NCBI GenBank assembly: GCA_028694915.1
Contig: JAQVJY010000002.1
Coordinates: 1-64,000, forward strand
Length of the DNA stretch: 64,000 bases
Reading direction: 5' to 3'
Origin: Paludibacteraceae bacterium
Lineage (GTDB): Bacteria; Bacteroidota; Bacteroidia; Bacteroidales; Paludibacteraceae
The notes under the pieces are model-generated. The model ran no database searches. It was not told where the DNA came from and was given only the letters and a program-made list of their open reading frames with translations. The position numbers and the translations under genes are program-made. Shown one piece after another: positions 1 through 64,000 of the stretch; position 1 is the stretch's first letter; each line of letters begins with the position of its first letter.

Positions 1-80
1 ACATCGTGCTGCCCCTCGACTTGCATGTGTTAAGCCTGTCGCTAGCGTTCATCCTGAGCCAGGATCAAACTCTTCATTGT
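1..80 (-). rRNA. rrs: 16S ribosomal RNA, 5' end only (partial)
   Basis: Read on the minus strand, the first 80 bases begin with the universal 16S start (AGAGTTTGATCCTGGCTCAG) followed by GATGAACGCTAGCGACAGGC and the CTTAACACATGCAAGTCGAG block, typical of Bacteroidetes 16S. The mature 5' end lies near base 80. The rest of the gene is beyond the left edge, so the operon is transcribed leftward out of the window. Confidence 0.97.
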
Positions 81-261
81 ATATTTTTTTTCCTGTAATC
101 GCTCAAGATTCCTTATTATTGCCGTATGACGGTCAGGTCTTCTTGTAGAGAATCACTTCTCTCCGCCTTTCCTTTCCTTATACTACATTTTTGTTGTTCA
201 TTTATATCAAAGATCTATTCGCTTATCTCGTATCAAAAAAATTTCTGACCGAAAAGGACTG

Positions 262-292
262 CAAAGGTAATACCTTTTTTCGAATCTGCAAA
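262..292 (-). promoter_or_regulatory. rRNA operon promoter, proximal (P2)
   Basis: On the minus strand a TTTG box (289-292) is followed after 19 bases by TACCTTTG (262-269), matching the Bacteroidetes -33/-7 consensus TTTG-N17-23-TAnnTTTG. It lies about 180 bases upstream of the 16S 5' end. Seen in sequence; activity is inferred. Confidence 0.75.
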
Positions 293-373
293 ACTTTTAG
301 CGATTATTTTTTATAAAAAATATAACCCGTAATCACCGCCACTTCACTCATCACTTCCCCCTGAAAGCGGATG

Positions 374-405
374 CAAAAGTAGACCTTTTTTAATTCATAT
401 CCAAA
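374..405 (-). promoter_or_regulatory. rRNA operon promoter, distal (P1)
   Basis: On the minus strand TTTG (402-405) is followed after 20 bases by TACTTTTG (374-381), a second good match to the Bacteroidetes promoter consensus, about 112 bases upstream of P2. Two tandem promoters fit a strongly expressed rRNA operon. Confidence 0.75.
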
Positions 406-613
406 CTTTATAACAACTTTTTTATAGAAAATATGAAAATAAAATGCAAGTTATTATTTATCAAATAATTAAAATTGAACCAGGTTTGCAGAAATTATGT
501 TGTACAGCATAATTCTGCTATAATCATTAGACGTATTCAGCACAAAAGACGGATTCCTAACCTTATTCCAATAATAATAACAAACGTTTTTTTTTGTAAA
601 AATAACGGCAATC

Positions 614-1906
614 TTACTTTTTTCCATAGAGTGGATCTATTTTAGTACGTACCAAAATAGCGGCCAGAATGCTTGGGATAGTACAAATACATACCCAAAT
701 AAAGAATAATGTATATCCTAGTTGTTCTTGAATCCATCCTGATACCATACTTGGGAGCATCATTCCAAGAGCCATAAAGCCTGTGGCGATTGCATAATGT
801 GCGGTTTTGTATTCACCATCGGCTATATTAATAAGGTAAAGCATGTAGGCAGTAAATCCAAATCCATATCCAAACTGCTCTAAAACGACAAAAATAGCGG
901 CCATAGATACGCTCGGTTGGTAATAAGCTAAGAAAACGTAAAATATATCTGGTAAATTAATCAGTAAGGCCATGGGAATAATCCAACGTTTAAGTCCATG
1001 ACGTGAAATTAAAATACCACCCACGATACCGCCTAATAATAATGCAGCCACTCCAAAAGTCCCATAAATAAGTCCATAAGTAGATGTGGACATATTCAAT
1101 CCACCATTTTCAAGAGTGTCTAATAAAAAAGGAGATGCTATTTTAGATAACTGTGCTTCGCCAAGACGATAGGTTAGAATAAAAAAGAACATTAAGGCCA
1201 CATCATTTTTCTGAAAAAACGTGACAAATGTATGCCCAAAATCGCTAAGCATTTCTGCGGGAGAAACCATTTTCTTGGATTCATCGGAAATGGGTTTAGG
1301 TAAAATAAAAAAATGATAAAGCGAAAAACCTATAAAAAGTGCTGCCAAAAGAAAAAAGGTCAAGCTCCATGCTAACGGGATATTGCCCTTAACAGAAGTG
1401 ATTATTTTACCTTCGGACAACAAACCCGCCAACATAACCAAAACGCCTTGGCCAAAAATGGTAGCCAAACGATAACACGTATTACGAATACCAACAAAAA
1501 AGGATTGATCACCAGATGTCAAACCCAACATATAAAAACCATCGGCAGCAATATCGTGCGTGGCCGAGCTAAAAGCGAGTAACCAGAAAAAAGCTAAAGT
1601 GACTTTTATATAAAATGTTGTAGGAATAAAAAACGCCACGCCTGCAAAACCTGCCGCGACTAGAAATTGCATCGCAATAATCCAAAAGCGTTTGGTTTTG
1701 ATTAAATCGACAAAAGGGCTCCATAATGGTTTAATAACCCAAGGCAAATAAAGCCACCCCGTATAAAAAGCGATGTCGCTATTAGACATACCTAGATTTT
1801 TATACATCACGACGGCAATAGTCATAACTGCCACATAAGGCAAACCTTGGGCAAAATACAGCGTAGGAACCCATTTCCAGGGCGATTTCTTGTGAGATTG
1901 ATTCAT
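614..1906 (-). CDS. AmpG-like MFS muropeptide permease
   Basis: Inner-membrane transporter of the major facilitator superfamily resembling AmpG, which brings GlcNAc-anhydroMurNAc peptides or disaccharides into the cytosol. The N-terminal region (FAQGLPYVAVMTIAVVMYKN, then PWVIKPLWSPFVD) parallels the AmpG signature, and SATHDIAADGF parallels AmpG SASQDI-type motifs. About 12 hydrophobic segments fill roughly 430 residues, a normal length. An in-frame ATG exists at 1921, but the ATG at 1906 sits one base after the stop of the upstream SpoIID-domain gene (TAATATG), so restart at 1906 is more likely. It is the last gene of the minus-strand peptidoglycan operon. The substrate is inferred from family and context; a related acetyl-CoA-type transporter cannot be excluded. 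Confidence 0.82.
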   Translation of the reverse strand: MNQSHKKSPWKWVPTLYFAQGLPYVAVMTIAVVMYKNLGMSNSDIAFYTGWLYLPWVIKPLWSPFVDLIKTKRFWIIAMQFLVAAGFAGVAFFIPTTFYIKVTLAFFWLLAFSSATHDIAADGFYMLGLTSGDQSFFVGIRNTCYRLATIFGQGVLVMLAGLLSEGKIITSVKGNIPLAWSLTFFLLAALFIGFSLYHFFILPKPISDESKKMVSPAEMLSDFGHTFVTFFQKNDVALMFFFILTYRLGEAQLSKIASPFLLDTLENGGLNMSTSTYGLIYGTFGVAALLLGGIVGGILISRHGLKRWIIPMALLINLPDIFYVFLAYYQPSVSMAAIFVVLEQFGYGFGFTAYMLYLINIADGEYKTAHYAIATGFMALGMMLPSMVSGWIQEQLGYTLFFIWVCICTIPSILAAILVRTKIDPLYGKK

Positions 1907-1907
1907 A

Positions 1908-3326
1908 TTAATAAGCGGCATTTAATGTAGCACCTCGAAAATAGTGTTTTAAAATTTGATCGTACGTGTAACCTTTGGCGCCCATTACGGCAGCACCTAT
2001 TTGACATAACCCAACGCCATGACCCCAGCCTGCTCCCGTAAGAACAAAGCCATCGGTTGTTTTATCGACCACAAAGGCAGAGCTATGCAAATGTGATTCT
2101 GAAAGCCATTTGCGAATTTCCAACTCTTTACCAATAATGAGCGTACGTTTGGTGCCTATAATTTGTAGCTTTGTAAGACGACCTGATGCGCCCCGCTCTA
2201 TCGGAATCAAATCTACCACTGTTCCAAAATCAATACCAGAACGTTTTTTTAATAACTCCGATAATTGTTCTGTGGAATACTGTACTTTCCAACGGTAGAA
2301 ATCCTGCGTTTCCTGGTCGTATTGATTGAGCACTTGACTCAAAATTTGTTGGTCGGATGTATTACAAAATGCATCAGGCGAAGTGCGAATCCAGCGTTCG
2401 GCATTTTCCTCGACGGTTAAATCAGGTAATTCACCGTATGAAGCATCGTCGCGTACAGGCGTGAGATAATCATGATGCTCGTCAGCCCAACAGCTTTCAA
2501 ACAGTTCGGAAACGCCGCCACACGATTTTGAAAAACGAGCATCACAGATTTCACCTTTGTAAACCAACACTTCGCCACGTGTTTCATCGATAGCTTGACG
2601 AACTAATAATGTACGCGCGCGCGCGATTCCTTGGTAGCGTTGACAGTGGTCGTCGGCACAAACATCAAATAATTGATGCGCATCACGTTCATACCATTTT
2701 ATCAACGTGTCGTCAGACGTGTTTTGTTGAGCAAGGTGTGATTCCGATTTAGGTTTATTCCACATGGGTGCCAAAAGCCAACTCCGAGAAATAACCGCAT
2801 GTGCTTTGAGAAATTCCAACGAAGCGGTTGCACTCATTTCTGAGGCGATAACAGAATATAAATAATCTTCAGAAGCAATATCGTTAATAGCCCAAAGCGT
2901 ATCGTTGTCAATTATCACTCTCAATGCGCCTTGAAACTGCTGATGCTCGCGCCGTTCCCAATGAAATTCAATGCCGATAGTGACATCCTTGAGTTCAAAA
3001 ACCGCATCCTTTTGTTGAGGTTCAAATACAAGCTCATCAAAATAATGATTCTCAAATTGAATTTTACCAGCAACCAATTCTGCAGAAAAAGAACCTGTGT
3101 AATGCTCTTTTGTTTGAGCACAACGAAAATCGCCATGCAGTTGGAATTTCAATATTGGCTGAGACATAATACCCACGGCAATCACTGGTTCGTGAGCAGC
3201 TTTTGGTAATTGTTCTTCGGTAAATAATGCTTGAGCGTCAGAAATGGGTTCAAAATCGAAATCGGGCACAAACGTATTACCAACACCTTCAGTCGTTTTT
3301 TCTTTATATGGAAATGCTATGGCCAT
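1908..3326 (-). CDS. SpoIID/LytB-domain protein, apparently cytosolic
   Basis: Contains a SpoIID/LytB domain at about residues 130-470. The segment with SEM (Glu163) followed by LEFLKAHAVISRSWLL matches the conserved region whose Glu is catalytic in SpoIID lytic transglycosylases. The C-terminal signature GAGWGHGVGLCQIGA (431-445) followed by GYTYDQILKHYFRG is textbook for the family. Residues 1-130 are a separate beta-rich region I do not recognise. The N-terminus (MAIAFPYKEKTTEG) has no signal peptide or membrane segment, unlike SpoIID of endospore formers, so it is predicted to be cytosolic. Its start overlaps the DUF4922 gene by 10 bases and its stop abuts the AmpG-like start, suggesting translational coupling. 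I infer action on imported muropeptide sugars; the reaction is unproven. Confidence 0.85.
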   Translation of the reverse strand: MAIAFPYKEKTTEGVGNTFVPDFDFEPISDAQALFTEEQLPKAAHEPVIAVGIMSQPILKFQLHGDFRCAQTKEHYTGSFSAELVAGKIQFENHYFDELVFEPQQKDAVFELKDVTIGIEFHWERREHQQFQGALRVIIDNDTLWAINDIASEDYLYSVIASEMSATASLEFLKAHAVISRSWLLAPMWNKPKSESHLAQQNTSDDTLIKWYERDAHQLFDVCADDHCQRYQGIARARTLLVRQAIDETRGEVLVYKGEICDARFSKSCGGVSELFESCWADEHHDYLTPVRDDASYGELPDLTVEENAERWIRTSPDAFCNTSDQQILSQVLNQYDQETQDFYRWKVQYSTEQLSELLKKRSGIDFGTVVDLIPIERGASGRLTKLQIIGTKRTLIIGKELEIRKWLSESHLHSSAFVVDKTTDGFVLTGAGWGHGVGLCQIGAAVMGAKGYTYDQILKHYFRGATLNAAY

Positions 3327-4201
3327 ATTATTCGCGTTGATTGTGTTAAAATATCACGGATGTCGTCTTTAGTTATACGTTCAAAATGAGCGCGTACCGG
3401 CGTAATAAAAACGCCCGACATTTCAACCGTTGCTGGACTTACGAGCAACTGTTCATCGCTTTGTGCGGTATATTGCCAAGGACGAAAATGCGCACGTGGC
3501 AAGACCAACGTATAATACGTATCGTCCTCATAAAAACAGACAATATTCATCATCGGTTCTTCCGATGGATGCGATTGAAGCATCTGGTATAACTCAGAAA
3601 AATCGTATTCAGCAGATTCTACAGTTTTAGATTCCAGCGCCACAACCGTGCGTAAATAATTGAGAATCGTAAAATATGGCGTATTAGAAACTGGCGTTTT
3701 TAAACGAAAATAGTCGTTAACAAGAGGCAAAAAAGATTTAGTGCCTGCCTGAAAATGCATGTGATCTGGAGCAGAAGCACCGCACTGAGGACCATTATAA
3801 AAAATAATGAGTTCGGGCAACGCCTTCGCCAAAGTGAGCATATCGGCAAAATAGGGACGAATTAGTTGTGGTACGTGCGCACGCCTCGGAATGGTAAAAT
3901 GCTGAGGAAAAATAGGAAATGGATTGACCAAAATGGTATAGTCGCCAAATTCAACGCATTGCTGTTCTTTTGGTCTATTTTCAGCGCACAAAAAACAAGG
4001 TCGTTCAGCAATTGTTTTGGCATCTATTTTGGCACCCGACGACACCATACGAGCTGGATTAAACTGCACAACAATTTGAAACGCCCCAAAATCGACTATT
4101 TTAGAACAGACCGAATTCAAGTCATTGAAATTCTGATGCGCCAGCTCCCAATTTTGTAGTTGGCTGGTAAATAAAGCGTTTACTTGTTCCTGAATTGTCA
4201 T
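3317..4201 (-). CDS. DUF4922 protein, HIT/GalT-like with HxHxQ motif
   Basis: A 294-residue cytosolic protein of the DUF4922 family. It carries a CFLC motif (Cys69, Cys72) followed by ENRP, an NPFPIFPQHFTIPRRAH segment, and DHMHFQAG with His147-x-His149-x-Gln151. The HxHxQ triad is the signature of GalT and Ap4A-phosphorylase-type nucleotidyltransferases and phosphorylases in the HIT superfamily, where the middle His is nucleotidylated. It sits between the acyltransferase (34-base gap) and the SpoIID gene (10-base overlap). Nucleotidyl transfer or phosphorolysis of a sugar nucleotide is therefore a reasonable inference, perhaps on an amino sugar released by peptidoglycan recycling; the substrate is unknown. 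Confidence 0.8.
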   Translation of the reverse strand: MTIQEQVNALFTSQLQNWELAHQNFNDLNSVCSKIVDFGAFQIVVQFNPARMVSSGAKIDAKTIAERPCFLCAENRPKEQQCVEFGDYTILVNPFPIFPQHFTIPRRAHVPQLIRPYFADMLTLAKALPELIIFYNGPQCGASAPDHMHFQAGTKSFLPLVNDYFRLKTPVSNTPYFTILNYLRTVVALESKTVESAEYDFSELYQMLQSHPSEEPMMNIVCFYEDDTYYTLVLPRAHFRPWQYTAQSDEQLLVSPATVEMSGVFITPVRAHFERITKDDIRDILTQSTRIIWP

Positions 4202-4235
4202 AGATTCATATTGCTAGAATTGTATAGCCATGCTA

Positions 4236-5327
4236 TTAAACGGATTTTTTTTGACTCAATTTTGACTCAATTCTATTCTGTATCTGCTCTGATTTATTTG
4301 ACAAGAAATCGACAATAGGATTAGTCACAATGAGTCGCAGTTTGTCTAACAAAACAACGCCAACCATCAAAACTACCACGATTAATAAAGCTATTCCTAC
4401 AGTTTGAGGCGTTAAAATACCATACGTTTGGTTGATACGCACGAACCATTCGCGAAAAAAGAAATGGTCGTGCACCAAATAAATAGCCAACACCGAACCC
4501 GCAAACCAATTGATAACACGAGCCTGAAATGCCAGTTGCTTAAAGGCCAAAAATAACGCCACAGACGACAGCACTAACAATGGATTATTGTACTGAAACT
4601 GTTTGAACATGTTGGCAAAATTCCCCACATAAAACTGCCGAAAAGCGATAAGACCTATCACTAACGACACGCCAACGTATACTCCCCAAGAGACACTACT
4701 TTTAATCCGAATAGAAGATTCAAAACGACGTAAAAGTTGCCCCATGTAATAGATAAAGACAAAATGTAACACATTGTATCCAGTCTCATTTATATAAGTA
4801 GACCCCAAATGAAAACCAAACCAAAATGTCAAAACACTTAACAAAATAAGTCCATAAATAGCCTCTTTGGAAGTAAAAGCCACTACCGCTTTATTGATAA
4901 ATGGTGACAAAAACATCAATCCTACATAACACGTAATAAACCAACCAGAATGGAGAAACACCTCTTCTAATGGTTGTAACGAAAAGACATAAGCCGTATG
5001 ATGCGTATACGCCACAAGTACATCGTAAGCATACGAGTAAAGCAAACAAGTAATGAGTAACGCATAAAAAGACTTGAATTTGAGTTTAATGCCATAAAAG
5101 CCAGAGATAAGCAAAAAACTATTGACGCCCACCACAAAAAACGCATTCAAAAGAATCAAACTAGCAGCCACAGGAATGTTCCCAACGGGGAAAATAGAAG
5201 GCTCACCCAATGAAAACCTCCACATTTGCGTTCCGTGCACAATCATATGATGCAACACAATAAAAGCCATTGCCACAATACGCAACAACTCAAAGTTAGA
5301 ATCTCTTGTTGTTTGGTTTTTCTTCAT
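4236..5327 (-). CDS. acyltransferase family 3 membrane protein
   Basis: A 363-residue integral membrane protein with about ten hydrophobic segments. The start NFELLRIVAMAFIVLHHMIVHG matches acyltransferase-3 (OatA/NodX type) proteins, whose N-terminal helix carries the Arg and the catalytic HH pair. These enzymes O-acylate extracytoplasmic sugars. It lies inside the peptidoglycan operon, 62 bases downstream of a small secreted protein and 34 bases upstream of the DUF4922 gene, so acetylation of a wall or surface glycan is plausible. There is no fused SGNH domain. The acceptor cannot be told from sequence. Confidence 0.85.
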   Translation of the reverse strand: MKKNQTTRDSNFELLRIVAMAFIVLHHMIVHGTQMWRFSLGEPSIFPVGNIPVAASLILLNAFFVVGVNSFLLISGFYGIKLKFKSFYALLITCLLYSYAYDVLVAYTHHTAYVFSLQPLEEVFLHSGWFITCYVGLMFLSPFINKAVVAFTSKEAIYGLILLSVLTFWFGFHLGSTYINETGYNVLHFVFIYYMGQLLRRFESSIRIKSSVSWGVYVGVSLVIGLIAFRQFYVGNFANMFKQFQYNNPLLVLSSVALFLAFKQLAFQARVINWFAGSVLAIYLVHDHFFFREWFVRINQTYGILTPQTVGIALLIVVVLMVGVVLLDKLRLIVTNPIVDFLSNKSEQIQNRIESKLSQKKSV

Positions 5328-5389
5328 TATTTTAAATTCATATCAATGTTATATTTTAGCCATATAGAGGATACGCGAAACAAGGATTA

Positions 5390-6049
5390 CTAATCCTGCC
5401 AGATTGGATACAATAACAATTTTTTAAAAGTCATTTTTTTACAATCAGTATCAAATGTAAATATTTGCTTTGTATGAATGTCTTTCAATATAAGACTGGT
5501 GTTTTGATATACATATTCCCCCTCCAAAATAACTTGTTGACCACATAAATATTGAAATGTTTTATTTTTATATAATTGAAGGAAACATCCATTATTGAAT
5601 GGTTTATCATTATTAATAAGTGAAAAGAAACGGATATTATTAAGGTCAATCACGTTCTTTTCATAAGCATAATATGCGACAACACCTCGTTTATGTTTTA
5701 ATATTTTTAAATTTACTTCTTGTGCCAATAAAACGGAATCTTGACAAGTAAATTTCATGATTTCTTTATCCTTAAAATAACAAGTAATAGTATCATTTTC
5801 AATAGTGTAACTATCACTAAATAACCCATAGGTATATAGAATATCATCCGATTCAAAATCCTCAAGAGAAATCGAATATTGAAAATCTTTCAAGAAACAG
5901 ATATTTATATATTTTTGTGGATATATAAAAAGTTCTTTACTATTATCTTGATGATAATAAATAGTAAAACAATAGTTTCTTTGAATTTGTGCACAGGAAT
6001 AGGATACAAATCCAATTATAAGAAGTATTAGAATGATTGCCCTTTTCAT
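5390..6049 (-). CDS. hypothetical secreted or lipoprotein
   Basis: A 219-residue protein I do not recognise. The N-terminus MKRAIILILLIIGFVSYSCA is a signal peptide ending in a lipobox-like SYSC, so it may be a lipoprotein anchored in the envelope. The remainder is rich in Tyr, Phe, Ile and Asn and looks beta-rich, with many Cys (for example ITCYF, FTCQD, YLCGQ). It is more AT-rich than its neighbours and lies between the glycosyltransferase (12-base gap) and the acyltransferase, which suggests it is a recent or lineage-specific addition to the operon. Confidence 0.7.
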   Translation of the reverse strand: MKRAIILILLIIGFVSYSCAQIQRNYCFTIYYHQDNSKELFIYPQKYINICFLKDFQYSISLEDFESDDILYTYGLFSDSYTIENDTITCYFKDKEIMKFTCQDSVLLAQEVNLKILKHKRGVVAYYAYEKNVIDLNNIRFFSLINNDKPFNNGCFLQLYKNKTFQYLCGQQVILEGEYVYQNTSLILKDIHTKQIFTFDTDCKKMTFKKLLLYPIWQD

Positions 6050-6061
6050 AACAATAACTTT

Positions 6062-7537
6062 TTAGTGACACTGCTTTTCTTCATTATTTCCATTCATCCG
6101 CATACGAGCGATAAGCTCAAAGGTGCGAATTTTATCTTTATACAAATTGTTGGCATTTTGTTTCACAATATCCAGTGCGGCATCGGAATTGCCTTCCCAT
6201 CTGCGGCACAAATAGAGCGATTGATAAATACGCCCAATTTGGTAATCACGCGAAAAACGCAATCCCAGCGCATAATCTTCGCCATAACTGGTATTTGGCA
6301 CACGGATTTCGCGCAACAACGGCGTATAAAAAGCCCGTGGAGCGCCTAAACCGTTGATACGAAGTGCATTGTTTCGGCCATTGTCAGGCGTCCATTCCTT
6401 ATGGTCAATCAATCCTGGGGCAATCACTTCCATATCGCCATTGGTCATGGTATAAGAACCAACCAGCATAGCGCAATTTTGTTCGTAAAAAGCATCAACT
6501 ATAGTTTGCAACGTATGTTCGTCTTGGTACACATCGTCGGAATCCAACTGAACCGCAAATCGACCACAATCCTTATAATCAACGCCCACATTCCAACAAC
6601 CACCAATACCCAAATCGGTACGATTAGGAATGAGATGCACCACGCGCGAATCCTGTTGAGCATATTTCTCAATAATTTCAGGCGTTTTATCGGTCGAAAA
6701 ATTATCGATGATAAGTAAGTTGAACGGGAATTTCGTTTGTTGTTTCAACACCGATTTGATGGCATCTTCGAGTGTCCGCTCACGGTTACGAACGGGAATA
6801 ATAACCGACGCTTGATAGTCGAAAACTTGTTCGTCAAACTGAATGGCTTTAAATGTTGGCGCCAAATAACCACCAATACATTTCAAATGGTCGGTACAAG
6901 CCGCTTCCATTTCTAATTGTACCGCCCGATTTTTCGGATCGACATAATCAAATTGCTTTTCGCCACTTTGACGCATATCGTGCTCAACTTCGGTATACAA
7001 ATATTCGTTGATGTGTAAAATCGGTGCGGATTGACTTACTTTTAAACGTAAATCGTACAAACCTGCAAAGGTGTATGCAACAGACATCTGTGCCACTGCT
7101 TTTTTGAGTTCTGTAGCATTATAAACCAACACTGACCCAAAATTAAAATCGTCGCGTAAACTGCCCAACTGATAATCGATAGTTGGTACAGAAGCACGCG
7201 TTCCATTTTTCAGTTCATAGTAATCGGAATAGAGCAAGCCAGCATTAGCCGAAGTTGCTAAATGATAAAATCGCTCCAAGGCATATTGCCCCAATTCGAG
7301 TGGCGTGTATTTGGTATAAATCAGTGATAATGGAGCATCGGAATGAGCTGCTATTTGAGCTATCGTGTTAGTACTTGTCAAGCTGTCAACAGATAACGTC
7401 ACACAATCAGGATAAGTACAACCGTTGGTTGATAATAAATAAATAGTGCCAACAAAAGCCGATTGGCGCAAGCCTTCAATCGTTGTTTTTAATTGTGTGG
7501 CATCTTGTGCCGGAATGAAGCAATTAATTTTTTTCAT
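6062..7537 (-). CDS. family 2 glycosyltransferase, two-part
   Basis: The C-terminal half is a GT-A family 2 glycosyltransferase: [20 protein letters not shown] starts the nucleotide-sugar fold, and [12 protein letters not shown] carries the DxD metal motif. About 240 residues precede it, with no clear motif; they may be a second, degenerate GT-A domain. There is no signal peptide or membrane span, so it is cytosolic. An in-frame ATG at 7558 would overlap the amidase gene; the ATG at 7537 ([11 protein letters not shown]) lies just 5 bases past the amidase stop and is my preferred start. The sugar is unknown; operon position suggests cell-wall or surface-glycan work. Confidence 0.85.
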
Positions 7538-7544
7538 AGTTGTT

Positions 7545-10500
7545 TTATTGTTCGTCAATTAAAAAGCGCATAATCTGTCGCATCAAATCGTCACGCATCG
7601 CATCAGACGTAAGTGATTCAAATGGGAATCCGAAAACCAACGTGCGATAGGTGCCTTTGTGAGCCACTGCGGCACTTATATTATTCTGCCCGTAACGCAT
7701 AATCGTAAATGCATTTTTGTTGGCAGGCTCAATTCCATCGGGCGACTCCACGTGATATTGTACTGAATTTAATGCCGTGCAAAACTCAAATTTGCCTGTA
7801 AATGAGCTATTCGGTGCATACACGGCCGACACATTTCCTTTTTGCGCAGCTCGGTCGGTTCGCCACGTATAGTTCAAAATAGATTCGGCAAAACGTTTGT
7901 CGGCATCACTCACCGAAGACGATTTCCATAAATCGGTGCCAACATAAGCACCACTCACCACCAACGCTCCACCTTGCAAACAATAGTCGGTTAACGCCTT
8001 TTGCATAGAGGGCGTGAAGGTTTTAAAATCCGCTGTCGTTCTATTTGTACCCAAAAACGACTGTTTTTGTTTTCCTAAAATGAAATCAACAGCTTTGTAA
8101 TCGGCTAAATTAATGCAGCGGTCTTCCACTGCCTCATTGCTACTCGACACAAACGAATAACCTGCTTTCACAAGTGATTTACCATGAACAAGTGGATAAT
8201 CAAATGTATTACCAGCGATGATTTCCGTTTCATAATCGCTGTTACTAGCTCCCCAACCAGGCGCATCGTCGTCACGCCAAGGTTCTAAACGCGAGAATTC
8301 ATGTTGTGCACCTACATAAGAAATGTTTCGTACATAAGGCACTCCGGCATCCAACCAATCGGGAAATCCTGCAAAATCGCCAGACGAAAATCCTTCAGGA
8401 GCAGAAATTCGGTCGAAACCATTCACAACCAAAACGGTATGTGTGGCGCGACTATTTTTGCAAACCGACAAAATTTCAGAGGGGAAACTGGCGCCACCAT
8501 CGTTCACCGCCACCACTTTGTAACTATAAAGTTTATCGGCTAAAACAGGTAATTTGCAAGTCGTTTCATGTACCAAAACACCATTATCAAAACCGCCATC
8601 ATTCACACGTGTATACACTACGTAAGCGTTAGGAAAAGCCGTTGATTCGAGTGTATCGGTCACAGAACGCCAACTGAGCAGAACGCTATCGCCTGCTAAC
8701 TGAGCAGAAAAATGACTGATAGGTAATGGCTGTACCACGTAAGGTGCGCCATTTTGAACGGACAAAAAGCGCAAAATTCCTTTATAAATAGAGCGACAAA
8801 CCGTAAATTGAAAACGTGGATCTAACCCAAACTGCATATCGGTAAAATTTTGATGCGACAGCAATTCGAGCAACATCGTTGGCACTTCTGGACGACGCGA
8901 TTCGGCATACGACTTATTCCACAACCCACGGAATGACCAATTCGGATCGTACAATTTACGCATATCATTCACAATAGACATCGCCACCAAATCGGTTAAA
9001 TCGCGAGACGCGTAGCGCGATTGCCCATTGGGAAAGAGTAATTTAGTATCTTCATTGGTTAATTGCGTCGTATAAATACCAAGTGTACCCACAATGGTAT
9101 CTTTTTTACAGCCAGCATCGCTATGAAAACCAAGTGCCAAATCAATTGGAATGCCTAAACCTGTGGCATTGGGAACATTTACCGAACTTTGATTAAGCCA
9201 ATTCACCCAAATTCCACGCGAAACATAATCATCCATGTAATCATTAAATCCATTGGAATAACGATAAACTTCGGTTGGCGCGCCAGCCCATTGCAACCAA
9301 TAACGTCCAGCTTCGAGGTAACGAGCGCGACCAGAAGTTTGACATTCGGAAGTGGCAAAACAAGACAACATACGCGTGCTACGTGGCTTCACAGAATCGA
9401 GCAAATTGCTATCAGCCAAACAGCGCAACATATTACCCATACCGCCACCAAAACGAGCAGCATCAGCTACCACCAAACCACCAGAAACGCTTTGATTGGT
9501 CAAACTCACTTTTCCGAAATCGGGACGTACGCCTTTTTTAAAATGAAACGTGCCTAAATAAATCCACGTGCCGCCGCCCATTTTTTGATTCACCGTAAAT
9601 TCTGTCACACCACCCGCATGATGCACTTTATAATGCGCATCGGTAACGCTAGCTGTATCACTTTTATACGCTATTGCAACGGCATAATCACCATCGGCAG
9701 GAATATTGGGAATCCATTCAAAGGTGACATGGGAAACCGTGTCACTTTGAACCACACGACAAGTGCCTTCTTTAAACGGATTTTGAGTGTCGTTGTAAAC
9801 AGCTCGTTTATGAGCAAAACCCAACGTATCTCGACATATAATAGCATGCGAATCGCATATTTCGCTATAAAACGAAGTGGTCACGGAGTCATCATTATCC
9901 ACAATCACTTCGTGCGTTTGCGTATCGCGTTCACGAGGTAAAAACACATTAGCGCCTGCATTTTCGAGCATCGGAAGCAAATAGGGCAACACGTACGACA
10001 TGGTAAATTTATCTTCCACCGTTTCAAAAACACGGGCTCGTTGCCAACGCCAGCGATCAGTTCGTTGGTCGAAATACCAACCATGACCATGCCACAAGGC
10101 AATGTTGCGATTAGTTAATCCTAAAGGAGCTAAATAGGGTTTAGACGTATTGGTAATAAAAGCCGAAGGCGTTTTATTAGTTAGCGACAAGCGTAATGAA
10201 TCAACTGTATTATCACGATAAGCATTCGGAATGAGTGAAGAAATAGGCATCTCATCGGCATAAATAACTACCTTGTATTTCGGATAATTATCAGCTATCA
10301 GTTGAGCAACTTCGCTATTCATGCGCTCTACCAATTCCGGACGAAATGGAATAGAGCCAAAATAACCGTTAGCAAACACACTAAACGTTTTAGTGCGTTT
10401 ATTGACATTGACGCCTTTTAAATTGAACTTACCAAACGTTTGGTATTGAGTGGCATAACCATCCATCCATGTAGCGATGTCCGATTTTAATGCTTTTAAA

Positions 10501-10565
10501 TTTACGCCAAAGACAGTCGTCGCCAGAAACAACGAGACAGCAAGCAACCATATCTTTTTTGTCAT
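7545..10565 (-). CDS. secreted N-acetylmuramoyl-L-alanine amidase with golvesin-like insert
   Basis: A 1006-residue exported protein with a signal peptide ([20 protein letters not shown]). Amidase_3 elements are split: WHGHGWYFD (His161) and a Glu near 181-184 followed by [21 protein letters not shown], then GFHSDAG (His481) and [11 protein letters not shown] (Glu567). Residues about 260-372, ending [11 protein letters not shown], resemble a golvesin C-terminal-like domain inserted between the metal-binding parts. A fibronectin type III-like region follows (about 620-720), then a C-terminal domain of about 280 residues. Homologues are often labelled xanthan lyase; the amidase motifs argue that it cleaves the peptide stem from MurNAc in the periplasm or outside the cell. 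First gene of the minus-strand operon, with a promoter at 10589-10620. Confidence 0.8.
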
Positions 10566-10588
10566 ACCGAATAATTTATTTGAAACCT

Positions 10589-10620
10589 CAAAGATAACCT
10601 TTTCATGTTATTCTACCAAT
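10589..10620 (-). promoter_or_regulatory. promoter of the minus-strand peptidoglycan operon
   Basis: On the minus strand TATCTTTG (10589-10596) fits the -7 box, with a TTGG-like -33 element about 20 bases upstream. It lies some 25 bases ahead of the amidase start codon at 10565. Confidence 0.6.
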
Positions 10621-10653
10621 GTATACGGTAAAAAATTTATTAACAAAGAATCG

Positions 10654-10684
10654 TTGTCAAAGCCGATTATTTTAGCTTAATTTG
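10654..10684 (+). promoter_or_regulatory. promoter of the amino-sugar kinase gene
   Basis: TTG (10654-10656), a 20-base gap and TTAATTTG (10677-10684) form an imperfect Bacteroidetes promoter 24 bases before the kinase start. It diverges from the amidase promoter, so the two arms could be co-regulated from one 140-base region. Confidence 0.45.
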
Positions 10685-10707
10685 CAGATTAAATAAATAA
10701 AAAGCAG

Positions 10708-11544
10708 ATGATTTTAATAGCAGATAGCGGCTCCACATCTACTAACTGGGTTTTAGTGGAACACGGGAAGAGTGTACAGTCATTATTTACACCAGGAATT
10801 AACCCGTTTTATCAGACACCAGAAGAAATAGCTGGCGAAATTGCCACATTAACACTGAACGTAAAACCATCCAGTGTCAAAGCTATTTATTTTTATGGCG
10901 CAGGCTGCGTGGCCGACAAAATCGAGATGGTAAAACACGCTATTGCAGAATCATTTACGCAATCTCAAATTTATGTAGAATCGGATTTGGTAGCAGCGGC
11001 GCGAGGTTTATTACAACATGATGCTGGCATCGCTTGCATTTTGGGCACAGGTTCTAATTCCTGTTTTTACGATGGTAAAAATATCGTAAACAATGTTTCG
11101 CCACTCGGTTTTATTTTAGGGGACGAAGGAAGTGGGGCTGTGTTAGGGAAAAAATTTATAGCCGATTGTTTAAAAAATCAACTACCTGAAGATTTAAAAA
11201 ACAAATTCCTCACCACATTTGGCTTAACGGCCAATGACATCATCAATCATGTCTACCGGAAACCGTTCCCAAATCGTTATCTGGCTCAGTTTACACCGTT
11301 TTTAGCCGAAAACATGGCAGAACCAGCCATCTACAATTTAATATTTGACAGTTTTACGGACTTTTTTGTACGTAACGTCATGCAATATCCTAATTTTGAC
11401 GAATATCCCGTATCATTTGTTGGTTCTATAGCTTATTATTTCAAAGATATTTTGGAAGTGGTAGCCTTTGAACTCGGCATCACACTCGGCGAAATTAAGC
11501 AATCTCCGTTAGAAGGATTGGTTGCTTTTCACTCAACCCTTTAA
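10708..11544 (+). CDS. BadF/BadG-type amino-sugar kinase (GlcNAc or MurNAc kinase-like)
   Basis: A 278-residue ASKHA-fold kinase. IADSGSTSTNW (4-14) is the phosphate-1 loop, ESDLVAAARG (91-100) supplies the likely catalytic Asp93, GTGSNS (113-118) is the phosphate-2 loop, and GFILGDEGSG follows. Proteins of this size and motif set include GlcNAc kinases and the MurNAc kinase MurK of Tannerella. Transcribed divergently from the amidase-to-AmpG operon, it fits phosphorylation of sugars recovered from peptidoglycan in the cytosol. Sequence alone does not choose between GlcNAc and MurNAc. Confidence 0.82.
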   Translation: MILIADSGSTSTNWVLVEHGKSVQSLFTPGINPFYQTPEEIAGEIATLTLNVKPSSVKAIYFYGAGCVADKIEMVKHAIAESFTQSQIYVESDLVAAARGLLQHDAGIACILGTGSNSCFYDGKNIVNNVSPLGFILGDEGSGAVLGKKFIADCLKNQLPEDLKNKFLTTFGLTANDIINHVYRKPFPNRYLAQFTPFLAENMAEPAIYNLIFDSFTDFFVRNVMQYPNFDEYPVSFVGSIAYYFKDILEVVAFELGITLGEIKQSPLEGLVAFHSTL

Positions 11545-11555
11545 TAAAAAATTCG

Positions 11556-12164
11556 ATGAACCATAAAATAGCACAGTTCTTTTCATTCGCATTCATGCCG
11601 TTTTTAACGCCAGTTTACGCTATTCTCATGTTGATGAATATGTGGTATGCTCGTCTGTTATTCGACGATTATAGACGTTTAATTATTGTGCTCAGTGTGG
11701 TAATGTTTACCATGCTCATTCCAGCATTGGCTACCACTATTTTAATAAAAACTGGCATCGTTAGCGATTTATATATCAAAAACCGCAAAGAACGCACATG
11801 GCCCTACATCATCACTTTTCTGTCGTATTTAGCTTGCATCCGTTTTTTTGTGTGGATTGGCATTGGTAAATGGGTCATTCTAATAGCACTCGGCACCACT
11901 ATTGGTTTAATGGTTATTTCTTTAGTCAATTTATGGTGGAAAATTAGTGCACACATGAGTGGTATGGGAGGATTATGTGGTTCTATTTTTGCAGCGTCAT
12001 TTGTATTTCACAGTAATCCCGTATGGCTTTTTATTAGCATTATTCTATTAAGTGGCTTTGTAGCATGGAGCCGTTTAGAACTGAAAGCACATACACCAGG
12101 ACAGCTCACCGCAGGATTTTTAGTGGGTTGTTTGGGAACATTTTTACCTATTTTATTTGTGTGA
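11556..12164 (+). CDS. PAP2-like membrane protein
   Basis: A 202-residue protein with five or six hydrophobic segments. The C-terminal stretch SRLELKAHTPGQLTAGFLVG resembles the last PAP2 phosphatase motif (SR-x-HTP-D-x-x-G), but the usual KxxxxxxRP and PSGH motifs are not obvious, so catalysis is uncertain. It may be a lipid phosphatase relative acting at the inner membrane. It follows the kinase by 11 bases and its stop overlaps the PBP4 start (TGATG). Confidence 0.65.
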   Translation: MNHKIAQFFSFAFMPFLTPVYAILMLMNMWYARLLFDDYRRLIIVLSVVMFTMLIPALATTILIKTGIVSDLYIKNRKERTWPYIITFLSYLACIRFFVWIGIGKWVILIALGTTIGLMVISLVNLWWKISAHMSGMGGLCGSIFAASFVFHSNPVWLFISIILLSGFVAWSRLELKAHTPGQLTAGFLVGCLGTFLPILFV

Positions 12165-13558
12165 TGAAATCAAGAATATTAGTCATTCTAATTTATTTTT
12201 TGAGTGTGCCATTGGTTATGGCGCACACCCTTGATTTGCCTGTAGAATTGAAAAATGCTACTGTCAGCTTCATTGTGACCGACGTAGAAACTGGCAAAAC
12301 CATACTCGAACACCAATCGGCTCAAGGTGCCACGCCAGCGTCCATTACAAAACTTATTACTACCGCCACCGCATTAGAATTATTAGGTCCCGATTTTAGA
12401 TTCACCACAACCGTGGCTTACGATGGTACTTTAATCGATGGCATTCTCAAAGGTAATTTATACATCATTGGTTCGGGTGACCCCACTCTTGGTTCAGCCT
12501 ATTTTCAAGATGAAAATTGTTTAGCCAATTGGGCCGACAAACTTCAAAAAATGGGCATCAAAGAGATTCAAGGTGATATCGTTGCAGATGCGTTGCTATT
12601 TGACAAAGAGCCATTACCTGCTCGTTGGACTTGGGAAGATATAGGCAACTATTACGCTGCTGGCGTATACGGACTCTCTATATTTGACAATACAACGTAC
12701 ATCACGTTAAGTTCAAAAGAAATAGGTTCAACGCCTAAAATTATCGATATAAAACCAGCAAATATTGATTTAGAACTGAACAATTTCGTTAAAGTTACCG
12801 CCATAAAATCTGATAGCACCTATTTGTATGGCATTCCATACGATTCGCATCGGGTACTGCGAGGAGCTATGCCAGGCAATCGCGCCAAATTTGTGGTAAG
12901 AGGCGATATGCCCAATCCGCCACTCTATTTAGTACAACAATTAAAACGCGAATTGATTCAGCGCGACATAACAGTAACAGGCACTGCCACAGATCAAATA
13001 ACCTCTATTGAACGTCGCACAACGCTATTTACACATCAATCTCCCAAATTGAGTGATATTTGTCGCATAACCAACTTTTTCAGTAATAATAATTACGCCG
13101 AACATCTTTTTAAACAACTGGCTCTACAACGTAGTCCATTGGCAACAAATACAATCGCCGAAGATGTGATACTCAATTTTTGGCGCTCGAAAGGCATCGA
13201 CACGCAACCAGTTTTGCTCAACGATGGTAGTGGTTTATCGCCTATGGATGCGTTCCCAGCAGAGTTTTTAAACGCCATTTTGGGTTATATGATTCGCAGT
13301 TCCAATTCACAACCGTTTCTCGAAAGCATTCCACGAACAGGCGTAGAAGGTACTGTGAAAAACTTTTTAACTGATCCTTCGATAACCGCTTGCGTTCGAG
13401 CCAAAAGCGGTAGCATGACAGGCGTACAAACTTATGCTGGCTATATTCATAAGCCAGATAATATCTATAGTTTTTGCATTATCATAAACCATTACAACGG
13501 TTCGCGAGCGCAATTACGTAAAACAATTGAAACATGGTTGTTACCAATCCTGAAATAA
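12164..13558 (+). CDS. dacB: D-alanyl-D-alanine carboxypeptidase/endopeptidase (PBP4)
   Basis: Periplasmic class C penicillin-binding protein that trims peptidoglycan stem peptides or cuts cross-links. The signal peptide is MKSRILVILIYFLSVPLVMA. The three active-site motifs are visible: SITK (Ser60-Lys63), SNN (307-309) and KSG (414-416, in place of KTG). The large insert between SxxK and SxN is typical of PBP4. An upstream in-frame ATG at 12065 lies inside the preceding gene; the ATG at 12164 overlapping its TGA stop and followed directly by the signal peptide is the true start. Its place after the amino-sugar kinase ties this arm to wall turnover. Confidence 0.93.
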   Translation: MKSRILVILIYFLSVPLVMAHTLDLPVELKNATVSFIVTDVETGKTILEHQSAQGATPASITKLITTATALELLGPDFRFTTTVAYDGTLIDGILKGNLYIIGSGDPTLGSAYFQDENCLANWADKLQKMGIKEIQGDIVADALLFDKEPLPARWTWEDIGNYYAAGVYGLSIFDNTTYITLSSKEIGSTPKIIDIKPANIDLELNNFVKVTAIKSDSTYLYGIPYDSHRVLRGAMPGNRAKFVVRGDMPNPPLYLVQQLKRELIQRDITVTGTATDQITSIERRTTLFTHQSPKLSDICRITNFFSNNNYAEHLFKQLALQRSPLATNTIAEDVILNFWRSKGIDTQPVLLNDGSGLSPMDAFPAEFLNAILGYMIRSSNSQPFLESIPRTGVEGTVKNFLTDPSITACVRAKSGSMTGVQTYAGYIHKPDNIYSFCIIINHYNGSRAQLRKTIETWLLPILK

Positions 13559-14289
13559 GCCACATACATCTGCCCGAAGTTGACTCTACGAATGCTTGGT
13601 TACGAAATAACCTAACCCAGCAGCGTCATGGATTTGTGGTGTCAGCCGACTACCAAACAAGCGGAAAAGGACAAGCTGCCAACAAGTGGGAATCGGAACG
13701 AGCAGCCAATTTACTGTTTAGTTTATTATTAGAACCCACCAAAATTCCGGTTGAACAACAATTTGTGTTGTCACAATTAATTTCCATTTCGATTGTCAAC
13801 ACGCTTCGCGAGGAATTGGATATGCCTGTCACTATAAAATGGCCCAATGATATTTATGTAGGCGACCAAAAATTGAGTGGTATTCTCATCGAAAATACCA
13901 TCATGGATGGGCAATTAGCAAAAGCCATTGTAGGCGTCGGATTAAATGTAAATCAACAGGCTTTTACCAGTGATGCTCCAAATCCAGTTTCGATGTATCA
14001 ACTACGCGGTAAAACTTTTGACCGTGATTTGCTCTTACACAAACTGATAACCAATATTTTAGTTGATTACGAACGATTTGACTTGAATCAATTGAGCCAA
14101 TTACAAGCTACCTATTACGAACTATTGTATCGCAACAGAGGTTATCATCGCTTCAAAACAGCGGAAGAAGAATTTGAAGCCGAAATTGACCGCATTTTAC
14201 CTACTGGACCAATTCGCTTGCGCACAAAAAAAGGCGAATACAAACTATTCGCCTTTAAAGAAGTTCAATTCGTAATAGATTCTTGTTAA
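13534..14289 (+). CDS. birA: biotin-[acetyl-CoA-carboxylase] ligase
   Basis: Attaches biotin to carboxylase carrier proteins through biotinyl-AMP. The ligase loop is SGKGQAANKW (43-52), a variant of GRGRxGRxW, and IKWPNDIYVGDQKLSGILIE (101-120) is the biotin-binding core. At 251 residues it lacks the N-terminal DNA-binding domain, so it is a monofunctional ligase rather than a repressor. The start overlaps the end of dacB by 25 bases. Confidence 0.93.
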   Translation: MVVTNPEISHIHLPEVDSTNAWLRNNLTQQRHGFVVSADYQTSGKGQAANKWESERAANLLFSLLLEPTKIPVEQQFVLSQLISISIVNTLREELDMPVTIKWPNDIYVGDQKLSGILIENTIMDGQLAKAIVGVGLNVNQQAFTSDAPNPVSMYQLRGKTFDRDLLLHKLITNILVDYERFDLNQLSQLQATYYELLYRNRGYHRFKTAEEEFEAEIDRILPTGPIRLRTKKGEYKLFAFKEVQFVIDSC

Positions 14290-14351
14290 GTGCAATAAAA
14301 AAAATCACCCACAGAATATAATAAAATTATTTGTCTACTTTTTAGAAATAT

Positions 14352-15159
14352 GTTAGCGTTCATCAAAAAAGACAGAAATATGAAACATTTATTATTAATA
14401 TTAACAATACTTATTTTCCATTCTTGTAATAATAATGACAAGAAAAATGATAAAATTCAAGTTAATGAAGAAGCAATGAATTTTAATAATAAAGGAATTC
14501 AACTTGCTTCAACTTTTGAAAATGACAGTATTTTAAAAGCGATAGAATTATTTGATAAGGCAATTGAACTACAACCAGATTTTTTCTCAGCCTATTGGAA
14601 TAAATTTATTTTTCTAAACCAACTAGGTAAAACGGATGATGCATTTAAAACAATAAAAGCAATAGAAAAACTTAGACCTGACAATCCTGATTATAAATTA
14701 CAAGTGGGCATTTTCACAGAATTGAGTGGAGATTCAATAACTGCTAGAAAATATTATATTAAAGCTGAAAAAATATATGAAAATATACTTGATACATTAA
14801 CAAAGTCAAATGACGAATTAAGTACGTATCAATCAACATTGATGAGTAAAGCAATAAACCTAAAATTATTAGGACAAGAAAGAGAAGCAACTAATATTTT
14901 AAAAAATATAAGTCAAAATATTACAAATGATGATTATAAAAATATGGTTGATAATTTCATTGTAATGAATAGAAAAGAAATTATTAAATACAAAACAAAC
15001 TATAAAAATTAAATCACGAAACGCTAACAAATTATCATCTGTCAAAGCCAAATCCTACAAAGTTTTTGAGTTTTAGCACGCTTGGAAAGTTCTTATCGGG
15101 TGACAAAATACAGCTTACGAAATTTGGCGCCAAATACATAGCATGAGAACGTTAGTGTC
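14352..15159 (+). mobile_element. single integron-like gene cassette with attC-like site (candidate)
   Basis: The AT-rich lipoprotein gene is bracketed by GTTAGCGTT (14352-14360) and its exact reverse complement AACGCTAAC (15020-15028). A third related site, GTTAGTGTC, lies at 15151-15159. From 15020 to 15157 the DNA is an imperfect palindrome: CTAAC pairs with GTTAG and GCCAAAT (15047-15053) with ATTTGGC (15122-15128), nested, about 135 bases long. That is the plan of an attC site (AAC ... GTT ends) at the 3' end of a cassette whose 5' boundary is G/TT. No integrase gene is in the window. The attC reading is inference. Confidence 0.45.
14380..15012 (+). CDS. TPR-containing lipoprotein
   Basis: A predicted lipoprotein: MKHLLLILTILIFHSC has a short signal peptide and lipobox with Cys16, followed by a charged Asn/Asp/Lys linker. 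Residues about 35-130 fit tetratricopeptide repeats (NFNNKGIQLA, AIELFDKAIELQPDFFSAYW, then LEKLRPDNPDYKLQVG-like spacing). An upstream in-frame ATG at 14350 overlaps the flanking GTTAGCGTT repeat and gives no signal peptide at the terminus, so 14380 is preferred. It is much more AT-rich than dacB and birA and has cassette-like boundaries, consistent with transfer. TPR lipoproteins usually mediate protein contacts; the partner is unknown. Confidence 0.75.
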   Translation: MKHLLLILTILIFHSCNNNDKKNDKIQVNEEAMNFNNKGIQLASTFENDSILKAIELFDKAIELQPDFFSAYWNKFIFLNQLGKTDDAFKTIKAIEKLRPDNPDYKLQVGIFTELSGDSITARKYYIKAEKIYENILDTLTKSNDELSTYQSTLMSKAINLKLLGQEREATNILKNISQNITNDDYKNMVDNFIVMNRKEIIKYKTNYKN

Positions 15160-15168
15160 TCTAAAAAA

Positions 15169-16035
15169 TTATGCTTTCGCGCCGTTTTGTATCGCTGTGT
15201 TAACCCAATGGTTGGCAAGTTGTTTGGTGTCGGCGCCTAATGAGCGAGCCAAGTATAAAGCCATCGCCAGCACAAGCAGACAGAGTTCTTGAATTTGATC
15301 CAGATTCTGCAATGTATCACATTCTTTTTGAATAGCTTCTTGAAGCAATATGTTGTGTTGTTGTATAAAATCGGCAGCGTTTTCGGAAGCATTTGCGATG
15401 TTTGGTAGCAGCAGTTTTTCTAACCACTCTTCACCAATACGTTGTGCTAAATCATCAGGCGTTTCATGGCTCATAGCACGCCAAAGTGCCACCGTTTTAT
15501 GCTCGGTCGATTCCGCCAATCCAGTTTCCAACAACAACATAAAAGCAATATCAGCCAACGCCTGAACTGCTTCCAAATAGGTGTCTTGTGCGTAAATAAA
15601 GGGCTCTGTTTTTTGACCTTGTAAATAGTCAGCTACGGTGAGTTTAGGCAGTTGTTCCACTTCGGGACAACCATCCAAGCAGGGAAATTGCGTTCCTTCG
15701 AAGATATAATACGCTTGTTCGTGCTCAATTTGTCTACCAAGAGGATACAAACGACAAGCCAAAGGCCGTCCAGCATGAACGCTGCAACCAAACCCTTCTA
15801 CATATTGGCTACAAGCCGCCATGCCACGCCAACTTGTGCAACCATCAAATTTGAGTTTAATGCCGCCTTGCTCGCCATATTGATCAAGAAATGCGCTTGG
15901 CGTCATCTTCTTTGCAACCGCAAAACAGTGTATTTCGTAGGGATTGAGATAAACCTGCTTACCATGACAGCAAATGCCCGAACGCGAGCAGGTGAGTGGT
16001 AGTATTTGGTCGAGTTCTAATCGAGTGATATTCAT
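15169..16035 (-). CDS. YkgJ-type cysteine-cluster protein
   Basis: A 288-residue cytosolic protein of the zinc- or iron-chelating CxxxCxxCC family. The N-terminal CSRSGICCHG motif and later Cys residues (SWRGMAACSQY, GFGCSVHAGRPLACRLYP) are the family's metal ligands. The C-terminal half (from about residue 140) is helical without recognised motifs. It has been linked by family to FliB-like methylases, but no such role can be argued here. It lies 24 bases upstream of lpxH's 3' end in the same direction. Confidence 0.8.
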   Translation of the reverse strand: MNITRLELDQILPLTCSRSGICCHGKQVYLNPYEIHCFAVAKKMTPSAFLDQYGEQGGIKLKFDGCTSWRGMAACSQYVEGFGCSVHAGRPLACRLYPLGRQIEHEQAYYIFEGTQFPCLDGCPEVEQLPKLTVADYLQGQKTEPFIYAQDTYLEAVQALADIAFMLLLETGLAESTEHKTVALWRAMSHETPDDLAQRIGEEWLEKLLLPNIANASENAADFIQQHNILLQEAIQKECDTLQNLDQIQELCLLVLAMALYLARSLGADTKQLANHWVNTAIQNGAKA

Positions 16036-16059
16036 TGATAAAATCGCTTAGTCAACAAA

Positions 16060-16800
16060 TCACTCAAAATTCTCAATAGACATCGTAGTTCCATCAAATA
16101 CAGCATACGAAAATTCACGCATAAAATCGCCGATAATCAGTACTTGCGTTTTAGATTGTAACATCAAATTGAGTACAATATGACGATGACCAAACACATA
16201 AAAATCAACAGGATGTTCCAAAGCATGATGCTTGGCAAATAACACTAACGGTTCTTGGTCTTCTCCCAAAAATTTCACATTGTTTTTGTCGTGTTTACGT
16301 CGGTTACTCTCGCTCCAACGAAAACCGAACGAAAGTCCCCACGAACTAGGAATCAAGGAGCGAAACAAGCGTTGGCAAGTTTTGTTGTGAAAAATTGAAC
16401 GGATAAAAGAAAACGAACGACTTTTATCACCCAAACCATCGCCATGAGCCAAGAAAAACTGTTTATCACCGAGTTCTACGGTAAGAGGTGCGGTATGAAC
16501 TATGAGTCCCAACTCCTGCTCCAGATAACCAAATGTCCACAAATCGTGGTTGCCAACAAAAAAATGAATAGGAATGCCAGATTCAGTAATTTCTCGCAAT
16601 TTACCAAGCAAGCGGGTAAACCCTTTAGGAACTACCATTTTATATTCGAACCAAAAGTCGAAGATGTCGCCCAGTAAAAAAATAGCTGTGGCGTCAAGTT
16701 TGGCCATATCGAGCCAATCGACCAATTTTTGTTCGTGAGCGTGCGTATCACTTACCACGCGTGTTCCCAAGTGGGCATCTGACAAAAAGTAATATTTCAC
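16060..16800 (-). CDS. lpxH: UDP-2,3-diacylglucosamine diphosphatase-like phosphoesterase (LpxH family)
   Basis: Calcineurin-like metallophosphoesterase that makes lipid X from UDP-2,3-diacylglucosamine in lipid A synthesis. Metal motifs are SDAHLG (7-12), GDIFDFW, GNHDLW and AHGDGLGD, with the C-terminal FGHRH. Length (246) is normal. It lies between the cysteine-cluster gene and the DUF59 gene, all on the minus strand. Lipid A synthesis fits lpxB further along. Confidence 0.9.
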   Translation of the reverse strand: MKYYFLSDAHLGTRVVSDTHAHEQKLVDWLDMAKLDATAIFLLGDIFDFWFEYKMVVPKGFTRLLGKLREITESGIPIHFFVGNHDLWTFGYLEQELGLIVHTAPLTVELGDKQFFLAHGDGLGDKSRSFSFIRSIFHNKTCQRLFRSLIPSSWGLSFGFRWSESNRRKHDKNNVKFLGEDQEPLVLFAKHHALEHPVDFYVFGHRHIVLNLMLQSKTQVLIIGDFMREFSYAVFDGTTMSIENFE

Positions 16801-16826
16801 AATAGATAATTTTAATAATTGACTAG

Positions 16827-17150
16827 TTACAATAGACCCAGCTCTAATTGTGCCTCTTCGCTCATCATTTCACGCGACCAAGCGGGCTCGAATACCAAGT
16901 TAATAATGACAGATGCCACCCCTTCGACAGCCTCAACCTTCATTTTGACATCTTCGACAATAAAATCGGCCGCGGGACAATTGGGTGCTGTTAAGGTCAT
17001 TTCTATGGTTACTACACCTTCGGCAGAACTTTCCACTTTATAAATTAACCCTAAATTATAAATATCCACAGGGATTTCAGGGTCGTATACTGTTTTTAAA
17101 ACAGACACTATTTTTTCTTCCAATGCTAAAAATTCATTTTCCATAATCAC
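16827..17150 (-). CDS. DUF59/MIP18 Fe-S cluster assembly factor (SufT/PaaD-like)
   Basis: A 107-residue single-domain protein: VYDPEIPVDIYNLGLIY is the DUF59 hallmark and TAPNCPAADFI carries the conserved Cys. Such proteins help deliver iron-sulfur clusters. Two Met codons open the ORF (17150 and 17144); either is possible. The next gene is divergent dusB. Confidence 0.9.
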   Translation of the reverse strand: MIMENEFLALEEKIVSVLKTVYDPEIPVDIYNLGLIYKVESSAEGVVTIEMTLTAPNCPAADFIVEDVKMKVEAVEGVASVIINLVFEPAWSREMMSEEAQLELGLL

Positions 17151-17190
17151 TGTATTTGGTGATATAAACTCGTATCATAATTCAAATGAC

Positions 17191-17222
17191 TTGCAAAGAT
17201 AGTTTTTTTTTTCGTACTTTTG
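17191..17222 (+). promoter_or_regulatory. promoter of dusB
   Basis: TTG (17191-17193), 21 bases, then TACTTTTG (17215-17222) fit the Bacteroidetes consensus. The box covers a possible TTG start codon at 17220, so that start would not be in the transcript. The ATG at 17283 is therefore supported. Confidence 0.65.
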
Positions 17223-17282
17223 TCAATTGAAAAAGAAACACAAAACGCAATTCGTAAAAACGGATTACAAGCCGCTTTCAAC

Positions 17283-18272
17283 ATGAAAATTCAAACGATT
17301 GATTTAGGTCATCAGCCTCTCTTTTTAGCCCCGATGGAAGATGTTACAGATCCAGCTTTTAGGCTGCTTTGTAAACGTTTTGGAGCCGATTTGGTATATA
17401 CCGAATTTGTGTCGGCTGATGCACTGATTCGTAGTGTAAAACGCACCGAGCAAAAGCTCACCATTTTACCGCAAGAACGCCCTGTGGCAATACAAATTTA
17501 TGGGCGCGATGTGGACACGATGGTGGAAGCAGCAAAACTGGTAGAACAAGCTCACCCCGATATTTTAGACTTAAATTTTGGTTGTCCTGTAAAAAAAGTA
17601 GCTGGAAAAGGTGCTGGTTCAGGCATGTTACGCGATGTTCCAAAGCTCCTTGAAATCACACGTGAAGTAGTAAAATCGGTTAACATTCCAGTCACCGTAA
17701 AAACACGATTGGGTTGGGACGACTCACAAAAAATCATTGTGGATTTAGCCGAACAATTACAAGATTGTGGCATTCAAGCATTGGCTATTCATGGACGAAC
17801 ACGGGCTCAAATGTATACTGGAGAAGCTGATTGGACATTGATTGGCGAAGTAAAAAATAACTCACGCATGCATATTCCAATTATTGGAAATGGTGATGTA
17901 ACAACGCCAGAACGTGCCAAAGAGTGTTTCGACAAATATGGCGTAGATGCCGTTATGATTGGGCGTGGAAGCATTGGTCGTCCGTGGATTTTTGAAGAAG
18001 TAAAACATTTTCTACAAACAGGTGAAAAAATGGCGCCACGCGCTTTCGAATGGCAAACATCGATTATCAAGGAGCACGTACTTCGTAGCATCGAATGGTT
18101 AAACGACGAACGTAAAGGCATTGTACACAGTCGCCGTCATTTGGCCAACGCTCCAGCTTTTAAGGGAATCGATAATTTTAAACCTATGCGTATTGCCTTA
18201 TTGCGTGCCGAAAGCAAAGACGAATTATTTCAATTAATTGATGACATTCCTAATCAATTTACAGTTCAATAA
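17283..18272 (+). CDS. dusB: tRNA-dihydrouridine synthase
   Basis: FMN enzyme reducing uridines in the tRNA D loop. PLFLAPMEDVTDPAFR opens the barrel, DLNFGCPVKKVAGKGAGSGM carries the active-site Cys, and HGRTR, GNGDV and MIGRGSIGRPW are the FMN-phosphate and substrate loops. The open frame extends upstream to a TTG at 17220, but that lies in the promoter's -7 box, so ATG 17283 is used. It is followed by lgt 18 bases on. Confidence 0.93.
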   Translation: MKIQTIDLGHQPLFLAPMEDVTDPAFRLLCKRFGADLVYTEFVSADALIRSVKRTEQKLTILPQERPVAIQIYGRDVDTMVEAAKLVEQAHPDILDLNFGCPVKKVAGKGAGSGMLRDVPKLLEITREVVKSVNIPVTVKTRLGWDDSQKIIVDLAEQLQDCGIQALAIHGRTRAQMYTGEADWTLIGEVKNNSRMHIPIIGNGDVTTPERAKECFDKYGVDAVMIGRGSIGRPWIFEEVKHFLQTGEKMAPRAFEWQTSIIKEHVLRSIEWLNDERKGIVHSRRHLANAPAFKGIDNFKPMRIALLRAESKDELFQLIDDIPNQFTVQ

Positions 18273-18290
18273 ACATTAAATTCAATCATT

Positions 18291-19115
18291 ATGTTATTTA
18301 TCACGTGGCCGATAACGCCAGAAATTGGCGAACTGTTTGGTATCACATTTCGATGGTACGGTATTCTATTTGCCTTAGGCTTATTTTTTGGAGGTTGGGT
18401 GGTATATAACTTCTTCAAAAAAAATGGTTATACACAAAATCAATACGAGTCATTATTAATCTACCTTTTTTTAGGTATTTTCCTGGGTGCTCGCTTGGCA
18501 CATTGTATTTTTTACGAGCCAAATTACTATTTAGCGCACCCATTGGAGCTGCTGCTACCAATTACCGAATTGCCAGATGGTAGTTTTGAGTTTTCAGGCT
18601 ATCATGGTTTAGCTAGTCACGGCGGTGGGGTAGGTTTAATGATTGCTTTGTGGATATACTGCCGTAAGTACAAAGTTAATTTTTGGCCACTTTCGGATTT
18701 TTTGTCCATTGCCACGCCTCTAGCTGGCGGTTTTATACGATTAGGCAATTTAGCCAATTCCGAAATTGTGGGAGCGCAAACAGATGTGCCTTGGGCATTT
18801 GTTTTTCCACTTTACGACCAATGTCCACGCCATCCAGCGCAACTCTACGAGGCCTTATTTTATTTCGCCCTCTTTGGAGTGATGTTCTTGTTGCATAAAT
18901 TTAGTAAACGCCATTTACCCGACGGCTTTTTTCTTGCCTTTGTTTTGTTGGCCATCGGAGCGTTCCGTTTCTGCATAGAGTTTGTAAAAGAGATACAGGT
19001 TTCATTTGAGCAATCGATGACGTTAAATATGGGACAATGGCTCAGTATTCCATTTGTTGTTGTAGGAATTGGCTTACTGTTTTATCTTTTTCGCCGTCAG
19101 CACAAAAACTCCTGA
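18291..19115 (+). CDS. lgt: prolipoprotein diacylglyceryl transferase
   Basis: Inner-membrane enzyme that adds diacylglyceryl to the lipobox Cys of prolipoproteins. FRWYGILFALGL in the first segment, YHGLASHGGGVG and GGFIRLGNLANSEIVG are Lgt signatures, and the C-terminal FCIEFVKE follows. About seven membrane segments in 274 residues. It would process the many lipoproteins in this window. Confidence 0.94.
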   Translation: MLFITWPITPEIGELFGITFRWYGILFALGLFFGGWVVYNFFKKNGYTQNQYESLLIYLFLGIFLGARLAHCIFYEPNYYLAHPLELLLPITELPDGSFEFSGYHGLASHGGGVGLMIALWIYCRKYKVNFWPLSDFLSIATPLAGGFIRLGNLANSEIVGAQTDVPWAFVFPLYDQCPRHPAQLYEALFYFALFGVMFLLHKFSKRHLPDGFFLAFVLLAIGAFRFCIEFVKEIQVSFEQSMTLNMGQWLSIPFVVVGIGLLFYLFRRQHKNS

Positions 19116-19144
19116 TAACAAAGTGATACTTTATAACTTTTTAG

Positions 19145-19152
19145 TATCTTTG
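19145..19152 (+). promoter_or_regulatory. -7 box of the RNase P RNA gene
   Basis: TATCTTTG fits TAnnTTTG and sits 8 bases before the predicted 5' end of the RNA. No clear TTTG is present at -33. Confidence 0.6.
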
Positions 19153-19160
19153 TACTCAAA

Positions 19161-19512
19161 TAGTAGAACAGTCTGCCGCCTCGCTTAGGCGTGGAGGAAA
19201 GTCTGGGCAATATAGAGCACCATACTTCCTAACGGGAAGTGGGCCGTGAGGTTCAAGTAGCGTAACAGAAAATAACCGCCACGATTCTGTCGTGGTAAGG
19301 GTGAAAAGGCGAGGTAAGAGCTCACCGTTCCGATGGCAACATAGGAAGCCGTACGCCTTATGGATTGAAAGACCATGTAAACCAACGCTATCAGAGTTGC
19401 TCGCTCGATGTTGGAGGGTAGGTCGATAGAGGCAAGTGGTGACACTTGTTCGAGATAAATGGCAGACATCCCGACTTGTTCGGGATACAGAATCCGGCTT
19501 ATCGTTCTACTA
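19161..19512 (+). ncRNA. rnpB: RNase P RNA
   Basis: Catalytic RNA of RNase P, which matures tRNA 5' ends. The conserved GAGGAAAGTCTGGGC block is at about 19192-19206, GGTAAGAGCTCACCG in the middle, AGGGTAGGTCGATAGAGG near 19413, and the closing ACAGAATCCGGCTTAT at about 19487. The ends pair: TAGTAGAAC (19161) with GTTCTACTA (19504-19512). A T-rich run follows and may be the terminator. The core differs slightly from the common GTCCGGGC/ACCCGGC form. The minus-strand ORF inside it is not a gene. Confidence 0.95.
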
Positions 19513-19577
19513 TTTTTTTATCAACTTCTTGCGTTCTTTACAGTCCGATTGTTTTTCACATCAAATTATAACATCCG

Positions 19578-20918
19578 ATGGCAACAAACAAAAAACTATC
19601 CCTCGTAGAACAAAGCAAACGTCTTTATCATTTTGTAGCTTCCGATATTTGGGTTATTACGGAAAAAGAGCTGACCAAATCGAGCCGTTTTTCTGTGCGT
19701 TTACTCAAAAAAATCATTTTGTCGGCACGCGGCGTTACTAAGGATAATCTATTTATCAAAGCCGCTGCATTGAGCTTTTATACCATCCTAGCTTTAGTCC
19801 CTATACTTGCCTTGGTTATAGCTATTGGACGCGGTTTCGGCTTTCAACAAGCAGTTGTTGACTGGCTCTCTAAAGCACTCTCAGCTCAAGCGGAAATGAT
19901 TCCGTACATCATTCAATTTGTAGAACGTTATCTCGAACGAGCGCAAGGCGGCGTGTTTTTAGGCGTTGGTTTTGCCGTTTTGTTGTGGTCTGTGTTGAGT
20001 GCATTCCGCCAAATAGAAAACAACTTCAATGATATTTGGAATGTGAAAAAATCGCGCTCAATCGTTCGCCAATTCACCATGTACATTTCCCTTATGCTGT
20101 TAGTGCCTATATTAATTGCGTTATCAAGCGGTTTTTCTATTTTCATCAACACGCAACTTGAAACTGCGGGTTTAAGCCAGTTCTTCTCACCACTTACTCG
20201 ATTTTTATTGAAAGTTGCTCCTTATTTCATTTTCGGTGTACTATTTACGATCATGTTCCTGATTATTCCGAACACCAAAGTGCGGTTTAAACATGCATTA
20301 TTGGCGGGCTGTATATCGGGCATTGCATTTCAACTCTTCCAAGGACTTTATGTCGGCGGACAGATCTATTTATCGAACTATAATGCCGTATATGGTAGTT
20401 TTGCGGCTATTCCTTTGTTATTAATGTTCTTACAAATAGCTTGGCTAATTGTACTATATGGTGCTGAATTAACCTTTGTGAGCCAAAACTTACAAAATTA
20501 TAATTTCGAAAACGAAACGAATACCATTAGTCGTCGTTACAAAGATTATATCACGTTGCTGATTATAAAAATTATTGTAACACGCTTTGAAAAAGGTGAC
20601 ACACCGATTACTCAACAACAATTGGCAGACGACTACAACATCCCGATACGATTGGTAAATCAACTCCTAAAATTATTGGTAGAAGTTCATCTCTTATCTG
20701 AAATTTATACTGACAGCAATCAAGAGAAATCGTATCAACCAGCTATGGATATACACCAAATGACTATTCACTTAGTATTTGATAAAATAAGTACGTTCGG
20801 TTCAGAAAACTTTAAAGTAAACCCTAAAAAGGAATTTGATGGAATGTGGGAGCAATTAGAACAATTCCGTCTAAAAACAGTTAATCACTCAAGCGATTTA
20901 CTCATAAAAGACCTTTAA
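19578..20918 (+). CDS. YihY/virulence factor BrkB family membrane protein
   Basis: A 446-residue inner-membrane protein with about six spans between residues 55 and 310. IKAAALSFYTILALVPIL and the central FRQIENNFNDIWNVKKSR are typical of the YihY family. A cytosolic C-terminal part (about 340-410) reads as a winged-helix-like segment (TQQQLADDYNIPIRLVNQLL), seen in many Bacteroidetes members. The transported substrate is unknown. It precedes the NamZ gene by 14 bases. Confidence 0.88.
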   Translation: MATNKKLSLVEQSKRLYHFVASDIWVITEKELTKSSRFSVRLLKKIILSARGVTKDNLFIKAAALSFYTILALVPILALVIAIGRGFGFQQAVVDWLSKALSAQAEMIPYIIQFVERYLERAQGGVFLGVGFAVLLWSVLSAFRQIENNFNDIWNVKKSRSIVRQFTMYISLMLLVPILIALSSGFSIFINTQLETAGLSQFFSPLTRFLLKVAPYFIFGVLFTIMFLIIPNTKVRFKHALLAGCISGIAFQLFQGLYVGGQIYLSNYNAVYGSFAAIPLLLMFLQIAWLIVLYGAELTFVSQNLQNYNFENETNTISRRYKDYITLLIIKIIVTRFEKGDTPITQQQLADDYNIPIRLVNQLLKLLVEVHLLSEIYTDSNQEKSYQPAMDIHQMTIHLVFDKISTFGSENFKVNPKKEFDGMWEQLEQFRLKTVNHSSDLLIKDL

Positions 20919-20920
20919 AA

Positions 20921-20928
20921 AAGGAGGT
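20921..20928 (+). promoter_or_regulatory. strong Shine-Dalgarno site before namZ
   Basis: AAGGAGGT lies four bases before ATG 20933. Near-perfect Shine-Dalgarno sequences are rare in Bacteroidetes, where starts mostly rely on A-rich leaders. It fixes the namZ start codon. Confidence 0.7.
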
Positions 20929-20932
20929 ACCC

Positions 20933-22099
20933 ATGAAAAAACTTATTTGGATTGTGTGTGGTTTAGTTTGTACGCTAAAACTGTGGGCAAGCGAACCAGT
21001 TGTAGTCGGTGCTGATCAATTAGAACGCTATTTACCGCTGATAAAAAATAAAAGCGTCGGTATTGTTACCAATCAAAGCGGTATGGTAGGGCAACTTCAT
21101 ATCGTTGATTTTCTGACCAAAATAGGCACACGCATTGCCTGTGTTTTTGCTCCCGAACATGGTTTTCGCGGCTACCGCGATGCGGGCGCCAAAATATACA
21201 CCACCACCGACAAGCAAACAGGTTTACCTATTCGTTCACTTTTTAATGGTGATGTATCAAAACCAACAGCAGAAGCACTCGCCGATATCGATATCGTCGT
21301 ATTTGATTTACAAGATGTAGGCGTTCGTTATTACTCCTATTTAACCACGTTATTTCGGGTAATGGAAGCGTGTGCTGAAAATAATAAACCGCTACTCATT
21401 CTCGACAGACCAAACCCAAACGGATTTTATGTAGACGGACCTATTTTGGATATGCGCTACAAATCGATGTGGGGCATATTGCCCATTCCTATTATACATG
21501 GTATGACATTAGGCGAACTCGCCACAATGATTAATGGCGAACATTGGTTAGCAAATAATTTGCAATGTAACTTAACTGTAATTACCTGTAAAAATTACAC
21601 ACATCAAACAAAATATGTTGTTCCCGTTCCTCCATCGCCAAACTTACCAACCATGCGATCGGTTTATCTCTATCCATCACTTGTGTATTTTGAAGCAACG
21701 CCTATCAGTATTGGACGAGGTACAGAATTTCCATTCCAAGTATACGGACATCCTAACATGTTGGGCTGCACATTTTCATTTAATCCCGAATCGGTACGTG
21801 GCGCCAAAAATCCACCTTTGCGTAACTTCCAATGTCAAGGTAGAGATTTACGAACATTACCTAGCGATAGTGCCTTGTTTGCAGAAGGAATTGATTTGCG
21901 TTATTTGATAGATGCCTATTGGAATATGCACTTAGGTTCTTTTTTCTTCAACTCATTTTTTGAAACATTAATCGGAGTTGATTATGTAAAACCTATGATT
22001 ATAAATGGACGTTCGGCAGCAGAAATTGAGCGCCGCTGGTTACCTGATGTTGAGAAATTCAAACAACAACGCAAACCATATTTGCTCTATCCTGAATAA
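20933..22099 (+). CDS. namZ: exo-beta-N-acetylmuramidase (NamZ, DUF1343)
   Basis: DUF1343 proteins have been shown to be exo-lytic N-acetylmuramidases that release MurNAc from the non-reducing end of wall fragments. The signal peptide is MKKLIWIVCGLVCTLKLWAS. GIVTNQSGMV, VFAPEHGFRG (whose Glu is the presumed catalytic acid), FDLQDVGVRYYSY, LDRPNPNGFYVDGP, HGMTLGE and VPPSPNLPTMRS follow in family order; 388 residues is normal. Periplasmic MurNAc release pairs with the amidase, AmpG-like importer and amino-sugar kinase elsewhere in the window. It is co-directional with and 14 bases after the YihY gene. Confidence 0.92.
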   Translation: MKKLIWIVCGLVCTLKLWASEPVVVGADQLERYLPLIKNKSVGIVTNQSGMVGQLHIVDFLTKIGTRIACVFAPEHGFRGYRDAGAKIYTTTDKQTGLPIRSLFNGDVSKPTAEALADIDIVVFDLQDVGVRYYSYLTTLFRVMEACAENNKPLLILDRPNPNGFYVDGPILDMRYKSMWGILPIPIIHGMTLGELATMINGEHWLANNLQCNLTVITCKNYTHQTKYVVPVPPSPNLPTMRSVYLYPSLVYFEATPISIGRGTEFPFQVYGHPNMLGCTFSFNPESVRGAKNPPLRNFQCQGRDLRTLPSDSALFAEGIDLRYLIDAYWNMHLGSFFFNSFFETLIGVDYVKPMIINGRSAAEIERRWLPDVEKFKQQRKPYLLYPE

Positions 22100-22137
22100 T
22101 AAGCAACACGCTATCTGCTAAACAACATATTTGTATA

Positions 22138-22169
22138 TTTGCTTTTTGATGGGCATTTTGCTATCTTTG
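22138..22169 (+). promoter_or_regulatory. promoter of the DUF4301-comEC unit
   Basis: TTTG (22138-22141), 20 bases, TATCTTTG (22162-22169) is a full match to the Bacteroidetes consensus, about 44 bases before the DUF4301 ATG. It separates this unit from namZ. Confidence 0.8.
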
Positions 22170-22212
22170 TATAGTATGCTAAGACCTAACTAACCTTATT
22201 TACACTATAGCT

Positions 22213-23715
22213 ATGTTTACACCATCCGATCTAGAACAATTAAAACACAAAAACATTTCAGTAGCAACAGTTGAACAACAACTAAACAGTTTTGTACAAG
22301 GATTTCCGTATTTAAATATAAAACGCGTGGCTGCCATTGGCGAAGGGCTTCTTCAACTGACCGAATCGGAACTAGAAGTGGCTATCGAAACGTGGGAACA
22401 TTATTTGCAAGGCACCCACCAAATAGAAAAGTTTGTCCCGGCCTCGGGTGCTGCCAGTCGCATGTTCAAAGATTTATTTGAATTTTTGAATGGTGAAAAC
22501 GACGTTCCAACAACACCTTTCGAAAAACATTTTTTTGAGCACATTGCCCGATTTGCGTTTTTTGCTGATTTAAACGAAGCATGCTTGCGCAATGAACAAT
22601 TGACCATAGATGAACTTATAAAAGCTGGCAGATACAAAGACGCGGTAGCTAATTTGTTGGAGAAAAAAGGGCTCGACTATGGCACGCTGCCTAAAGGTTT
22701 GCTCAAATTTCACAGATATCCACACGAAAACAGAACACCATTTTTGGAACATTTGGTAGAAGGCGCTCTATATGCTTCGTCTAACAGTCAATCGTCCATT
22801 CATTTTACCGTGTCGTCTGAACATCGGCAATTATTTGAAACACACCTAGCTAAATCGTTAGCTGCTTACGAAGAAAAATTTGGCATTAAATTCCATATTA
22901 CATTCTCTGAACAAAAACCGTCTACAGATACCATTGCGGCAGACGAACACAATCAACCATTTCGCACGAACGATGGAAAACTATTATTCCGACCAGGTGG
23001 ACACGGCGCACTTATCGAAAACCTAAACGACCTAGAAGCAGATATTGTCTTTATTAAAAATATTGACAATGTGGTTCCTGATCGACTAAAAGAAACAACC
23101 ATCATTTTCAAAAAAGTAATTGCAGGCTTACTCGTGGCGCTACAACAACAAACTTTTGCGTACCTAAAAGAACTTGACAATCCATCCATAAGTGATGCCA
23201 AATTATTAGTCATTGCGCAATTCTGTGCCAAACGTTTGAACAACCATAATCCTGAACAAACGAAATTATCGCGCGAAGAATTGATTGCTTATTTACATGG
23301 CAAACTGAATCGCCCAATCCGCGTCTGTGGGATGGTTAAAAACGAAGGTGAACCAGGCGGAGGTCCTTTCCTTACCGAAAATTCCGACGGAACGGTGTCT
23401 CCACAAATTCTTGAAAGTTCACAAATTAAAGAAAAAGCGTTGATGGATCAGTCGACCCATTTTAATCCAGTGGATTTGGTGTGTGCACTCAAAAACTACC
23501 AAGGTAAGAAGTTTAATTTACGGGATTATGTAGATCAGAAAACAGGTTTTATATCTTCCAAATCAAGTGGCGGAAAAGAACTCAAAGCGCTTGAATTACC
23601 AGGACTTTGGAACGGTGCTATGAGCGATTGGAACACCATTTTTGTAGAAGTACCTATTGAAACATTCAACCCGGTAAAAACGGTAAATGATCTATTGCGC
23701 GAACAACATCAGTAA
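22213..23715 (+). CDS. DUF4301 protein, resembling UDPGP-type nucleotidyltransferases
   Basis: A 500-residue cytosolic protein of the DUF4301 family, with no experimentally known role that I can name. FVPASGAASRMFKDL (74-88) resembles the GxGTRM nucleotide loop of sugar-1-phosphate nucleotidyltransferases. LPKGLLKFHRYP, FRPGGHGALIENL (259-271) and FIKNIDNVVPD (280-290) resemble the substrate and NvDN motifs of the UDP-GlcNAc/UDP-glucose pyrophosphorylase family. RVCGMVKNEGEPGGGPF (about 340-357) is also glycine-rich. I infer a GT-A-fold nucleotidyltransferase-like enzyme. Being 113 bases after namZ but with its own promoter, a role in salvaged amino sugars is possible but unproven. Confidence 0.8.
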   Translation: MFTPSDLEQLKHKNISVATVEQQLNSFVQGFPYLNIKRVAAIGEGLLQLTESELEVAIETWEHYLQGTHQIEKFVPASGAASRMFKDLFEFLNGENDVPTTPFEKHFFEHIARFAFFADLNEACLRNEQLTIDELIKAGRYKDAVANLLEKKGLDYGTLPKGLLKFHRYPHENRTPFLEHLVEGALYASSNSQSSIHFTVSSEHRQLFETHLAKSLAAYEEKFGIKFHITFSEQKPSTDTIAADEHNQPFRTNDGKLLFRPGGHGALIENLNDLEADIVFIKNIDNVVPDRLKETTIIFKKVIAGLLVALQQQTFAYLKELDNPSISDAKLLVIAQFCAKRLNNHNPEQTKLSREELIAYLHGKLNRPIRVCGMVKNEGEPGGGPFLTENSDGTVSPQILESSQIKEKALMDQSTHFNPVDLVCALKNYQGKKFNLRDYVDQKTGFISSKSSGGKELKALELPGLWNGAMSDWNTIFVEVPIETFNPVKTVNDLLREQHQ

Positions 23716-23730
23716 TACCATCTAATCGAT

Positions 23731-25791
23731 ATGATGTCTGATTTTTTTGCTAAAACACCATTCTTCCGACTGTTTTTATTTTTGGCAGGCGGTGTGTTGT
23801 TAGGCGAATACGTGACCGTATCATTAGGAATTATGTTCGTTTTATTTGGAATTGGATGCTGTGCGCTCATCATTCCTTTTATCATACAAAAAGCCGTCGT
23901 AAACTATAATTTACGATGGCTTTTTGGTTTTGGCACATTGTTCATTTTAATAAGTTTGGGACTATTCCTAAATCACCGATTTAAAGCAAAAACGAACCTA
24001 GATTATGCGGGACAATCAGGAATTTACGAAGTATTATTAGACGCTCAACCAATTGAAAAAGAGCGTTCAATCATGTTTCGAGCGAAACTACACACATTTT
24101 CCGATAGTACAAGTACACATCCAACCAAAGGCGAAGTCATTCTATATTTGGCCAAAGATTCCGCCACTACGAAACTACAGCGCGGCGACATTTTATTGGT
24201 TTCTACCACCATTGATCAACCGAAACGTACGGGCAATCCTGAAGAATTCAACTACGCTAATTATTTAGCACATCAAGGCATTGGCGGCACAGGTTATGTA
24301 TCAACTTCGAAATGGCAAAAAATAGGAGAAGAGCATTCATTTTCCTTGATAATTACAGCCGAAAAATGTCGAACCTATCTGTTAAATATTTATCATCAGT
24401 TTGGGTTATCAGGTGACGAATTTGGTATGTTGGCTGCACTCACATTGGGCTACAAAGATGCACTCACGCCAGAATTACGCGAAAGTTTTAGCACCACTGG
24501 TGCCATGCACGTTTTGGCAGTCAGCGGTTTGCATGTGGGTATTATCTATATGGTTATCGGTTGGTTGCTCGGCTTTTTGGATAAAAATAAACGCACACAG
24601 CGACTAAAACCTATTTTCATTATTCTATTTTTATGGTTTTACGCATTTATCACCGGATTATCTCCCTCGGTAATGCGCGCCACAGTCATGTTTACATTTA
24701 TGGCATTAGCTGGTGTCATTGGACGTAAATCGCAGACATTCAACACTATTTTTCTTTCGGCTTTTTTGTTGATTTTGTATCAACCCGCCTTCCTTTTTGA
24801 TGTTGGCTTTCAACTAAGTTATAGTGCTGTTATTGCTATTGTCTATTTTCAACCTAAAATCGTCGGGGTACTCGTTGTCAAAAATCGGTTTTTACGTTGG
24901 GCGTGGGAACTGACCGCCGTATCGTTGGCGGCACAAATTGGAACAGCTCCATTTTCACTTTTTTACTTCCATCAATTTCCTAACTACTTTTTATTAAGCA
25001 ATTTCGTAGTCATTCCCGCGGCCACTATTATTTTGTATTTAGCTATAACACTGTTCGTTGTATCGTGGATTCCTTATCTCAATATAGCAGTAGCCTTTTT
25101 GCTCAATTGGGTGTTACGTATCATGTACATGGCCATCTCAGGTATAGAACATTTACCACACGCACTTTCTATAACGTGGATAAGCCCAACACAATTACTA
25201 CTATTCTACCTAACCATTTTAACACTCGTTTTTTTAGTTCAAAAAATTACATTTCGATATTTGACAGCCTTCCTAACGCTTATTCTGTTGATTATTGGTA
25301 TTAGGACAATCGATAAATATCATCGCCTTACACACCAAGAAGTGATTGTGTGGAATCATTCAAAAGAAGTCATGGTGAATAGAATCGTGTCCGAAAACAA
25401 CTTAGTATTGACCTCCGATAGTATTATGGCCGATAAATTAGGACGCGATTATTGGGAAAAATGTCATGCTACTAAAATAGACTTGAAGGCTGATAGCAAT
25501 TGGGCGAATAAGGCGTTTGTATGTAACGAAAAAACATTCTTAATGCTCAACCAAAATCCATTTAAATACAAACGAACGGACACACCATTAAAAGTTGATT
25601 ACCTTATAATTGGCAAACGCGTTTATCCTTCGGATCGTTTGTTTCAACTAGTAAAACCACAACACGTAATTACATGCGGCAATGTATCAGAACGCACCAA
25701 TAATTTATACAAAAATTTAGCCAACAAATACAGCTATACCTTATACAGCATAAAAGAGAAAGGTGCTTGGCAAATTGATTTTAGCGAGTAA
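23731..25791 (+). CDS. comEC: ComEC/Rec2-type DNA uptake channel protein
   Basis: A 686-residue inner-membrane protein. An N-terminal DUF4131 region (about 25-190) precedes the Competence domain with MHVLAVSGLHVGIIY, GLSPSVMRATVMF and FDVGFQLSYSAV. About ten membrane spans. It ends with about 130 residues that lack the HxHxDH metallo-beta-lactamase motif of full-length ComEC, as is common in Bacteroidetes. It would carry single-stranded DNA across the inner membrane. It begins 16 bases after the DUF4301 gene. Confidence 0.9.
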   Translation: MMSDFFAKTPFFRLFLFLAGGVLLGEYVTVSLGIMFVLFGIGCCALIIPFIIQKAVVNYNLRWLFGFGTLFILISLGLFLNHRFKAKTNLDYAGQSGIYEVLLDAQPIEKERSIMFRAKLHTFSDSTSTHPTKGEVILYLAKDSATTKLQRGDILLVSTTIDQPKRTGNPEEFNYANYLAHQGIGGTGYVSTSKWQKIGEEHSFSLIITAEKCRTYLLNIYHQFGLSGDEFGMLAALTLGYKDALTPELRESFSTTGAMHVLAVSGLHVGIIYMVIGWLLGFLDKNKRTQRLKPIFIILFLWFYAFITGLSPSVMRATVMFTFMALAGVIGRKSQTFNTIFLSAFLLILYQPAFLFDVGFQLSYSAVIAIVYFQPKIVGVLVVKNRFLRWAWELTAVSLAAQIGTAPFSLFYFHQFPNYFLLSNFVVIPAATIILYLAITLFVVSWIPYLNIAVAFLLNWVLRIMYMAISGIEHLPHALSITWISPTQLLLFYLTILTLVFLVQKITFRYLTAFLTLILLIIGIRTIDKYHRLTHQEVIVWNHSKEVMVNRIVSENNLVLTSDSIMADKLGRDYWEKCHATKIDLKADSNWANKAFVCNEKTFLMLNQNPFKYKRTDTPLKVDYLIIGKRVYPSDRLFQLVKPQHVITCGNVSERTNNLYKNLANKYSYTLYSIKEKGAWQIDFSE

Positions 25792-25838
25792 AAAAATAAT
25801 ACAACTTTAAAAAGTTGTTAAAAAAATATGAAAATTTA

Positions 25839-25870
25839 TTTTGCAGTTTGAAAAATAACCGCTTACTTTG
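25839..25870 (+). promoter_or_regulatory. promoter of ssb
   Basis: TTTTG (25839-25843), 19 bases, TTACTTTG (25863-25870); one mismatch in the -7 box. About 36 bases precede the ssb ATG. Confidence 0.5.
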
Positions 25871-25906
25871 GCACCAGATTTATTTACAATTTAATTACTA
25901 ATTATT

Positions 25907-26356
25907 ATGTCAGTCAACAAAGTTATCCTAATTGGAAATGTGGGTAAAGACCCTGAAGTACGTTATTTAGACAAAAATGTAGCAGTTGCTAACTTTCCGC
26001 TTGCTACAACAGAGAAAGGTTACACAATGGCTAATGGAACAGTGGTTCCAGACAGAACAGAATGGCACAACATTGTTGTGTGGAGAAGCTTAGCCGAATT
26101 CAGTGAAAAGTATATCAAAAAAGGCAGCCAACTCTTTATCGAAGGAAAAATCAAAACTCGTTCATACGACGATAAAACTGGCAATAAACGCTATATTACA
26201 GAAATATACGGAGATACTGTTCAATTACTAGGCAAACGCGAAGCATCTGATAATGCTGGCACCCCAAGCCAACCTATGGCTAACCAAGAACCAGTAGTTA
26301 ATGCAACTCCATTTGACGGAGCACCTGCCGATGCTGCTGACGATTTGCCATTCTAA
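25907..26356 (+). CDS. ssb: single-stranded DNA-binding protein
   Basis: OB-fold protein coating single-stranded DNA in replication and repair. VNKVILIGNVGKDPEVRY, EWHNIVVWRSLAEFSEKYIK and GSQLFIEGKIKTRSY are canonical. The linker ends in the acidic tip DDLPF, which recruits partner proteins. 149 residues. In Bacteroidetes ssb commonly precedes gldE, as here. Confidence 0.96.
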   Translation: MSVNKVILIGNVGKDPEVRYLDKNVAVANFPLATTEKGYTMANGTVVPDRTEWHNIVVWRSLAEFSEKYIKKGSQLFIEGKIKTRSYDDKTGNKRYITEIYGDTVQLLGKREASDNAGTPSQPMANQEPVVNATPFDGAPADAADDLPF

Positions 26357-26399
26357 TAAGATTTTTTAGTGCATCGCGCATTTTTTCAATAAAAAAGCG

Positions 26400-26444
26400 T
26401 ATTTTTGCAAGGATGAAAAGCCATTTTCATCCTTGTATTTTTTT
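26400..26444 (+). terminator. hairpin after ssb, overlapping a possible gldE promoter
   Basis: AAGGATGAAAA (26409-26419) pairs with TTTTCATCCTT (26424-26434) and is followed by a T-rich run, a good intrinsic terminator. TATTTTTG (26400-26407), a -7-like box, directly precedes it, so the hairpin may instead sit at the start of the gldE transcript. Confidence 0.6.
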
Positions 26445-26511
26445 GTAGCCGCCTCAAAAAGCAAACCACAACTAAATACAAAGCCCTAAATATTAACTAA
26501 ATCACTGAATT

Positions 26512-27837
26512 TTGGACACCTATCTGTTGCTAAACGCGGTTATTGTTTTACCATTCACTTTTGAGCATGTAATTACATTGCTTTTCATTGCATTACTTTT
26601 AGGCGTATCGGCCTTTATGTCAGCTTCTGAAGTTGGCTTTTTCTCGCTTACACCACAACATCTGAGCGAAATGGAAACCGCTAATACAGAAGCAGACAAA
26701 CGTGTTTTTAAATTACAAGAAAAACCAGAATATTTGTTAGCGGCTATTTTAATCAGTAATAATTTTGTGAATGTCGCCATAGTGGTCTTATCAGCATTTT
26801 TTATCGACAGTTTATTCGATTTTTCGCAGTTACCACTATTGGAGTTTATCATTCAAACCATCGTTATTACGTTCCTACTTCTTTTGTTTGGTGAAATTAT
26901 GCCGAAGGTTTATGCCACACAAAACCCAGTGAGTATGGCTCGCAAAGCATCAAAAACCTTTGGCTTTTTAACTCGATTATTAAAACCATTTGCAAAATTA
27001 TTAGTCAATTCAACCCATATTGTCAATAAACGATTGGCAAAACGCCGCCACAACAATCTATCGATTGACGAACTCTCGGAAGCACTCGAACTAACAACGA
27101 AAGCGGATAACGAGGAAAAAGAAATTTTAAAAGGAATTGTCAATTTTGGCAACACTACGGTAGACGCTGTGATGACATCGCGCCTTGATATGGTAACGGT
27201 TGATTTAAAAACACCCTATTCGGAAGTGCTCAATATTGTAGTAGAGCTCGGTTACTCTCGAATTCCCGTATTACAAGACTCACAAGACAATATTCGAGGA
27301 ATTTTGTACATCAAAGATTTGTTGCCACACTTAACCAAAACCAATGTGTTCAAGTGGCAAACGCTCATTCGTCCAGCTTTTTTTGTACCAGAAACAAAAA
27401 AAATAGACGATTTACTACGCGATTTTCAAAAAAATAAAATCCACGTGGCCATAGTTGTTGATGAATTTGGAGGAACTTTAGGCATGGTCACTATGGAAGA
27501 TATTCTGGAAGAAGTAGTAGGTGATATAAGCGACGAGCATGATGAAGAAGAATCATTGTATACAAAAATAGACGACACAACGTACCTATTTGAAGCTAAA
27601 ATTCAGTTAAATGATTTCTTTAAAGCCACCAATATACCTTCAGATATATTTGGAGATAAAACCGACGATGTAGATACATTAGCTGGCTTATTGCTCGAGT
27701 TGAAAGGTGATATTCCAAGTTTATATGAACAATTGGAATTTGGTGTCTATCGTTTCGAAATTATAGCCGTGGACAACCGCCGCATTCAACAAGTAAAATT
27801 GTATATAAAATCTGACACTACCACTGATGAAGTATAA
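26512..27837 (+). CDS. gldE: GldE, CNNM/CBS/CorC-domain membrane protein
   Basis: A gliding and T9SS-associated protein. The DUF21/CNNM membrane part (about residues 15-190, with [12 protein letters not shown]) is followed by two CBS domains (about 210-340; [27 protein letters not shown]) and a C-terminal CorC/HlyC domain. Length 441 fits. No ATG is available: an in-frame TGA lies at 26506-26508 and the first Met is residue 36, inside the membrane domain, so the start must be TTG 26512 or the preceding ATT. It overlaps gldD by 11 bases. Confidence 0.9.
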
Positions 27838-28396
27838 ATTTATCATATTAAATCTCCTACTCGGATTGTTGTTTACTTCGTGTGGACATCAACCATTGCC
27901 TTTGGATTACGGCTATTTCAGAATTGATTTACCCGAAGCACGTTATGACAGTTACCAATCGAATTTACCTTATGTTTTTGATTTGTCGAAATACGCACAA
28001 GTAAAAGCTGCGGACCCAAACGAACCTTATTGGGTAAACATAGAATACCCGCAATGGCATGCCACCATTCACTGTAGTTATAAAAAACTAAATCACCAAG
28101 AATTGGCTACTGCGATAGAAGATGCACGTACATTGGTATATAAACATACTATTCGAGCTGATGCTATTGTAGAAGAGTATTTCGAAAATCCAGAACATCA
28201 CGTCTATGGAATTTTATACGAAATAAAAGGGAATGCCGCCTCATCGGCACAATTTTTTGTAACTGATAGCCTCCATAATTTTGTACGCGGCTCACTCTAT
28301 TTCAACCATTTGCCAAATGCGGACTCCATAGCACCTGTAAATACGTTTATCACAAATGATATGCGTCGTCTCATGGAAAGTTTAACTTGGAAATAA
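27827..28396 (+). CDS. gldD: gliding motility lipoprotein GldD
   Basis: A lipoprotein of 189 residues: [20 protein letters not shown] has a lipobox with Cys19. PLDYGYFRIDLPEARY and PYWVNIEYPQWHATIHCSYK are GldD hallmarks. GldD is needed for gliding and T9SS function in Flavobacterium, probably by assisting assembly in the envelope. The ATG lies within the last codons of gldE, implying coupled translation. Confidence 0.92.
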   Translation: MKYKFIILNLLLGLLFTSCGHQPLPLDYGYFRIDLPEARYDSYQSNLPYVFDLSKYAQVKAADPNEPYWVNIEYPQWHATIHCSYKKLNHQELATAIEDARTLVYKHTIRADAIVEEYFENPEHHVYGILYEIKGNAASSAQFFVTDSLHNFVRGSLYFNHLPNADSIAPVNTFITNDMRRLMESLTWK

Positions 28397-28412
28397 CTAA
28401 ACCACACACACT

Positions 28413-29045
28413 ATGCTTTTAAGTAAAAAAACAGTCGAAGAAAATGCTACGCTAGCTCTTTGGGAAATCACTGAAACCATCGATGAATTGCTAGATTTAC
28501 TTCATTTAGATCCATTTATTATTCAAGAAATTTCGCTATTTACAAGTGATAAACGCAAACTGGAATATCTCGCTGCTCGTGTATTACTACAAGAGGTCAT
28601 TGGCGAAAAAAAAACAATTGCTTACACCAAACAAGGCAAACCCTATTTGGTTGATAAGTCTTTCCAAATTAGCATTACACATACAGGAAAATTTGTTGCT
28701 GTATTAATCCACCCAACTTACCGCGTAGGTGTGGATGTAGAAAAAATATCAGACAAAGTGGTACGAGTTCAAAGTAAATTTTTGTCGGAAGCAGAGCGCG
28801 CCTCTATTGAGCCTTCATTAGCCAAAACACATTTAGCATTATTGTGGTCGGCCAAAGAAACCCTTTATAAGATACTTGGACAAGAAGAGGTGGAATTTAC
28901 CAAACATTTAGCCATAGAACCATTTAAACCTTATTTAATGGGAACTATGGAAGCTAAGGAAACACGCACACCGGCTGCCGAAACATTCCAATTGACATAC
29001 CATGTGTTTCCAGAATTTGTATTAGTGTGGACCGTAAAGCCATAA
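28413..29045 (+). CDS. 4'-phosphopantetheinyl transferase superfamily protein
   Basis: A 210-residue Sfp/AcpS-type enzyme moving phosphopantetheine from CoA to carrier proteins. VGVDVEKIS is the Mg-binding GxDxE motif and LLWSAKETLYK the WxxKEa motif; AYTKQGKPYL lies in the usual place. Cytosolic. It sits 16 bases after gldD and 8 bases before the GGGP synthase gene, an order kept in many Bacteroidetes. The target carrier protein is not in the window. Confidence 0.9.
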   Translation: MLLSKKTVEENATLALWEITETIDELLDLLHLDPFIIQEISLFTSDKRKLEYLAARVLLQEVIGEKKTIAYTKQGKPYLVDKSFQISITHTGKFVAVLIHPTYRVGVDVEKISDKVVRVQSKFLSEAERASIEPSLAKTHLALLWSAKETLYKILGQEEVEFTKHLAIEPFKPYLMGTMEAKETRTPAAETFQLTYHVFPEFVLVWTVKP

Positions 29046-29053
29046 TAAACTAA

Positions 29054-29785
29054 ATGCAAGCGATTTACAACACAATAACCACAGCACATAAGACAGGAAA
29101 ACAACTTTTTGCTGTGCTTATCGACCCTGAAAAATGTGTTGGTACAACGCTTGAACAGGTTATTGACACCGTCAATAAAGCACAACCCGACTTCATATTC
29201 GTAGGTGGTAGCCAACTGCAAAACTCGGTAGATGAAACGGTGGTACACATCAAATCGTTAACGACTATTCCCGTGGTGCTTTTCCCAGGTAATGCGTTTC
29301 AATTGACCAATAAAGCGGATGCACTTCTTCTGCTTTCACTCATATCTGGTCGTAATGCAGAATGGCTCATTGGGCAGCACGTGCAAGCAGCTAAGGCTAT
29401 TCAACAATCAGCTTTAGAAACTATTTCAACAGGATATATACTGATTGATGGTGGAAATACGACTGCCGTTGAGCGTGTGAGTAAAACCAAACCTTTACAA
29501 CGCGACGCGGTAGACGAAGTTGTATCAACAGCTTTAGCTGGCGAACTACTAGGCAATAAACTCATCTATTTAGAAGCTGGTAGCGGTGCTCAAAATCCAG
29601 TGCCAACAGCACTCATAAAAGCTGTAAAAACAGCTATTGACATTCCGCTCATTGTAGGCGGAGGTTTAACTTCTACCGATGCCATAAAACAAGCGTATGA
29701 AGCTGGCGCAGACATTGTGGTGGTGGGCAACTACTTGGAAACTCACCTCGAAAAAATGGTCGACTTTTGTGCTGTTCGAAATTGA
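29054..29785 (+). CDS. geranylgeranylglyceryl/heptaprenylglyceryl phosphate synthase family
   Basis: A TIM-barrel prenyltransferase of 243 residues that joins a polyprenyl group to glycerol-1-phosphate. FAVLIDPEKC opens the barrel, FVGGSQLQ, PVVLFPGN, YLEAGSGAQNPVP and IPLIVGGGLTSTDA supply the phosphate-binding loops, all family hallmarks. The family is best known for archaeal ether lipids but occurs widely in Bacteroidetes, where the lipid product is unclear. Last gene of the ssb-gld run, closed by a palindromic terminator. Confidence 0.93.
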   Translation: MQAIYNTITTAHKTGKQLFAVLIDPEKCVGTTLEQVIDTVNKAQPDFIFVGGSQLQNSVDETVVHIKSLTTIPVVLFPGNAFQLTNKADALLLLSLISGRNAEWLIGQHVQAAKAIQQSALETISTGYILIDGGNTTAVERVSKTKPLQRDAVDEVVSTALAGELLGNKLIYLEAGSGAQNPVPTALIKAVKTAIDIPLIVGGGLTSTDAIKQAYEAGADIVVVGNYLETHLEKMVDFCAVRN

Positions 29786-29796
29786 GGTAATTTAAA

Positions 29797-29842
29797 TATC
29801 ATTAAAAACGGAATCTATAAATAGATTCCGTTTTTAATGATA
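29797..29842. terminator. bidirectional terminator
   Basis: A 46-base near-perfect palindrome (22-base arms, 2-base centre) with A-rich and T-rich flanks. It serves the converging GGGP-synthase gene and the leucine-rich-repeat gene. Confidence 0.9.
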
Positions 29843-29855
29843 ACAAGTTTAAACG

Positions 29856-32192
29856 TTATTTTACAACAACTTTCATAACCTCAGCGTCAACTCTAACAAT
29901 ATACATTCCTAGCTGAGGCACGGTAATTTTAAAATTTGAACCACTTTTCGGTGAAACATAAATACATTGTCCGATAGAATTATATACACTTATGGAGTTT
30001 TTAATCTCTGTTGTTTCAATAATAATTGCTTTATCACGTACATACACACCATCAATAATTCTGTTATAATCTATTGCGGTTTGTGATTCTTGAAATTCTG
30101 CTTGTATAGTAATATCGTCAACAACTGTCAATATACGTGGATTGTTAACATTATTATCATTCCATTTCACAAATTCATATCCACTATTAGGTATAGCTTC
30201 AATCTGTGCATTTGTATTGTAAGCATAATTACCTGAACCAATTACGCTTCCCATTAATGAATCATTTACGGTCAAGACCACTGCAAAGGTATCGACAGAA
30301 AATTCGGCTGAGAATACAGAATCGCCAGTAACAATAATATTACGAGGATTATCTAAATTACCATCGCTCCATTTTACAAATTTATGCCCAATAGTTGGCA
30401 ACGCCTCAATTTGTACGTTAGTATCATACACATAATTACCCGAACCAACAACTGTTCCCATTAGGGAATTATTTGTAGTTACATGTATATTAAAAGTATC
30501 AACGGCAAATTCTGCAACAAATATAGAATCTTGAGTAACAATCACCTTGCGAGGGTTATCTAAATTACCATCGCTCCATTTTGTAAAGTGGTAAAAATCA
30601 GCAGTAACGGTAACAGTTAAATTTGCTGTATCAAGATAAGCGTAATCATTAGTACCCTCTACAAATCCCAAGGTCATATTGGCAGGCTGAGCAACAATTG
30701 AAAAAGTATCTTTAGCAAAAAACGCAACTAAATTAGAGTCTTGTGTTACTGTAATGTAATATGGATTATTTATAGATCCATCACTCCATTTTACAAATTT
30801 ATAGCCTTTAGTTGGTTTCGCACGAATACCAGCCGAAATTCCACAAGAAGGGATTCTTTCTATAATAACATTCCCCCAGATTTCATTTTGACTTTGTGCT
30901 GTAAACTTGTAGTCAAACCCTCCCTTCATAAAAGAAGAAAAAGTGCTCCAAGTATTTGCTATTTTATAATCAGTCAAAGCAGAACAAGGTACAATTACTC
31001 TATTTATTAACATCCCACTCATATAAAAGGCATCCGCACGAAGAGTTGGTGGGATTAAAGCATTACATTTTACAGTGTCTAATATCCTTTTATAATTGCT
31101 ATCATATCCAAATGCATAAGCTTCGATATTAGTGATATTTGTCCCCATTTCTATAGAGGTCAAACGACATCCTGAAAAGGCAGACATACCTATGTTTTTG
31201 CAAGCATTTCCGATTAGGACAGAGCTAATACTATCACATCCAGAAAACGTAAAGTTCCCAACATTTGCGACTTTATCTGGAATGAGTAACCGTTCTTTGA
31301 GACTCTTACATCCATAGAACGCATAATTACCTAAGTACTCTACTGAAGAACCGATTTGTAAGCTATTTAATTTTTTACATTGATAAAAGGCTGAATCACC
31401 AATAACTGAAACCTCATCAGGTATAATTAAATTTCCTTTAAGTGAACCACATTGAAAAAAAGCAAAATCGCCAATACTTGTAAGTGAATTAGGTAGGATC
31501 AAATTACCTCCCAAATTTGAACATCCATAAAAAGCACCATCCTGAATATTAACTCCACCCAAAAGCATTAATGAATCCAATGTGGCACAACCTCTAAATG
31601 CATTTTTACCGATAGTAACAACATTTTTAGGAATAACTAATTCCCCCTCTAATGGACACGTTGAAAAAGCCCATTCTCCGATTGTTTCTAGAGAATCTCC
31701 CAATACCAATTTGATAGCCGCAGAACAAGAGTTAAATGCTCGATTTCCTATTCTTTTTACAGAGTTAGGAATAGTTATTACACCTACTTTGTCACAATTT
31801 GAGAAAGCATCATCATCAATATTCAAAATACCCTCACCTAGTGTCAACGAAGTCAAGTTTGCACAATTAGAAACTGCAAATTTTGCAATATGCTTAACGG
31901 TTTGAGGAATAACAAGACCTTGCATATTTTTAGAGCTATAAAAAGCATAATTTCCAATACTTGTAACCACATAAGTATTTTGGTCATATGTAATAGTTTC
32001 TGGAATTACAAAATTACCAGCTAAATCAGAATAACCTGGTTGTTCTGGCATTCCATCTCTAATATTCGTCACTTCCGCAGTCTTATTTATCAAATCCAGA
32101 TTGTAATAATAATACCCAACTTTAACAGGTGACGAAAAGGTAAAATTAATTACCGTTATTAAACACAGTAAAAGTAAACCTACTCTCTTCAT
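29856..32192 (-). CDS. BspA-type leucine-rich-repeat surface protein with T9SS sorting domain
   Basis: A 778-residue exported protein (signal peptide MKRVGLLLLCLITVINFTFS). Residues about 75-400 hold some fourteen LRR_5/BspA repeats of the form IGxxAFxxCxxL. Residues about 425-715 hold four or five InlB-B-like repeats built on FVKWSDGxxDNPR...VTxDSxFxAEF. The last about 65 residues (SVYNSIGQCIYVS...GMYIVRVDAEVMKVVVK) form a type A T9SS C-terminal sorting domain, so it is exported through the type IX system and anchored or released outside. BspA-type proteins act in adhesion in related species. It follows the P-loop gene by 7 bases. Confidence 0.9.
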   Translation of the reverse strand: MKRVGLLLLCLITVINFTFSSPVKVGYYYYNLDLINKTAEVTNIRDGMPEQPGYSDLAGNFVIPETITYDQNTYVVTSIGNYAFYSSKNMQGLVIPQTVKHIAKFAVSNCANLTSLTLGEGILNIDDDAFSNCDKVGVITIPNSVKRIGNRAFNSCSAAIKLVLGDSLETIGEWAFSTCPLEGELVIPKNVVTIGKNAFRGCATLDSLMLLGGVNIQDGAFYGCSNLGGNLILPNSLTSIGDFAFFQCGSLKGNLIIPDEVSVIGDSAFYQCKKLNSLQIGSSVEYLGNYAFYGCKSLKERLLIPDKVANVGNFTFSGCDSISSVLIGNACKNIGMSAFSGCRLTSIEMGTNITNIEAYAFGYDSNYKRILDTVKCNALIPPTLRADAFYMSGMLINRVIVPCSALTDYKIANTWSTFSSFMKGGFDYKFTAQSQNEIWGNVIIERIPSCGISAGIRAKPTKGYKFVKWSDGSINNPYYITVTQDSNLVAFFAKDTFSIVAQPANMTLGFVEGTNDYAYLDTANLTVTVTADFYHFTKWSDGNLDNPRKVIVTQDSIFVAEFAVDTFNIHVTTNNSLMGTVVGSGNYVYDTNVQIEALPTIGHKFVKWSDGNLDNPRNIIVTGDSVFSAEFSVDTFAVVLTVNDSLMGSVIGSGNYAYNTNAQIEAIPNSGYEFVKWNDNNVNNPRILTVVDDITIQAEFQESQTAIDYNRIIDGVYVRDKAIIIETTEIKNSISVYNSIGQCIYVSPKSGSNFKITVPQLGMYIVRVDAEVMKVVVK
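30340..30600 (-). repeat. near-identical coding repeat within the LRR protein
   Basis: The block GGATTATCTAAATTACCATC (from about 30352) recurs about 200 bases on as GGGTTATCTAAATTACCATC (from about 30552), each followed by GCTCCATTTT. These encode the WSDGNLDNPR core of adjacent B-repeats and mark recent tandem duplication. Confidence 0.7.
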
Positions 32193-32199
32193 AATATGA

Positions 32200-32640
32200 T
32201 TATTTTAAAAGATTTATAATTAAAGTTATTATTGAATCCGCGAAATGGGTATTTAACATATTAGTATCAAAACTTGCACCTCGCAAATCATCACAAAAAT
32301 TAGAAGTCCAAATAATGTTATACCCGTCTTCTGAGTTCAAACGGAAAATATTATCTACTGTCTCGCCACGAGTACGCGTAGCGCAAAGAATAATTTCACA
32401 CTGTTGAGTTGTCAAATCTTTCAACAAATTCAAATGAACGTTTTGATTCAATGGGTTTGGGTCTCCCAAGCTTAATAATCCGATTTTATGACCTTTAACT
32501 TCAATAACGGACAAAATATCGAATGTATCACATACATTTTTACATGTAATGATACTTTCTTTAAAGTGTTCGTTAACTTTTAAAATAGTAGCACTCTTAC
32601 CTGTGCCGGAATTCCCTTTGACTGCAATAATTGTTTTCAT
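32200..32640 (-). CDS. small P-loop NTPase of unknown role
   Basis: A 146-residue protein if begun at the ATG at 32640. KGNSGTGKSAT (8-18) is a clear Walker A motif; LSLGDPNP may serve as Walker B, and ILCATRTRGET follows. The fold resembles small nucleotide- or kinase-like P-loop proteins, but I cannot assign a substrate. The longer frame, open to 32769, would read through the structured RNA region and gives no sensible extension. It stands 7 bases upstream of the LRR gene on the same strand, so co-transcription is likely. Confidence 0.75.
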   Translation of the reverse strand: MKTIIAVKGNSGTGKSATILKVNEHFKESIITCKNVCDTFDILSVIEVKGHKIGLLSLGDPNPLNQNVHLNLLKDLTTQQCEIILCATRTRGETVDNIFRLNSEDGYNIIWTSNFCDDLRGASFDTNMLNTHFADSIITLIINLLK

Positions 32641-32685
32641 CTCGTTTATAATTAAAATATTAATAGAATGTCTGGTATAGGCACA

Positions 32686-32925
32686 AAAAAAACGTGGGAC
32701 AAAACTCCATATTTGTTCCAGAAGGTATCGCCAAACACCTAAGACTCTCAAATATAAAGTAAAGCCCACGTGGAAACACGTGAGCGTTACGCTTGATATT
32801 CTTGAGAGTTTCTTTAAAATTGGCGATTTTTCTGAAACAAGAACTAAGCTAACGCTTGTTTTTTATTTTAATATGGTACGCACCCTTCGGTTACGTTATT
32901 TTCTCATAAGCAAAAAATTAGATTA
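32686..32925 (-). ncRNA. structured small RNA candidate (6S-like or Bacteroidales-1-like)
   Basis: On the minus strand a TACCTTTG -7 box (32931-32938) precedes about 240 bases without a protein gene, ending in eight T at 32686-32693. Nested complementary segments form a long rod: CTTGTTTCAGAA with TTCTGGAACAA, ATCGCCAA with TTGGCGAT, ACTCTCAA with TTGAGAGT, and a CACGTG-TTTC-CACGTG tip. A 5' hairpin (CTCA...TGAG) and ACGTAACC/GGGTGCGT come first. Own promoter, terminator-like end and extended rod resemble 6S-type RNAs, but the family is not proven. No gene lies between 32641 and 32984 apart from this. Confidence 0.6.
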
Positions 32926-32930
32926 TTGAG

Positions 32931-32938
32931 CAAAGGTA
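32931..32938 (-). promoter_or_regulatory. -7 box of the structured RNA
   Basis: TACCTTTG on the minus strand matches TAnnTTTG. A weak TTTTC lies near -33 instead of TTTG. Confidence 0.55.
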
Positions 32939-32984
32939 TAAAAAGAATTTAGAAAACTGAACTTTTTTGATATAAACAACTCTT

Positions 32985-34364
32985 TTATCGTCCTAAATTA
33001 AATGGTGGGTCTTCAGACTCAACACCAACAGGTTGCCATTGTTTATTAGGGTCCCCTCGTTTCCATTTTCTATCGGGATGATACACGGCGTAACTTCCTC
33101 GACGGCCATCTGATTCTTGTTTTTTGGTATACGGTATTTGGTAACCAATGCCCCATTCTACCATCTCCGCCTTTTGTAAATGTGTTTTTAAACTCGCATT
33201 CACAAACAAATTATCGTATACACGACAGCGTACACCTAAACGAAAATAGTTCCAACCATCCTCTTTTTCGATATCATAACTATACAACATTGGACGATTA
33301 TCACCATATACAGGATGTGGATCATGTGTGGCGTTACGAATTGGGTCGTACACATAAACTCCCCATTGTAAAACAGCAGTCACTCGACCAATAATAAACT
33401 CGTTGCTTAAACAAACGCCTGCGCGAAATTTATTAGCAATATCTTCAGTTGGAATAAAATAACGACCAAATTGAGTGTGTTCTTCATACTCTACTTTGTT
33501 TTCTCCTTCGCCACGGTTACCTTGTTGCACAAACACACCATCGTAAAACACGTCCACACCACCGCCCAACGCATACCAATCGGTTAAATTAGCAGACATA
33601 CTAGCATGAAAAGAACCTACGGGATACATTTTATTGTCCTTGTAGTACAATTCACGGGCACCACCCGAAGCAATTAAATTGATCGAAAAATCATAAGGAA
33701 AGCCGTCAATAGGCGGTCTAGGTTTTTTACAATGCGTACAACCTGGAAATAAATATTTGGCACCAACCATCACCTGCAACATATTGAGCCCTGCGTTCGG
33801 TTGCAACATACTACCATTACTCATGTGATTGTATCCAATATCTGACGTAATAGAAAATTGCTTGGCAACAGGAAATTCTAAATTGGCACCCGTAGTTAAA
33901 TACACATTTAAAACTGAACCTATGGCAGAATTAGCGGTTGAGGCATTGACTCCCGACAGTGTATCGCCATCATTCCATGTTTTGGTGAAGAAACTCAGAC
34001 CCGCACCAATTTTATAATTCAAATGGAAGTGTTCCGTTTTTACTACTGGCACTAATAAATATGGATATACGGCAAAAGCAGTTCCTAACAACTTTGGATT
34101 TCCCAAATTAATGCCTAAAAGTCCAACACCCACAGTGGGCATGCGCCAATAATGTTGCCAGTCGTAATTACCCATAGCCGGAAATTCTATAGCCATCTCG
34201 CCACCTAAAGCAGGTGGATGTGAAATAGAATCAAGGTTTTTGGTCATGGGTACAATATAACCTCCATAAATGGAACCTTTAATGGCAAAAGGAATTTTTT
34301 GAGCCATTGCTAATTGGCCGACACCGATAAATAATAAGGCAAAAAATATGGTTTTTTTCATCAT
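32985..34364 (-). CDS. acyloxyacyl hydrolase / PagL-like lipid A deacylase, outer membrane
   Basis: A 459-residue outer-membrane beta-barrel candidate with signal peptide MMKKTIFFALLFIGVGQLAMA. GYNHMSNGSMLQPNAG is the key motif: PagL-type deacylases use a His and Ser in an H-x-S-N-G context. FPGCTHCKKP lies between the first barrel (to about 230) and a second region (about 235-440) with many amphipathic strands, so the protein may hold two barrel-like parts, longer than PagL itself. It would remove an ester-linked acyl chain from lipid A. Divergent from gldF. Confidence 0.7.
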   Translation of the reverse strand: MMKKTIFFALLFIGVGQLAMAQKIPFAIKGSIYGGYIVPMTKNLDSISHPPALGGEMAIEFPAMGNYDWQHYWRMPTVGVGLLGINLGNPKLLGTAFAVYPYLLVPVVKTEHFHLNYKIGAGLSFFTKTWNDGDTLSGVNASTANSAIGSVLNVYLTTGANLEFPVAKQFSITSDIGYNHMSNGSMLQPNAGLNMLQVMVGAKYLFPGCTHCKKPRPPIDGFPYDFSINLIASGGARELYYKDNKMYPVGSFHASMSANLTDWYALGGGVDVFYDGVFVQQGNRGEGENKVEYEEHTQFGRYFIPTEDIANKFRAGVCLSNEFIIGRVTAVLQWGVYVYDPIRNATHDPHPVYGDNRPMLYSYDIEKEDGWNYFRLGVRCRVYDNLFVNASLKTHLQKAEMVEWGIGYQIPYTKKQESDGRRGSYAVYHPDRKWKRGDPNKQWQPVGVESEDPPFNLGR

Positions 34365-34393
34365 TCTAAACTATTTTTGTTCAAAAATAGAGC

Positions 34394-34401
34394 TATCTTT
34401 G
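34394..34401 (+). promoter_or_regulatory. -7 box of gldF
   Basis: TATCTTTG matches the consensus; TTTTTG occurs upstream but with short spacing (14 bases). About 48 bases precede the gldF ATG. Confidence 0.5.
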
Positions 34402-34449
34402 CAACTAGTAATATGTTGCTAGCAAAAATACAATAACTTTTTTACATTT

Positions 34450-35190
34450 ATGATATCTTCTATATGGAACCTCTTGAAAAAAGAGTTTCGCAATTTTTTT
34501 AATACACCAGTAGGCTACATTGTTCTGGCTATTTTCTTCGTTGGTGCTGGTCTTTTCTTGTGGATTTTTCCAGGCGAATACAATGTTCTTAATAGCGGTT
34601 ACGCCAATATTGATGGACTTTTTGTATTAGCCCCTTGGTTGTTTTTATTTTTATGTCCAGCAGTCACTATGCGACTCATTGCAGAAGAAAAACAACAAGG
34701 CACAATAGAATTACTACTAACTCGCCCAATTAGCACATTTTCATTGGTGGTTGGTAAGTTTCTATCAGCTTGGTTGATTATGCTCGTAGCGTTGATTCCG
34801 AGTATTATTTGGTATGCCACCGTTTATATTTTAGCCGAACCTATGGGCAATGTGGATAGCGGCGCTTTTTGGGGTTCCTTTATCGGTTTAATTTTTCTGG
34901 CATCTGTGTATGGATCTATCGGCTTATTTGGCTCTTCTATTACGCGTAACCAACTGACCGCCTTTGTGGTGTCTGCTGTTATTTGTTTCACTATGTTTTA
35001 TGGTTTTGAACTCATCGGATCGCTCTTCACCAATGGAAATACCAGTTTATACCTCAAAAACAGTGGCATTCATGCCCATTACCAATCTATGAGTCGTGGC
35101 GTGCTCGACAGCCGTGACATGCTTTACATGATAATCATAACCGTGCTCTTTTTATTGGGTGCCAAAACTGCTTTAACACGTAAAAAATAA
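34450..35190 (+). CDS. gldF: GldF, ABC-type permease subunit
   Basis: A 246-residue inner-membrane permease with six spans. NLLKKEFRNFFNTPVGYIVL, RLIAEEKQQGTIELLLTRP and the ABC-2 permease layout match GldF of gliding Bacteroidetes. The usual partner gldG normally follows at once; here surE starts 10 bases later and no gldG or gldA is in the window. The transported substrate is unknown. Confidence 0.88.
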   Translation: MISSIWNLLKKEFRNFFNTPVGYIVLAIFFVGAGLFLWIFPGEYNVLNSGYANIDGLFVLAPWLFLFLCPAVTMRLIAEEKQQGTIELLLTRPISTFSLVVGKFLSAWLIMLVALIPSIIWYATVYILAEPMGNVDSGAFWGSFIGLIFLASVYGSIGLFGSSITRNQLTAFVVSAVICFTMFYGFELIGSLFTNGNTSLYLKNSGIHAHYQSMSRGVLDSRDMLYMIIITVLFLLGAKTALTRKK

Positions 35191-35200
35191 ATTACATCAT

Positions 35201-35962
35201 ATGAAACCATTAATTTTAATCACCAACGACGACGGCATATTATCTAAAGGCATATCGGAATTAATCGATATGGCTTGCACATTAGGCAATGTCGTAGTTA
35301 TGGCGCCCGATGGTCCGCGGTCAGCTCAATCGAATGCGCTCACTATGGCAGTGCCTGTATATTATCAGCTGGAACGTAAAGAACCAGGATTAGAAATCTA
35401 CAAATGTTCGGGTACGCCAACCGACTGTGTAAAATTGGCACTGAATAACGTGCTCGACCGCAAACCCGATTTGCTTTTTTCGGGCATTAATCATGGCTCT
35501 AATTCAGGCATCAACGTGATTTATTCTGGTACTATGGGAGCTGTATTCGAAGGCTGCGTGAACGAAATTCCTTCGGTAGGATTTTCCATTTGCGACCACG
35601 CCAAAGATGCCGACTTCTCGAAAGCTAAAGTTTATTTTGAACAAATAGCACGCAAAGTCATGATGGAAGGATTACCTGCTGGTGTCTGTTTAAATGTAAA
35701 CGCACCCATGGGCGAGATAAAAGGCGTTCGCTTGTCACAACAAACAAAAGGTTATTGGACAGAAGAATTCGAGAATCGTACTTCACCTCATGGTCAAGAT
35801 TATTATTGGCTCACAGGCTACTTTCTCAATCAAGAACCCGACAATGAGCAAACAGACGAATGGGCATTATCGCAAGGTTATGTTTCTATTGTTCCAACTA
35901 GAGTTGACATGACAGATTATGAGGCCATCAAACTACTAAAAAGTTATGAAGAAATTAGATAA
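35201..35962 (+). CDS. surE: 5'/3'-nucleotidase SurE
   Basis: Metal-dependent nucleoside monophosphate phosphatase. LITNDDGI (6-13), MAPDGPRSAQSN, SGTPTDCVKLAL, FSGINHGSNSG and YSGTMGAVFEGC are the SurE signatures. 253 residues, cytosolic. It overlaps the next small gene by 17 bases and is part of a gldF-surE-membrane protein-lpxB run. Confidence 0.95.
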   Translation: MKPLILITNDDGILSKGISELIDMACTLGNVVVMAPDGPRSAQSNALTMAVPVYYQLERKEPGLEIYKCSGTPTDCVKLALNNVLDRKPDLLFSGINHGSNSGINVIYSGTMGAVFEGCVNEIPSVGFSICDHAKDADFSKAKVYFEQIARKVMMEGLPAGVCLNVNAPMGEIKGVRLSQQTKGYWTEEFENRTSPHGQDYYWLTGYFLNQEPDNEQTDEWALSQGYVSIVPTRVDMTDYEAIKLLKSYEEIR

Positions 35963-36236
35963 TTTTTGGTTAACATTAGGTATTGGAGTTGTTATGCCGC
36001 TATTTTTTGGTTGGCTCTTCGTTGCTTCGTTTTACAAGGGAGAATTACCTCTTTTTGAAGCTTTTAAGGCTATGCTTAACGGTGCTCCAGCCATGATAAG
36101 TAAATTAATCCTTGTGGCTTTAGTCCCTAATTTATTTGCAGTTTTTGCTTGCTACGCTAAACAATTATGGAAAGCTTGCAGAGGCTTTTTCGTACCCGTA
36201 TTATTTTATTTGGCGGTTGCCATGTTTTTCTTATAA
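35946..36236 (+). CDS. small three-span membrane protein
   Basis: A 96-residue hydrophobic protein with about three spans (FWLTLGIGVVMPLFFGWLF, LILVALVPNLFAVFACYA, FFVPVLFYLAVAMFFL). I do not recognise a family. It overlaps the end of surE and precedes lpxB by 9 bases, so it is very likely translated and may serve lipid A export or synthesis, though nothing proves this. Confidence 0.75.
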   Translation: MKKLDNFWLTLGIGVVMPLFFGWLFVASFYKGELPLFEAFKAMLNGAPAMISKLILVALVPNLFAVFACYAKQLWKACRGFFVPVLFYLAVAMFFL

Positions 36237-36245
36237 CAAACCAGC

Positions 36246-37370
36246 ATGAAATATTTTTTGATAGCAGGCGAGGCTTCTGGCGATTTACATGCGTCAAACC
36301 TTATGGCAGAGTTAAAGAAACAAGACCATGAGGCTCAATTTTGTTTTCTGGGTGGCGATTTAATGCAGGCTCAAGGTGGGGAACTCATAAAACATTATCG
36401 TGATATGGCGTTTATGGGCTTCATCAATGTGCTCCTCAATTTACGAAAAGTACTAGCAAATCTAGAAGATTGCAAACGTGCTATTGGGCATTTCAAACCC
36501 GATGTCGTCATTTTGATTGATTATCCAAGTTTCAATTTACGCATTGCCAAATACGTCAAAAAACAATTTCAAACGCCTGTCTACTACTACATATCTCCTA
36601 AATTATGGGCATGGAAAAGTTATCGCATCAAATCCATCAAAAGATACATTGATAAAATGTATACAATTTTTCCTTTTGAAACGGAATTTTATGCGCAATA
36701 TAATTATCCCGTAACTTATGTAGGCAATCCCACAGTAGACTCCATTACACACTTCCACGCCAGCAAAAACAATCGAAATTTTAGAGAGGAAAATAAGTTG
36801 GACTCTCGTCCTATTGTGGCTTTATTAGCGGGCAGCCGCCGTCAAGAAATAAGTAAATGCTTACCAACTATGGTTGCCATGGCCGATAAATTTCCAACAT
36901 TTCAATTTCTAGTAGCAGCAGCACCAGGTATAGAACGAGATTATTACAACCAATTTTTAACATCCTCCGTAAAAATAGTGTCGGATAGTACATATGCCCT
37001 ATTGGACGAATCGTATGCCGCCATAGTCAATTCAGGCACTGCCACATTGGAAACTGGATTATTAAAAGTTCCACAAGTAGTTGTTTACCATGTTATTGGA
37101 GGTAGAATAGCATCCCTACTCAAAAAAGTTCTAATCAAAACACGTTACATTTCGCTAGTCAATTTGGTAGCAGAAACAGAAGTAGTAAAAGAATTAGTAG
37201 CACACGAATTCACATCTGAACAGGTTCACGCAGAACTAAATAGGATACTCACCGATTCTTCCTACTACGAAAAAATAAAAATGGGCTACAATAAGCTCGA
37301 ACAACGTCTAGGCGAATCAGGTACTGCACATAGAGCAGCCGTAGCCATTACCACAAGTTTAAGAAAATAA
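36246..37370 (+). CDS. lpxB: lipid-A-disaccharide synthase
   Basis: GT19 enzyme joining UDP-diacylglucosamine and lipid X. LIAGEASGDLHASNLM is the hallmark start; IDYPSFNLRIAKYVK, YYISPKLWAWKSYRIKSIKRY, FPFETEFY and VALLAGSRRQEISKCLPTM follow; NSGTATLETGLLKVPQVVVY is the nucleotide-sugar site. 374 residues. The partner enzyme lpxH is at 16.1-16.8 kb. Confidence 0.96.
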   Translation: MKYFLIAGEASGDLHASNLMAELKKQDHEAQFCFLGGDLMQAQGGELIKHYRDMAFMGFINVLLNLRKVLANLEDCKRAIGHFKPDVVILIDYPSFNLRIAKYVKKQFQTPVYYYISPKLWAWKSYRIKSIKRYIDKMYTIFPFETEFYAQYNYPVTYVGNPTVDSITHFHASKNNRNFREENKLDSRPIVALLAGSRRQEISKCLPTMVAMADKFPTFQFLVAAAPGIERDYYNQFLTSSVKIVSDSTYALLDESYAAIVNSGTATLETGLLKVPQVVVYHVIGGRIASLLKKVLIKTRYISLVNLVAETEVVKELVAHEFTSEQVHAELNRILTDSSYYEKIKMGYNKLEQRLGESGTAHRAAVAITTSLRK

Positions 37371-37409
37371 TTCAAATACGATGCAACGTTTACAACGTTC
37401 TGTGCATCA

Positions 37410-37967
37410 ATGAAAGAGACAGGAAATACATATGATCTGACTGAAAGTCAATTGATAGAAGGTTGCATTCGCGGTGATAGGCGTGCGCAACGTCGTCTTT
37501 ACGACTTATATGCCAAACGCATGGCAGCTCTGTGTATGCGCTATTGCGGCGATTATGAGGTAGCCTTGGATTTAATGCACGACGGTTTTATCAAATTGTT
37601 CACACACATTGAAAGTTATAGTGGACAAGGTTTTTTCGAAGCATGGATGCGTAAAATTTTTGTGAACACGGCACTCGAATATTTACGTAAAAACGATGCG
37701 CTAAGAGATAGTTCTGATATAGAAGAAGATATCCAGATTATGTCACCGGAGCCATCAGCCATTGATCAACTTTCGGCTAATGAGATTATGGCGTTAATTC
37801 AGGAATTACCTATGGGATTTAGAACTGTTTTTAATTTATATGTGATAGAAGGATACAGTCATGCAGAAATAGCGAACATATTACAAATTAACGAAAGTTC
37901 ATCACGCTCTCAATTCTCGCGTGCTAGATCTATTTTACAAACTAAAATTACAGATTTATATAAATGA
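37410..37967 (+). CDS. ECF-type RNA polymerase sigma factor
   Basis: A 185-residue sigma-70 family ECF factor. Region 2 covers about 25-95 (YDLYAKRMAALCMRYCGDYE, LMHDGFIKLFTHIESYSGQG, FEAWMRKIFVNTALEYLRKN), and region 4 about 120-180 (LPMGFRTVFNLYVIEGYSHA, EIANILQINESSSRSQFSRA). Its stop overlaps the start of the next gene by 4 bases (ATGA), the arrangement of a sigma factor with its cognate anti-sigma. Its regulon is unknown; envelope control is likely from the partner. Confidence 0.93.
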   Translation: MKETGNTYDLTESQLIEGCIRGDRRAQRRLYDLYAKRMAALCMRYCGDYEVALDLMHDGFIKLFTHIESYSGQGFFEAWMRKIFVNTALEYLRKNDALRDSSDIEEDIQIMSPEPSAIDQLSANEIMALIQELPMGFRTVFNLYVIEGYSHAEIANILQINESSSRSQFSRARSILQTKITDLYK

Positions 37968-39316
37968 CCGATCACGAATTAAAACGACAATTACAGGAAA
38001 AGCTTAAATTCCACGAATTAGATTTACCTGCCAATGATTGGAACGCATTTGAAAAGCGTTTACCAGTCGCTCCGCGTCGTATTGCAGTAAGATGGAGTTG
38101 GTCAGTAGCCGTTGGTGTTGCAGCTGTAGCACTAGTTGCCATACTATTATACCAACAACCTTCCAGCTCATTACCAACTTCGCCAGCATTTACCAAATCG
38201 GAACAAGCAACAACGGAAAATACTAATGGTGAACCTGTTAAAAACATAAACACGTCTACAAATTTATTAAGCCAAGTTGGTAAAACAGAAGAATCAGCGA
38301 AAGACAACAAAAAAGTAGATACTAAAAAGGAACAAAAAAAAGCTGATAAACATACGAAATCGAAACGTAAAACTACCGATGAAGATGACAATGCGAACGA
38401 CACCAAAGACACTGAATCAATAGAAACAGCACCAAAAGAAGAAGAAAACCAAAAACCATCGTTGCACGAGCAAGAAGACGATGGTGCTGAGTATATTGTG
38501 CAATTGAATAATAAAAGTAAGGAGAATCAATCTCTTGCCCAGACCAATTCAGATAATAAACCAAGTTTATCTATTCAAGAAGCAGAAGTATTGATGAAAG
38601 AACAAGATAAACAACAGATGGCGGCACTCGAAGAAAAAGGACAAAAATCGTCTAATCAATCAGGAACTGAAAATTGGAATGTTGGATTATTAGCTTCGAT
38701 AACACCCGAAATTTTAACCATGAGTGATGTGGCACCAACCGTTTTGATGGACAACTCATTTTCGTACCGAAGTATGAACAGAGTAAATGCAAAACACGAT
38801 TTACCAATTATGGTAGGCGCTTCCGTTGGAATTCCTATAGCCAAAGGTTTTTCTGTGCATACAGGAATTAATTATGCGTACATACACTCAATAATTACGA
38901 AAGAAAACGCCCTGACAGGCGATTACGCGATTGACAATCAAAAACTACATTACTTAGGAATTCCGGTGTTGTTATCATATAAAGTGTTCGATTACAACAT
39001 CGTACAATGTTACGTGTCGGGTGGTGGCATGGCGGAAAAAGGGTTGGTTCAAGATGTGCACACCAACACATTCGACCAAACAGATAACCTGCTAAACAGC
39101 GACTCGCAACAAACCGCTATTAAAGGATTACAGTTTTCATTAATCGCCAACGTTGGACTCGGTGTCCAGCTTTATAAAGGATTAAATCTATTCTTTGAGC
39201 CTGGATTTACTTGGTATATCGCCAACAACTCCTCACCTCAACCTGAAAATATACGTACGGAGCATCCGTATAATTTAAGTTTAACAGCAGGTTTACGTTA
39301 TAATTTAAACAAATAA
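37964..39316 (+). CDS. anti-sigma factor predicted to span both membranes (Dma-like)
   Basis: A 450-residue protein in four parts. Residues 1-43 are cytosolic with an anti-sigma-like DLPANDWNAFEKRLP; about 44-64 (WSWSVAVGVAAVALVAILLY) is one inner-membrane span; about 65-235 is a charged, low-complexity Lys/Glu/Asp linker able to cross the periplasm; about 236-450 is an outer-membrane beta-barrel domain (GLLASITPEI, VGASVGIPIAKGFSVHTGIN, GLRYNLNK end). This matches dual-membrane-spanning anti-sigma factors described in Bacteroides (Dma1 with sigma factor Das1). It overlaps the sigma gene by 4 bases. Confidence 0.82.
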   Translation: MTDHELKRQLQEKLKFHELDLPANDWNAFEKRLPVAPRRIAVRWSWSVAVGVAAVALVAILLYQQPSSSLPTSPAFTKSEQATTENTNGEPVKNINTSTNLLSQVGKTEESAKDNKKVDTKKEQKKADKHTKSKRKTTDEDDNANDTKDTESIETAPKEEENQKPSLHEQEDDGAEYIVQLNNKSKENQSLAQTNSDNKPSLSIQEAEVLMKEQDKQQMAALEEKGQKSSNQSGTENWNVGLLASITPEILTMSDVAPTVLMDNSFSYRSMNRVNAKHDLPIMVGASVGIPIAKGFSVHTGINYAYIHSIITKENALTGDYAIDNQKLHYLGIPVLLSYKVFDYNIVQCYVSGGGMAEKGLVQDVHTNTFDQTDNLLNSDSQQTAIKGLQFSLIANVGLGVQLYKGLNLFFEPGFTWYIANNSSPQPENIRTEHPYNLSLTAGLRYNLNK

Positions 39317-39349
39317 AAGTAAGAAATGAGCAAATTTCTTACTTTTATT
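39312..39349. terminator. terminator after the sigma/anti-sigma unit
   Basis: AATAAAAGTAAGAAAT and ATTTCTTACTTTTATT are perfect inverted repeats around a 6-base loop (GAGCAA), ending in T-rich DNA just after the stop codon. Confidence 0.85.
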
Positions 39350-39392
39350 GTTAAAAAACACCTATTTTCAAGGAAAATAGATATATTTTCTT

Positions 39393-39400
39393 TAACTTTG
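39393..39400 (+). promoter_or_regulatory. -7 box of the duplicated-domain lipoprotein gene
   Basis: TAACTTTG matches TAnnTTTG, with TTTTC near -33. It lies about 40 bases before the ATG. Confidence 0.5.
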
Positions 39401-39440
39401 CAACTCGATTAATCCATTATTAACTTATTTATTACTTACA

Positions 39441-40484
39441 ATGAAAAAAATCTTTAGTTTAGTGGCAGGTGTGTCACTTTTAATTTTTGCGGCTTCGTGC
39501 AATCCCAAAGAACCTAATACAGATCTTATCCCTACAGCTCCAGATAATTCGTACATAATTTTTGATGCTGTCAATGCCACTAACTATGGCACAGAATATG
39601 GTGATGGTCAAAGTTATAATTATTCATTACAATTTTCTACTGATTATAATTACGAAACTGATGATGAAGGAAATACCACTTATTTGACTGATGGTATAGA
39701 TTTATTTGTTGATTTGTATTTTTCTGAAGACAAAATTTCTGCAGGGACCTATGTTGTGGACACAACAGGCATAGCAGGTACAGTTGGTGTTGAATATTCG
39801 GGTGCTTATAAATATACCGCAAATTCTTCTGAAGAGCAAGAAGTTATTTTTACTACTGGAACTGTGAAAATTGAAGTGTCAGGAAACCGCTATACATATA
39901 CTATCAACATGATAACTGCTGATGGCGACACATTAAAAGGCTTTTATACTGGTGACATGTATATTGGGGGAGAAAGTGTAACGCCAACAATGCTTTCAGT
40001 TGAGGCCCCAAGTGATTCTATTTCTGCCATTAATTATGGGGACTCCTATGATATTGGCTCAGATGAAGTTGTATTACAAATCTGGACCGACAAGGCCGCT
40101 GTCGCATTTGACATAAATCTTGAAAATGGGGCAACAGAAGTACCAGTTGGAACTTATAGCGTAGATACTACTTATGCAATAGGCACTTTATCTGAAGGTT
40201 ATAGTTTTGATTTTTTTGGATATACCTTTCCAACAGGAACATATGCTCAAACTACCGACTCTTATTTCTATATAACATCTGGACAATTAGTAATAACTAA
40301 GGCGGATAATATTTACACATTAGTGGCAAATTTAAAAAATACTTATGGAAGCACCATTAACGCCACATACACTGGTGTTATAAAACTTGAAACTGCAGAA
40401 GCCGCTCCCGAAGCAATGCTTGCGAAAAAAAATGCAAGAAGCGCTAAAAAAGCACCACACAAACATATTACAACAAGACGCTAA
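39441..40484 (+). CDS. lipoprotein with duplicated beta-rich domain
   Basis: A 347-residue lipoprotein: MKKIFSLVAGVSLLIFAASC carries a lipobox with Cys20. Two copies of a roughly 140-residue module follow, each with a start (FDAVNATNYGTEYGDG or SDSISAINYGDSYD), a middle (GTYVVDTTGIAGT or GTYSVDTTYAIGT) and an end (YTYTINMITADGDTLKGFYTG or YTLVANLKNTYGSTINATYTG). Basic C-terminal tail (KKNARSAKKAPHKHITTRR). I do not recognise a named family; similar repeat lipoproteins are common in Bacteroidales outer membranes. Confidence 0.78.
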   Translation: MKKIFSLVAGVSLLIFAASCNPKEPNTDLIPTAPDNSYIIFDAVNATNYGTEYGDGQSYNYSLQFSTDYNYETDDEGNTTYLTDGIDLFVDLYFSEDKISAGTYVVDTTGIAGTVGVEYSGAYKYTANSSEEQEVIFTTGTVKIEVSGNRYTYTINMITADGDTLKGFYTGDMYIGGESVTPTMLSVEAPSDSISAINYGDSYDIGSDEVVLQIWTDKAAVAFDINLENGATEVPVGTYSVDTTYAIGTLSEGYSFDFFGYTFPTGTYAQTTDSYFYITSGQLVITKADNIYTLVANLKNTYGSTINATYTGVIKLETAEAAPEAMLAKKNARSAKKAPHKHITTRR

Positions 40485-40506
40485 ACTCATTACTTGTTCA
40501 AAATAG

Positions 40507-40541
40507 ATGCGGTCTGTGATTCTCACAGATCGCATTTTTTG
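40507..40541 (+). terminator. strong intrinsic terminator
   Basis: ATGCGGTCTGTGA pairs with TCACAGATCGCAT around a two-base TT and TC loop region, then seven T. It closes the lipoprotein gene and directly precedes the next gene's promoter. Confidence 0.88.
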
Positions 40542-40544
40542 TAC

Positions 40545-40552
40545 TATCTTTG
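40545..40552 (+). promoter_or_regulatory. -7 box of the ATP-grasp-like gene; leaderless start likely
   Basis: TATCTTTG ends only 8 bases before the ATG at 40560, so the transcript would begin within a few bases of the start codon. No -33 TTTG fits because the terminator T tract occupies that place. Confidence 0.6.
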
Positions 40553-40559
40553 CAATACC

Positions 40560-41738
40560 ATGAATAATAAATCACTGTACATATTCAATCCACAGCACGA
40601 TTTGGCGTTAGCAAACTACAGTCCCTATTATCATGCGCCAAAATCGGCCATTACCTTTGCGTACGATTTAGCGTTATTACCCCTATGGTATTCATCTACA
40701 CATGCCGATATTGTTGCCGAAACACCCGATTTAAATTGGTTAGACGAACAAAAAAAACGCTTTAATCAATCAGTTTATATACATACTAAAAATACAACCG
40801 AATACAAACACGTACACACGTGGGGCTGGGATCCTGAGGTTCGATACACATTATTGCAGTTGGGCGTATCACCAACTTGTTTGCCGTCAAATGACGCGTT
40901 AAATAAAATCAAAGAGTTATCACATCGTCAATTAGCCGCAGAGGGCATGTTATACCTTAGAAATGCCATCAAAACGATTGAATTTCCCGAACCTGCAATT
41001 CGATTTAATACGATGGATACTGTCATTGAATTCACGCAAAAATACCCAGAAATTGTACTAAAAGCACCGTATTCTGGAAGTGGTAAAGGGCTGTATTGGA
41101 ATAAAGGCCCATTAACTGAAAGCCTTGCTGGATGGTGCAAACGAACCATCGCTAAACAAGGTTGCGTGATGGGTGAAGAAGCCTTACCAAAGATACAAGA
41201 TTTTGCGATGGAATTTCATAGCGACGAACACGGACATATTGTATTTGATGGTTATTCGCTCTTTCAAACTGACGACTCGGGTATTTATAAAAGTAACATG
41301 CTACTAAGCGATGACGCTATCGAACGAGCACTTGAGTGTTATATCTCTATAGATACACTACACAGCATTCAACAGCATTTAATTGATTTTTTTGAGACTA
41401 ACATCGCAGGTCATTATCAAGGTTACTTTGGTGTTGATATGTTTATTTACAAACAAGTAGATGGAACCTTTGCAATTAATCCGTGCGTAGAAATCAATAT
41501 GCGTATGACGATGGGAATGGTAGCGCGATTATTTTATGATCACTTTGTAGCAAATGGGAAACAAGGTACTTTCACAATAGAACATGGCTTAACCGAAGGA
41601 GAATTGTTAACCAAACATCAAATCCTCACGAATCAATATCCACTCATAATAAAAGATGCAAAAATTGCAGCAGGCTATTTATCACTCTGCCCAATAAACG
41701 AAAAGACTTTTTATAGTGCTTCGGTTATCATCAACTAA
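40560..41738 (+). CDS. ATP-grasp-like protein of unknown substrate
   Basis: A 392-residue cytosolic protein. VLKAPYSGSGKGLYW is an ATP-grasp glycine-rich lysine loop and GYFGVDMFIY plus NPCVEINMRMTMGMVA supply the usual acidic and Asn metal ligands (the latter like EINxR in ATP-grasp ligases). The N-terminal FNPQHDLALANYSPYYHAPK motif is not one I can name. Such enzymes ligate carboxylates to amines or thiols using ATP. An upstream in-frame ATG (40494) lies in the terminator, so 40560 is used. Stands alone between two terminators. Confidence 0.75.
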   Translation: MNNKSLYIFNPQHDLALANYSPYYHAPKSAITFAYDLALLPLWYSSTHADIVAETPDLNWLDEQKKRFNQSVYIHTKNTTEYKHVHTWGWDPEVRYTLLQLGVSPTCLPSNDALNKIKELSHRQLAAEGMLYLRNAIKTIEFPEPAIRFNTMDTVIEFTQKYPEIVLKAPYSGSGKGLYWNKGPLTESLAGWCKRTIAKQGCVMGEEALPKIQDFAMEFHSDEHGHIVFDGYSLFQTDDSGIYKSNMLLSDDAIERALECYISIDTLHSIQQHLIDFFETNIAGHYQGYFGVDMFIYKQVDGTFAINPCVEINMRMTMGMVARLFYDHFVANGKQGTFTIEHGLTEGELLTKHQILTNQYPLIIKDAKIAAGYLSLCPINEKTFYSASVIIN

Positions 41739-41768
41739 AAAACGCTTTCAGATCTGAAAGCGTTTTTT
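41737..41768. terminator. bidirectional palindromic terminator
   Basis: A perfect 32-base palindrome with A6 and T6 flanks (arms AAAAAACGCTTTCAGA). It serves both the ATP-grasp-like gene and the converging CoA-transferase gene. Confidence 0.95.
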
Positions 41769-41787
41769 ATTATTACAATAGGAGCTA

Positions 41788-43269
41788 TTACAATTTTGCA
41801 TTGTGCATATCGCCAGTTTCCATAAAGGCTTTATGCATATCAAAACAGGTGTAAATATTCATAGGTGTATGCGCCTTTGGAGCGGATTCCAAATAACGAA
41901 GCAACATATCGCGATACTCAGGATCCACACAATTATCAATAATTTCGTGTGCACGTTGAATAGGTGATTTTCCACGTAAATCAGCCACACCATGTTCAGT
42001 AATTAAAACTTTCACTGAGTGTTCACTTTGGTCAAGATGCGATACCATTGGTACAATAGCACTAATCTTACCACCTTTGGCTGTTGATGGTGTCGTGAAA
42101 ATAGAGATATAAGCGTTACGGGTAAAATCGCAAGAACCACCAACGCCATTCATCATTTTGTTACCCAACACATGCGTAGAATTAATATTACCAAAGATAT
42201 CAGCTTCCAAAGCCGTATTAATGGTAATTAAACCTAAACGACGAGCCACTTCGGGATTATTAGAAATTTCTTGTGGGCGCAATACAATACGTTCTTTGAA
42301 GAAATCGAGATCGGCATACACTTGGTCTAATAATGGACCAGAAACTGTAAGCGAACAACCGCTGGCAAACTTAACATTACCTTCTTTCATCAAGTCAATT
42401 ACAGCATCTTGAATGACCTCGGTGTACATTTCAAATGGAGGAATATCAGGATTAGCGCCTAACGATCCAAGTACAGCATTTGCTATATTTCCTACACCCG
42501 ATTGGATTGGCAAAAATGAGGCTGGTATACGACCAGCTTTAATTTCGCCAGCTAAGAAATTGGCAACATTAGTACCAATTTTGGCTGTTACTTCGTCTAC
42601 TGGTGAGAATTCCCCCACTTCATTAGGACGATTAGTATATACAACTCCTATAATTTTTTTTGGATCCACTTTGACAAAAGAATTGCCGCAACGATCACTC
42701 GGTTTGTAAACAGGAATGGCTTCACGACAAGGAGGATCAAGAGGTTCATAAATATCATGCATGCCACGTAATGCTTTCGGATGAGCTGCATTTAATTCAA
42801 CAATAATATAATCAGCCAAACGACAAATTGTAGGCAATATACCCACACCAGAGGTTGGCACAATTTCACCATCATCAGTCAAATCACAAGCCTCCACAAT
42901 CGCAAATTTTGGTTTTGGCATAAAGCCGTAACGAAGTTCTTGTGCTTCTTGCGATAAATGCATATCAAAATAGTGCGTGTCTTGCGCATTTAAACGGGTG
43001 CGTAAATCTTTGCAAGATTGATAAGGTGTACGAAAAGAAATGGCATTAGCACGTGCTAAAGCACCATCTAGCGAATCGCCAGTAGACGCACCTGTGTACA
43101 TCCCAATTTTAAACTCTTTGCCTTCGGCATGAGCCGCTTCAGCGCGTTTTGCAATAGCAGTAGGCACCTCTTTAGGACAACCTGCTGGTGTGAATCCACT
43201 AAAACCAACAATGTCGCCATTGTTTACAAGAGCAGCAGCTTCCTCTGCTGACATAGAGTTATATATCAT
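41788..43269 (-). CDS. acetyl-CoA hydrolase/CoA-transferase family (succinate or propionate CoA-transferase)
   Basis: A 493-residue cytosolic enzyme. VGFSGFTPAGCPKEVPTAIA at the N-terminus and GVGNIANAVLGSLG with the following MYTEVIQD (the Glu is the likely catalytic residue) match the acetyl-CoA hydrolase/transferase family, including succinyl-CoA:acetate and succinyl-CoA:propionate transferases. GVADLRGKSP and SHLDQSEHSVKVLITEHG are the C-terminal hallmarks. With ackA and pta 6 kb away it fits succinate, propionate or acetate fermentation. The precise acyl acceptor cannot be decided. Confidence 0.88.
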   Translation of the reverse strand: MIYNSMSAEEAAALVNNGDIVGFSGFTPAGCPKEVPTAIAKRAEAAHAEGKEFKIGMYTGASTGDSLDGALARANAISFRTPYQSCKDLRTRLNAQDTHYFDMHLSQEAQELRYGFMPKPKFAIVEACDLTDDGEIVPTSGVGILPTICRLADYIIVELNAAHPKALRGMHDIYEPLDPPCREAIPVYKPSDRCGNSFVKVDPKKIIGVVYTNRPNEVGEFSPVDEVTAKIGTNVANFLAGEIKAGRIPASFLPIQSGVGNIANAVLGSLGANPDIPPFEMYTEVIQDAVIDLMKEGNVKFASGCSLTVSGPLLDQVYADLDFFKERIVLRPQEISNNPEVARRLGLITINTALEADIFGNINSTHVLGNKMMNGVGGSCDFTRNAYISIFTTPSTAKGGKISAIVPMVSHLDQSEHSVKVLITEHGVADLRGKSPIQRAHEIIDNCVDPEYRDMLLRYLESAPKAHTPMNIYTCFDMHKAFMETGDMHNAKL

Positions 43270-43565
43270 ATTTTATAAATTAATAAGGTTTGCATCGTTT
43301 AAATTCAAACATTTTTCCAAGTTATTCCCAATAATTTGCAAAATTACTACTTTTTTATGAGATAACAGGTTGAAAATTGGAACTATTTTGGAGAATCAAA
43401 ACAGAATCTAACGAATTATTTGATTAACAAACATCAAACAATAATAGGCCTTCCAGAAAATTAAAGTTTTTTAGTTAAATATTAGAAGCTCCCATACAAT
43501 AAGTACTTTTTGTGAAATTTATTTTGAAATGTATTATCTTAATACACCTAAAATTAAATAATTAT
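43270..43565. other. AT-rich gap of 296 bases between two minus-strand genes
   Basis: The only element I see is a minus-strand -7-like TAATTTTG at 43339-43346, about 70 bases upstream of the CoA-transferase start, with no good -33 box. No gene-like frame and no strong hairpin is visible for the DUF4249 side. Confidence 0.45.
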
Positions 43566-44420
43566 TCAATTAAACCTTAAAACCGTATCCTTACTTAATA
43601 TTAATTGTTTTTCACAACTTCCCATTCCGCACCAATAGCCATAACCACCTGTAATATTAGATCGGATTCCACGTGAATGAGTAGAACTCGCAATCGGAAT
43701 ATTAGATGAATTTGTAGCTTGAAAAGATTCCCAAAAATCAAATCCAGCTTTGTCAATATGAGCTAATTTTAAGGTTATTGTATCATTGCGCGTAAACCAA
43801 AATAAATTGTCCTCCATGCCTACTATAGTAGAACGTTTATATATGTATGCCCCCATGACATTGTTTTTAGATAATTTATCATTAAAAACACCAAAATTAC
43901 AAACCAAATACTGGAAATGACCTTTAAACTTATAAAAAAGACAATAATAATCTTCTGTTGATTTATTATCTGTCCAAGACACATAAAGATTAACAAAATC
44001 ATCTTTGTAACCCTTTATTTCTATAGAATCAATAGGTACAATACTGGGTATTGTTGTTTCTGCAAAAACTTTTTGGCCATTATATTCTACCTCAAGTTTA
44101 TATTTCTTCGCCACATCGCCAACCATATATGCTGTACTATAACGATAAGGTAACATATATGCTGTATCCAACTGTCCAGTCATAATAATAGTTGTGTCAT
44201 TATTATTAAGAGTAACCTTCCCCCAAACAATAAGTTTTTCTCTCATAAAATCATCAATAGAAACCCAATCCTCATCGAAAGAAATAGCATGATGTAACAT
44301 GACTACTGGAGGTAAATTATTCTCTATCCACCCTTCCACAACAATAGGTGTTGGCTCTGAAATCTCCTGTTTACATGATACAACACAACAAAGCAAAATC
44401 AATAACCCTATTTTTTTCAT
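43566..44420 (-). CDS. DUF4249 lipoprotein
   Basis: A 284-residue lipoprotein: MKKIGLLILLCCVVSC carries a lipobox. PTPIVVEGWIENNLPPVVML and the TTIPSIVPIDSI segment match DUF4249, whose members are surface lipoproteins paired with TonB-dependent receptors, probably as substrate-binding lids. It starts 4 bases after the receptor gene. Ligand unknown. Confidence 0.85.
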   Translation of the reverse strand: MKKIGLLILLCCVVSCKQEISEPTPIVVEGWIENNLPPVVMLHHAISFDEDWVSIDDFMREKLIVWGKVTLNNNDTTIIMTGQLDTAYMLPYRYSTAYMVGDVAKKYKLEVEYNGQKVFAETTIPSIVPIDSIEIKGYKDDFVNLYVSWTDNKSTEDYYCLFYKFKGHFQYLVCNFGVFNDKLSKNNVMGAYIYKRSTIVGMEDNLFWFTRNDTITLKLAHIDKAGFDFWESFQATNSSNIPIASSTHSRGIRSNITGGYGYWCGMGSCEKQLILSKDTVLRFN

Positions 44421-44424
44421 AACA

Positions 44425-46452
44425 TCATATTTTAAAGAAAATGCTTAGAGATGGAATAATTGTACCTAATAACGATATAGGAATAACCGAAAATTTTTGA
44501 GTTGAATAACGTATAAATTGAACGTTTTTATGGGCATAAACATTATATAAAGATAAATTAACCCCTAATTGATAACCATTTATTTTTAAAATGGTGTAAT
44601 CACATGATAAATCTAAACGATGAGTTAATGGAAGATTTGCAGCATTAAATTCTCCAAATTCAGCTACAATTTGTTGATTCAAAATATAAGCATATTTCGG
44701 TGCTGTGTATGGTGTGCCAGATGCTAGAGTAAATGTCCCGCCAATATTCCAAGATTTATTAATCATATAATTTCCAACTATTACTAAATTATGGCGTCTC
44801 TCGTAACTTGCAGGAAAATAAGTTTCGCTAATTTCTGCTATTTTCCGTTGAGCCCACCCCAAAGAATATGAAATATATCCACGAACCTTTCCTTTGTTTT
44901 TTTGAAGCATCATATCTATTCCATAATTATTGCCGACCCCAGAAACAATACTTTCCATATATTCAAAATTATTTGTTGCAAGTTGAATAATATTAGAACT
45001 ATTTTCAAGCATATTAAATAAACGTTTATAATAAATTTCGGTCGTTACAGTCATGTAGTTTTGGTAAAAATGCCCTATATAACCAATACTTGAACTAATA
45101 GCACGCTCTGATGGAAATAACTGGCTTGATGGCATCCAAAAATTAATAGGTAATCCCCCATCAACTAGTGCAATTCTATGTAGATTTTGTGTATATGTAC
45201 CAATATGAGCATTTAAAGAATGATATTCATTAATATTAAAATGTGCATTAATACGTGGATCAATATTGAAGAATATTTTGTCGTTAGTGATAAAAGAGCC
45301 TCCATGTAAGCCTATCGAATAAGAAAAAATCTGATTAACTTGATATTTTACGTCTGTAAAACCTTCTATCTCGTGTGAATGAGTTAAATAGTCATGGAAA
45401 TTATTTGATAAATCTTCTGATTTAAACCAAAGTGGGGTTATAAAATGGTAAATATAATTTCCTCCGAAATCAAGATCTATCTTGTCTGATAATTTTTTAT
45501 TCTGTATGTGTTTAACTCCTAAGGAACCTATATCAGAAAAACCTTTAACACCGATTTCACGATCAACCGAAATTTTATTATTAAAGCCTGAACAAAATAG
45601 CGTGGTACGAAAATTCCCTTTAGGTAATATTCTCTTCCAATAAATAGAAGTCACACTATTTTGCCAATTTATTCTACCATCTAATTCCGAGACACCATAA
45701 CCAATGCTTAATTTGTCATTGCCCCAGTACGAACTTATAACGATATCATCGTTTATTGTTGGATGAATCGCATATGTAAGATTGACATCTTGAAAATTAT
45801 AAATCGGTTTTACTTCTCCTATATTTAAATATTTTCCATATAAAAAATTTATATAAGACCCACGCGCAGAAAGGAAAAGATCACTTTTTGGACCACATGC
45901 AATTTTCATTGTAACGTCGCTACTTATTAAACCAATGTTTCCATCCATAGTGAATTTCTCATTCGTTTTTGTTAATGTTTGTAACTCTACTGAGCCCCCT
46001 AATCGATTAATAAAAGTGGCATCGTGAGTGGATTTCACCAATTTCATTGATTCAAAATGTGAAGGAATAAAACCGGAAAAAAGTCCTAAAAGATGGTTTG
46101 GATAATAAATTGGAGCACCATTAATAGTTAATTGTGTTTGTGAGTCATCACAACCTTGAATGTAGATTCCTGAAGTTGATTCATTGTTAGTCTGAACCCC
46201 AGCAATAGTTTGCAAATAACGCAAAGGATCGCTTTGTCCCATAAATTTTGGTAAAGATTCTAATTCCTTTATATTTATTGATATTTGCGAACTCGATTCG
46301 CTTTCTAAAATAGGCTTTATCCGACGCTCAGTAATTACAACTTCATCAAGTTCTTTGGTTAATATATAAAGAATGCTATCAGCATCTGTATCCTGAGCAG
46401 ATAAACAGATGCTGATAGACATAAAGATAATTGACCAAAGTATATATTTCAC
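44425..46452 (-). CDS. TonB-dependent outer-membrane receptor
   Basis: A 675-residue receptor: signal peptide MKYILWSIIFMSISICLSA, plug domain with LDEVVITERR (TonB-box-like) and LESLPKFMGQSDPLRYLQTI, GVQTNNESTSGIYIQGCDDS, TINGAPIYYPNH, then a beta-barrel ending in a hydrophobic FKI. It lacks the CarboxypepD_reg domain and long extension of SusC proteins, fitting the DUF4249-linked class. It lies 6 bases downstream of the Tyr-rich lipoprotein gene and 4 bases upstream of the DUF4249 gene, forming one transport locus energised by TonB (50.8-51.5 kb). Confidence 0.9.
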   Translation of the reverse strand: MKYILWSIIFMSISICLSAQDTDADSILYILTKELDEVVITERRIKPILESESSSQISINIKELESLPKFMGQSDPLRYLQTIAGVQTNNESTSGIYIQGCDDSQTQLTINGAPIYYPNHLLGLFSGFIPSHFESMKLVKSTHDATFINRLGGSVELQTLTKTNEKFTMDGNIGLISSDVTMKIACGPKSDLFLSARGSYINFLYGKYLNIGEVKPIYNFQDVNLTYAIHPTINDDIVISSYWGNDKLSIGYGVSELDGRINWQNSVTSIYWKRILPKGNFRTTLFCSGFNNKISVDREIGVKGFSDIGSLGVKHIQNKKLSDKIDLDFGGNYIYHFITPLWFKSEDLSNNFHDYLTHSHEIEGFTDVKYQVNQIFSYSIGLHGGSFITNDKIFFNIDPRINAHFNINEYHSLNAHIGTYTQNLHRIALVDGGLPINFWMPSSQLFPSERAISSSIGYIGHFYQNYMTVTTEIYYKRLFNMLENSSNIIQLATNNFEYMESIVSGVGNNYGIDMMLQKNKGKVRGYISYSLGWAQRKIAEISETYFPASYERRHNLVIVGNYMINKSWNIGGTFTLASGTPYTAPKYAYILNQQIVAEFGEFNAANLPLTHRLDLSCDYTILKINGYQLGVNLSLYNVYAHKNVQFIRYSTQKFSVIPISLLGTIIPSLSIFFKI

Positions 46453-46458
46453 ACTTGA

Positions 46459-48258
46459 TTAAAATTTGATTTCTCCAATTTCACCAGACCAATGTTGTGA
46501 CAATTTAATATAGTTATTTACTAAATCTTCTGTTAAATTGATAACCGACTTAAATGAACCTTCTGTAAAATAATCACCAAATGCATAACTTGTTCCATCT
46601 TTCGGGAAATAGAATACTGGTTCGCAGTCCCATAATTGATGCTGTTCTGTGGTATAATTATAATCATTGTCATAAATGTAAACATTTTCATTACGCCAAA
46701 CTACTTCTGATTTTAATTGCGCTTGTATGGCACTATTCCCATTATAATAAAGGTTGGCTGTCAAAAAACTATTGTACAGCTTTGCCAATTCTGTGTTGTA
46801 TTGAGGTTGTTCATCTGCTTGTTCCCACCAGTGGTTATTGCTGTCGTATGGATATTTGTCTTCCAAATCACGCAAATCTTGTAAAAATTTGGTTCCATCT
46901 GTTGTGGTTGCTTTTATTTGAAGTTCACCGAGCACATCAATACTAGCAACTGCAGTTCCTGTTGCGATATCCAATTCATCAAACATTTGAGCATACATTT
47001 CAGCAAATTCTCCCCAATCTTGGCTTTCGGCTTTATCAATAAGAATGCAATTCTTCAAGTCAGTCACAGCTTTAATTAATTGTTCGCTTCCTAAATTAAT
47101 ATAAAACGCAGTTCCAATAGCATTTTTTGAAATTTTTGTACTCATCCCGTATGTGAGATTTGTAATTTTTATTTTAGAGTCGTAGTTGAAGTGGTCACTT
47201 TTTTTAATATCAAAATTCATTTCCATTGAGATATGTTCAACTGTTCCCTCTATCAAGGAGAAGGTAATCTTCGCGGGTAACGTAGCTTCAAATGGCTGAT
47301 TTGCATACTCACGGCTAACCCAATATTGTTTATCATTGTACATATAGTAGCCATTATTATAATCACTTTCTGTTACATAAACTTTGTCTTCAGGTAAAAG
47401 AATATAATAATAGTCAACTTTGTTACCTTTATACACCACTTCATAACTACTATTTTGATAATAATAATATTGATTAGAATTATAGTAATATTCACCATCA
47501 GGAATCTCTACTGCTTCCCAACTATAATTAACATTATTATAAGCATAAATATAATAATAATCAGTGTATTTCGCTTGGACCTGATAAGATTCACCACTGT
47601 AATAATAACTATAACCATTATAATAGTAAGATTCACCATCTGAAATCTGCATTTCTGATTCTGGAATAATATAATACTTTCCAGTTGGAGCTTCATAAGT
47701 ACCAGGGTAGGTAATTTGGCCAGCACCACTACCTTGTAGTTTTGCTATACATTGTGAACCGTTCGGTCCTTTAAATTTAAGAACCACACCACCATTACCT
47801 GGTTCTTTGTATTCCCATGTATGAGTTGCATCATTAGCTTCCCAAACTCCATCGAAAGTGGAAAAATTATAGATCTCTGTATCAGATGTACCATCTACAA
47901 CTAAAGACATAATATCTGCACCTAAATTTGCAGTAACATCTCCCTTAGCAACCGAATGGACGTATTTGTTTACATTACGCAAAAAACCAAATTTACCTTT
48001 GTAATGGTTTTCTACTTCACTGAAATCCCAATTATAAGTATCATATAAATCTGTAAGATAGTCGGATAATTCTACGACTTTCTTTTGATCCTGAGTGTTA
48101 AATTTATTGACCAACTTGGTCGCAATATTTTCAAGCTTAACTTTTTGATCTGTTGAAGTGTAGGATTCTCCCTTATCTTCACTTGGATCATTTTTCTCGC
48201 ATGCGACAAATACACACACCGTCGCAAATAACATTCCAAATAGCACAGTTTTATTCAT
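46459..48258 (-). CDS. large lipoprotein with tyrosine-rich repeats
   Basis: A 599-residue lipoprotein: MNKTVLFGMLFATVCVFVAC has a lipobox; an earlier ATG at 48303 precedes the signal peptide by 15 residues and is less likely. An N-terminal helical part is followed by a tyrosine-rich zone (about residues 195-320) in which runs such as SYYYNGYSYYY, DGEYYYNSNQYYYY and VDYYYILL recur in a loose 30-40-residue repeat, then a globular C-terminal half. It is first in a locus with the receptor and DUF4249 genes. I do not recognise a family; a surface binding role is a guess. Confidence 0.75.
   Translation of the reverse strand: MNKTVLFGMLFATVCVFVACEKNDPSEDKGESYTSTDQKVKLENIATKLVNKFNTQDQKKVVELSDYLTDLYDTYNWDFSEVENHYKGKFGFLRNVNKYVHSVAKGDVTANLGADIMSLVVDGTSDTEIYNFSTFDGVWEANDATHTWEYKEPGNGGVVLKFKGPNGSQCIAKLQGSGAGQITYPGTYEAPTGKYYIIPESEMQISDGESYYYNGYSYYYSGESYQVQAKYTDYYYIYAYNNVNYSWEAVEIPDGEYYYNSNQYYYYQNSSYEVVYKGNKVDYYYILLPEDKVYVTESDYNNGYYMYNDKQYWVSREYANQPFEATLPAKITFSLIEGTVEHISMEMNFDIKKSDHFNYDSKIKITNLTYGMSTKISKNAIGTAFYINLGSEQLIKAVTDLKNCILIDKAESQDWGEFAEMYAQMFDELDIATGTAVASIDVLGELQIKATTTDGTKFLQDLRDLEDKYPYDSNNHWWEQADEQPQYNTELAKLYNSFLTANLYYNGNSAIQAQLKSEVVWRNENVYIYDNDYNYTTEQHQLWDCEPVFYFPKDGTSYAFGDYFTEGSFKSVINLTEDLVNNYIKLSQHWSGEIGEIKF
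47298..47680 (-). repeat. Tyr-coding low-complexity repeat
   Basis: Dense TAT/TAC codons, seen on the plus strand as ATA/GTA runs such as ATAATAATAATATTG. It encodes three or four loose repeats of a YYY-x-x-x-YYY pattern in the lipoprotein. Confidence 0.65.
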
Positions 48259-48497
48259 GATATTGTGATTTAAATTTTCCTTACACCCTTTAGCAATATG
48301 CACGGCGTTTCAGGTTGTTTCCGTTTATCTTAATAAAGTTAGATCTATATTATTATAGGTACACAAAAAGCGTAATAAATTTGTGAAACGTCAAGATTCT
48401 AAACTCTTTGATAAAAAATGAGATTTTATAACCATAGAAAATTACAACTAAATTAGGCTGGGCAAATTTATATATTTATATTTAAAATTACAAATTT

Positions 48498-49691
48498 TTA
48501 GATTAATTTTTCTGTATCACTAGCAATCATAAATTCTTCGTCGGTAGGAATTACAACGACACGCACTTTAGAATTTGGAGTCGACAATTCTACCTCTTCG
48601 CCACGTGTTTTAGCATTTAAGGCGGAGTCAATTTCCACACCCAAATAGCTTAGACCTTCGCATACATACTGACGTGTACCTGCTTGATTTTCACCAACAC
48701 CGCCTGTAAAGACTAATATATCTACTCCGTTAAGCGCAGCAGCATAAGATCCAATATATTTTTTGATATGATAATTATACATCTCCATGGCTAATTTAGC
48801 ACGTGGATTGCCTTCATCAATAGCTTTTTCTATATCACGCATATCACTAGAAACGCCAGATATGCCAACTATTCCACTTTTCTTATTCACTAAATCAGAA
48901 ATGGCTGCGCTATCGAGATGTTCTTTATCCATTAAATACGTAATAGCGCCAAGATCCACATCGCCAGAACGCGTTCCCATAATCAATCCTTCCACAGGCG
49001 TTAAACCCATAGACGTATCAACAGACTGCCCATTTTCAATAGCTGTAATAGAGCCTCCATTACCGATGTGAGCTGTAATAATTTTTTCTTGCGTATAATC
49101 CAAACCTAAAAAATCGCAAGCTCGTTTCGACACATAACGATGGCTTGTTCCATGAAAGCCATAACGACGAATACCATATTTTTTATAACATTCGTATGGA
49201 AGAGCATACATATACGCATAAGCTGGCATCGTTTGATGAAAAGCAGTATCAAACACGCCAATTTGAGGAATATTTGGTAAATTCTTGGTAATGGCTGCCA
49301 CTCCTTTTAAGTTTGCTGGATTATGCAACGGAGCCAAATCAGAACATTCTTGAACACGTGCAATCACCTCTGGAGTAATGATAACAGAAGCATTGAAATA
49401 TTCACCGCCATGTACCAAACGATGACCGACAGCATTAATTTCTTTAAGAGATTTAATACATCCGTATTCAGAACTCACCAATGTTTCCAATATCAACTCA
49501 ATGCCTACAGTATGTTCTGGTATATTTTTTTCAATAACCAATTTATTACCTTCAGGCAAGGTAAATTTCAAAAAAGAATCAGGTAATCCTATTTTTTCAA
49601 TCGCACCTTGTGCCAAAACTTCTTTAGAAGCCATATCAAATAATTTATATTTGATAGATGAACTTCCACAATTCAAAACTAGAATTTTCAT
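48498..49691 (-). CDS. ackA: acetate kinase
   Basis: Converts acetyl phosphate and ADP to acetate and ATP. VLNCGSSSIKYKLFD, GHRLVHGGEYF, HNPANLKGVAA, GVFDTAFHQTMP, RRYGFHGTSHRYVS and HIGNGGSITAIENG are all canonical. 397 residues. It follows pta by 21 bases; the pair gives substrate-level ATP from acetyl-CoA. Confidence 0.98.
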   Translation of the reverse strand: MKILVLNCGSSSIKYKLFDMASKEVLAQGAIEKIGLPDSFLKFTLPEGNKLVIEKNIPEHTVGIELILETLVSSEYGCIKSLKEINAVGHRLVHGGEYFNASVIITPEVIARVQECSDLAPLHNPANLKGVAAITKNLPNIPQIGVFDTAFHQTMPAYAYMYALPYECYKKYGIRRYGFHGTSHRYVSKRACDFLGLDYTQEKIITAHIGNGGSITAIENGQSVDTSMGLTPVEGLIMGTRSGDVDLGAITYLMDKEHLDSAAISDLVNKKSGIVGISGVSSDMRDIEKAIDEGNPRAKLAMEMYNYHIKKYIGSYAAALNGVDILVFTGGVGENQAGTRQYVCEGLSYLGVEIDSALNAKTRGEEVELSTPNSKVRVVVIPTDEEFMIASDTEKLI

Positions 49692-49712
49692 ACGATTGTT
49701 ATAATGCTGAAT

Positions 49713-50732
49713 TTAATTTACTAAAAGATGTTTCGCTGCAATGGCTTGGTTAGCTGTAATGGCAATCATTTGTTCAATATCGCTCACAGAGCAACCTCTA
49801 CTCAAATCGTTCACTGGCGCTGCCATACCTTGTAAAACAGGTCCAATAGCCTGCGCACCACCAAGACGTTGCACAAGTTTATATCCAATGTTTCCAACCT
49901 CGATACTTGGAAAAACTAATGTATTGGCGAATCCTGCCACTTTACTATTTGGCGCTTTGAGAGCAGCTACCGATGGTACGATAGCGGCATCAGCCTGAAG
50001 TTCTCCATCGATAGACATATCGGGAGCCATTTGTTGTGCCAATTTAGTAGCTGTAGTTACTTTATCAACCAATTCGTGCGATGCACTACCTTTAGTAGAA
50101 AAACTTAACATGGCAATGCGTGGTTCTATGCCTGCAATAGCGCGCATAGTGTGTCCTGTAGTTACTGCAATTTGAGCTAACTCTTCGGCGGTAGGATTTG
50201 GCATTACCGCCACATCAGCCACCATGAGCATACCATTTTCACCAAATTGTTTTTCTTTTGAAAATAGCATTAATGCTCCTGAAACGCAGCTAACACCAGG
50301 CAGTGTTTTGACAATTTGTAATGCAGGACGCAGCACATTGCCTGTAGTATTTTGAGCACCTGCCAATTCACCGTCAGCATCACCTGCTTTAATCATTAGA
50401 CAGCCTAAATAAAGTGGGTTCTTTGCCAAATCAATAGCCTGTTCCATACTCATACCTTTGCTCTTGCGCAGGTCGTATAATAAAGTAGCGTATTTATCCA
50501 ATTCTGGATTTTCATCTGGATTAACAATAATCGCTTCGTTGATATGCGTAAGATTATTTTCCGTAGCAAGCTGTGTGATAGTGGACGGATTTCCCAATAA
50601 AATAAGTTTGGCTACTTTGTCGCGAATAACATTATTCGCAGCGGTCAATGTTCTAAGTTCAGTTCCTTCAGGCAACACAATGCGTTGAAGATGTTTTTGT
50701 GCTCGTGCTTTAATGTGTTTTAAAAGTTCCAT
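49713..50732 (-). CDS. pta: phosphate acetyltransferase
   Basis: Makes acetyl phosphate from acetyl-CoA. RIVLPEGTELRTLTAA, KAGDADGELAGAQNTTGNVL, VADVAVMPNPTAEELAQIA, SFSTKGSASHELVDK and LVFPSIEVGNIGYKLVQRLG are family motifs. At 339 residues it is the short single-domain form without N-terminal regulatory domains. Directly upstream of ackA in the same operon. Confidence 0.97.
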   Translation of the reverse strand: MELLKHIKARAQKHLQRIVLPEGTELRTLTAANNVIRDKVAKLILLGNPSTITQLATENNLTHINEAIIVNPDENPELDKYATLLYDLRKSKGMSMEQAIDLAKNPLYLGCLMIKAGDADGELAGAQNTTGNVLRPALQIVKTLPGVSCVSGALMLFSKEKQFGENGMLMVADVAVMPNPTAEELAQIAVTTGHTMRAIAGIEPRIAMLSFSTKGSASHELVDKVTTATKLAQQMAPDMSIDGELQADAAIVPSVAALKAPNSKVAGFANTLVFPSIEVGNIGYKLVQRLGGAQAIGPVLQGMAAPVNDLSRGCSVSDIEQMIAITANQAIAAKHLLVN

Positions 50733-50769
50733 GAATATGTAGGCGTTTTTGCAATTATAAATCTTAAGT

Positions 50770-50802
50770 AAATAAAACTGCCCCGCTTAGTTGCGAGGCA
50801 GT
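50770..50802 (-). terminator. terminator of tonB
   Basis: ACTGCCCCGC (50777-50786) pairs with GCGAGGCAGT (50793-50802) around a 6-base loop; read on the minus strand it is followed by TTTTATTT. It separates tonB from pta. Confidence 0.85.
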
Positions 50803-50824
50803 ATTTTATATGGTTATGAGTAAA

Positions 50825-51514
50825 TTAGGTTTGTAATTTAAACACAACCGGAACTGTAAATTTACAGTTAACCTTTTTCCCTCGTTGTTCGCCAGGTGTC
50901 CAGTTAGGCATCGATTTGATAACACGTATAGCTTCTTTATCCAAGTTAGGATCGGCAGAACGCACTACCTCTATATCATCAATAGAACCATCCCGACGAA
51001 CGGTAAACTGTACAATAACACGTCCTTGAATACCATTTTCTTGTGCAATGATAGGATATTTGACATTACTATTCAAATATTTCATCAATTCAACAGTACC
51101 ACCAGGAAATTCAGGCATTTTCTCAACCACGCGGAAGACTGTCACCAAATCTGGATCTTCTTCGATTGGAGCAATAGGCACTTTCACAATTTCTTGTACT
51201 GTTTTTTGATCATCTTCAGAAACGATATCTACATTCTCAGTCTCTACATCATCTTCCACAATATTCAATTCCTCAATTACATCTGGAGCAGGTGGAGGTG
51301 GTGGAGGTGGGGTCTCTTCTCGAAACGTATTTTCAATCATTTCTTGTTCAAACATCGCCTCCATATTGTTTTCAACCTGATAAACTGTAATTTCTTGTTC
51401 AGTCCATTCAAAAGCTACATAGAACAACCCTAACGCAAGGATTACACCCATTAAAACAAAAGTCATTCTTTTGTTTTCCAAATTGGCTTTTGGTGCTTTT
51501 TTAACATCCATCAT
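50825..51514 (-). CDS. tonB: energy transducer TonB
   Basis: Links the proton motive force to outer-membrane receptors. One N-terminal span (MTFVLMGVILALGLFYVAFE), a PPPPPPPAP stretch and acidic periplasmic linker, then the TonB C-terminal domain (FPGGTVELMKYLNSNVKYPI, GRVIVQFTVRRDGSIDDIEV, SMPNWTPGEQRGKKV). 229 residues, typical for Bacteroidetes. It could serve the receptor at 44.4-46.5 kb. Confidence 0.95.
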   Translation of the reverse strand: MMDVKKAPKANLENKRMTFVLMGVILALGLFYVAFEWTEQEITVYQVENNMEAMFEQEMIENTFREETPPPPPPPAPDVIEELNIVEDDVETENVDIVSEDDQKTVQEIVKVPIAPIEEDPDLVTVFRVVEKMPEFPGGTVELMKYLNSNVKYPIIAQENGIQGRVIVQFTVRRDGSIDDIEVVRSADPNLDKEAIRVIKSMPNWTPGEQRGKKVNCKFTVPVVFKLQT

Positions 51515-51555
51515 AATCTTTCTCTATTAAAATTCTACACATGCGAATTACATGG

Positions 51556-51563
51556 CAAATGTA
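51556..51563 (-). promoter_or_regulatory. -7 box of tonB
   Basis: TACATTTG on the minus strand matches TAnnTTTG, about 42 bases before the tonB start. No good -33 box. Confidence 0.45.
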
Positions 51564-51721
51564 CAATAAAAATTTTAGATAATATGCTCTATCACTCATT
51601 TTTTTAAGAAATTTATTTTTTTTACTTCTTTTCTGATATGATAACGTTCATTTAACTCCATTTTTATCACTTTTAAGAAGAAAAAGAGTTCGGGGATAAT
51701 ACACAACTAGCAACAAATTTG

Positions 51722-51729
51722 TATCTTTG
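51722..51729 (+). promoter_or_regulatory. -7 box of uvrA; very short leader
   Basis: TATCTTTG ends 11 bases before the ATG at 51741. An in-frame ATG at 51753 gives a slightly longer leader. Confidence 0.6.
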
Positions 51730-51740
51730 CGGTTCTCCAA

Positions 51741-54608
51741 ATGAACGATGGCATGAAGCAAGAAAAAGCAGAACAAGAATGGATAGAAGTGTATGGCGCA
51801 CGCGTTCATAATTTACGCAATATTGATGTACGCATTCCACGCAATAAACTCACAGTTATCACAGGATTAAGCGGTAGCGGAAAGTCGTCGCTCGCTTTTG
51901 ACACGATTTATGCCGAAGGTCAACGACGCTATATCGAAACCTTTTCGGCATATGCTCGCCATTTTATGGGCAATATGGAGCGCCCTGATGTGGACAAAAT
52001 TACAGGATTAAGTCCCGTGATTGCCATTGAACAAAAAACCACCAATAAAAATCCACGCTCAACGGTGGGAACTACCACCGAAATTTACGACTTTTTACGT
52101 TTACTTTTTGCCCGTGCAGGAGAGGCTTTTTCGTATGTTACTGGGGAAAAAATGGTGAAATACAGCAACGAACAAATTCTCCAACTGATTTTTGAAAATT
52201 ATGAGCATAAAGCTTGTTACTTGCTAGCACCACTCGTTAAAGGACGGAAAGGTCATTACAAAGAATTGTTTGAAAGCATTCGTCGTAAAGGCTATCTGAA
52301 TGTGCGAGTTGATGGCGAAATGCGCCAAATTACGTTTGGCATGAAGCTAGATCGTTACAAAAATCACGATATTGAAGTCGTAATCGACAAATTGATAGTA
52401 CATAAAAAAGACGAAAAACGCCTCAAAAAAAGTTTGGAAAGTGCCATGCAACAAGGTAATGGCGTGATGATGTTGCTCGATAAAGACTCTCAAGCCATTC
52501 GTTATCTATCGCGCCATTTGATGTGCCCAACTTCAGGGATTTCATACAACGACCCAGCACCGCACAATTTTTCGTTTAACACACCTAAAGGTGCGTGTCC
52601 TCGCTGTAAAGGATTGGGAACAATTAATAAAATTGATATTGACAAAATTATTCCCAATCGAAAATTGAGTATTGCTCAAGGCGGCATTGTGCCACTTGGA
52701 AAAGAAACCAACTCGCTTATTTTTTGGCAATTAAAAGCAATCTGCGAAAAATATGATATCACGTTAAAAACGCCGATTTCGGAAATTCCAGAAGAAGCTT
52801 TAGATGAAATTCTAAATGGTTCGGACGAACGTATTCAAGTTAAAAATGCGTCGCTGGGCGAATCTACTAATTATTATGCTACGTACGAAGGCATTATTCA
52901 CTACATCGAATTACAACAAGATGCCACCGACAATAGCGCTTTGGAGCAACGTTGGGCAAACCAATTTTTCACCTCCGTAACTTGCCCCGATTGTCATGGT
53001 TCACGACTCAATCGTGAGGCTTTACATTTCAGAATAGCAGGTAAAAATATCGCCGAATTGGCAGCATTAGATTTGGACGATTTACACGATTGGATTATCA
53101 ACGCACCCAAACTTCTTTCTGAAAAGCAAGTAACTATTGCTACCGAAATTTTAAAAGAAATAGATACCCGATTGCAATTTTTACTGGATGTCGGTTTGGG
53201 TTATTTAGCACTCAACAGAGCTTCAGCTTCGCTATCGGGAGGAGAAAGTCAGCGTATTCGTTTAGCTACACAAATTGGATCACAATTGGTAAATGTACTT
53301 TATATTCTGGATGAACCAAGTATTGGGTTACATCAACGCGACAATCAAAAACTGATTCGCTCTTTACAGCGTTTACGCGACATGGGGAATTCGGTAATTG
53401 TGGTAGAACACGATGAAGAAATGATGATGGCGGCCGATTATGTTATAGATTTAGGACCACGAGCTGGTCGATTAGGCGGGCAAGTCGTATTTGAAGGAAC
53501 TCCACAAGAAATGTTGCAACAAAACACACTGACCTCCAACTATTTGACAGGCGTAAAACAGATAGAAAATCCGGCATCTCACCGCGCAGGAAATGGTAAA
53601 GAATTGGTATTAAAAGGAGCTAGCGGTAATAATCTCAAAAACGTTGATTTGACAATTCCGTTAGGCAAATTTATATGCATTACAGGCGTTTCTGGTTCTG
53701 GTAAATCCACACTTATAAACCGAACACTACAACCCATTTTAAGTAAAAAGTTCTATCGCTCACTCGAAGAACCTTTAGCCTACAACTCACTCGAAGGTAT
53801 TGAGTATATTGATAAAATAGTAGAAGTTAGTCAATCGCCTATAGGACGAACACCTCGCTCTAACCCAGTAACTTACACCAATATTTTTGCTGATATCCGC
53901 AACTTATTTGCAGGGCTTACCGAATCGAAAATGCGTGGTTACAAACCTGGGCGTTTCTCGTTCAACACCGCTGGTGGACGTTGTGACACATGCAAAGGAA
54001 ATGGCTATAAAACGCTAGAAATGAATTTTTTACCAGACGTCTTAGTTCCTTGTGAAACCTGTGGAGGTAAACGATACAACCGCGAAACATTGGAAGTACG
54101 TTTCAAAGGAAAATCTATTGCCGATGTGTTAGATATGACAATAAATCAAGCTGTGGAGTTTTTTGAGAATATGCCAACCTTTGTGTACAAGCTAAAAATG
54201 ATACAAGAGGTGGGCTTAGGTTATCTCAAATTAGGCCAATCGAGTACCACACTTTCTGGTGGTGAAAGTCAACGTATAAAATTAGCAGCAGAACTGTCAA
54301 AACGTGATACTGGCCAAACATTATATGTGCTAGACGAACCAACAACTGGGCTGCACTTTGAAGACATTCGGGTATTATTGTCGGTACTAAATCGCCTGGT
54401 AGATAGAGGCAACACTGTGGTGGTCATCGAGCATAATTTAGATGTTATAAAATGTGCCGACTATGTGATTGACATGGGACCTGAAGCAGGAAAATTTGGT
54501 GGCGAAATAGTAGCGCAAGGCACTCCAGAAGAATTGGCTAAGGCAAAAAATAGTGTAACAGCACCATTTCTAAAAAAACATTTAAAACTCCACTCTTCAC
54601 AAAATTAA
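51741..54608 (+). CDS. uvrA: excinuclease ABC subunit A
   Basis: ATPase that finds damaged DNA in nucleotide excision repair. Walker A GLSGSGKSSLAFDTIYAEGQ and second GVSGSGKSTLINRTLQ, ABC signatures LSGGESQRIRLATQIG and LSGGESQRIKLAAELS, and zinc motifs CPRCKGLG, CPDCHGSR, CDTCKGNG plus CETCGG are all present. 955 residues, close to the usual length. Two Met starts (51741, 51753) are possible. Its 3' end overlaps the convergent lipoprotein gene by 4 bases. Confidence 0.97.
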   Translation: MNDGMKQEKAEQEWIEVYGARVHNLRNIDVRIPRNKLTVITGLSGSGKSSLAFDTIYAEGQRRYIETFSAYARHFMGNMERPDVDKITGLSPVIAIEQKTTNKNPRSTVGTTTEIYDFLRLLFARAGEAFSYVTGEKMVKYSNEQILQLIFENYEHKACYLLAPLVKGRKGHYKELFESIRRKGYLNVRVDGEMRQITFGMKLDRYKNHDIEVVIDKLIVHKKDEKRLKKSLESAMQQGNGVMMLLDKDSQAIRYLSRHLMCPTSGISYNDPAPHNFSFNTPKGACPRCKGLGTINKIDIDKIIPNRKLSIAQGGIVPLGKETNSLIFWQLKAICEKYDITLKTPISEIPEEALDEILNGSDERIQVKNASLGESTNYYATYEGIIHYIELQQDATDNSALEQRWANQFFTSVTCPDCHGSRLNREALHFRIAGKNIAELAALDLDDLHDWIINAPKLLSEKQVTIATEILKEIDTRLQFLLDVGLGYLALNRASASLSGGESQRIRLATQIGSQLVNVLYILDEPSIGLHQRDNQKLIRSLQRLRDMGNSVIVVEHDEEMMMAADYVIDLGPRAGRLGGQVVFEGTPQEMLQQNTLTSNYLTGVKQIENPASHRAGNGKELVLKGASGNNLKNVDLTIPLGKFICITGVSGSGKSTLINRTLQPILSKKFYRSLEEPLAYNSLEGIEYIDKIVEVSQSPIGRTPRSNPVTYTNIFADIRNLFAGLTESKMRGYKPGRFSFNTAGGRCDTCKGNGYKTLEMNFLPDVLVPCETCGGKRYNRETLEVRFKGKSIADVLDMTINQAVEFFENMPTFVYKLKMIQEVGLGYLKLGQSSTTLSGGESQRIKLAAELSKRDTGQTLYVLDEPTTGLHFEDIRVLLSVLNRLVDRGNTVVVIEHNLDVIKCADYVIDMGPEAGKFGGEIVAQGTPEELAKAKNSVTAPFLKKHLKLHSSQN

Positions 54609-55009
54609 TGCTCAAAATAATGAGTAGTAGCGGTATTATACACCAAACTATCATCAGCTACAGTGGTAACACTTTCTAAAATTAACTTAGTGTCCGAAAG
54701 GTATTTTATCGTGTAGAGGTCAAACGTTGTACTCGCCACACTATCTTTGACTTTTATTGTATTATCCACTAATAACCAATAACCGGAATACAATCCAGTG
54801 CACGTTCCATTCGGATTAAACGTGACGGTTTTTTGTTGACTAGCAGGATACGTCACCACGCCTTTGAGCGTTTCTAACAACACTCCGTCATGTGTTTTTG
54901 TAGTAGTAAAATCATACTCCACATAACGCCATGTGCCTTGCAATTGACCATCGGTAGAACAGCCAATCATTACAAATAAGGTGGTTAAAAATAGTATTTT
55001 CTTCATCAT
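54605..55009 (-). CDS. lipocalin-like lipoprotein
   Basis: A 134-residue lipoprotein with lipobox in MMKKILFLTTLFVMIGC. LQGTWRYVEYDFTTTK, a VTFNPNGTCTGLYSGYWLL core and alternating strands suggest a small lipocalin-type barrel, as in Bacteroidetes lipocalin-like proteins. Ligand unknown. It converges with uvrA (4-base overlap) and lies 7 bases downstream of rpoN. Confidence 0.72.
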   Translation of the reverse strand: MMKKILFLTTLFVMIGCSTDGQLQGTWRYVEYDFTTTKTHDGVLLETLKGVVTYPASQQKTVTFNPNGTCTGLYSGYWLLVDNTIKVKDSVASTTFDLYTIKYLSDTKLILESVTTVADDSLVYNTATTHYFEH

Positions 55010-55016
55010 GGTTGCA

Positions 55017-56459
55017 TTATTTTTTACGTAAACGTGCTACAGGGATATTGAGTTGTTCGCGATATTTTGCCACTGTACGACGTGCAATAACATACCCTTT
55101 TTCACGAAGAATTTCAGTTAACGCATCATCAGCAATTGGGTTCGACTTATCCTCTTCCGACACCACATCCACAATAATTTGTTTAATCTCTTTGTTCGAA
55201 ACTTCCTCACCAGAAGCTGTTTGCATCGTTTCAGAGAAAAAATATTTAAGTGGAAAAACACCAAATTCCGTTTGCACATATTTACTATTGCTCACCCGCG
55301 AAATAGTGGACACATCGAAACCAACCTTGTCGGCAATATCTTTCAATTTCATGGGACGCAATCTGGTATCATCTCCTTCGAGAAAAAATGCGTACTGTTC
55401 CTCAACAATAGCATTCATCGTCTTCAACAACGTGACATTGCGTTGTTTGATGGCATCAATAAACCAACGAGCTGCATCGATTTTTTGTTTTGCAAACAAA
55501 ATAGCGTCACGCATTTCTCTGTTCTGGTTCTCTTTATTTCCAACATAATCCGAAACCATATTATTGTAAGTTTTACTCACTTTTAAGTCGGGAATATTCG
55601 AATTATTTAAGATTACAGATAAACGACCATTGTCATTTTCAATAATAAAATCGGGCGTTACTTGTTGCAATAAAATTTCAGAAGGTGTGCTAAAAGCATT
55701 CCCTGGTTTGGGGTTCAGCTTCATGATCTCGGCTACCACTTCTTTCATTTCGACATCTGACAAACCCAAGCGACGAGCAATTAAATCATATTGTTTTTTA
55801 GAAAATGGTTCAAAAAAACGATCGATAACACGTTCGGCCAAGGTTATAGATGATGTGGCTTGTTTATGACGTAACTGCAAGAGTAAACACTCTTTCAAAT
55901 CGCGTGCACCAACACCAGATGGATCCAAGTTTTGGACTACTACTAACGCTTTTTGCATTTCAGCATCAGTAATGGACAAACCAAACTGGAACGCTAAATC
56001 GTCGACCATAGCTTCAATTTCGCGACGCAAATAACCATCATCATCAATATTGCCAATCAAATACTGAGCTAATTGACGTGTTTTGGTATCTGCCTCACAT
56101 AACTCCAATTGACTAGTCAAGTATTCGTGAAACGTAGTTTGACCTGATAATGGCATAGACACCTCTTTATCATCAACCGAATGATTATTGGTTTGCAACT
56201 TATAATCAGGAATATCATCGTCCATGGCATATTCCGTCAAATCGAAATCAGTGTCGAAATCATCATCGCCACCAGAATCAAAATCATTTTCCTCTGATAC
56301 CGGTTCTTCTCGACCTTCGTCCAATGCTGGATTGGCCTCCATTTCTTCGCGAATACGCTCCTCCAACTCCACAGTAGGATACTCCAACATTTTTATCACC
56401 TGAATTTGAAGAGGCGATAACTTCTGTTGTAATTTTATGTTGAGTTGTTGTTTGAGCAT
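55017..56459 (-). CDS. rpoN: RNA polymerase sigma-54 factor
   Basis: Alternative sigma factor that needs AAA+ activators. Region I is the Gln/Leu-rich KLQQKLSPLQIQVIKMLEYP, then an acidic region II, the core-binding region (about 110-320), the helix-turn-helix (LKDIADKVGFDVSTISRVSN) and the RpoN box ARRTVAKYREQLNIPVARLR at the C-terminus. 480 residues. No enhancer-binding activator is in the window. Confidence 0.97.
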   Translation of the reverse strand: MLKQQLNIKLQQKLSPLQIQVIKMLEYPTVELEERIREEMEANPALDEGREEPVSEENDFDSGGDDDFDTDFDLTEYAMDDDIPDYKLQTNNHSVDDKEVSMPLSGQTTFHEYLTSQLELCEADTKTRQLAQYLIGNIDDDGYLRREIEAMVDDLAFQFGLSITDAEMQKALVVVQNLDPSGVGARDLKECLLLQLRHKQATSSITLAERVIDRFFEPFSKKQYDLIARRLGLSDVEMKEVVAEIMKLNPKPGNAFSTPSEILLQQVTPDFIIENDNGRLSVILNNSNIPDLKVSKTYNNMVSDYVGNKENQNREMRDAILFAKQKIDAARWFIDAIKQRNVTLLKTMNAIVEEQYAFFLEGDDTRLRPMKLKDIADKVGFDVSTISRVSNSKYVQTEFGVFPLKYFFSETMQTASGEEVSNKEIKQIIVDVVSEEDKSNPIADDALTEILREKGYVIARRTVAKYREQLNIPVARLRKK

Positions 56460-56503
56460 TAATTCAAAAAAAACGTTTAATTAGAATAAGAATTACGCTT
56501 ATT

Positions 56504-58171
56504 TTAATATTTAAAGCTACTACCACCCAAAAATTCACGTAACAAGGACGTTGGTGGAATTTCGCGATCGTGTATTGGTGTAAAATATTTTAAGAATTTC
56601 AATAAGCGATGTGCTTCTGTGTATTCTTCGCAATATTGAGGTACGTCGGCAATAATAGGTTCAGCGTGTTTACGCAACACGGCTAACTCGAACATCAAAG
56701 CAGAGTTGAACATGGCATCGGCTTGTTCTTGAAATGGAAATATCCATTTTTCTTCACCACGACGTACACTTGGCCAGCGATTTATACTTTCACGTGCCGA
56801 GAACCCACGGAATTTGAAGTCACGCACAATACGACGTAATAAACGTGTGTCGGTGGTTGGAATCCAGTTGTGATTATCGAGTGAAATAGTTGTTAACGTC
56901 GAAACATAGACTTTAAACATCGCTTGACGTGGAATAGCCGAAGTTAATTCAGGATTTAAAGCATGAATTCCTTCAATAACCAAAACATTATCAGCATTCA
57001 ATCGAATTTTCTCGCCACGGAAATAGCGTTTACCATCTTCAAAATTATAAAAGGGGATTTCCACCTCTTCGCCATTCAGCAATTGTGTCAACTGGGTATT
57101 AAACAACTCTAAATCGACTGCATGAAGCGCTTCAAAATCCCATTCACCATTTTCATCTAGTGGCGTATCTACGCGATTCACAAAATAGTTGTCGAGCGAT
57201 AAAACGATAGGTTTTAAGCCTGCCACCATTAACTGAACAGACAAACGTTTACTGAACGTGGTTTTACCCGACGATGATGGACCAGAAATCATGATAAATC
57301 GACTAATAGGCTGACGTTCATGAATCATATCGGCAATTTCCACAATTTTACGTTCATGTAAAGCTTCGGAAATTTTAATCATATTGTACACATTCTTTTC
57401 ACGCGCACGCAAGTTAAAATCGCCCACATTACTCAAATCCATCAATTTATTCCATTTCACAAATTCGTTGAACACTTCGAACATTTTTGATTGATCTTCA
57501 TATTCAGCTAATTTATCGGGAGCATGACGATCGGGCACGCGCAATAAAATACCATTACTATAACTTTGCAAATCGAATAAAGGCACGTAACTAGTTGATG
57601 GCACCAAAACACCATTATAATAGTCGACAAAATCGCCTATACGAACAAAACGCGCATATGAAATTCCCAACGTTTCAAGCAAAATAACCTTATCCATTTC
57701 GCCCCGTTCACGGAACATTTCAATAACCGTTGGCGTCTGTTTTTCCTCTGACACAATGGGCATATCGGCAGCAATGATTTCCTGCATACGCTTCTTTAGA
57801 GCGGCTATAGTTTCTGGTCGCACTTTCTTGTTTCGACCATCGATGCAGCAATAATACCCACGACAAATAGGGTGTTCGATACGTAATGTTGCTTCTGGAT
57901 TTAAATCGTTGAGTGCTTTAGCCATAATCATACTGATGGAGCGCAAATAAACACGCATACCAGAAGGTGTGCTAGCATCAATAAAATCAATATCCTTAGG
58001 TTTATAAATCAAGAAGTTAAGATCCTCAACTTTATAGTTAACGCGAGCCGCTACCACTGGAAACTTAAGCTGAATATTCATATCACGATAAATATCCATT
58101 AAAGAAGTTCCGCGTGGATAGTCCTTAAATTGTTGATTGTTTTTACAGAAAATTGTAACTGTTTGCTCCAT
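56504..58171 (-). CDS. nucleoside (uridine) kinase with N-terminal TGS/ThrRS-like domain
   Basis: A 555-residue cytosolic protein. The N-terminal part (about 1-200) resembles a TGS domain followed by a threonyl-tRNA synthetase-like accessory region. The C-terminal half is a uridine kinase-like P-loop kinase: SGPSSSGKTTFSKRL is Walker A, LDNYFVNRVDTPLDENGEWD the acceptor loop, and VIEGIHALNPELT Walker B. This architecture is common in Bacteroidetes. It lies 44 bases upstream of rpoN in the same direction. Confidence 0.9.
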   Translation of the reverse strand: MEQTVTIFCKNNQQFKDYPRGTSLMDIYRDMNIQLKFPVVAARVNYKVEDLNFLIYKPKDIDFIDASTPSGMRVYLRSISMIMAKALNDLNPEATLRIEHPICRGYYCCIDGRNKKVRPETIAALKKRMQEIIAADMPIVSEEKQTPTVIEMFRERGEMDKVILLETLGISYARFVRIGDFVDYYNGVLVPSTSYVPLFDLQSYSNGILLRVPDRHAPDKLAEYEDQSKMFEVFNEFVKWNKLMDLSNVGDFNLRAREKNVYNMIKISEALHERKIVEIADMIHERQPISRFIMISGPSSSGKTTFSKRLSVQLMVAGLKPIVLSLDNYFVNRVDTPLDENGEWDFEALHAVDLELFNTQLTQLLNGEEVEIPFYNFEDGKRYFRGEKIRLNADNVLVIEGIHALNPELTSAIPRQAMFKVYVSTLTTISLDNHNWIPTTDTRLLRRIVRDFKFRGFSARESINRWPSVRRGEEKWIFPFQEQADAMFNSALMFELAVLRKHAEPIIADVPQYCEEYTEAHRLLKFLKYFTPIHDREIPPTSLLREFLGGSSFKY

Positions 58172-58323
58172 AACCGTAAAGATAATGATGAATTTAGCGA
58201 AGAATCAAATGCTTAACAGCTTGATTTATAACACCTTAAAAATCCTAGAATTAAACATTGGTTTGGGGGATAAAAATAGGCAAATTTTACCAAATTTCTA
58301 TAGAATGTCAGAAGAATTTTGTT

Positions 58324-58331
58324 TAATTTTG
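58324..58331 (+). promoter_or_regulatory. -7 box of the Na/Pi cotransporter gene
   Basis: TAATTTTG matches TAnnTTTG 28 bases before the ATG; the -33 box is weak. Confidence 0.5.
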
Positions 58332-58359
58332 CACACAAATTAAAAACTAAGAACATAAC

Positions 58360-60183
58360 ATGAAATTTGGATTACTCGAAATCCTCACACTCGTTGGTGC
58401 AGTAGGCCTATTCTTATATGGCATGAAACTCATGAGTGAAGGTTTACAAAAAGCAGCCGGCGACAAGCTTCGTAACATTTTGGCCTTAATGACCAATAAT
58501 CGTTTCATAGGAGCATTCACCGGCATTTTTATTACTGCTTTAATACAAAGTTCCTCTGCCACCACGGTGATGATTGTAAGTTTTGTGAACGCTGGGCTTT
58601 TGTCATTAGGTCAATCTATGGCAGTCATTATGGGTGCTAATGTGGGAACTACAGCTACTGCTTGGATTATCTCTTTGTTGGGCTTTAAGGTAAATATGGC
58701 TGCATTTGCCATCCCTCTAATTGGCTTTGGTGTTCCATTATTATTTTCTAAAAAGAATTCATCTAAAAGCTGGGGAGAATTTTTAATTGGTTTCGCCTTA
58801 TTATTTTTAGGATTAGACTATATCAACAAATCAGTACCAGACCTACAAGCCAATCCTGAAATCTTTCAAGCCCTACAAGCTTACGTTGGTTTAGGCTACG
58901 GGTCTATATTACTATTTGCGCTAATTGGTATGATTATAACGGTCATAGTGCAATCCTCGAGTGCCACTTTTGCCATTGTCTTAATTATGTCAAGTAAAGG
59001 ATGGATATCATTTGAATTGTCAGCTGCTGCCATTCTTGGTAGCAACATTGGAACATGTATTACACCATTATTAGCCTCTATATCAGGAAATATACAAGCA
59101 AAGCGGGCTGCTATGGGACACTTAATGTTTAATGTATTAGGTTCTGTTTGGGCACTTATTTTGTATGCACCTTTTATGAAACTTATCATTACAATCTCTA
59201 GTTCTATGGCTGGTAATCCTAATGATTTAATGCATTTTGTTCACTCAACCGATCCCACCATTGTGAACCACCTAAACGAAGGGACTTTAAATGCAGGCAC
59301 TGCTGAAAATCAAACCTTGATAAGTAATTTTGCGAATATGCAATATTTTGTATCATTTGGCTTGTCAATGTTCCACACAATTTTCAATCTTATAAATATC
59401 TCTTTAATGATCTGGTTCACAAATTTATACGTAAAAATTGTAACCAAATTGATTCCTTCTAAGCCTAGTGAAGAAGATAAAGAATCGCATCTCAAGTTTA
59501 TCTCTACCGGTATGTTGTCTACGGCCGAGTTGTCAATTCTACAAGCGCACAAAGAAATTGTACTCTATAGCGAACGTACCCAACGTATGTTTGGGTTAGT
59601 ACGGGAATTGTATCATGAAACGGATGAAGCTGCGTTTGTAAAGAAATTCTCACGTGTACAAAAGTATGAAAACATTAGCGACCGTATGGAAGTAGAAATT
59701 GCTACTTACCTAACAAAAGTGGCTGATGGTCGTTTGAGCGATGAATCAAAACATCAAATTCAAATGAACTTACGGGTGGTTTCTGAAATAGAAAGTGTAG
59801 CCGATAGTTGCTACAACTTAGCACGTACCATCCAACGTCGTAACCAAGGCAAAGTGGCATTCACGGACGATGTGAACGCTAATATTGAATTAATGTTTAA
59901 TTTAGTGGAAAGTGCTATCGTACAGATGTCGCATATTCTAGAAGCTAGCACCTTACAAATTTCGGATATCAACAAGACACAAAATTTAGAAAACGAAATC
60001 AACAATTTCCGCAATCAGCTTAAAACACAAAATATTGTGGATGTAAACGATGCAAAATATCCGTATGCGAGTAGCGTTATTTATATGGATATGATTGTAG
60101 AATGTGAAAAAATGGGCGATTACATCGTAAATGTAGTAGAAGCACTTGCCGACTCAAAATTATATAAGGTAAACGCTAAATAA
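58360..60183 (+). CDS. Na+/phosphate cotransporter with PhoU-like tail
   Basis: A 607-residue inner-membrane protein with two Na/Pi-cotransporter repeats, each with the QSSSATT-type signature (IQSSSATTVMIVSFVNAG and VQSSSATFAIVLIMSSKG). The C-terminal 230 residues (from about 375) are helical with a PhoU-like pattern (ISDRMEVEIATYLTKVADG), as in bacterial NptA/YjbB proteins. It likely imports or exports phosphate with sodium. Heads a run with DUF1599 8 bases on. Confidence 0.92.
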   Translation: MKFGLLEILTLVGAVGLFLYGMKLMSEGLQKAAGDKLRNILALMTNNRFIGAFTGIFITALIQSSSATTVMIVSFVNAGLLSLGQSMAVIMGANVGTTATAWIISLLGFKVNMAAFAIPLIGFGVPLLFSKKNSSKSWGEFLIGFALLFLGLDYINKSVPDLQANPEIFQALQAYVGLGYGSILLFALIGMIITVIVQSSSATFAIVLIMSSKGWISFELSAAAILGSNIGTCITPLLASISGNIQAKRAAMGHLMFNVLGSVWALILYAPFMKLIITISSSMAGNPNDLMHFVHSTDPTIVNHLNEGTLNAGTAENQTLISNFANMQYFVSFGLSMFHTIFNLINISLMIWFTNLYVKIVTKLIPSKPSEEDKESHLKFISTGMLSTAELSILQAHKEIVLYSERTQRMFGLVRELYHETDEAAFVKKFSRVQKYENISDRMEVEIATYLTKVADGRLSDESKHQIQMNLRVVSEIESVADSCYNLARTIQRRNQGKVAFTDDVNANIELMFNLVESAIVQMSHILEASTLQISDINKTQNLENEINNFRNQLKTQNIVDVNDAKYPYASSVIYMDMIVECEKMGDYIVNVVEALADSKLYKVNAK

Positions 60184-60190
60184 TGAAGCT

Positions 60191-60724
60191 ATGAGTACAA
60201 CCGAAAAACAATTTGATCAAGCAGTAGCCGAGTGTCGCGATATTTTTCTAAAAAAATTAAATGACTACGGTGGCGCGTGGCGCATTATGCGTCCAGAATC
60301 GGTAACTGACCAAATATTTATCAAAGCTAAACGGATACGCAGTATCGAAACTAAAGGCGTAACATTGGTAAATGAGGGGATTCGACCGGAGCTTATTGGC
60401 ATCATCAATTACGCCATTATTGGACTGATACAACTAGAATTAGGTTATTCCGATACCGACGATTTATCGAAAGAACAAATCAAAAATTTGTATGAAAATT
60501 ACCTTCAAAAAGCCAAAGACTTGATGTTGGCAAAAAATCACGATTACGACGAGGCTTGGCGCTCTATGCGTACGCAATCGTACACCGATTTAATTTTGAT
60601 GAAAATACATCGCACCAAAGAAATTGAAGACCACAAAGGCAAAACCTTAATTTCAGAAGGCATTGATGCCAACTATTTTGACATGATTAATTATGCCATT
60701 TTTGGTCTAATTCAAACTGCTTAA
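60191..60724 (+). CDS. DUF1599 protein, two tandem domains
   Basis: A 177-residue cytosolic protein with two copies of an about 75-residue DUF1599 (nucleotide modification associated domain 1) unit: DYGGAWRIMRPESVTDQIFI then DYDEAWRSMRTQSYTDLILM, each closed by a (I)INYAIIGLIQ or INYAIFGLIQ segment. It resembles dUTPase/MazG-like all-alpha proteins. Function unknown. It lies 12 bases before the BT_3928-like gene, an order found in many Bacteroidetes with tpiA. Confidence 0.85.
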   Translation: MSTTEKQFDQAVAECRDIFLKKLNDYGGAWRIMRPESVTDQIFIKAKRIRSIETKGVTLVNEGIRPELIGIINYAIIGLIQLELGYSDTDDLSKEQIKNLYENYLQKAKDLMLAKNHDYDEAWRSMRTQSYTDLILMKIHRTKEIEDHKGKTLISEGIDANYFDMINYAIFGLIQTA

Positions 60725-60736
60725 ACCAACAAGACT

Positions 60737-61879
60737 ATGCAAATTTATAGACCTTATAAACCGAAACATAATTGGTTCCAATGGATTGGACTCATTTGTC
60801 GTATTTTATTTGGTTTAACTTTTATGTTTTCTGGTTTTGTAAAAGCCATTGACCCACTAGGTTTTTCGTACAAACAACAAGATTATTTAGAGGTTTGGGA
60901 TTTAGCACAACTGGGTAATTTGGCACTCTTGGCAGCCATCATGATTTCGGCCATCGAGTTTATGATTGGTATCAACATACTTTTGGGTATCCGTTTGCGC
61001 GAAACCGCTTGGGGAGGTTTCATTTTTATGATAATAATGACGCCGCTTACCTTGTGGATTGCTCTCAATAATCCAGTTAGCGACTGTGGCTGTTTTGGCG
61101 ATGCACTTGTGATAAGCAATTGGGCTACATTTTGGAAAAATGTAGTACTACTCGCACTCATTGTAACCATTATTTTTACTAACCGCACATATCGCGAATA
61201 CCTATCGCCACTTCCAAGTTGGCTGTTGGCGGTTTCATTCGGATTTATTCCTGTTGCATTTTCGTGTTATTGCCTGCATTACTTGCCAATTATCGATTTT
61301 CGTCCATATAAAATTGGAGCCAATATCACCGAAGGTATGCTGATTCCCGAAGGTGCAGAAAGCGACCAATATGAAACGACGTTTATCTATGAAAAAGATG
61401 GCGTGGAAAAAGAGTTTACCTTGGAAAATTATCCTTGGCAAGATACTACGTGGCATTTTGTAGATCAAACAAGCGTATTAATCAAAAAAGGATTTACGCC
61501 TGCCATTCACGATTTCTCTATCACCACGGAAACTGGCGACGACATCACAGACATCGTACTAGAGGATGAAGGTATCACCTATTTTATTGTAATGTACGAT
61601 TTGGCCAAAACCGATACCAAGAATTTAGCCGCCATAAACCAATTATACGAAGAACAAACAGCGTTAGGTGCCAAATTTTATGCGCTCACAGCATCGTACC
61701 AAGGCGATATTGATGCATTCAAAGCAGCTCATCATACGCCTTACCAATATTGCACAACCGACCCTATTACGCTCAAGACCATGGTTAGAGCTAATCCTGG
61801 TATTATGGTGCTCAAAAAAGGAACTATTCTCGACAAATACAACAGTAATTGCATTCAAAAGCATCTGAAAAAGAATTAA
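60737..61879 (+). CDS. BT_3928-like DoxX/MauE membrane protein with thioredoxin-like tail
   Basis: A 380-residue protein. Four spans in the first 180 residues form a DoxX/MauE-like module with the motif VSDCGCFGDAL (Cys pair). After about residue 180 a periplasmic part follows that ends in a thioredoxin/AhpC-like fold (YFIVMYDLAKTDTKNLAAIN, ATNPGIMVLKKG-like end). It may pass electrons across the membrane. Conserved next to DUF1599 and tpiA. Confidence 0.82.
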   Translation: MQIYRPYKPKHNWFQWIGLICRILFGLTFMFSGFVKAIDPLGFSYKQQDYLEVWDLAQLGNLALLAAIMISAIEFMIGINILLGIRLRETAWGGFIFMIIMTPLTLWIALNNPVSDCGCFGDALVISNWATFWKNVVLLALIVTIIFTNRTYREYLSPLPSWLLAVSFGFIPVAFSCYCLHYLPIIDFRPYKIGANITEGMLIPEGAESDQYETTFIYEKDGVEKEFTLENYPWQDTTWHFVDQTSVLIKKGFTPAIHDFSITTETGDDITDIVLEDEGITYFIVMYDLAKTDTKNLAAINQLYEEQTALGAKFYALTASYQGDIDAFKAAHHTPYQYCTTDPITLKTMVRANPGIMVLKKGTILDKYNSNCIQKHLKKN

Positions 61880-61891
61880 TACTGTATTACC

Positions 61892-62905
61892 ATGAAACGC
61901 ATAATCTATTCATTCAGTGGTCTTTTATTGATACTTAGTATTTATTTATTGAGTTCATGTGAAGAATGGACAAGAAAAACTGATGTATATGTTATTGGTA
62001 ATGTTGACGGGAATCCAATCATGTGGAAAAATGGCAAGCCAGATAGTTTGATGGCAGATATAAATTATGATGTTAGAAGTATTTTTGTCACAGAAAAAGA
62101 TGTATATATTCTAGGTAGAACAAATGTTATTGATTATACAAATCCTGGGAATTCAACGTTTGAATATATTTTAAAAAAGAACAAAAACTCCCAAAAAATA
62201 TCTGGAATACGAAATGCACAGAGTCTATTAGTCAATGGGAATGACGTATACATAGGTGGAGAGGATGCCCATACTGGTGGAACATATATGTATTCCAGGC
62301 CCGGATTATGGAAAAATGGAGCTACTCAAAGATTACCTATTGATTGGTATTCATGCGCTCAAGATATGGTTGAAGCGAATAACGACATTTATGTACTCGG
62401 ATATAGTGGTGAAATATGGGAAAATGGCGAAATGGTAAAATCCATGCAGGAATCATGCTATTCCGCATCTTCACTGTGTGTGGTTAACAAGGATATTTAC
62501 ATTGCAGGAGATTATGTTGAAGATTTTTTTTATCACTATGCAACATTTTGGAAAAATGATTCAGCAATAAGACTTTCAAATGAATTAGGTTCACAAACGC
62601 GTGATATTTATGTAGAAGGAGATAACGTATACGTAGTAGGAGATGTCAACAATAGAGCGACATTATGGATTAATGGTACACCACAAACATTAAGTAAAGA
62701 GGGCATAAGTTCGGTTGCTCGTTCAATTTGTGTTTCAAATGGTGACATCTACGTTTTAGGAGAAATTGTTTTAAGCAACGCTGTAGTAAATTATAGATTA
62801 GATGATAGAACTGCTATTGTATTATGGAAAAATGGCATTCCTCAAACACTAGGAGTAGGACGACACTCTTTCACAGTTTCACGTGGGCTTTTCATAAAAA
62901 AATAA
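61892..62905 (+). CDS. propeller-like repeat lipoprotein
   Basis: A 337-residue lipoprotein (MKRIIYSFSGLLLILSIYLL then a lipobox SSC). Six or so repeats of about 45 residues share the core WKNGxxxxL...DIYVLG, for example IMWKNGKPDSL, LWKNGATQRL, FWKNDSAIRL, LWINGTPQTL, LWKNGIPQTL. Repeats of this kind make beta-propellers. Function unknown. It is AT-rich and sits between the BT_3928-like gene and tpiA, which are usually adjacent, so it is probably an insertion. Confidence 0.75.
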   Translation: MKRIIYSFSGLLLILSIYLLSSCEEWTRKTDVYVIGNVDGNPIMWKNGKPDSLMADINYDVRSIFVTEKDVYILGRTNVIDYTNPGNSTFEYILKKNKNSQKISGIRNAQSLLVNGNDVYIGGEDAHTGGTYMYSRPGLWKNGATQRLPIDWYSCAQDMVEANNDIYVLGYSGEIWENGEMVKSMQESCYSASSLCVVNKDIYIAGDYVEDFFYHYATFWKNDSAIRLSNELGSQTRDIYVEGDNVYVVGDVNNRATLWINGTPQTLSKEGISSVARSICVSNGDIYVLGEIVLSNAVVNYRLDDRTAIVLWKNGIPQTLGVGRHSFTVSRGLFIKK

Positions 62906-62955
62906 GATTAACTTACAGTCAATAATTATCAACATCAATAAATAATAAAACCAAC

Positions 62956-63708
62956 ATGAGAAAAAACATTGTAGCAGGTAACTGGAAAATGAACAAAACC
63001 CTGCAAGAAGGCGTAGCTTTAGCTACCGAACTTAAAAACGCATTAACTACAAAACCAAACTGCGAAGTAGTAATTGGTACACCATTTATTCACTTGGCTA
63101 CTCTATCAGAATTACTCAAAGGAAGCTGCATTGAAGTGGCTGCCGAAAACTGTGCTAACAAAGCTTCTGGTGCCTATACGGGCGAAGTTTCTGCTGCTAT
63201 GGTAGCGTCTACTGGTGCTACTTATTGTATTCTTGGCCACAGCGAACGTCGCGCTTATTATGGCGAAACCTACGAAATTCTAAAAGATAAAGTGGTGCTA
63301 GCGCTCGAAAATAACTTAACACCTATTTTCTGCATTGGCGAAGTAAAAGAAGAACGCGAAGCGAACAAACAAAACGAAGTAGTAAAAGCGCAATTGGAAG
63401 GTTCAGTATTCAATTTGTCGGCCGAAGATTTTAGCAAATTAGTTTTAGCATACGAACCAGTATGGGCTATCGGCACAGGCTTAACAGCTTCTCCAGAACA
63501 AGCTCAAGAGATACACGCTTACATCCGCAGTTTGGTAAGTGAAAAATATGGTAAAGAAGTAGCCAACAACTGTTCTATTCTTTACGGTGGAAGCTGTAAT
63601 GGCAAAAACGCAGCTGGCTTATTTGCCAATCCAGATATCGACGGCGGTTTAATTGGAGGTGCAGCGCTACAATGCGCAGATTTCAAAGCCATCATCGATG
63701 CTTTTTAA
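62956..63708 (+). CDS. tpiA: triosephosphate isomerase
   Basis: Glycolytic enzyme interconverting glyceraldehyde-3-phosphate and dihydroxyacetone phosphate. [11 protein letters not shown] carries Asn and Lys of the active site, ILGHSERR the His, and [11 protein letters not shown] the catalytic Glu; [11 protein letters not shown] and GGLIGGAAL form the phosphate grip. 250 residues. Closed by a terminator. Confidence 0.98.
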
Positions 63709-63723
63709 ATAACCAACCCTTGC

Positions 63724-63771
63724 AAACTAAAAAATCCCCTTTTCAATGATGAAAAGGGGATTTTTTAGTTT
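63724..63771. terminator. bidirectional terminator after tpiA
   Basis: Near-perfect inverted repeat of about 22 bases with a 4-base loop (ATGA), GC core TCCCCTTTTCA/TGAAAAGGGGA, and A6/T6 flanks. It serves tpiA and the converging gene at the right edge. Confidence 0.93.
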
Positions 63772-63787
63772 AAAGCTACAGATCACT

Positions 63788-64000
63788 TTACCTGCGACCA
63801 CAAGGTCTCACGCCATCTGCCGAACCAGCTCGTTGATTCATACCACAAGGTTTACCATCAACATTAGTTCTTCTGGTTGATTGTCGTTCTGTGCGAACCA
63901 CTTCATACTTAGCAAATCTTTCGTCGCCAATAATCTTTTTCAATGAAGCATCATTTTTTACACGAAGCTCATCCATCTCTGCACGACGTTGTTCGCGTTG
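63788..64000 (-). CDS. C-terminal part of a DUF4890/Spy-like protein (partial)
   Basis: The frame is open from the right edge (64000) to a stop at 63788. The visible residues are charged (QREQRRAEMDELRVKNDASL) followed by KKIIGDERFAKYEVVR, the pattern of Spy/CpxP-like or DUF4890 periplasmic helical proteins (L-x-x-E-Q/R-x-A-K-Y). The start is outside the window. The internal ATG at 63976 is unlikely to be the start, as the helix reads through it. Confidence 0.6.
   Translation of the reverse strand, partial: QREQRRAEMDELRVKNDASLKKIIGDERFAKYEVVRTERQSTRRTNVDGKPCGMNQRAGSADGVRPCGRR

Follow-up and report, generated by a model that had tools for sequence, protein, structure and literature searches.

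The das-dma gene pair probably acts as an outer-membrane stress switch that matches the supply of lipid A and of surface lipoproteins to the state of the outer membrane. The pair lies in a window of 64,000 nucleotides (the whole stretch of DNA analysed) on a 249-kb contig of a Paludibacteraceae genome (2.09 Mb, 62 contigs), and consists of a gene for an ECF sigma factor (das) followed by a gene for an anti-sigma factor (dma) that is predicted to reach across both membranes (Table 1). By domain content and predicted structure it is a Das/Dma-type pair with the EcfO/Reo architecture, known from Bacteroides thetaiotaomicron and Phocaeicola vulgatus. Outer-membrane damage sensing is poorly known in Bacteroidota, for which das-dma offers a minimal case, with one pair and few ECF sigmas, and a short, testable promoter list through which lipid A synthesis and NigD lipoproteins would be tied to a sensor that extends to the outer membrane.

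Table 1. Features of the das-dma locus and predicted Das-dependent sites (positions in the 64,000-nucleotide window)
Feature	Position	Strand	Basis
surE-like gene in the conserved run	35201..35962	+	synteny
lpxB, lipid-A-disaccharide synthase, directly upstream of das	36246..37370	+	Pfam LpxB 5.5e-83
Predicted Das-dependent promoter TGCAAC-N16-GCATC; strict-pattern site of das	37382..37408	+	motif enrichment; 39-bp lpxB-das gap; pattern TGCARCNTTTN13CRTC
das, ECF sigma factor	37410..37967	+	Pfam, alignments, nearest solved structures
dma, 450-aa anti-sigma factor predicted across both membranes	37964..39316	+	Pfam OMP_b-brl_2, AlphaFold, family alignment
dma residues 1-39, cytosolic anti-sigma N-domain	37964..38080	+	AlphaFold helices; profile match to barrel-less anti-sigmas
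dma residues 44-63, inner-membrane helix, basic residues before (N-in)	38093..38152	+	hydropathy, AlphaFold
dma residues 64-272, charged disordered periplasmic tether	38153..38779	+	low pLDDT, domain-wise comparison
dma residues 273-450, 8-strand outer-membrane barrel (predicted)	38780..39313	+	AlphaFold pLDDT mostly >90; structure comparison
Strict-pattern site, 68 bp upstream of lpxD			Pfam LpxD 2.8e-21
Strict-pattern site, 37 bp upstream of NigD-like lipoprotein gene			NigD_C 5e-22
Strict-pattern site, 59 bp upstream of small lipoprotein gene			

The das product (185 aa) matches Pfam Sigma70_r2 (1.7e-14) and r4_2 (4.2e-12), which bears out the original prediction of an ECF sigma factor at 37410; its closest solved structures are the ECF factors SigH and RpoE, and it is 43-57% identical to other sigmas whose partners are Dma-like proteins. 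The reading frames of das and dma overlap by 4 bases (ATGA). Besides the main sigma factor, the genome encodes three ECF-like sigmas, and it has one das-dma pair.

For Dma, the original prediction had placed a cytosolic anti-sigma region, one inner-membrane span, a linker and a barrel on a single polypeptide, and domain search, AlphaFold and the relatives agree with this plan. The AlphaFold model, built on an alignment of 32 relatives, has two helices in the N-domain (residues 3-15 and 23-32), with the motif KL..hE.dlP...W..hE..L, followed by the only hydrophobic span of the protein (hydropathy 40-67, AlphaFold helix 44-63). The N-domain is short, and scans of Pfam and NCBIfam gave no RseA match for the anti-sigma. 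The linker is charged, as expected (35% of the 169 residues in 68-236), and disordered, yet its length, put at 170 residues, is nearer 205, because AlphaFold pLDDT is below 50 almost throughout residues 64-270. Structure prediction, which had been proposed as a check on residues 236-450, does return an 8-strand barrel there, with a later start at about residue 273. Pfam OMP_b-brl_2 matches residues 264-417 (E=2e-10), and the protein ends in a β-signal-like T-A-G-L-R-Y-N-L. The barrel resembles those of OmpA, OprF and OmpW, aligning with OprF (VIA; Z 12.3, 119 residues aligned, 2.8 Å) and OmpA (Z 11.8, 149 residues, 3.5 Å), as well as with NspA and OmpW, and a sequence search of the Dma profile against solved structures gave only coiled or low-complexity chance matches. 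The outer-membrane location of the barrel is a prediction, as a barrel fold alone is not proof of it.

Matches are present in 48 of 149 genomes of the order. Each of the 29 further loci read, all in other genomes of the order, has a sigma gene just upstream of the barrel protein and on the same strand, so the pairing goes beyond chance; the Dma-type proteins of these loci have 385-474 aa, and exactly one membrane span is found at the same place in all 30 (window included). A comparison of two species of the genus gives 87.5% identity for das and 69% for dma, the latter divided into 81% for the barrel, 77% for the N-domain, 64% for the helix and 52% for the linker (68-236); by this comparison the working ends of Dma are conserved and the tether drifts, as its fastest-changing part. 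One Bacteroidales genome carries two facing sigma-Dma pairs (L042:5959-9765), and in another locus (L054:6539-7851) the Dma frame is split into an N-terminal ORF of 214 aa and a barrel ORF of 222 aa that overlap by one base.

Scanning the named genomes with nothing but the Dma sequence yielded no relatives, and a scan with the sigma alignment gathered 80 named loci. We sorted these loci, found by sigma similarity, together with the window by partner type (76 classified, 5 unclassified) and obtained 1) 45 loci, including the window, with a fused barrel, among which the distant L083, L101, L108, L110 and L112 are weakly supported, 2) 8 loci, all from Cyclobacteriaceae and kin and forming one supported clade, with a short anti-sigma and a separate downstream barrel gene, 3) 9 loci with a type IX sorting domain at the end of the anti-sigma (TIGR04131 above cut-off in 4 and weaker in 5; CHU_C above cut-off in all three scanned with Pfam), and 4) 14 loci with a plain anti-sigma that has neither barrel nor sorting domain. 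On the sigma tree the five partner labels require 11 changes, against 33.7 when shuffled. The N-domain of the short, barrel-less anti-sigmas matches that of Dma (profile comparison, probability 97.4%, E=1.1e-11). The separate Cyclobacteriaceae barrel is still predicted to fold as a barrel (NspA Z 14.7); since no profile similarity to the Dma barrel was detected, we do not claim a 'split Dma' arisen by homologous fission. With a shared N-domain and a separate barrel of no detected kinship, different envelope ends would have been attached to, or set next to, a single kind of anti-sigma. As far as the sequences tell, then, the same sigma and anti-sigma N-domain bears four envelope ends (barrel fused, barrel separate, type IX sorting, none), which is new here.

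It is possible, at slightly less than even chances, that one anti-sigma family with the same sigma clade and promoter code has several interchangeable outer ends, of which the barrel is one, the outer membrane being read by different devices. If so, some lineages would sense barrel insertion, and others passage through, or docking to, the type IX machinery. With its exchanged outer ends, the phylum also supplies natural variants for testing whether signalling needs an unbroken chain.

The type IX-ending anti-sigmas (L062, L074, L075, L076, L080, L082, L084, L095 and L104) are encoded by the gene after the sigma and have a Dma-like N-domain and a membrane helix, their sorting domain being of type B; some carry a PKD domain, and in L075 the gene that follows encodes a SprB-repeat protein of 1201 aa that shares this sorting domain. 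At the separate-barrel loci (L056, L077, L093, L102, L103, L106, L107 and L114) the barrel is encoded by the second gene after the sigma and has a conserved N-terminal α-β module, DSVVVEhGK..KIVI.V..K.DhE.LK..DINQhI.EL, which may form a contact pair with the conserved C-terminal helix of the adjoining short anti-sigma. Chitinophagaceae-type loci (L057, L066, L070, L072, L078, L096 and L097) have a plain anti-sigma followed by a gene of 142-146 aa, and the small genes of L057 and L097 are 4HBT thioesterases.

The predicted promoter before das is the sole match of its kind within the window. GCAAC-N17-CATC occurs in 40 regions upstream of das genes, against 5-8 for the top pair in shuffles, and a relaxed form of the motif precedes das in 41 of the 80 named loci, compared with 1.8 expected from random pieces. 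By partner type, 8 of 8 separate-barrel loci have it, as do 7 of 9 type IX, 25 of 44 fused and 0 of 14 plain loci, the fused count being kept down in part by uncertain start codons and by differences in the distant sigmas. The promoter is predicted to be autoregulatory and common to the relatives, a finding that is also new here. The -10 element of this promoter stops one base short of the annotated ATG (37410), and in alignments the Met of several relatives falls at das codon 10 (CTG, 37437), which together point to a later translation start; the Das-driven transcript probably begins within the annotated das ORF and is translated from a downstream start, and the annotated ATG could be used by transcripts reading through from lpxB. 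A candidate hairpin between lpxB and das was rejected, its arms being the -35 and -10 of the promoter.

Targets were sought genome-wide with patterns. The strict TGCARCNTTTN13CRTC has four matches in the whole 2.09-Mb genome, all intergenic (reversed control, 2), and they precede das, lpxD, the only NigD-like gene of the genome and a small lipoprotein gene, a set of predicted sites that is likewise new. A loose pattern with two mismatches was dropped as evidence on its own, because its reversed control gave as many matches as the real search in the window genome (G000), and exact TGCAAC-N15-17-GCATC matches inside coding sequence (in G000, one opposite mutL and one in C2) were rejected as chance. 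The motif stands before nigD in five genomes (G000, G149, G160, G150 and G161), with the 37-bp distance kept in the first three, and before the small lipoprotein in two. Of the 13 family genomes with Dma, 10 have NigD_C genes, against 1 of the 14 without (p=3.4e-4, a value that is too small because the genomes are related and so not independent); NigD occurs without a clear Dma in one genome (G041), and in another (G155) dma is followed at once by a NigD gene on the same strand. At one further locus, a VWA/YfbK-type lipoprotein gene (L152:22-1473, minus strand) has an exact TGCAAC-N16-GCATC 27 bp upstream, a weaker match and a possible further Das target.

The link to lipid A comes from gene order and from lpxD. 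The order lpxB-das-dma recurs within the genus and in another five genera of the family, and is found in 0 of the 80 named loci outside the family. Among the 6 genomes with an lpxB-linked das, 4 have the motif within 250 bp of lpxD, and none of the 19 others does (p=0.0012, likewise too small for related genomes, and with the grouping set after the first matches); the lpxB-linked G166 and G168 have no lpxD motif, and in G149 an lpxD-type site follows the same upstream HD-domain gene at a contig end. The lpxD site and the place of das-dma right behind lpxB together indicate that lipid A synthesis may be controlled, and suggest that in the lpxB-linked clade the switch is wired to this pathway through lpxB by linkage and through lpxD by promoter.

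Control of outer-membrane vesiculation in Bacteroides is ascribed to Das1/Dma1 pairs, and the likeness to these that had been noted for the window pair is upheld by domain search, structure prediction and relatives. A Dma is defined by an N-terminal sigma-binding domain, a membrane helix, a disordered tether and a C-terminal barrel, with an ECF21 sigma alongside (PMC13088901), and Das1/Dma1 and Das2/Dma2 of B. thetaiotaomicron likewise comprise an ECF sigma and then an anti-sigma with the same four parts. EcfO/Reo of Bacteroides fragilis and P. vulgatus has the same domain plan and is described as spanning all compartments (PMC9308784, PMC13114119). In P. vulgatus the reported trigger is envelope stress caused by toxins acting on the outer membrane (PMC9308784); BcpT, a toxin with the lipid A-core as its receptor, induces the sigma gene 33-fold, and three NigD genes go up in the regulon (PMC9308784, PMC13114119). 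The LPS effect described there is a longer O-antigen, and lipid A genes are not named in the available text. By analogy, the trigger of das-dma would narrow to envelope stress of this kind. Das1 raises nigD1 in B. thetaiotaomicron (PMC13088901), and the NigD gene of the window genome is a predicted target of Das. The window pair differs from the B. thetaiotaomicron pairs in that it is single, stands behind lpxB and has a predicted site before lpxD.

In Escherichia coli, envelope stress frees the ECF factor σE from RseA and raises lipid A genes (the lpxD operon), the signal being unfolded porins and LPS acting through DegS and RseB on a single-pass anti-sigma without a barrel. The logic of lpxD-lpxB control is comparable, and only the window pair has a barrel on the anti-sigma. 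In FecI/FecR/FecA, an outer-membrane barrel likewise controls an ECF sigma, but through a separate TonB-dependent transducer and FecR, neither of which is found at the window locus; a Pfam scan of Dma gave no FecR match, and its barrel has about 178 aa and 8 strands.

From the parts, predicted fold, pairing, motif and target positions we infer binding, signal, release and expression as follows. At rest, Das would be held at the inner membrane by the N-terminal helices of Dma, whose single chain would cross the periplasm and end in a barrel within the outer membrane, so that the state of the outer membrane could reach the sigma directly through one uncut chain. A disturbed outer membrane, presumably with damaged lipid A/LPS or failed barrel assembly, would alter the barrel or the tether and free Das, probably via proteolysis of Dma. 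Freed Das would then transcribe TGCAAC-N16-GCATC promoters, namely those of its own operon, the single nigD-like gene, the small lipoprotein gene and lpxD. Given the further position of das-dma behind lpxB, the most likely role of the loop is to adjust lipid A supply and surface lipoproteins to the state of the outer membrane.

Dma might instead be cut soon after synthesis or on export, so that the outer membrane would hold a free barrel and the N-terminal half would work like any single-pass anti-sigma, with barrel and sigma coupled only by a protease cascade or not at all. The 8 loci with a short single-pass anti-sigma and a separate barrel gene alongside imply that not every lineage needs the covalent link, and the S-P-A triplet after the membrane helix of the window Dma and the fast evolution of the linker would fit such a cut as well; we nevertheless regard it as unlikely, as a signal-peptidase-like A-x-A after the helix occurs in only 4 of 30 proteins, the one-chain form accounts for 45 of the 76 classified loci, and the linker stays long.

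Another regulator might own TGCAAC-N16-GCATC, with the lpxD and nigD sites coincidental, as the two lpxB-linked relatives without an lpxD site and the roughly equal yield of looser patterns in reversed controls would allow. This seems more improbable still, because the motif tracks the sigma clade (within one clade, loci of the separate-barrel, type IX and fused kinds have it, and the plain type lacks it), and because the nigD site is held at its distance in three genomes. Least probable, with only a slight chance, is a switch that senses a glycan or other surface ligand and mainly tunes polysaccharide use, as proposed for Dma2, which alters polysaccharide utilisation loci in B. thetaiotaomicron (PMC13088901): none of the four strong motif matches in this genome precedes polysaccharide-use genes, and no such genes adjoin das-dma in the window.

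By synteny, the das-dma pair belongs to a conserved run of genes for an ABC permease, a protein that we take from family knowledge to be SurE-like, a 96-aa protein, LpxB, Das and Dma. A gene with a PagL-like lipid A deacylase domain (32985-34364, minus strand; 2.2e-13) diverges from this run, and in L144 two related genes flank the run. On the other side, directly after dma, stands a lipoprotein gene of an unknown family (39441-40484, plus strand). It was rejected as a member of the das-dma operon, since an inverted repeat and a TAnnTTTG-type promoter of its own intervene, and its product is 44% identical between two species of the genus, compared with 84-90% for its neighbours.
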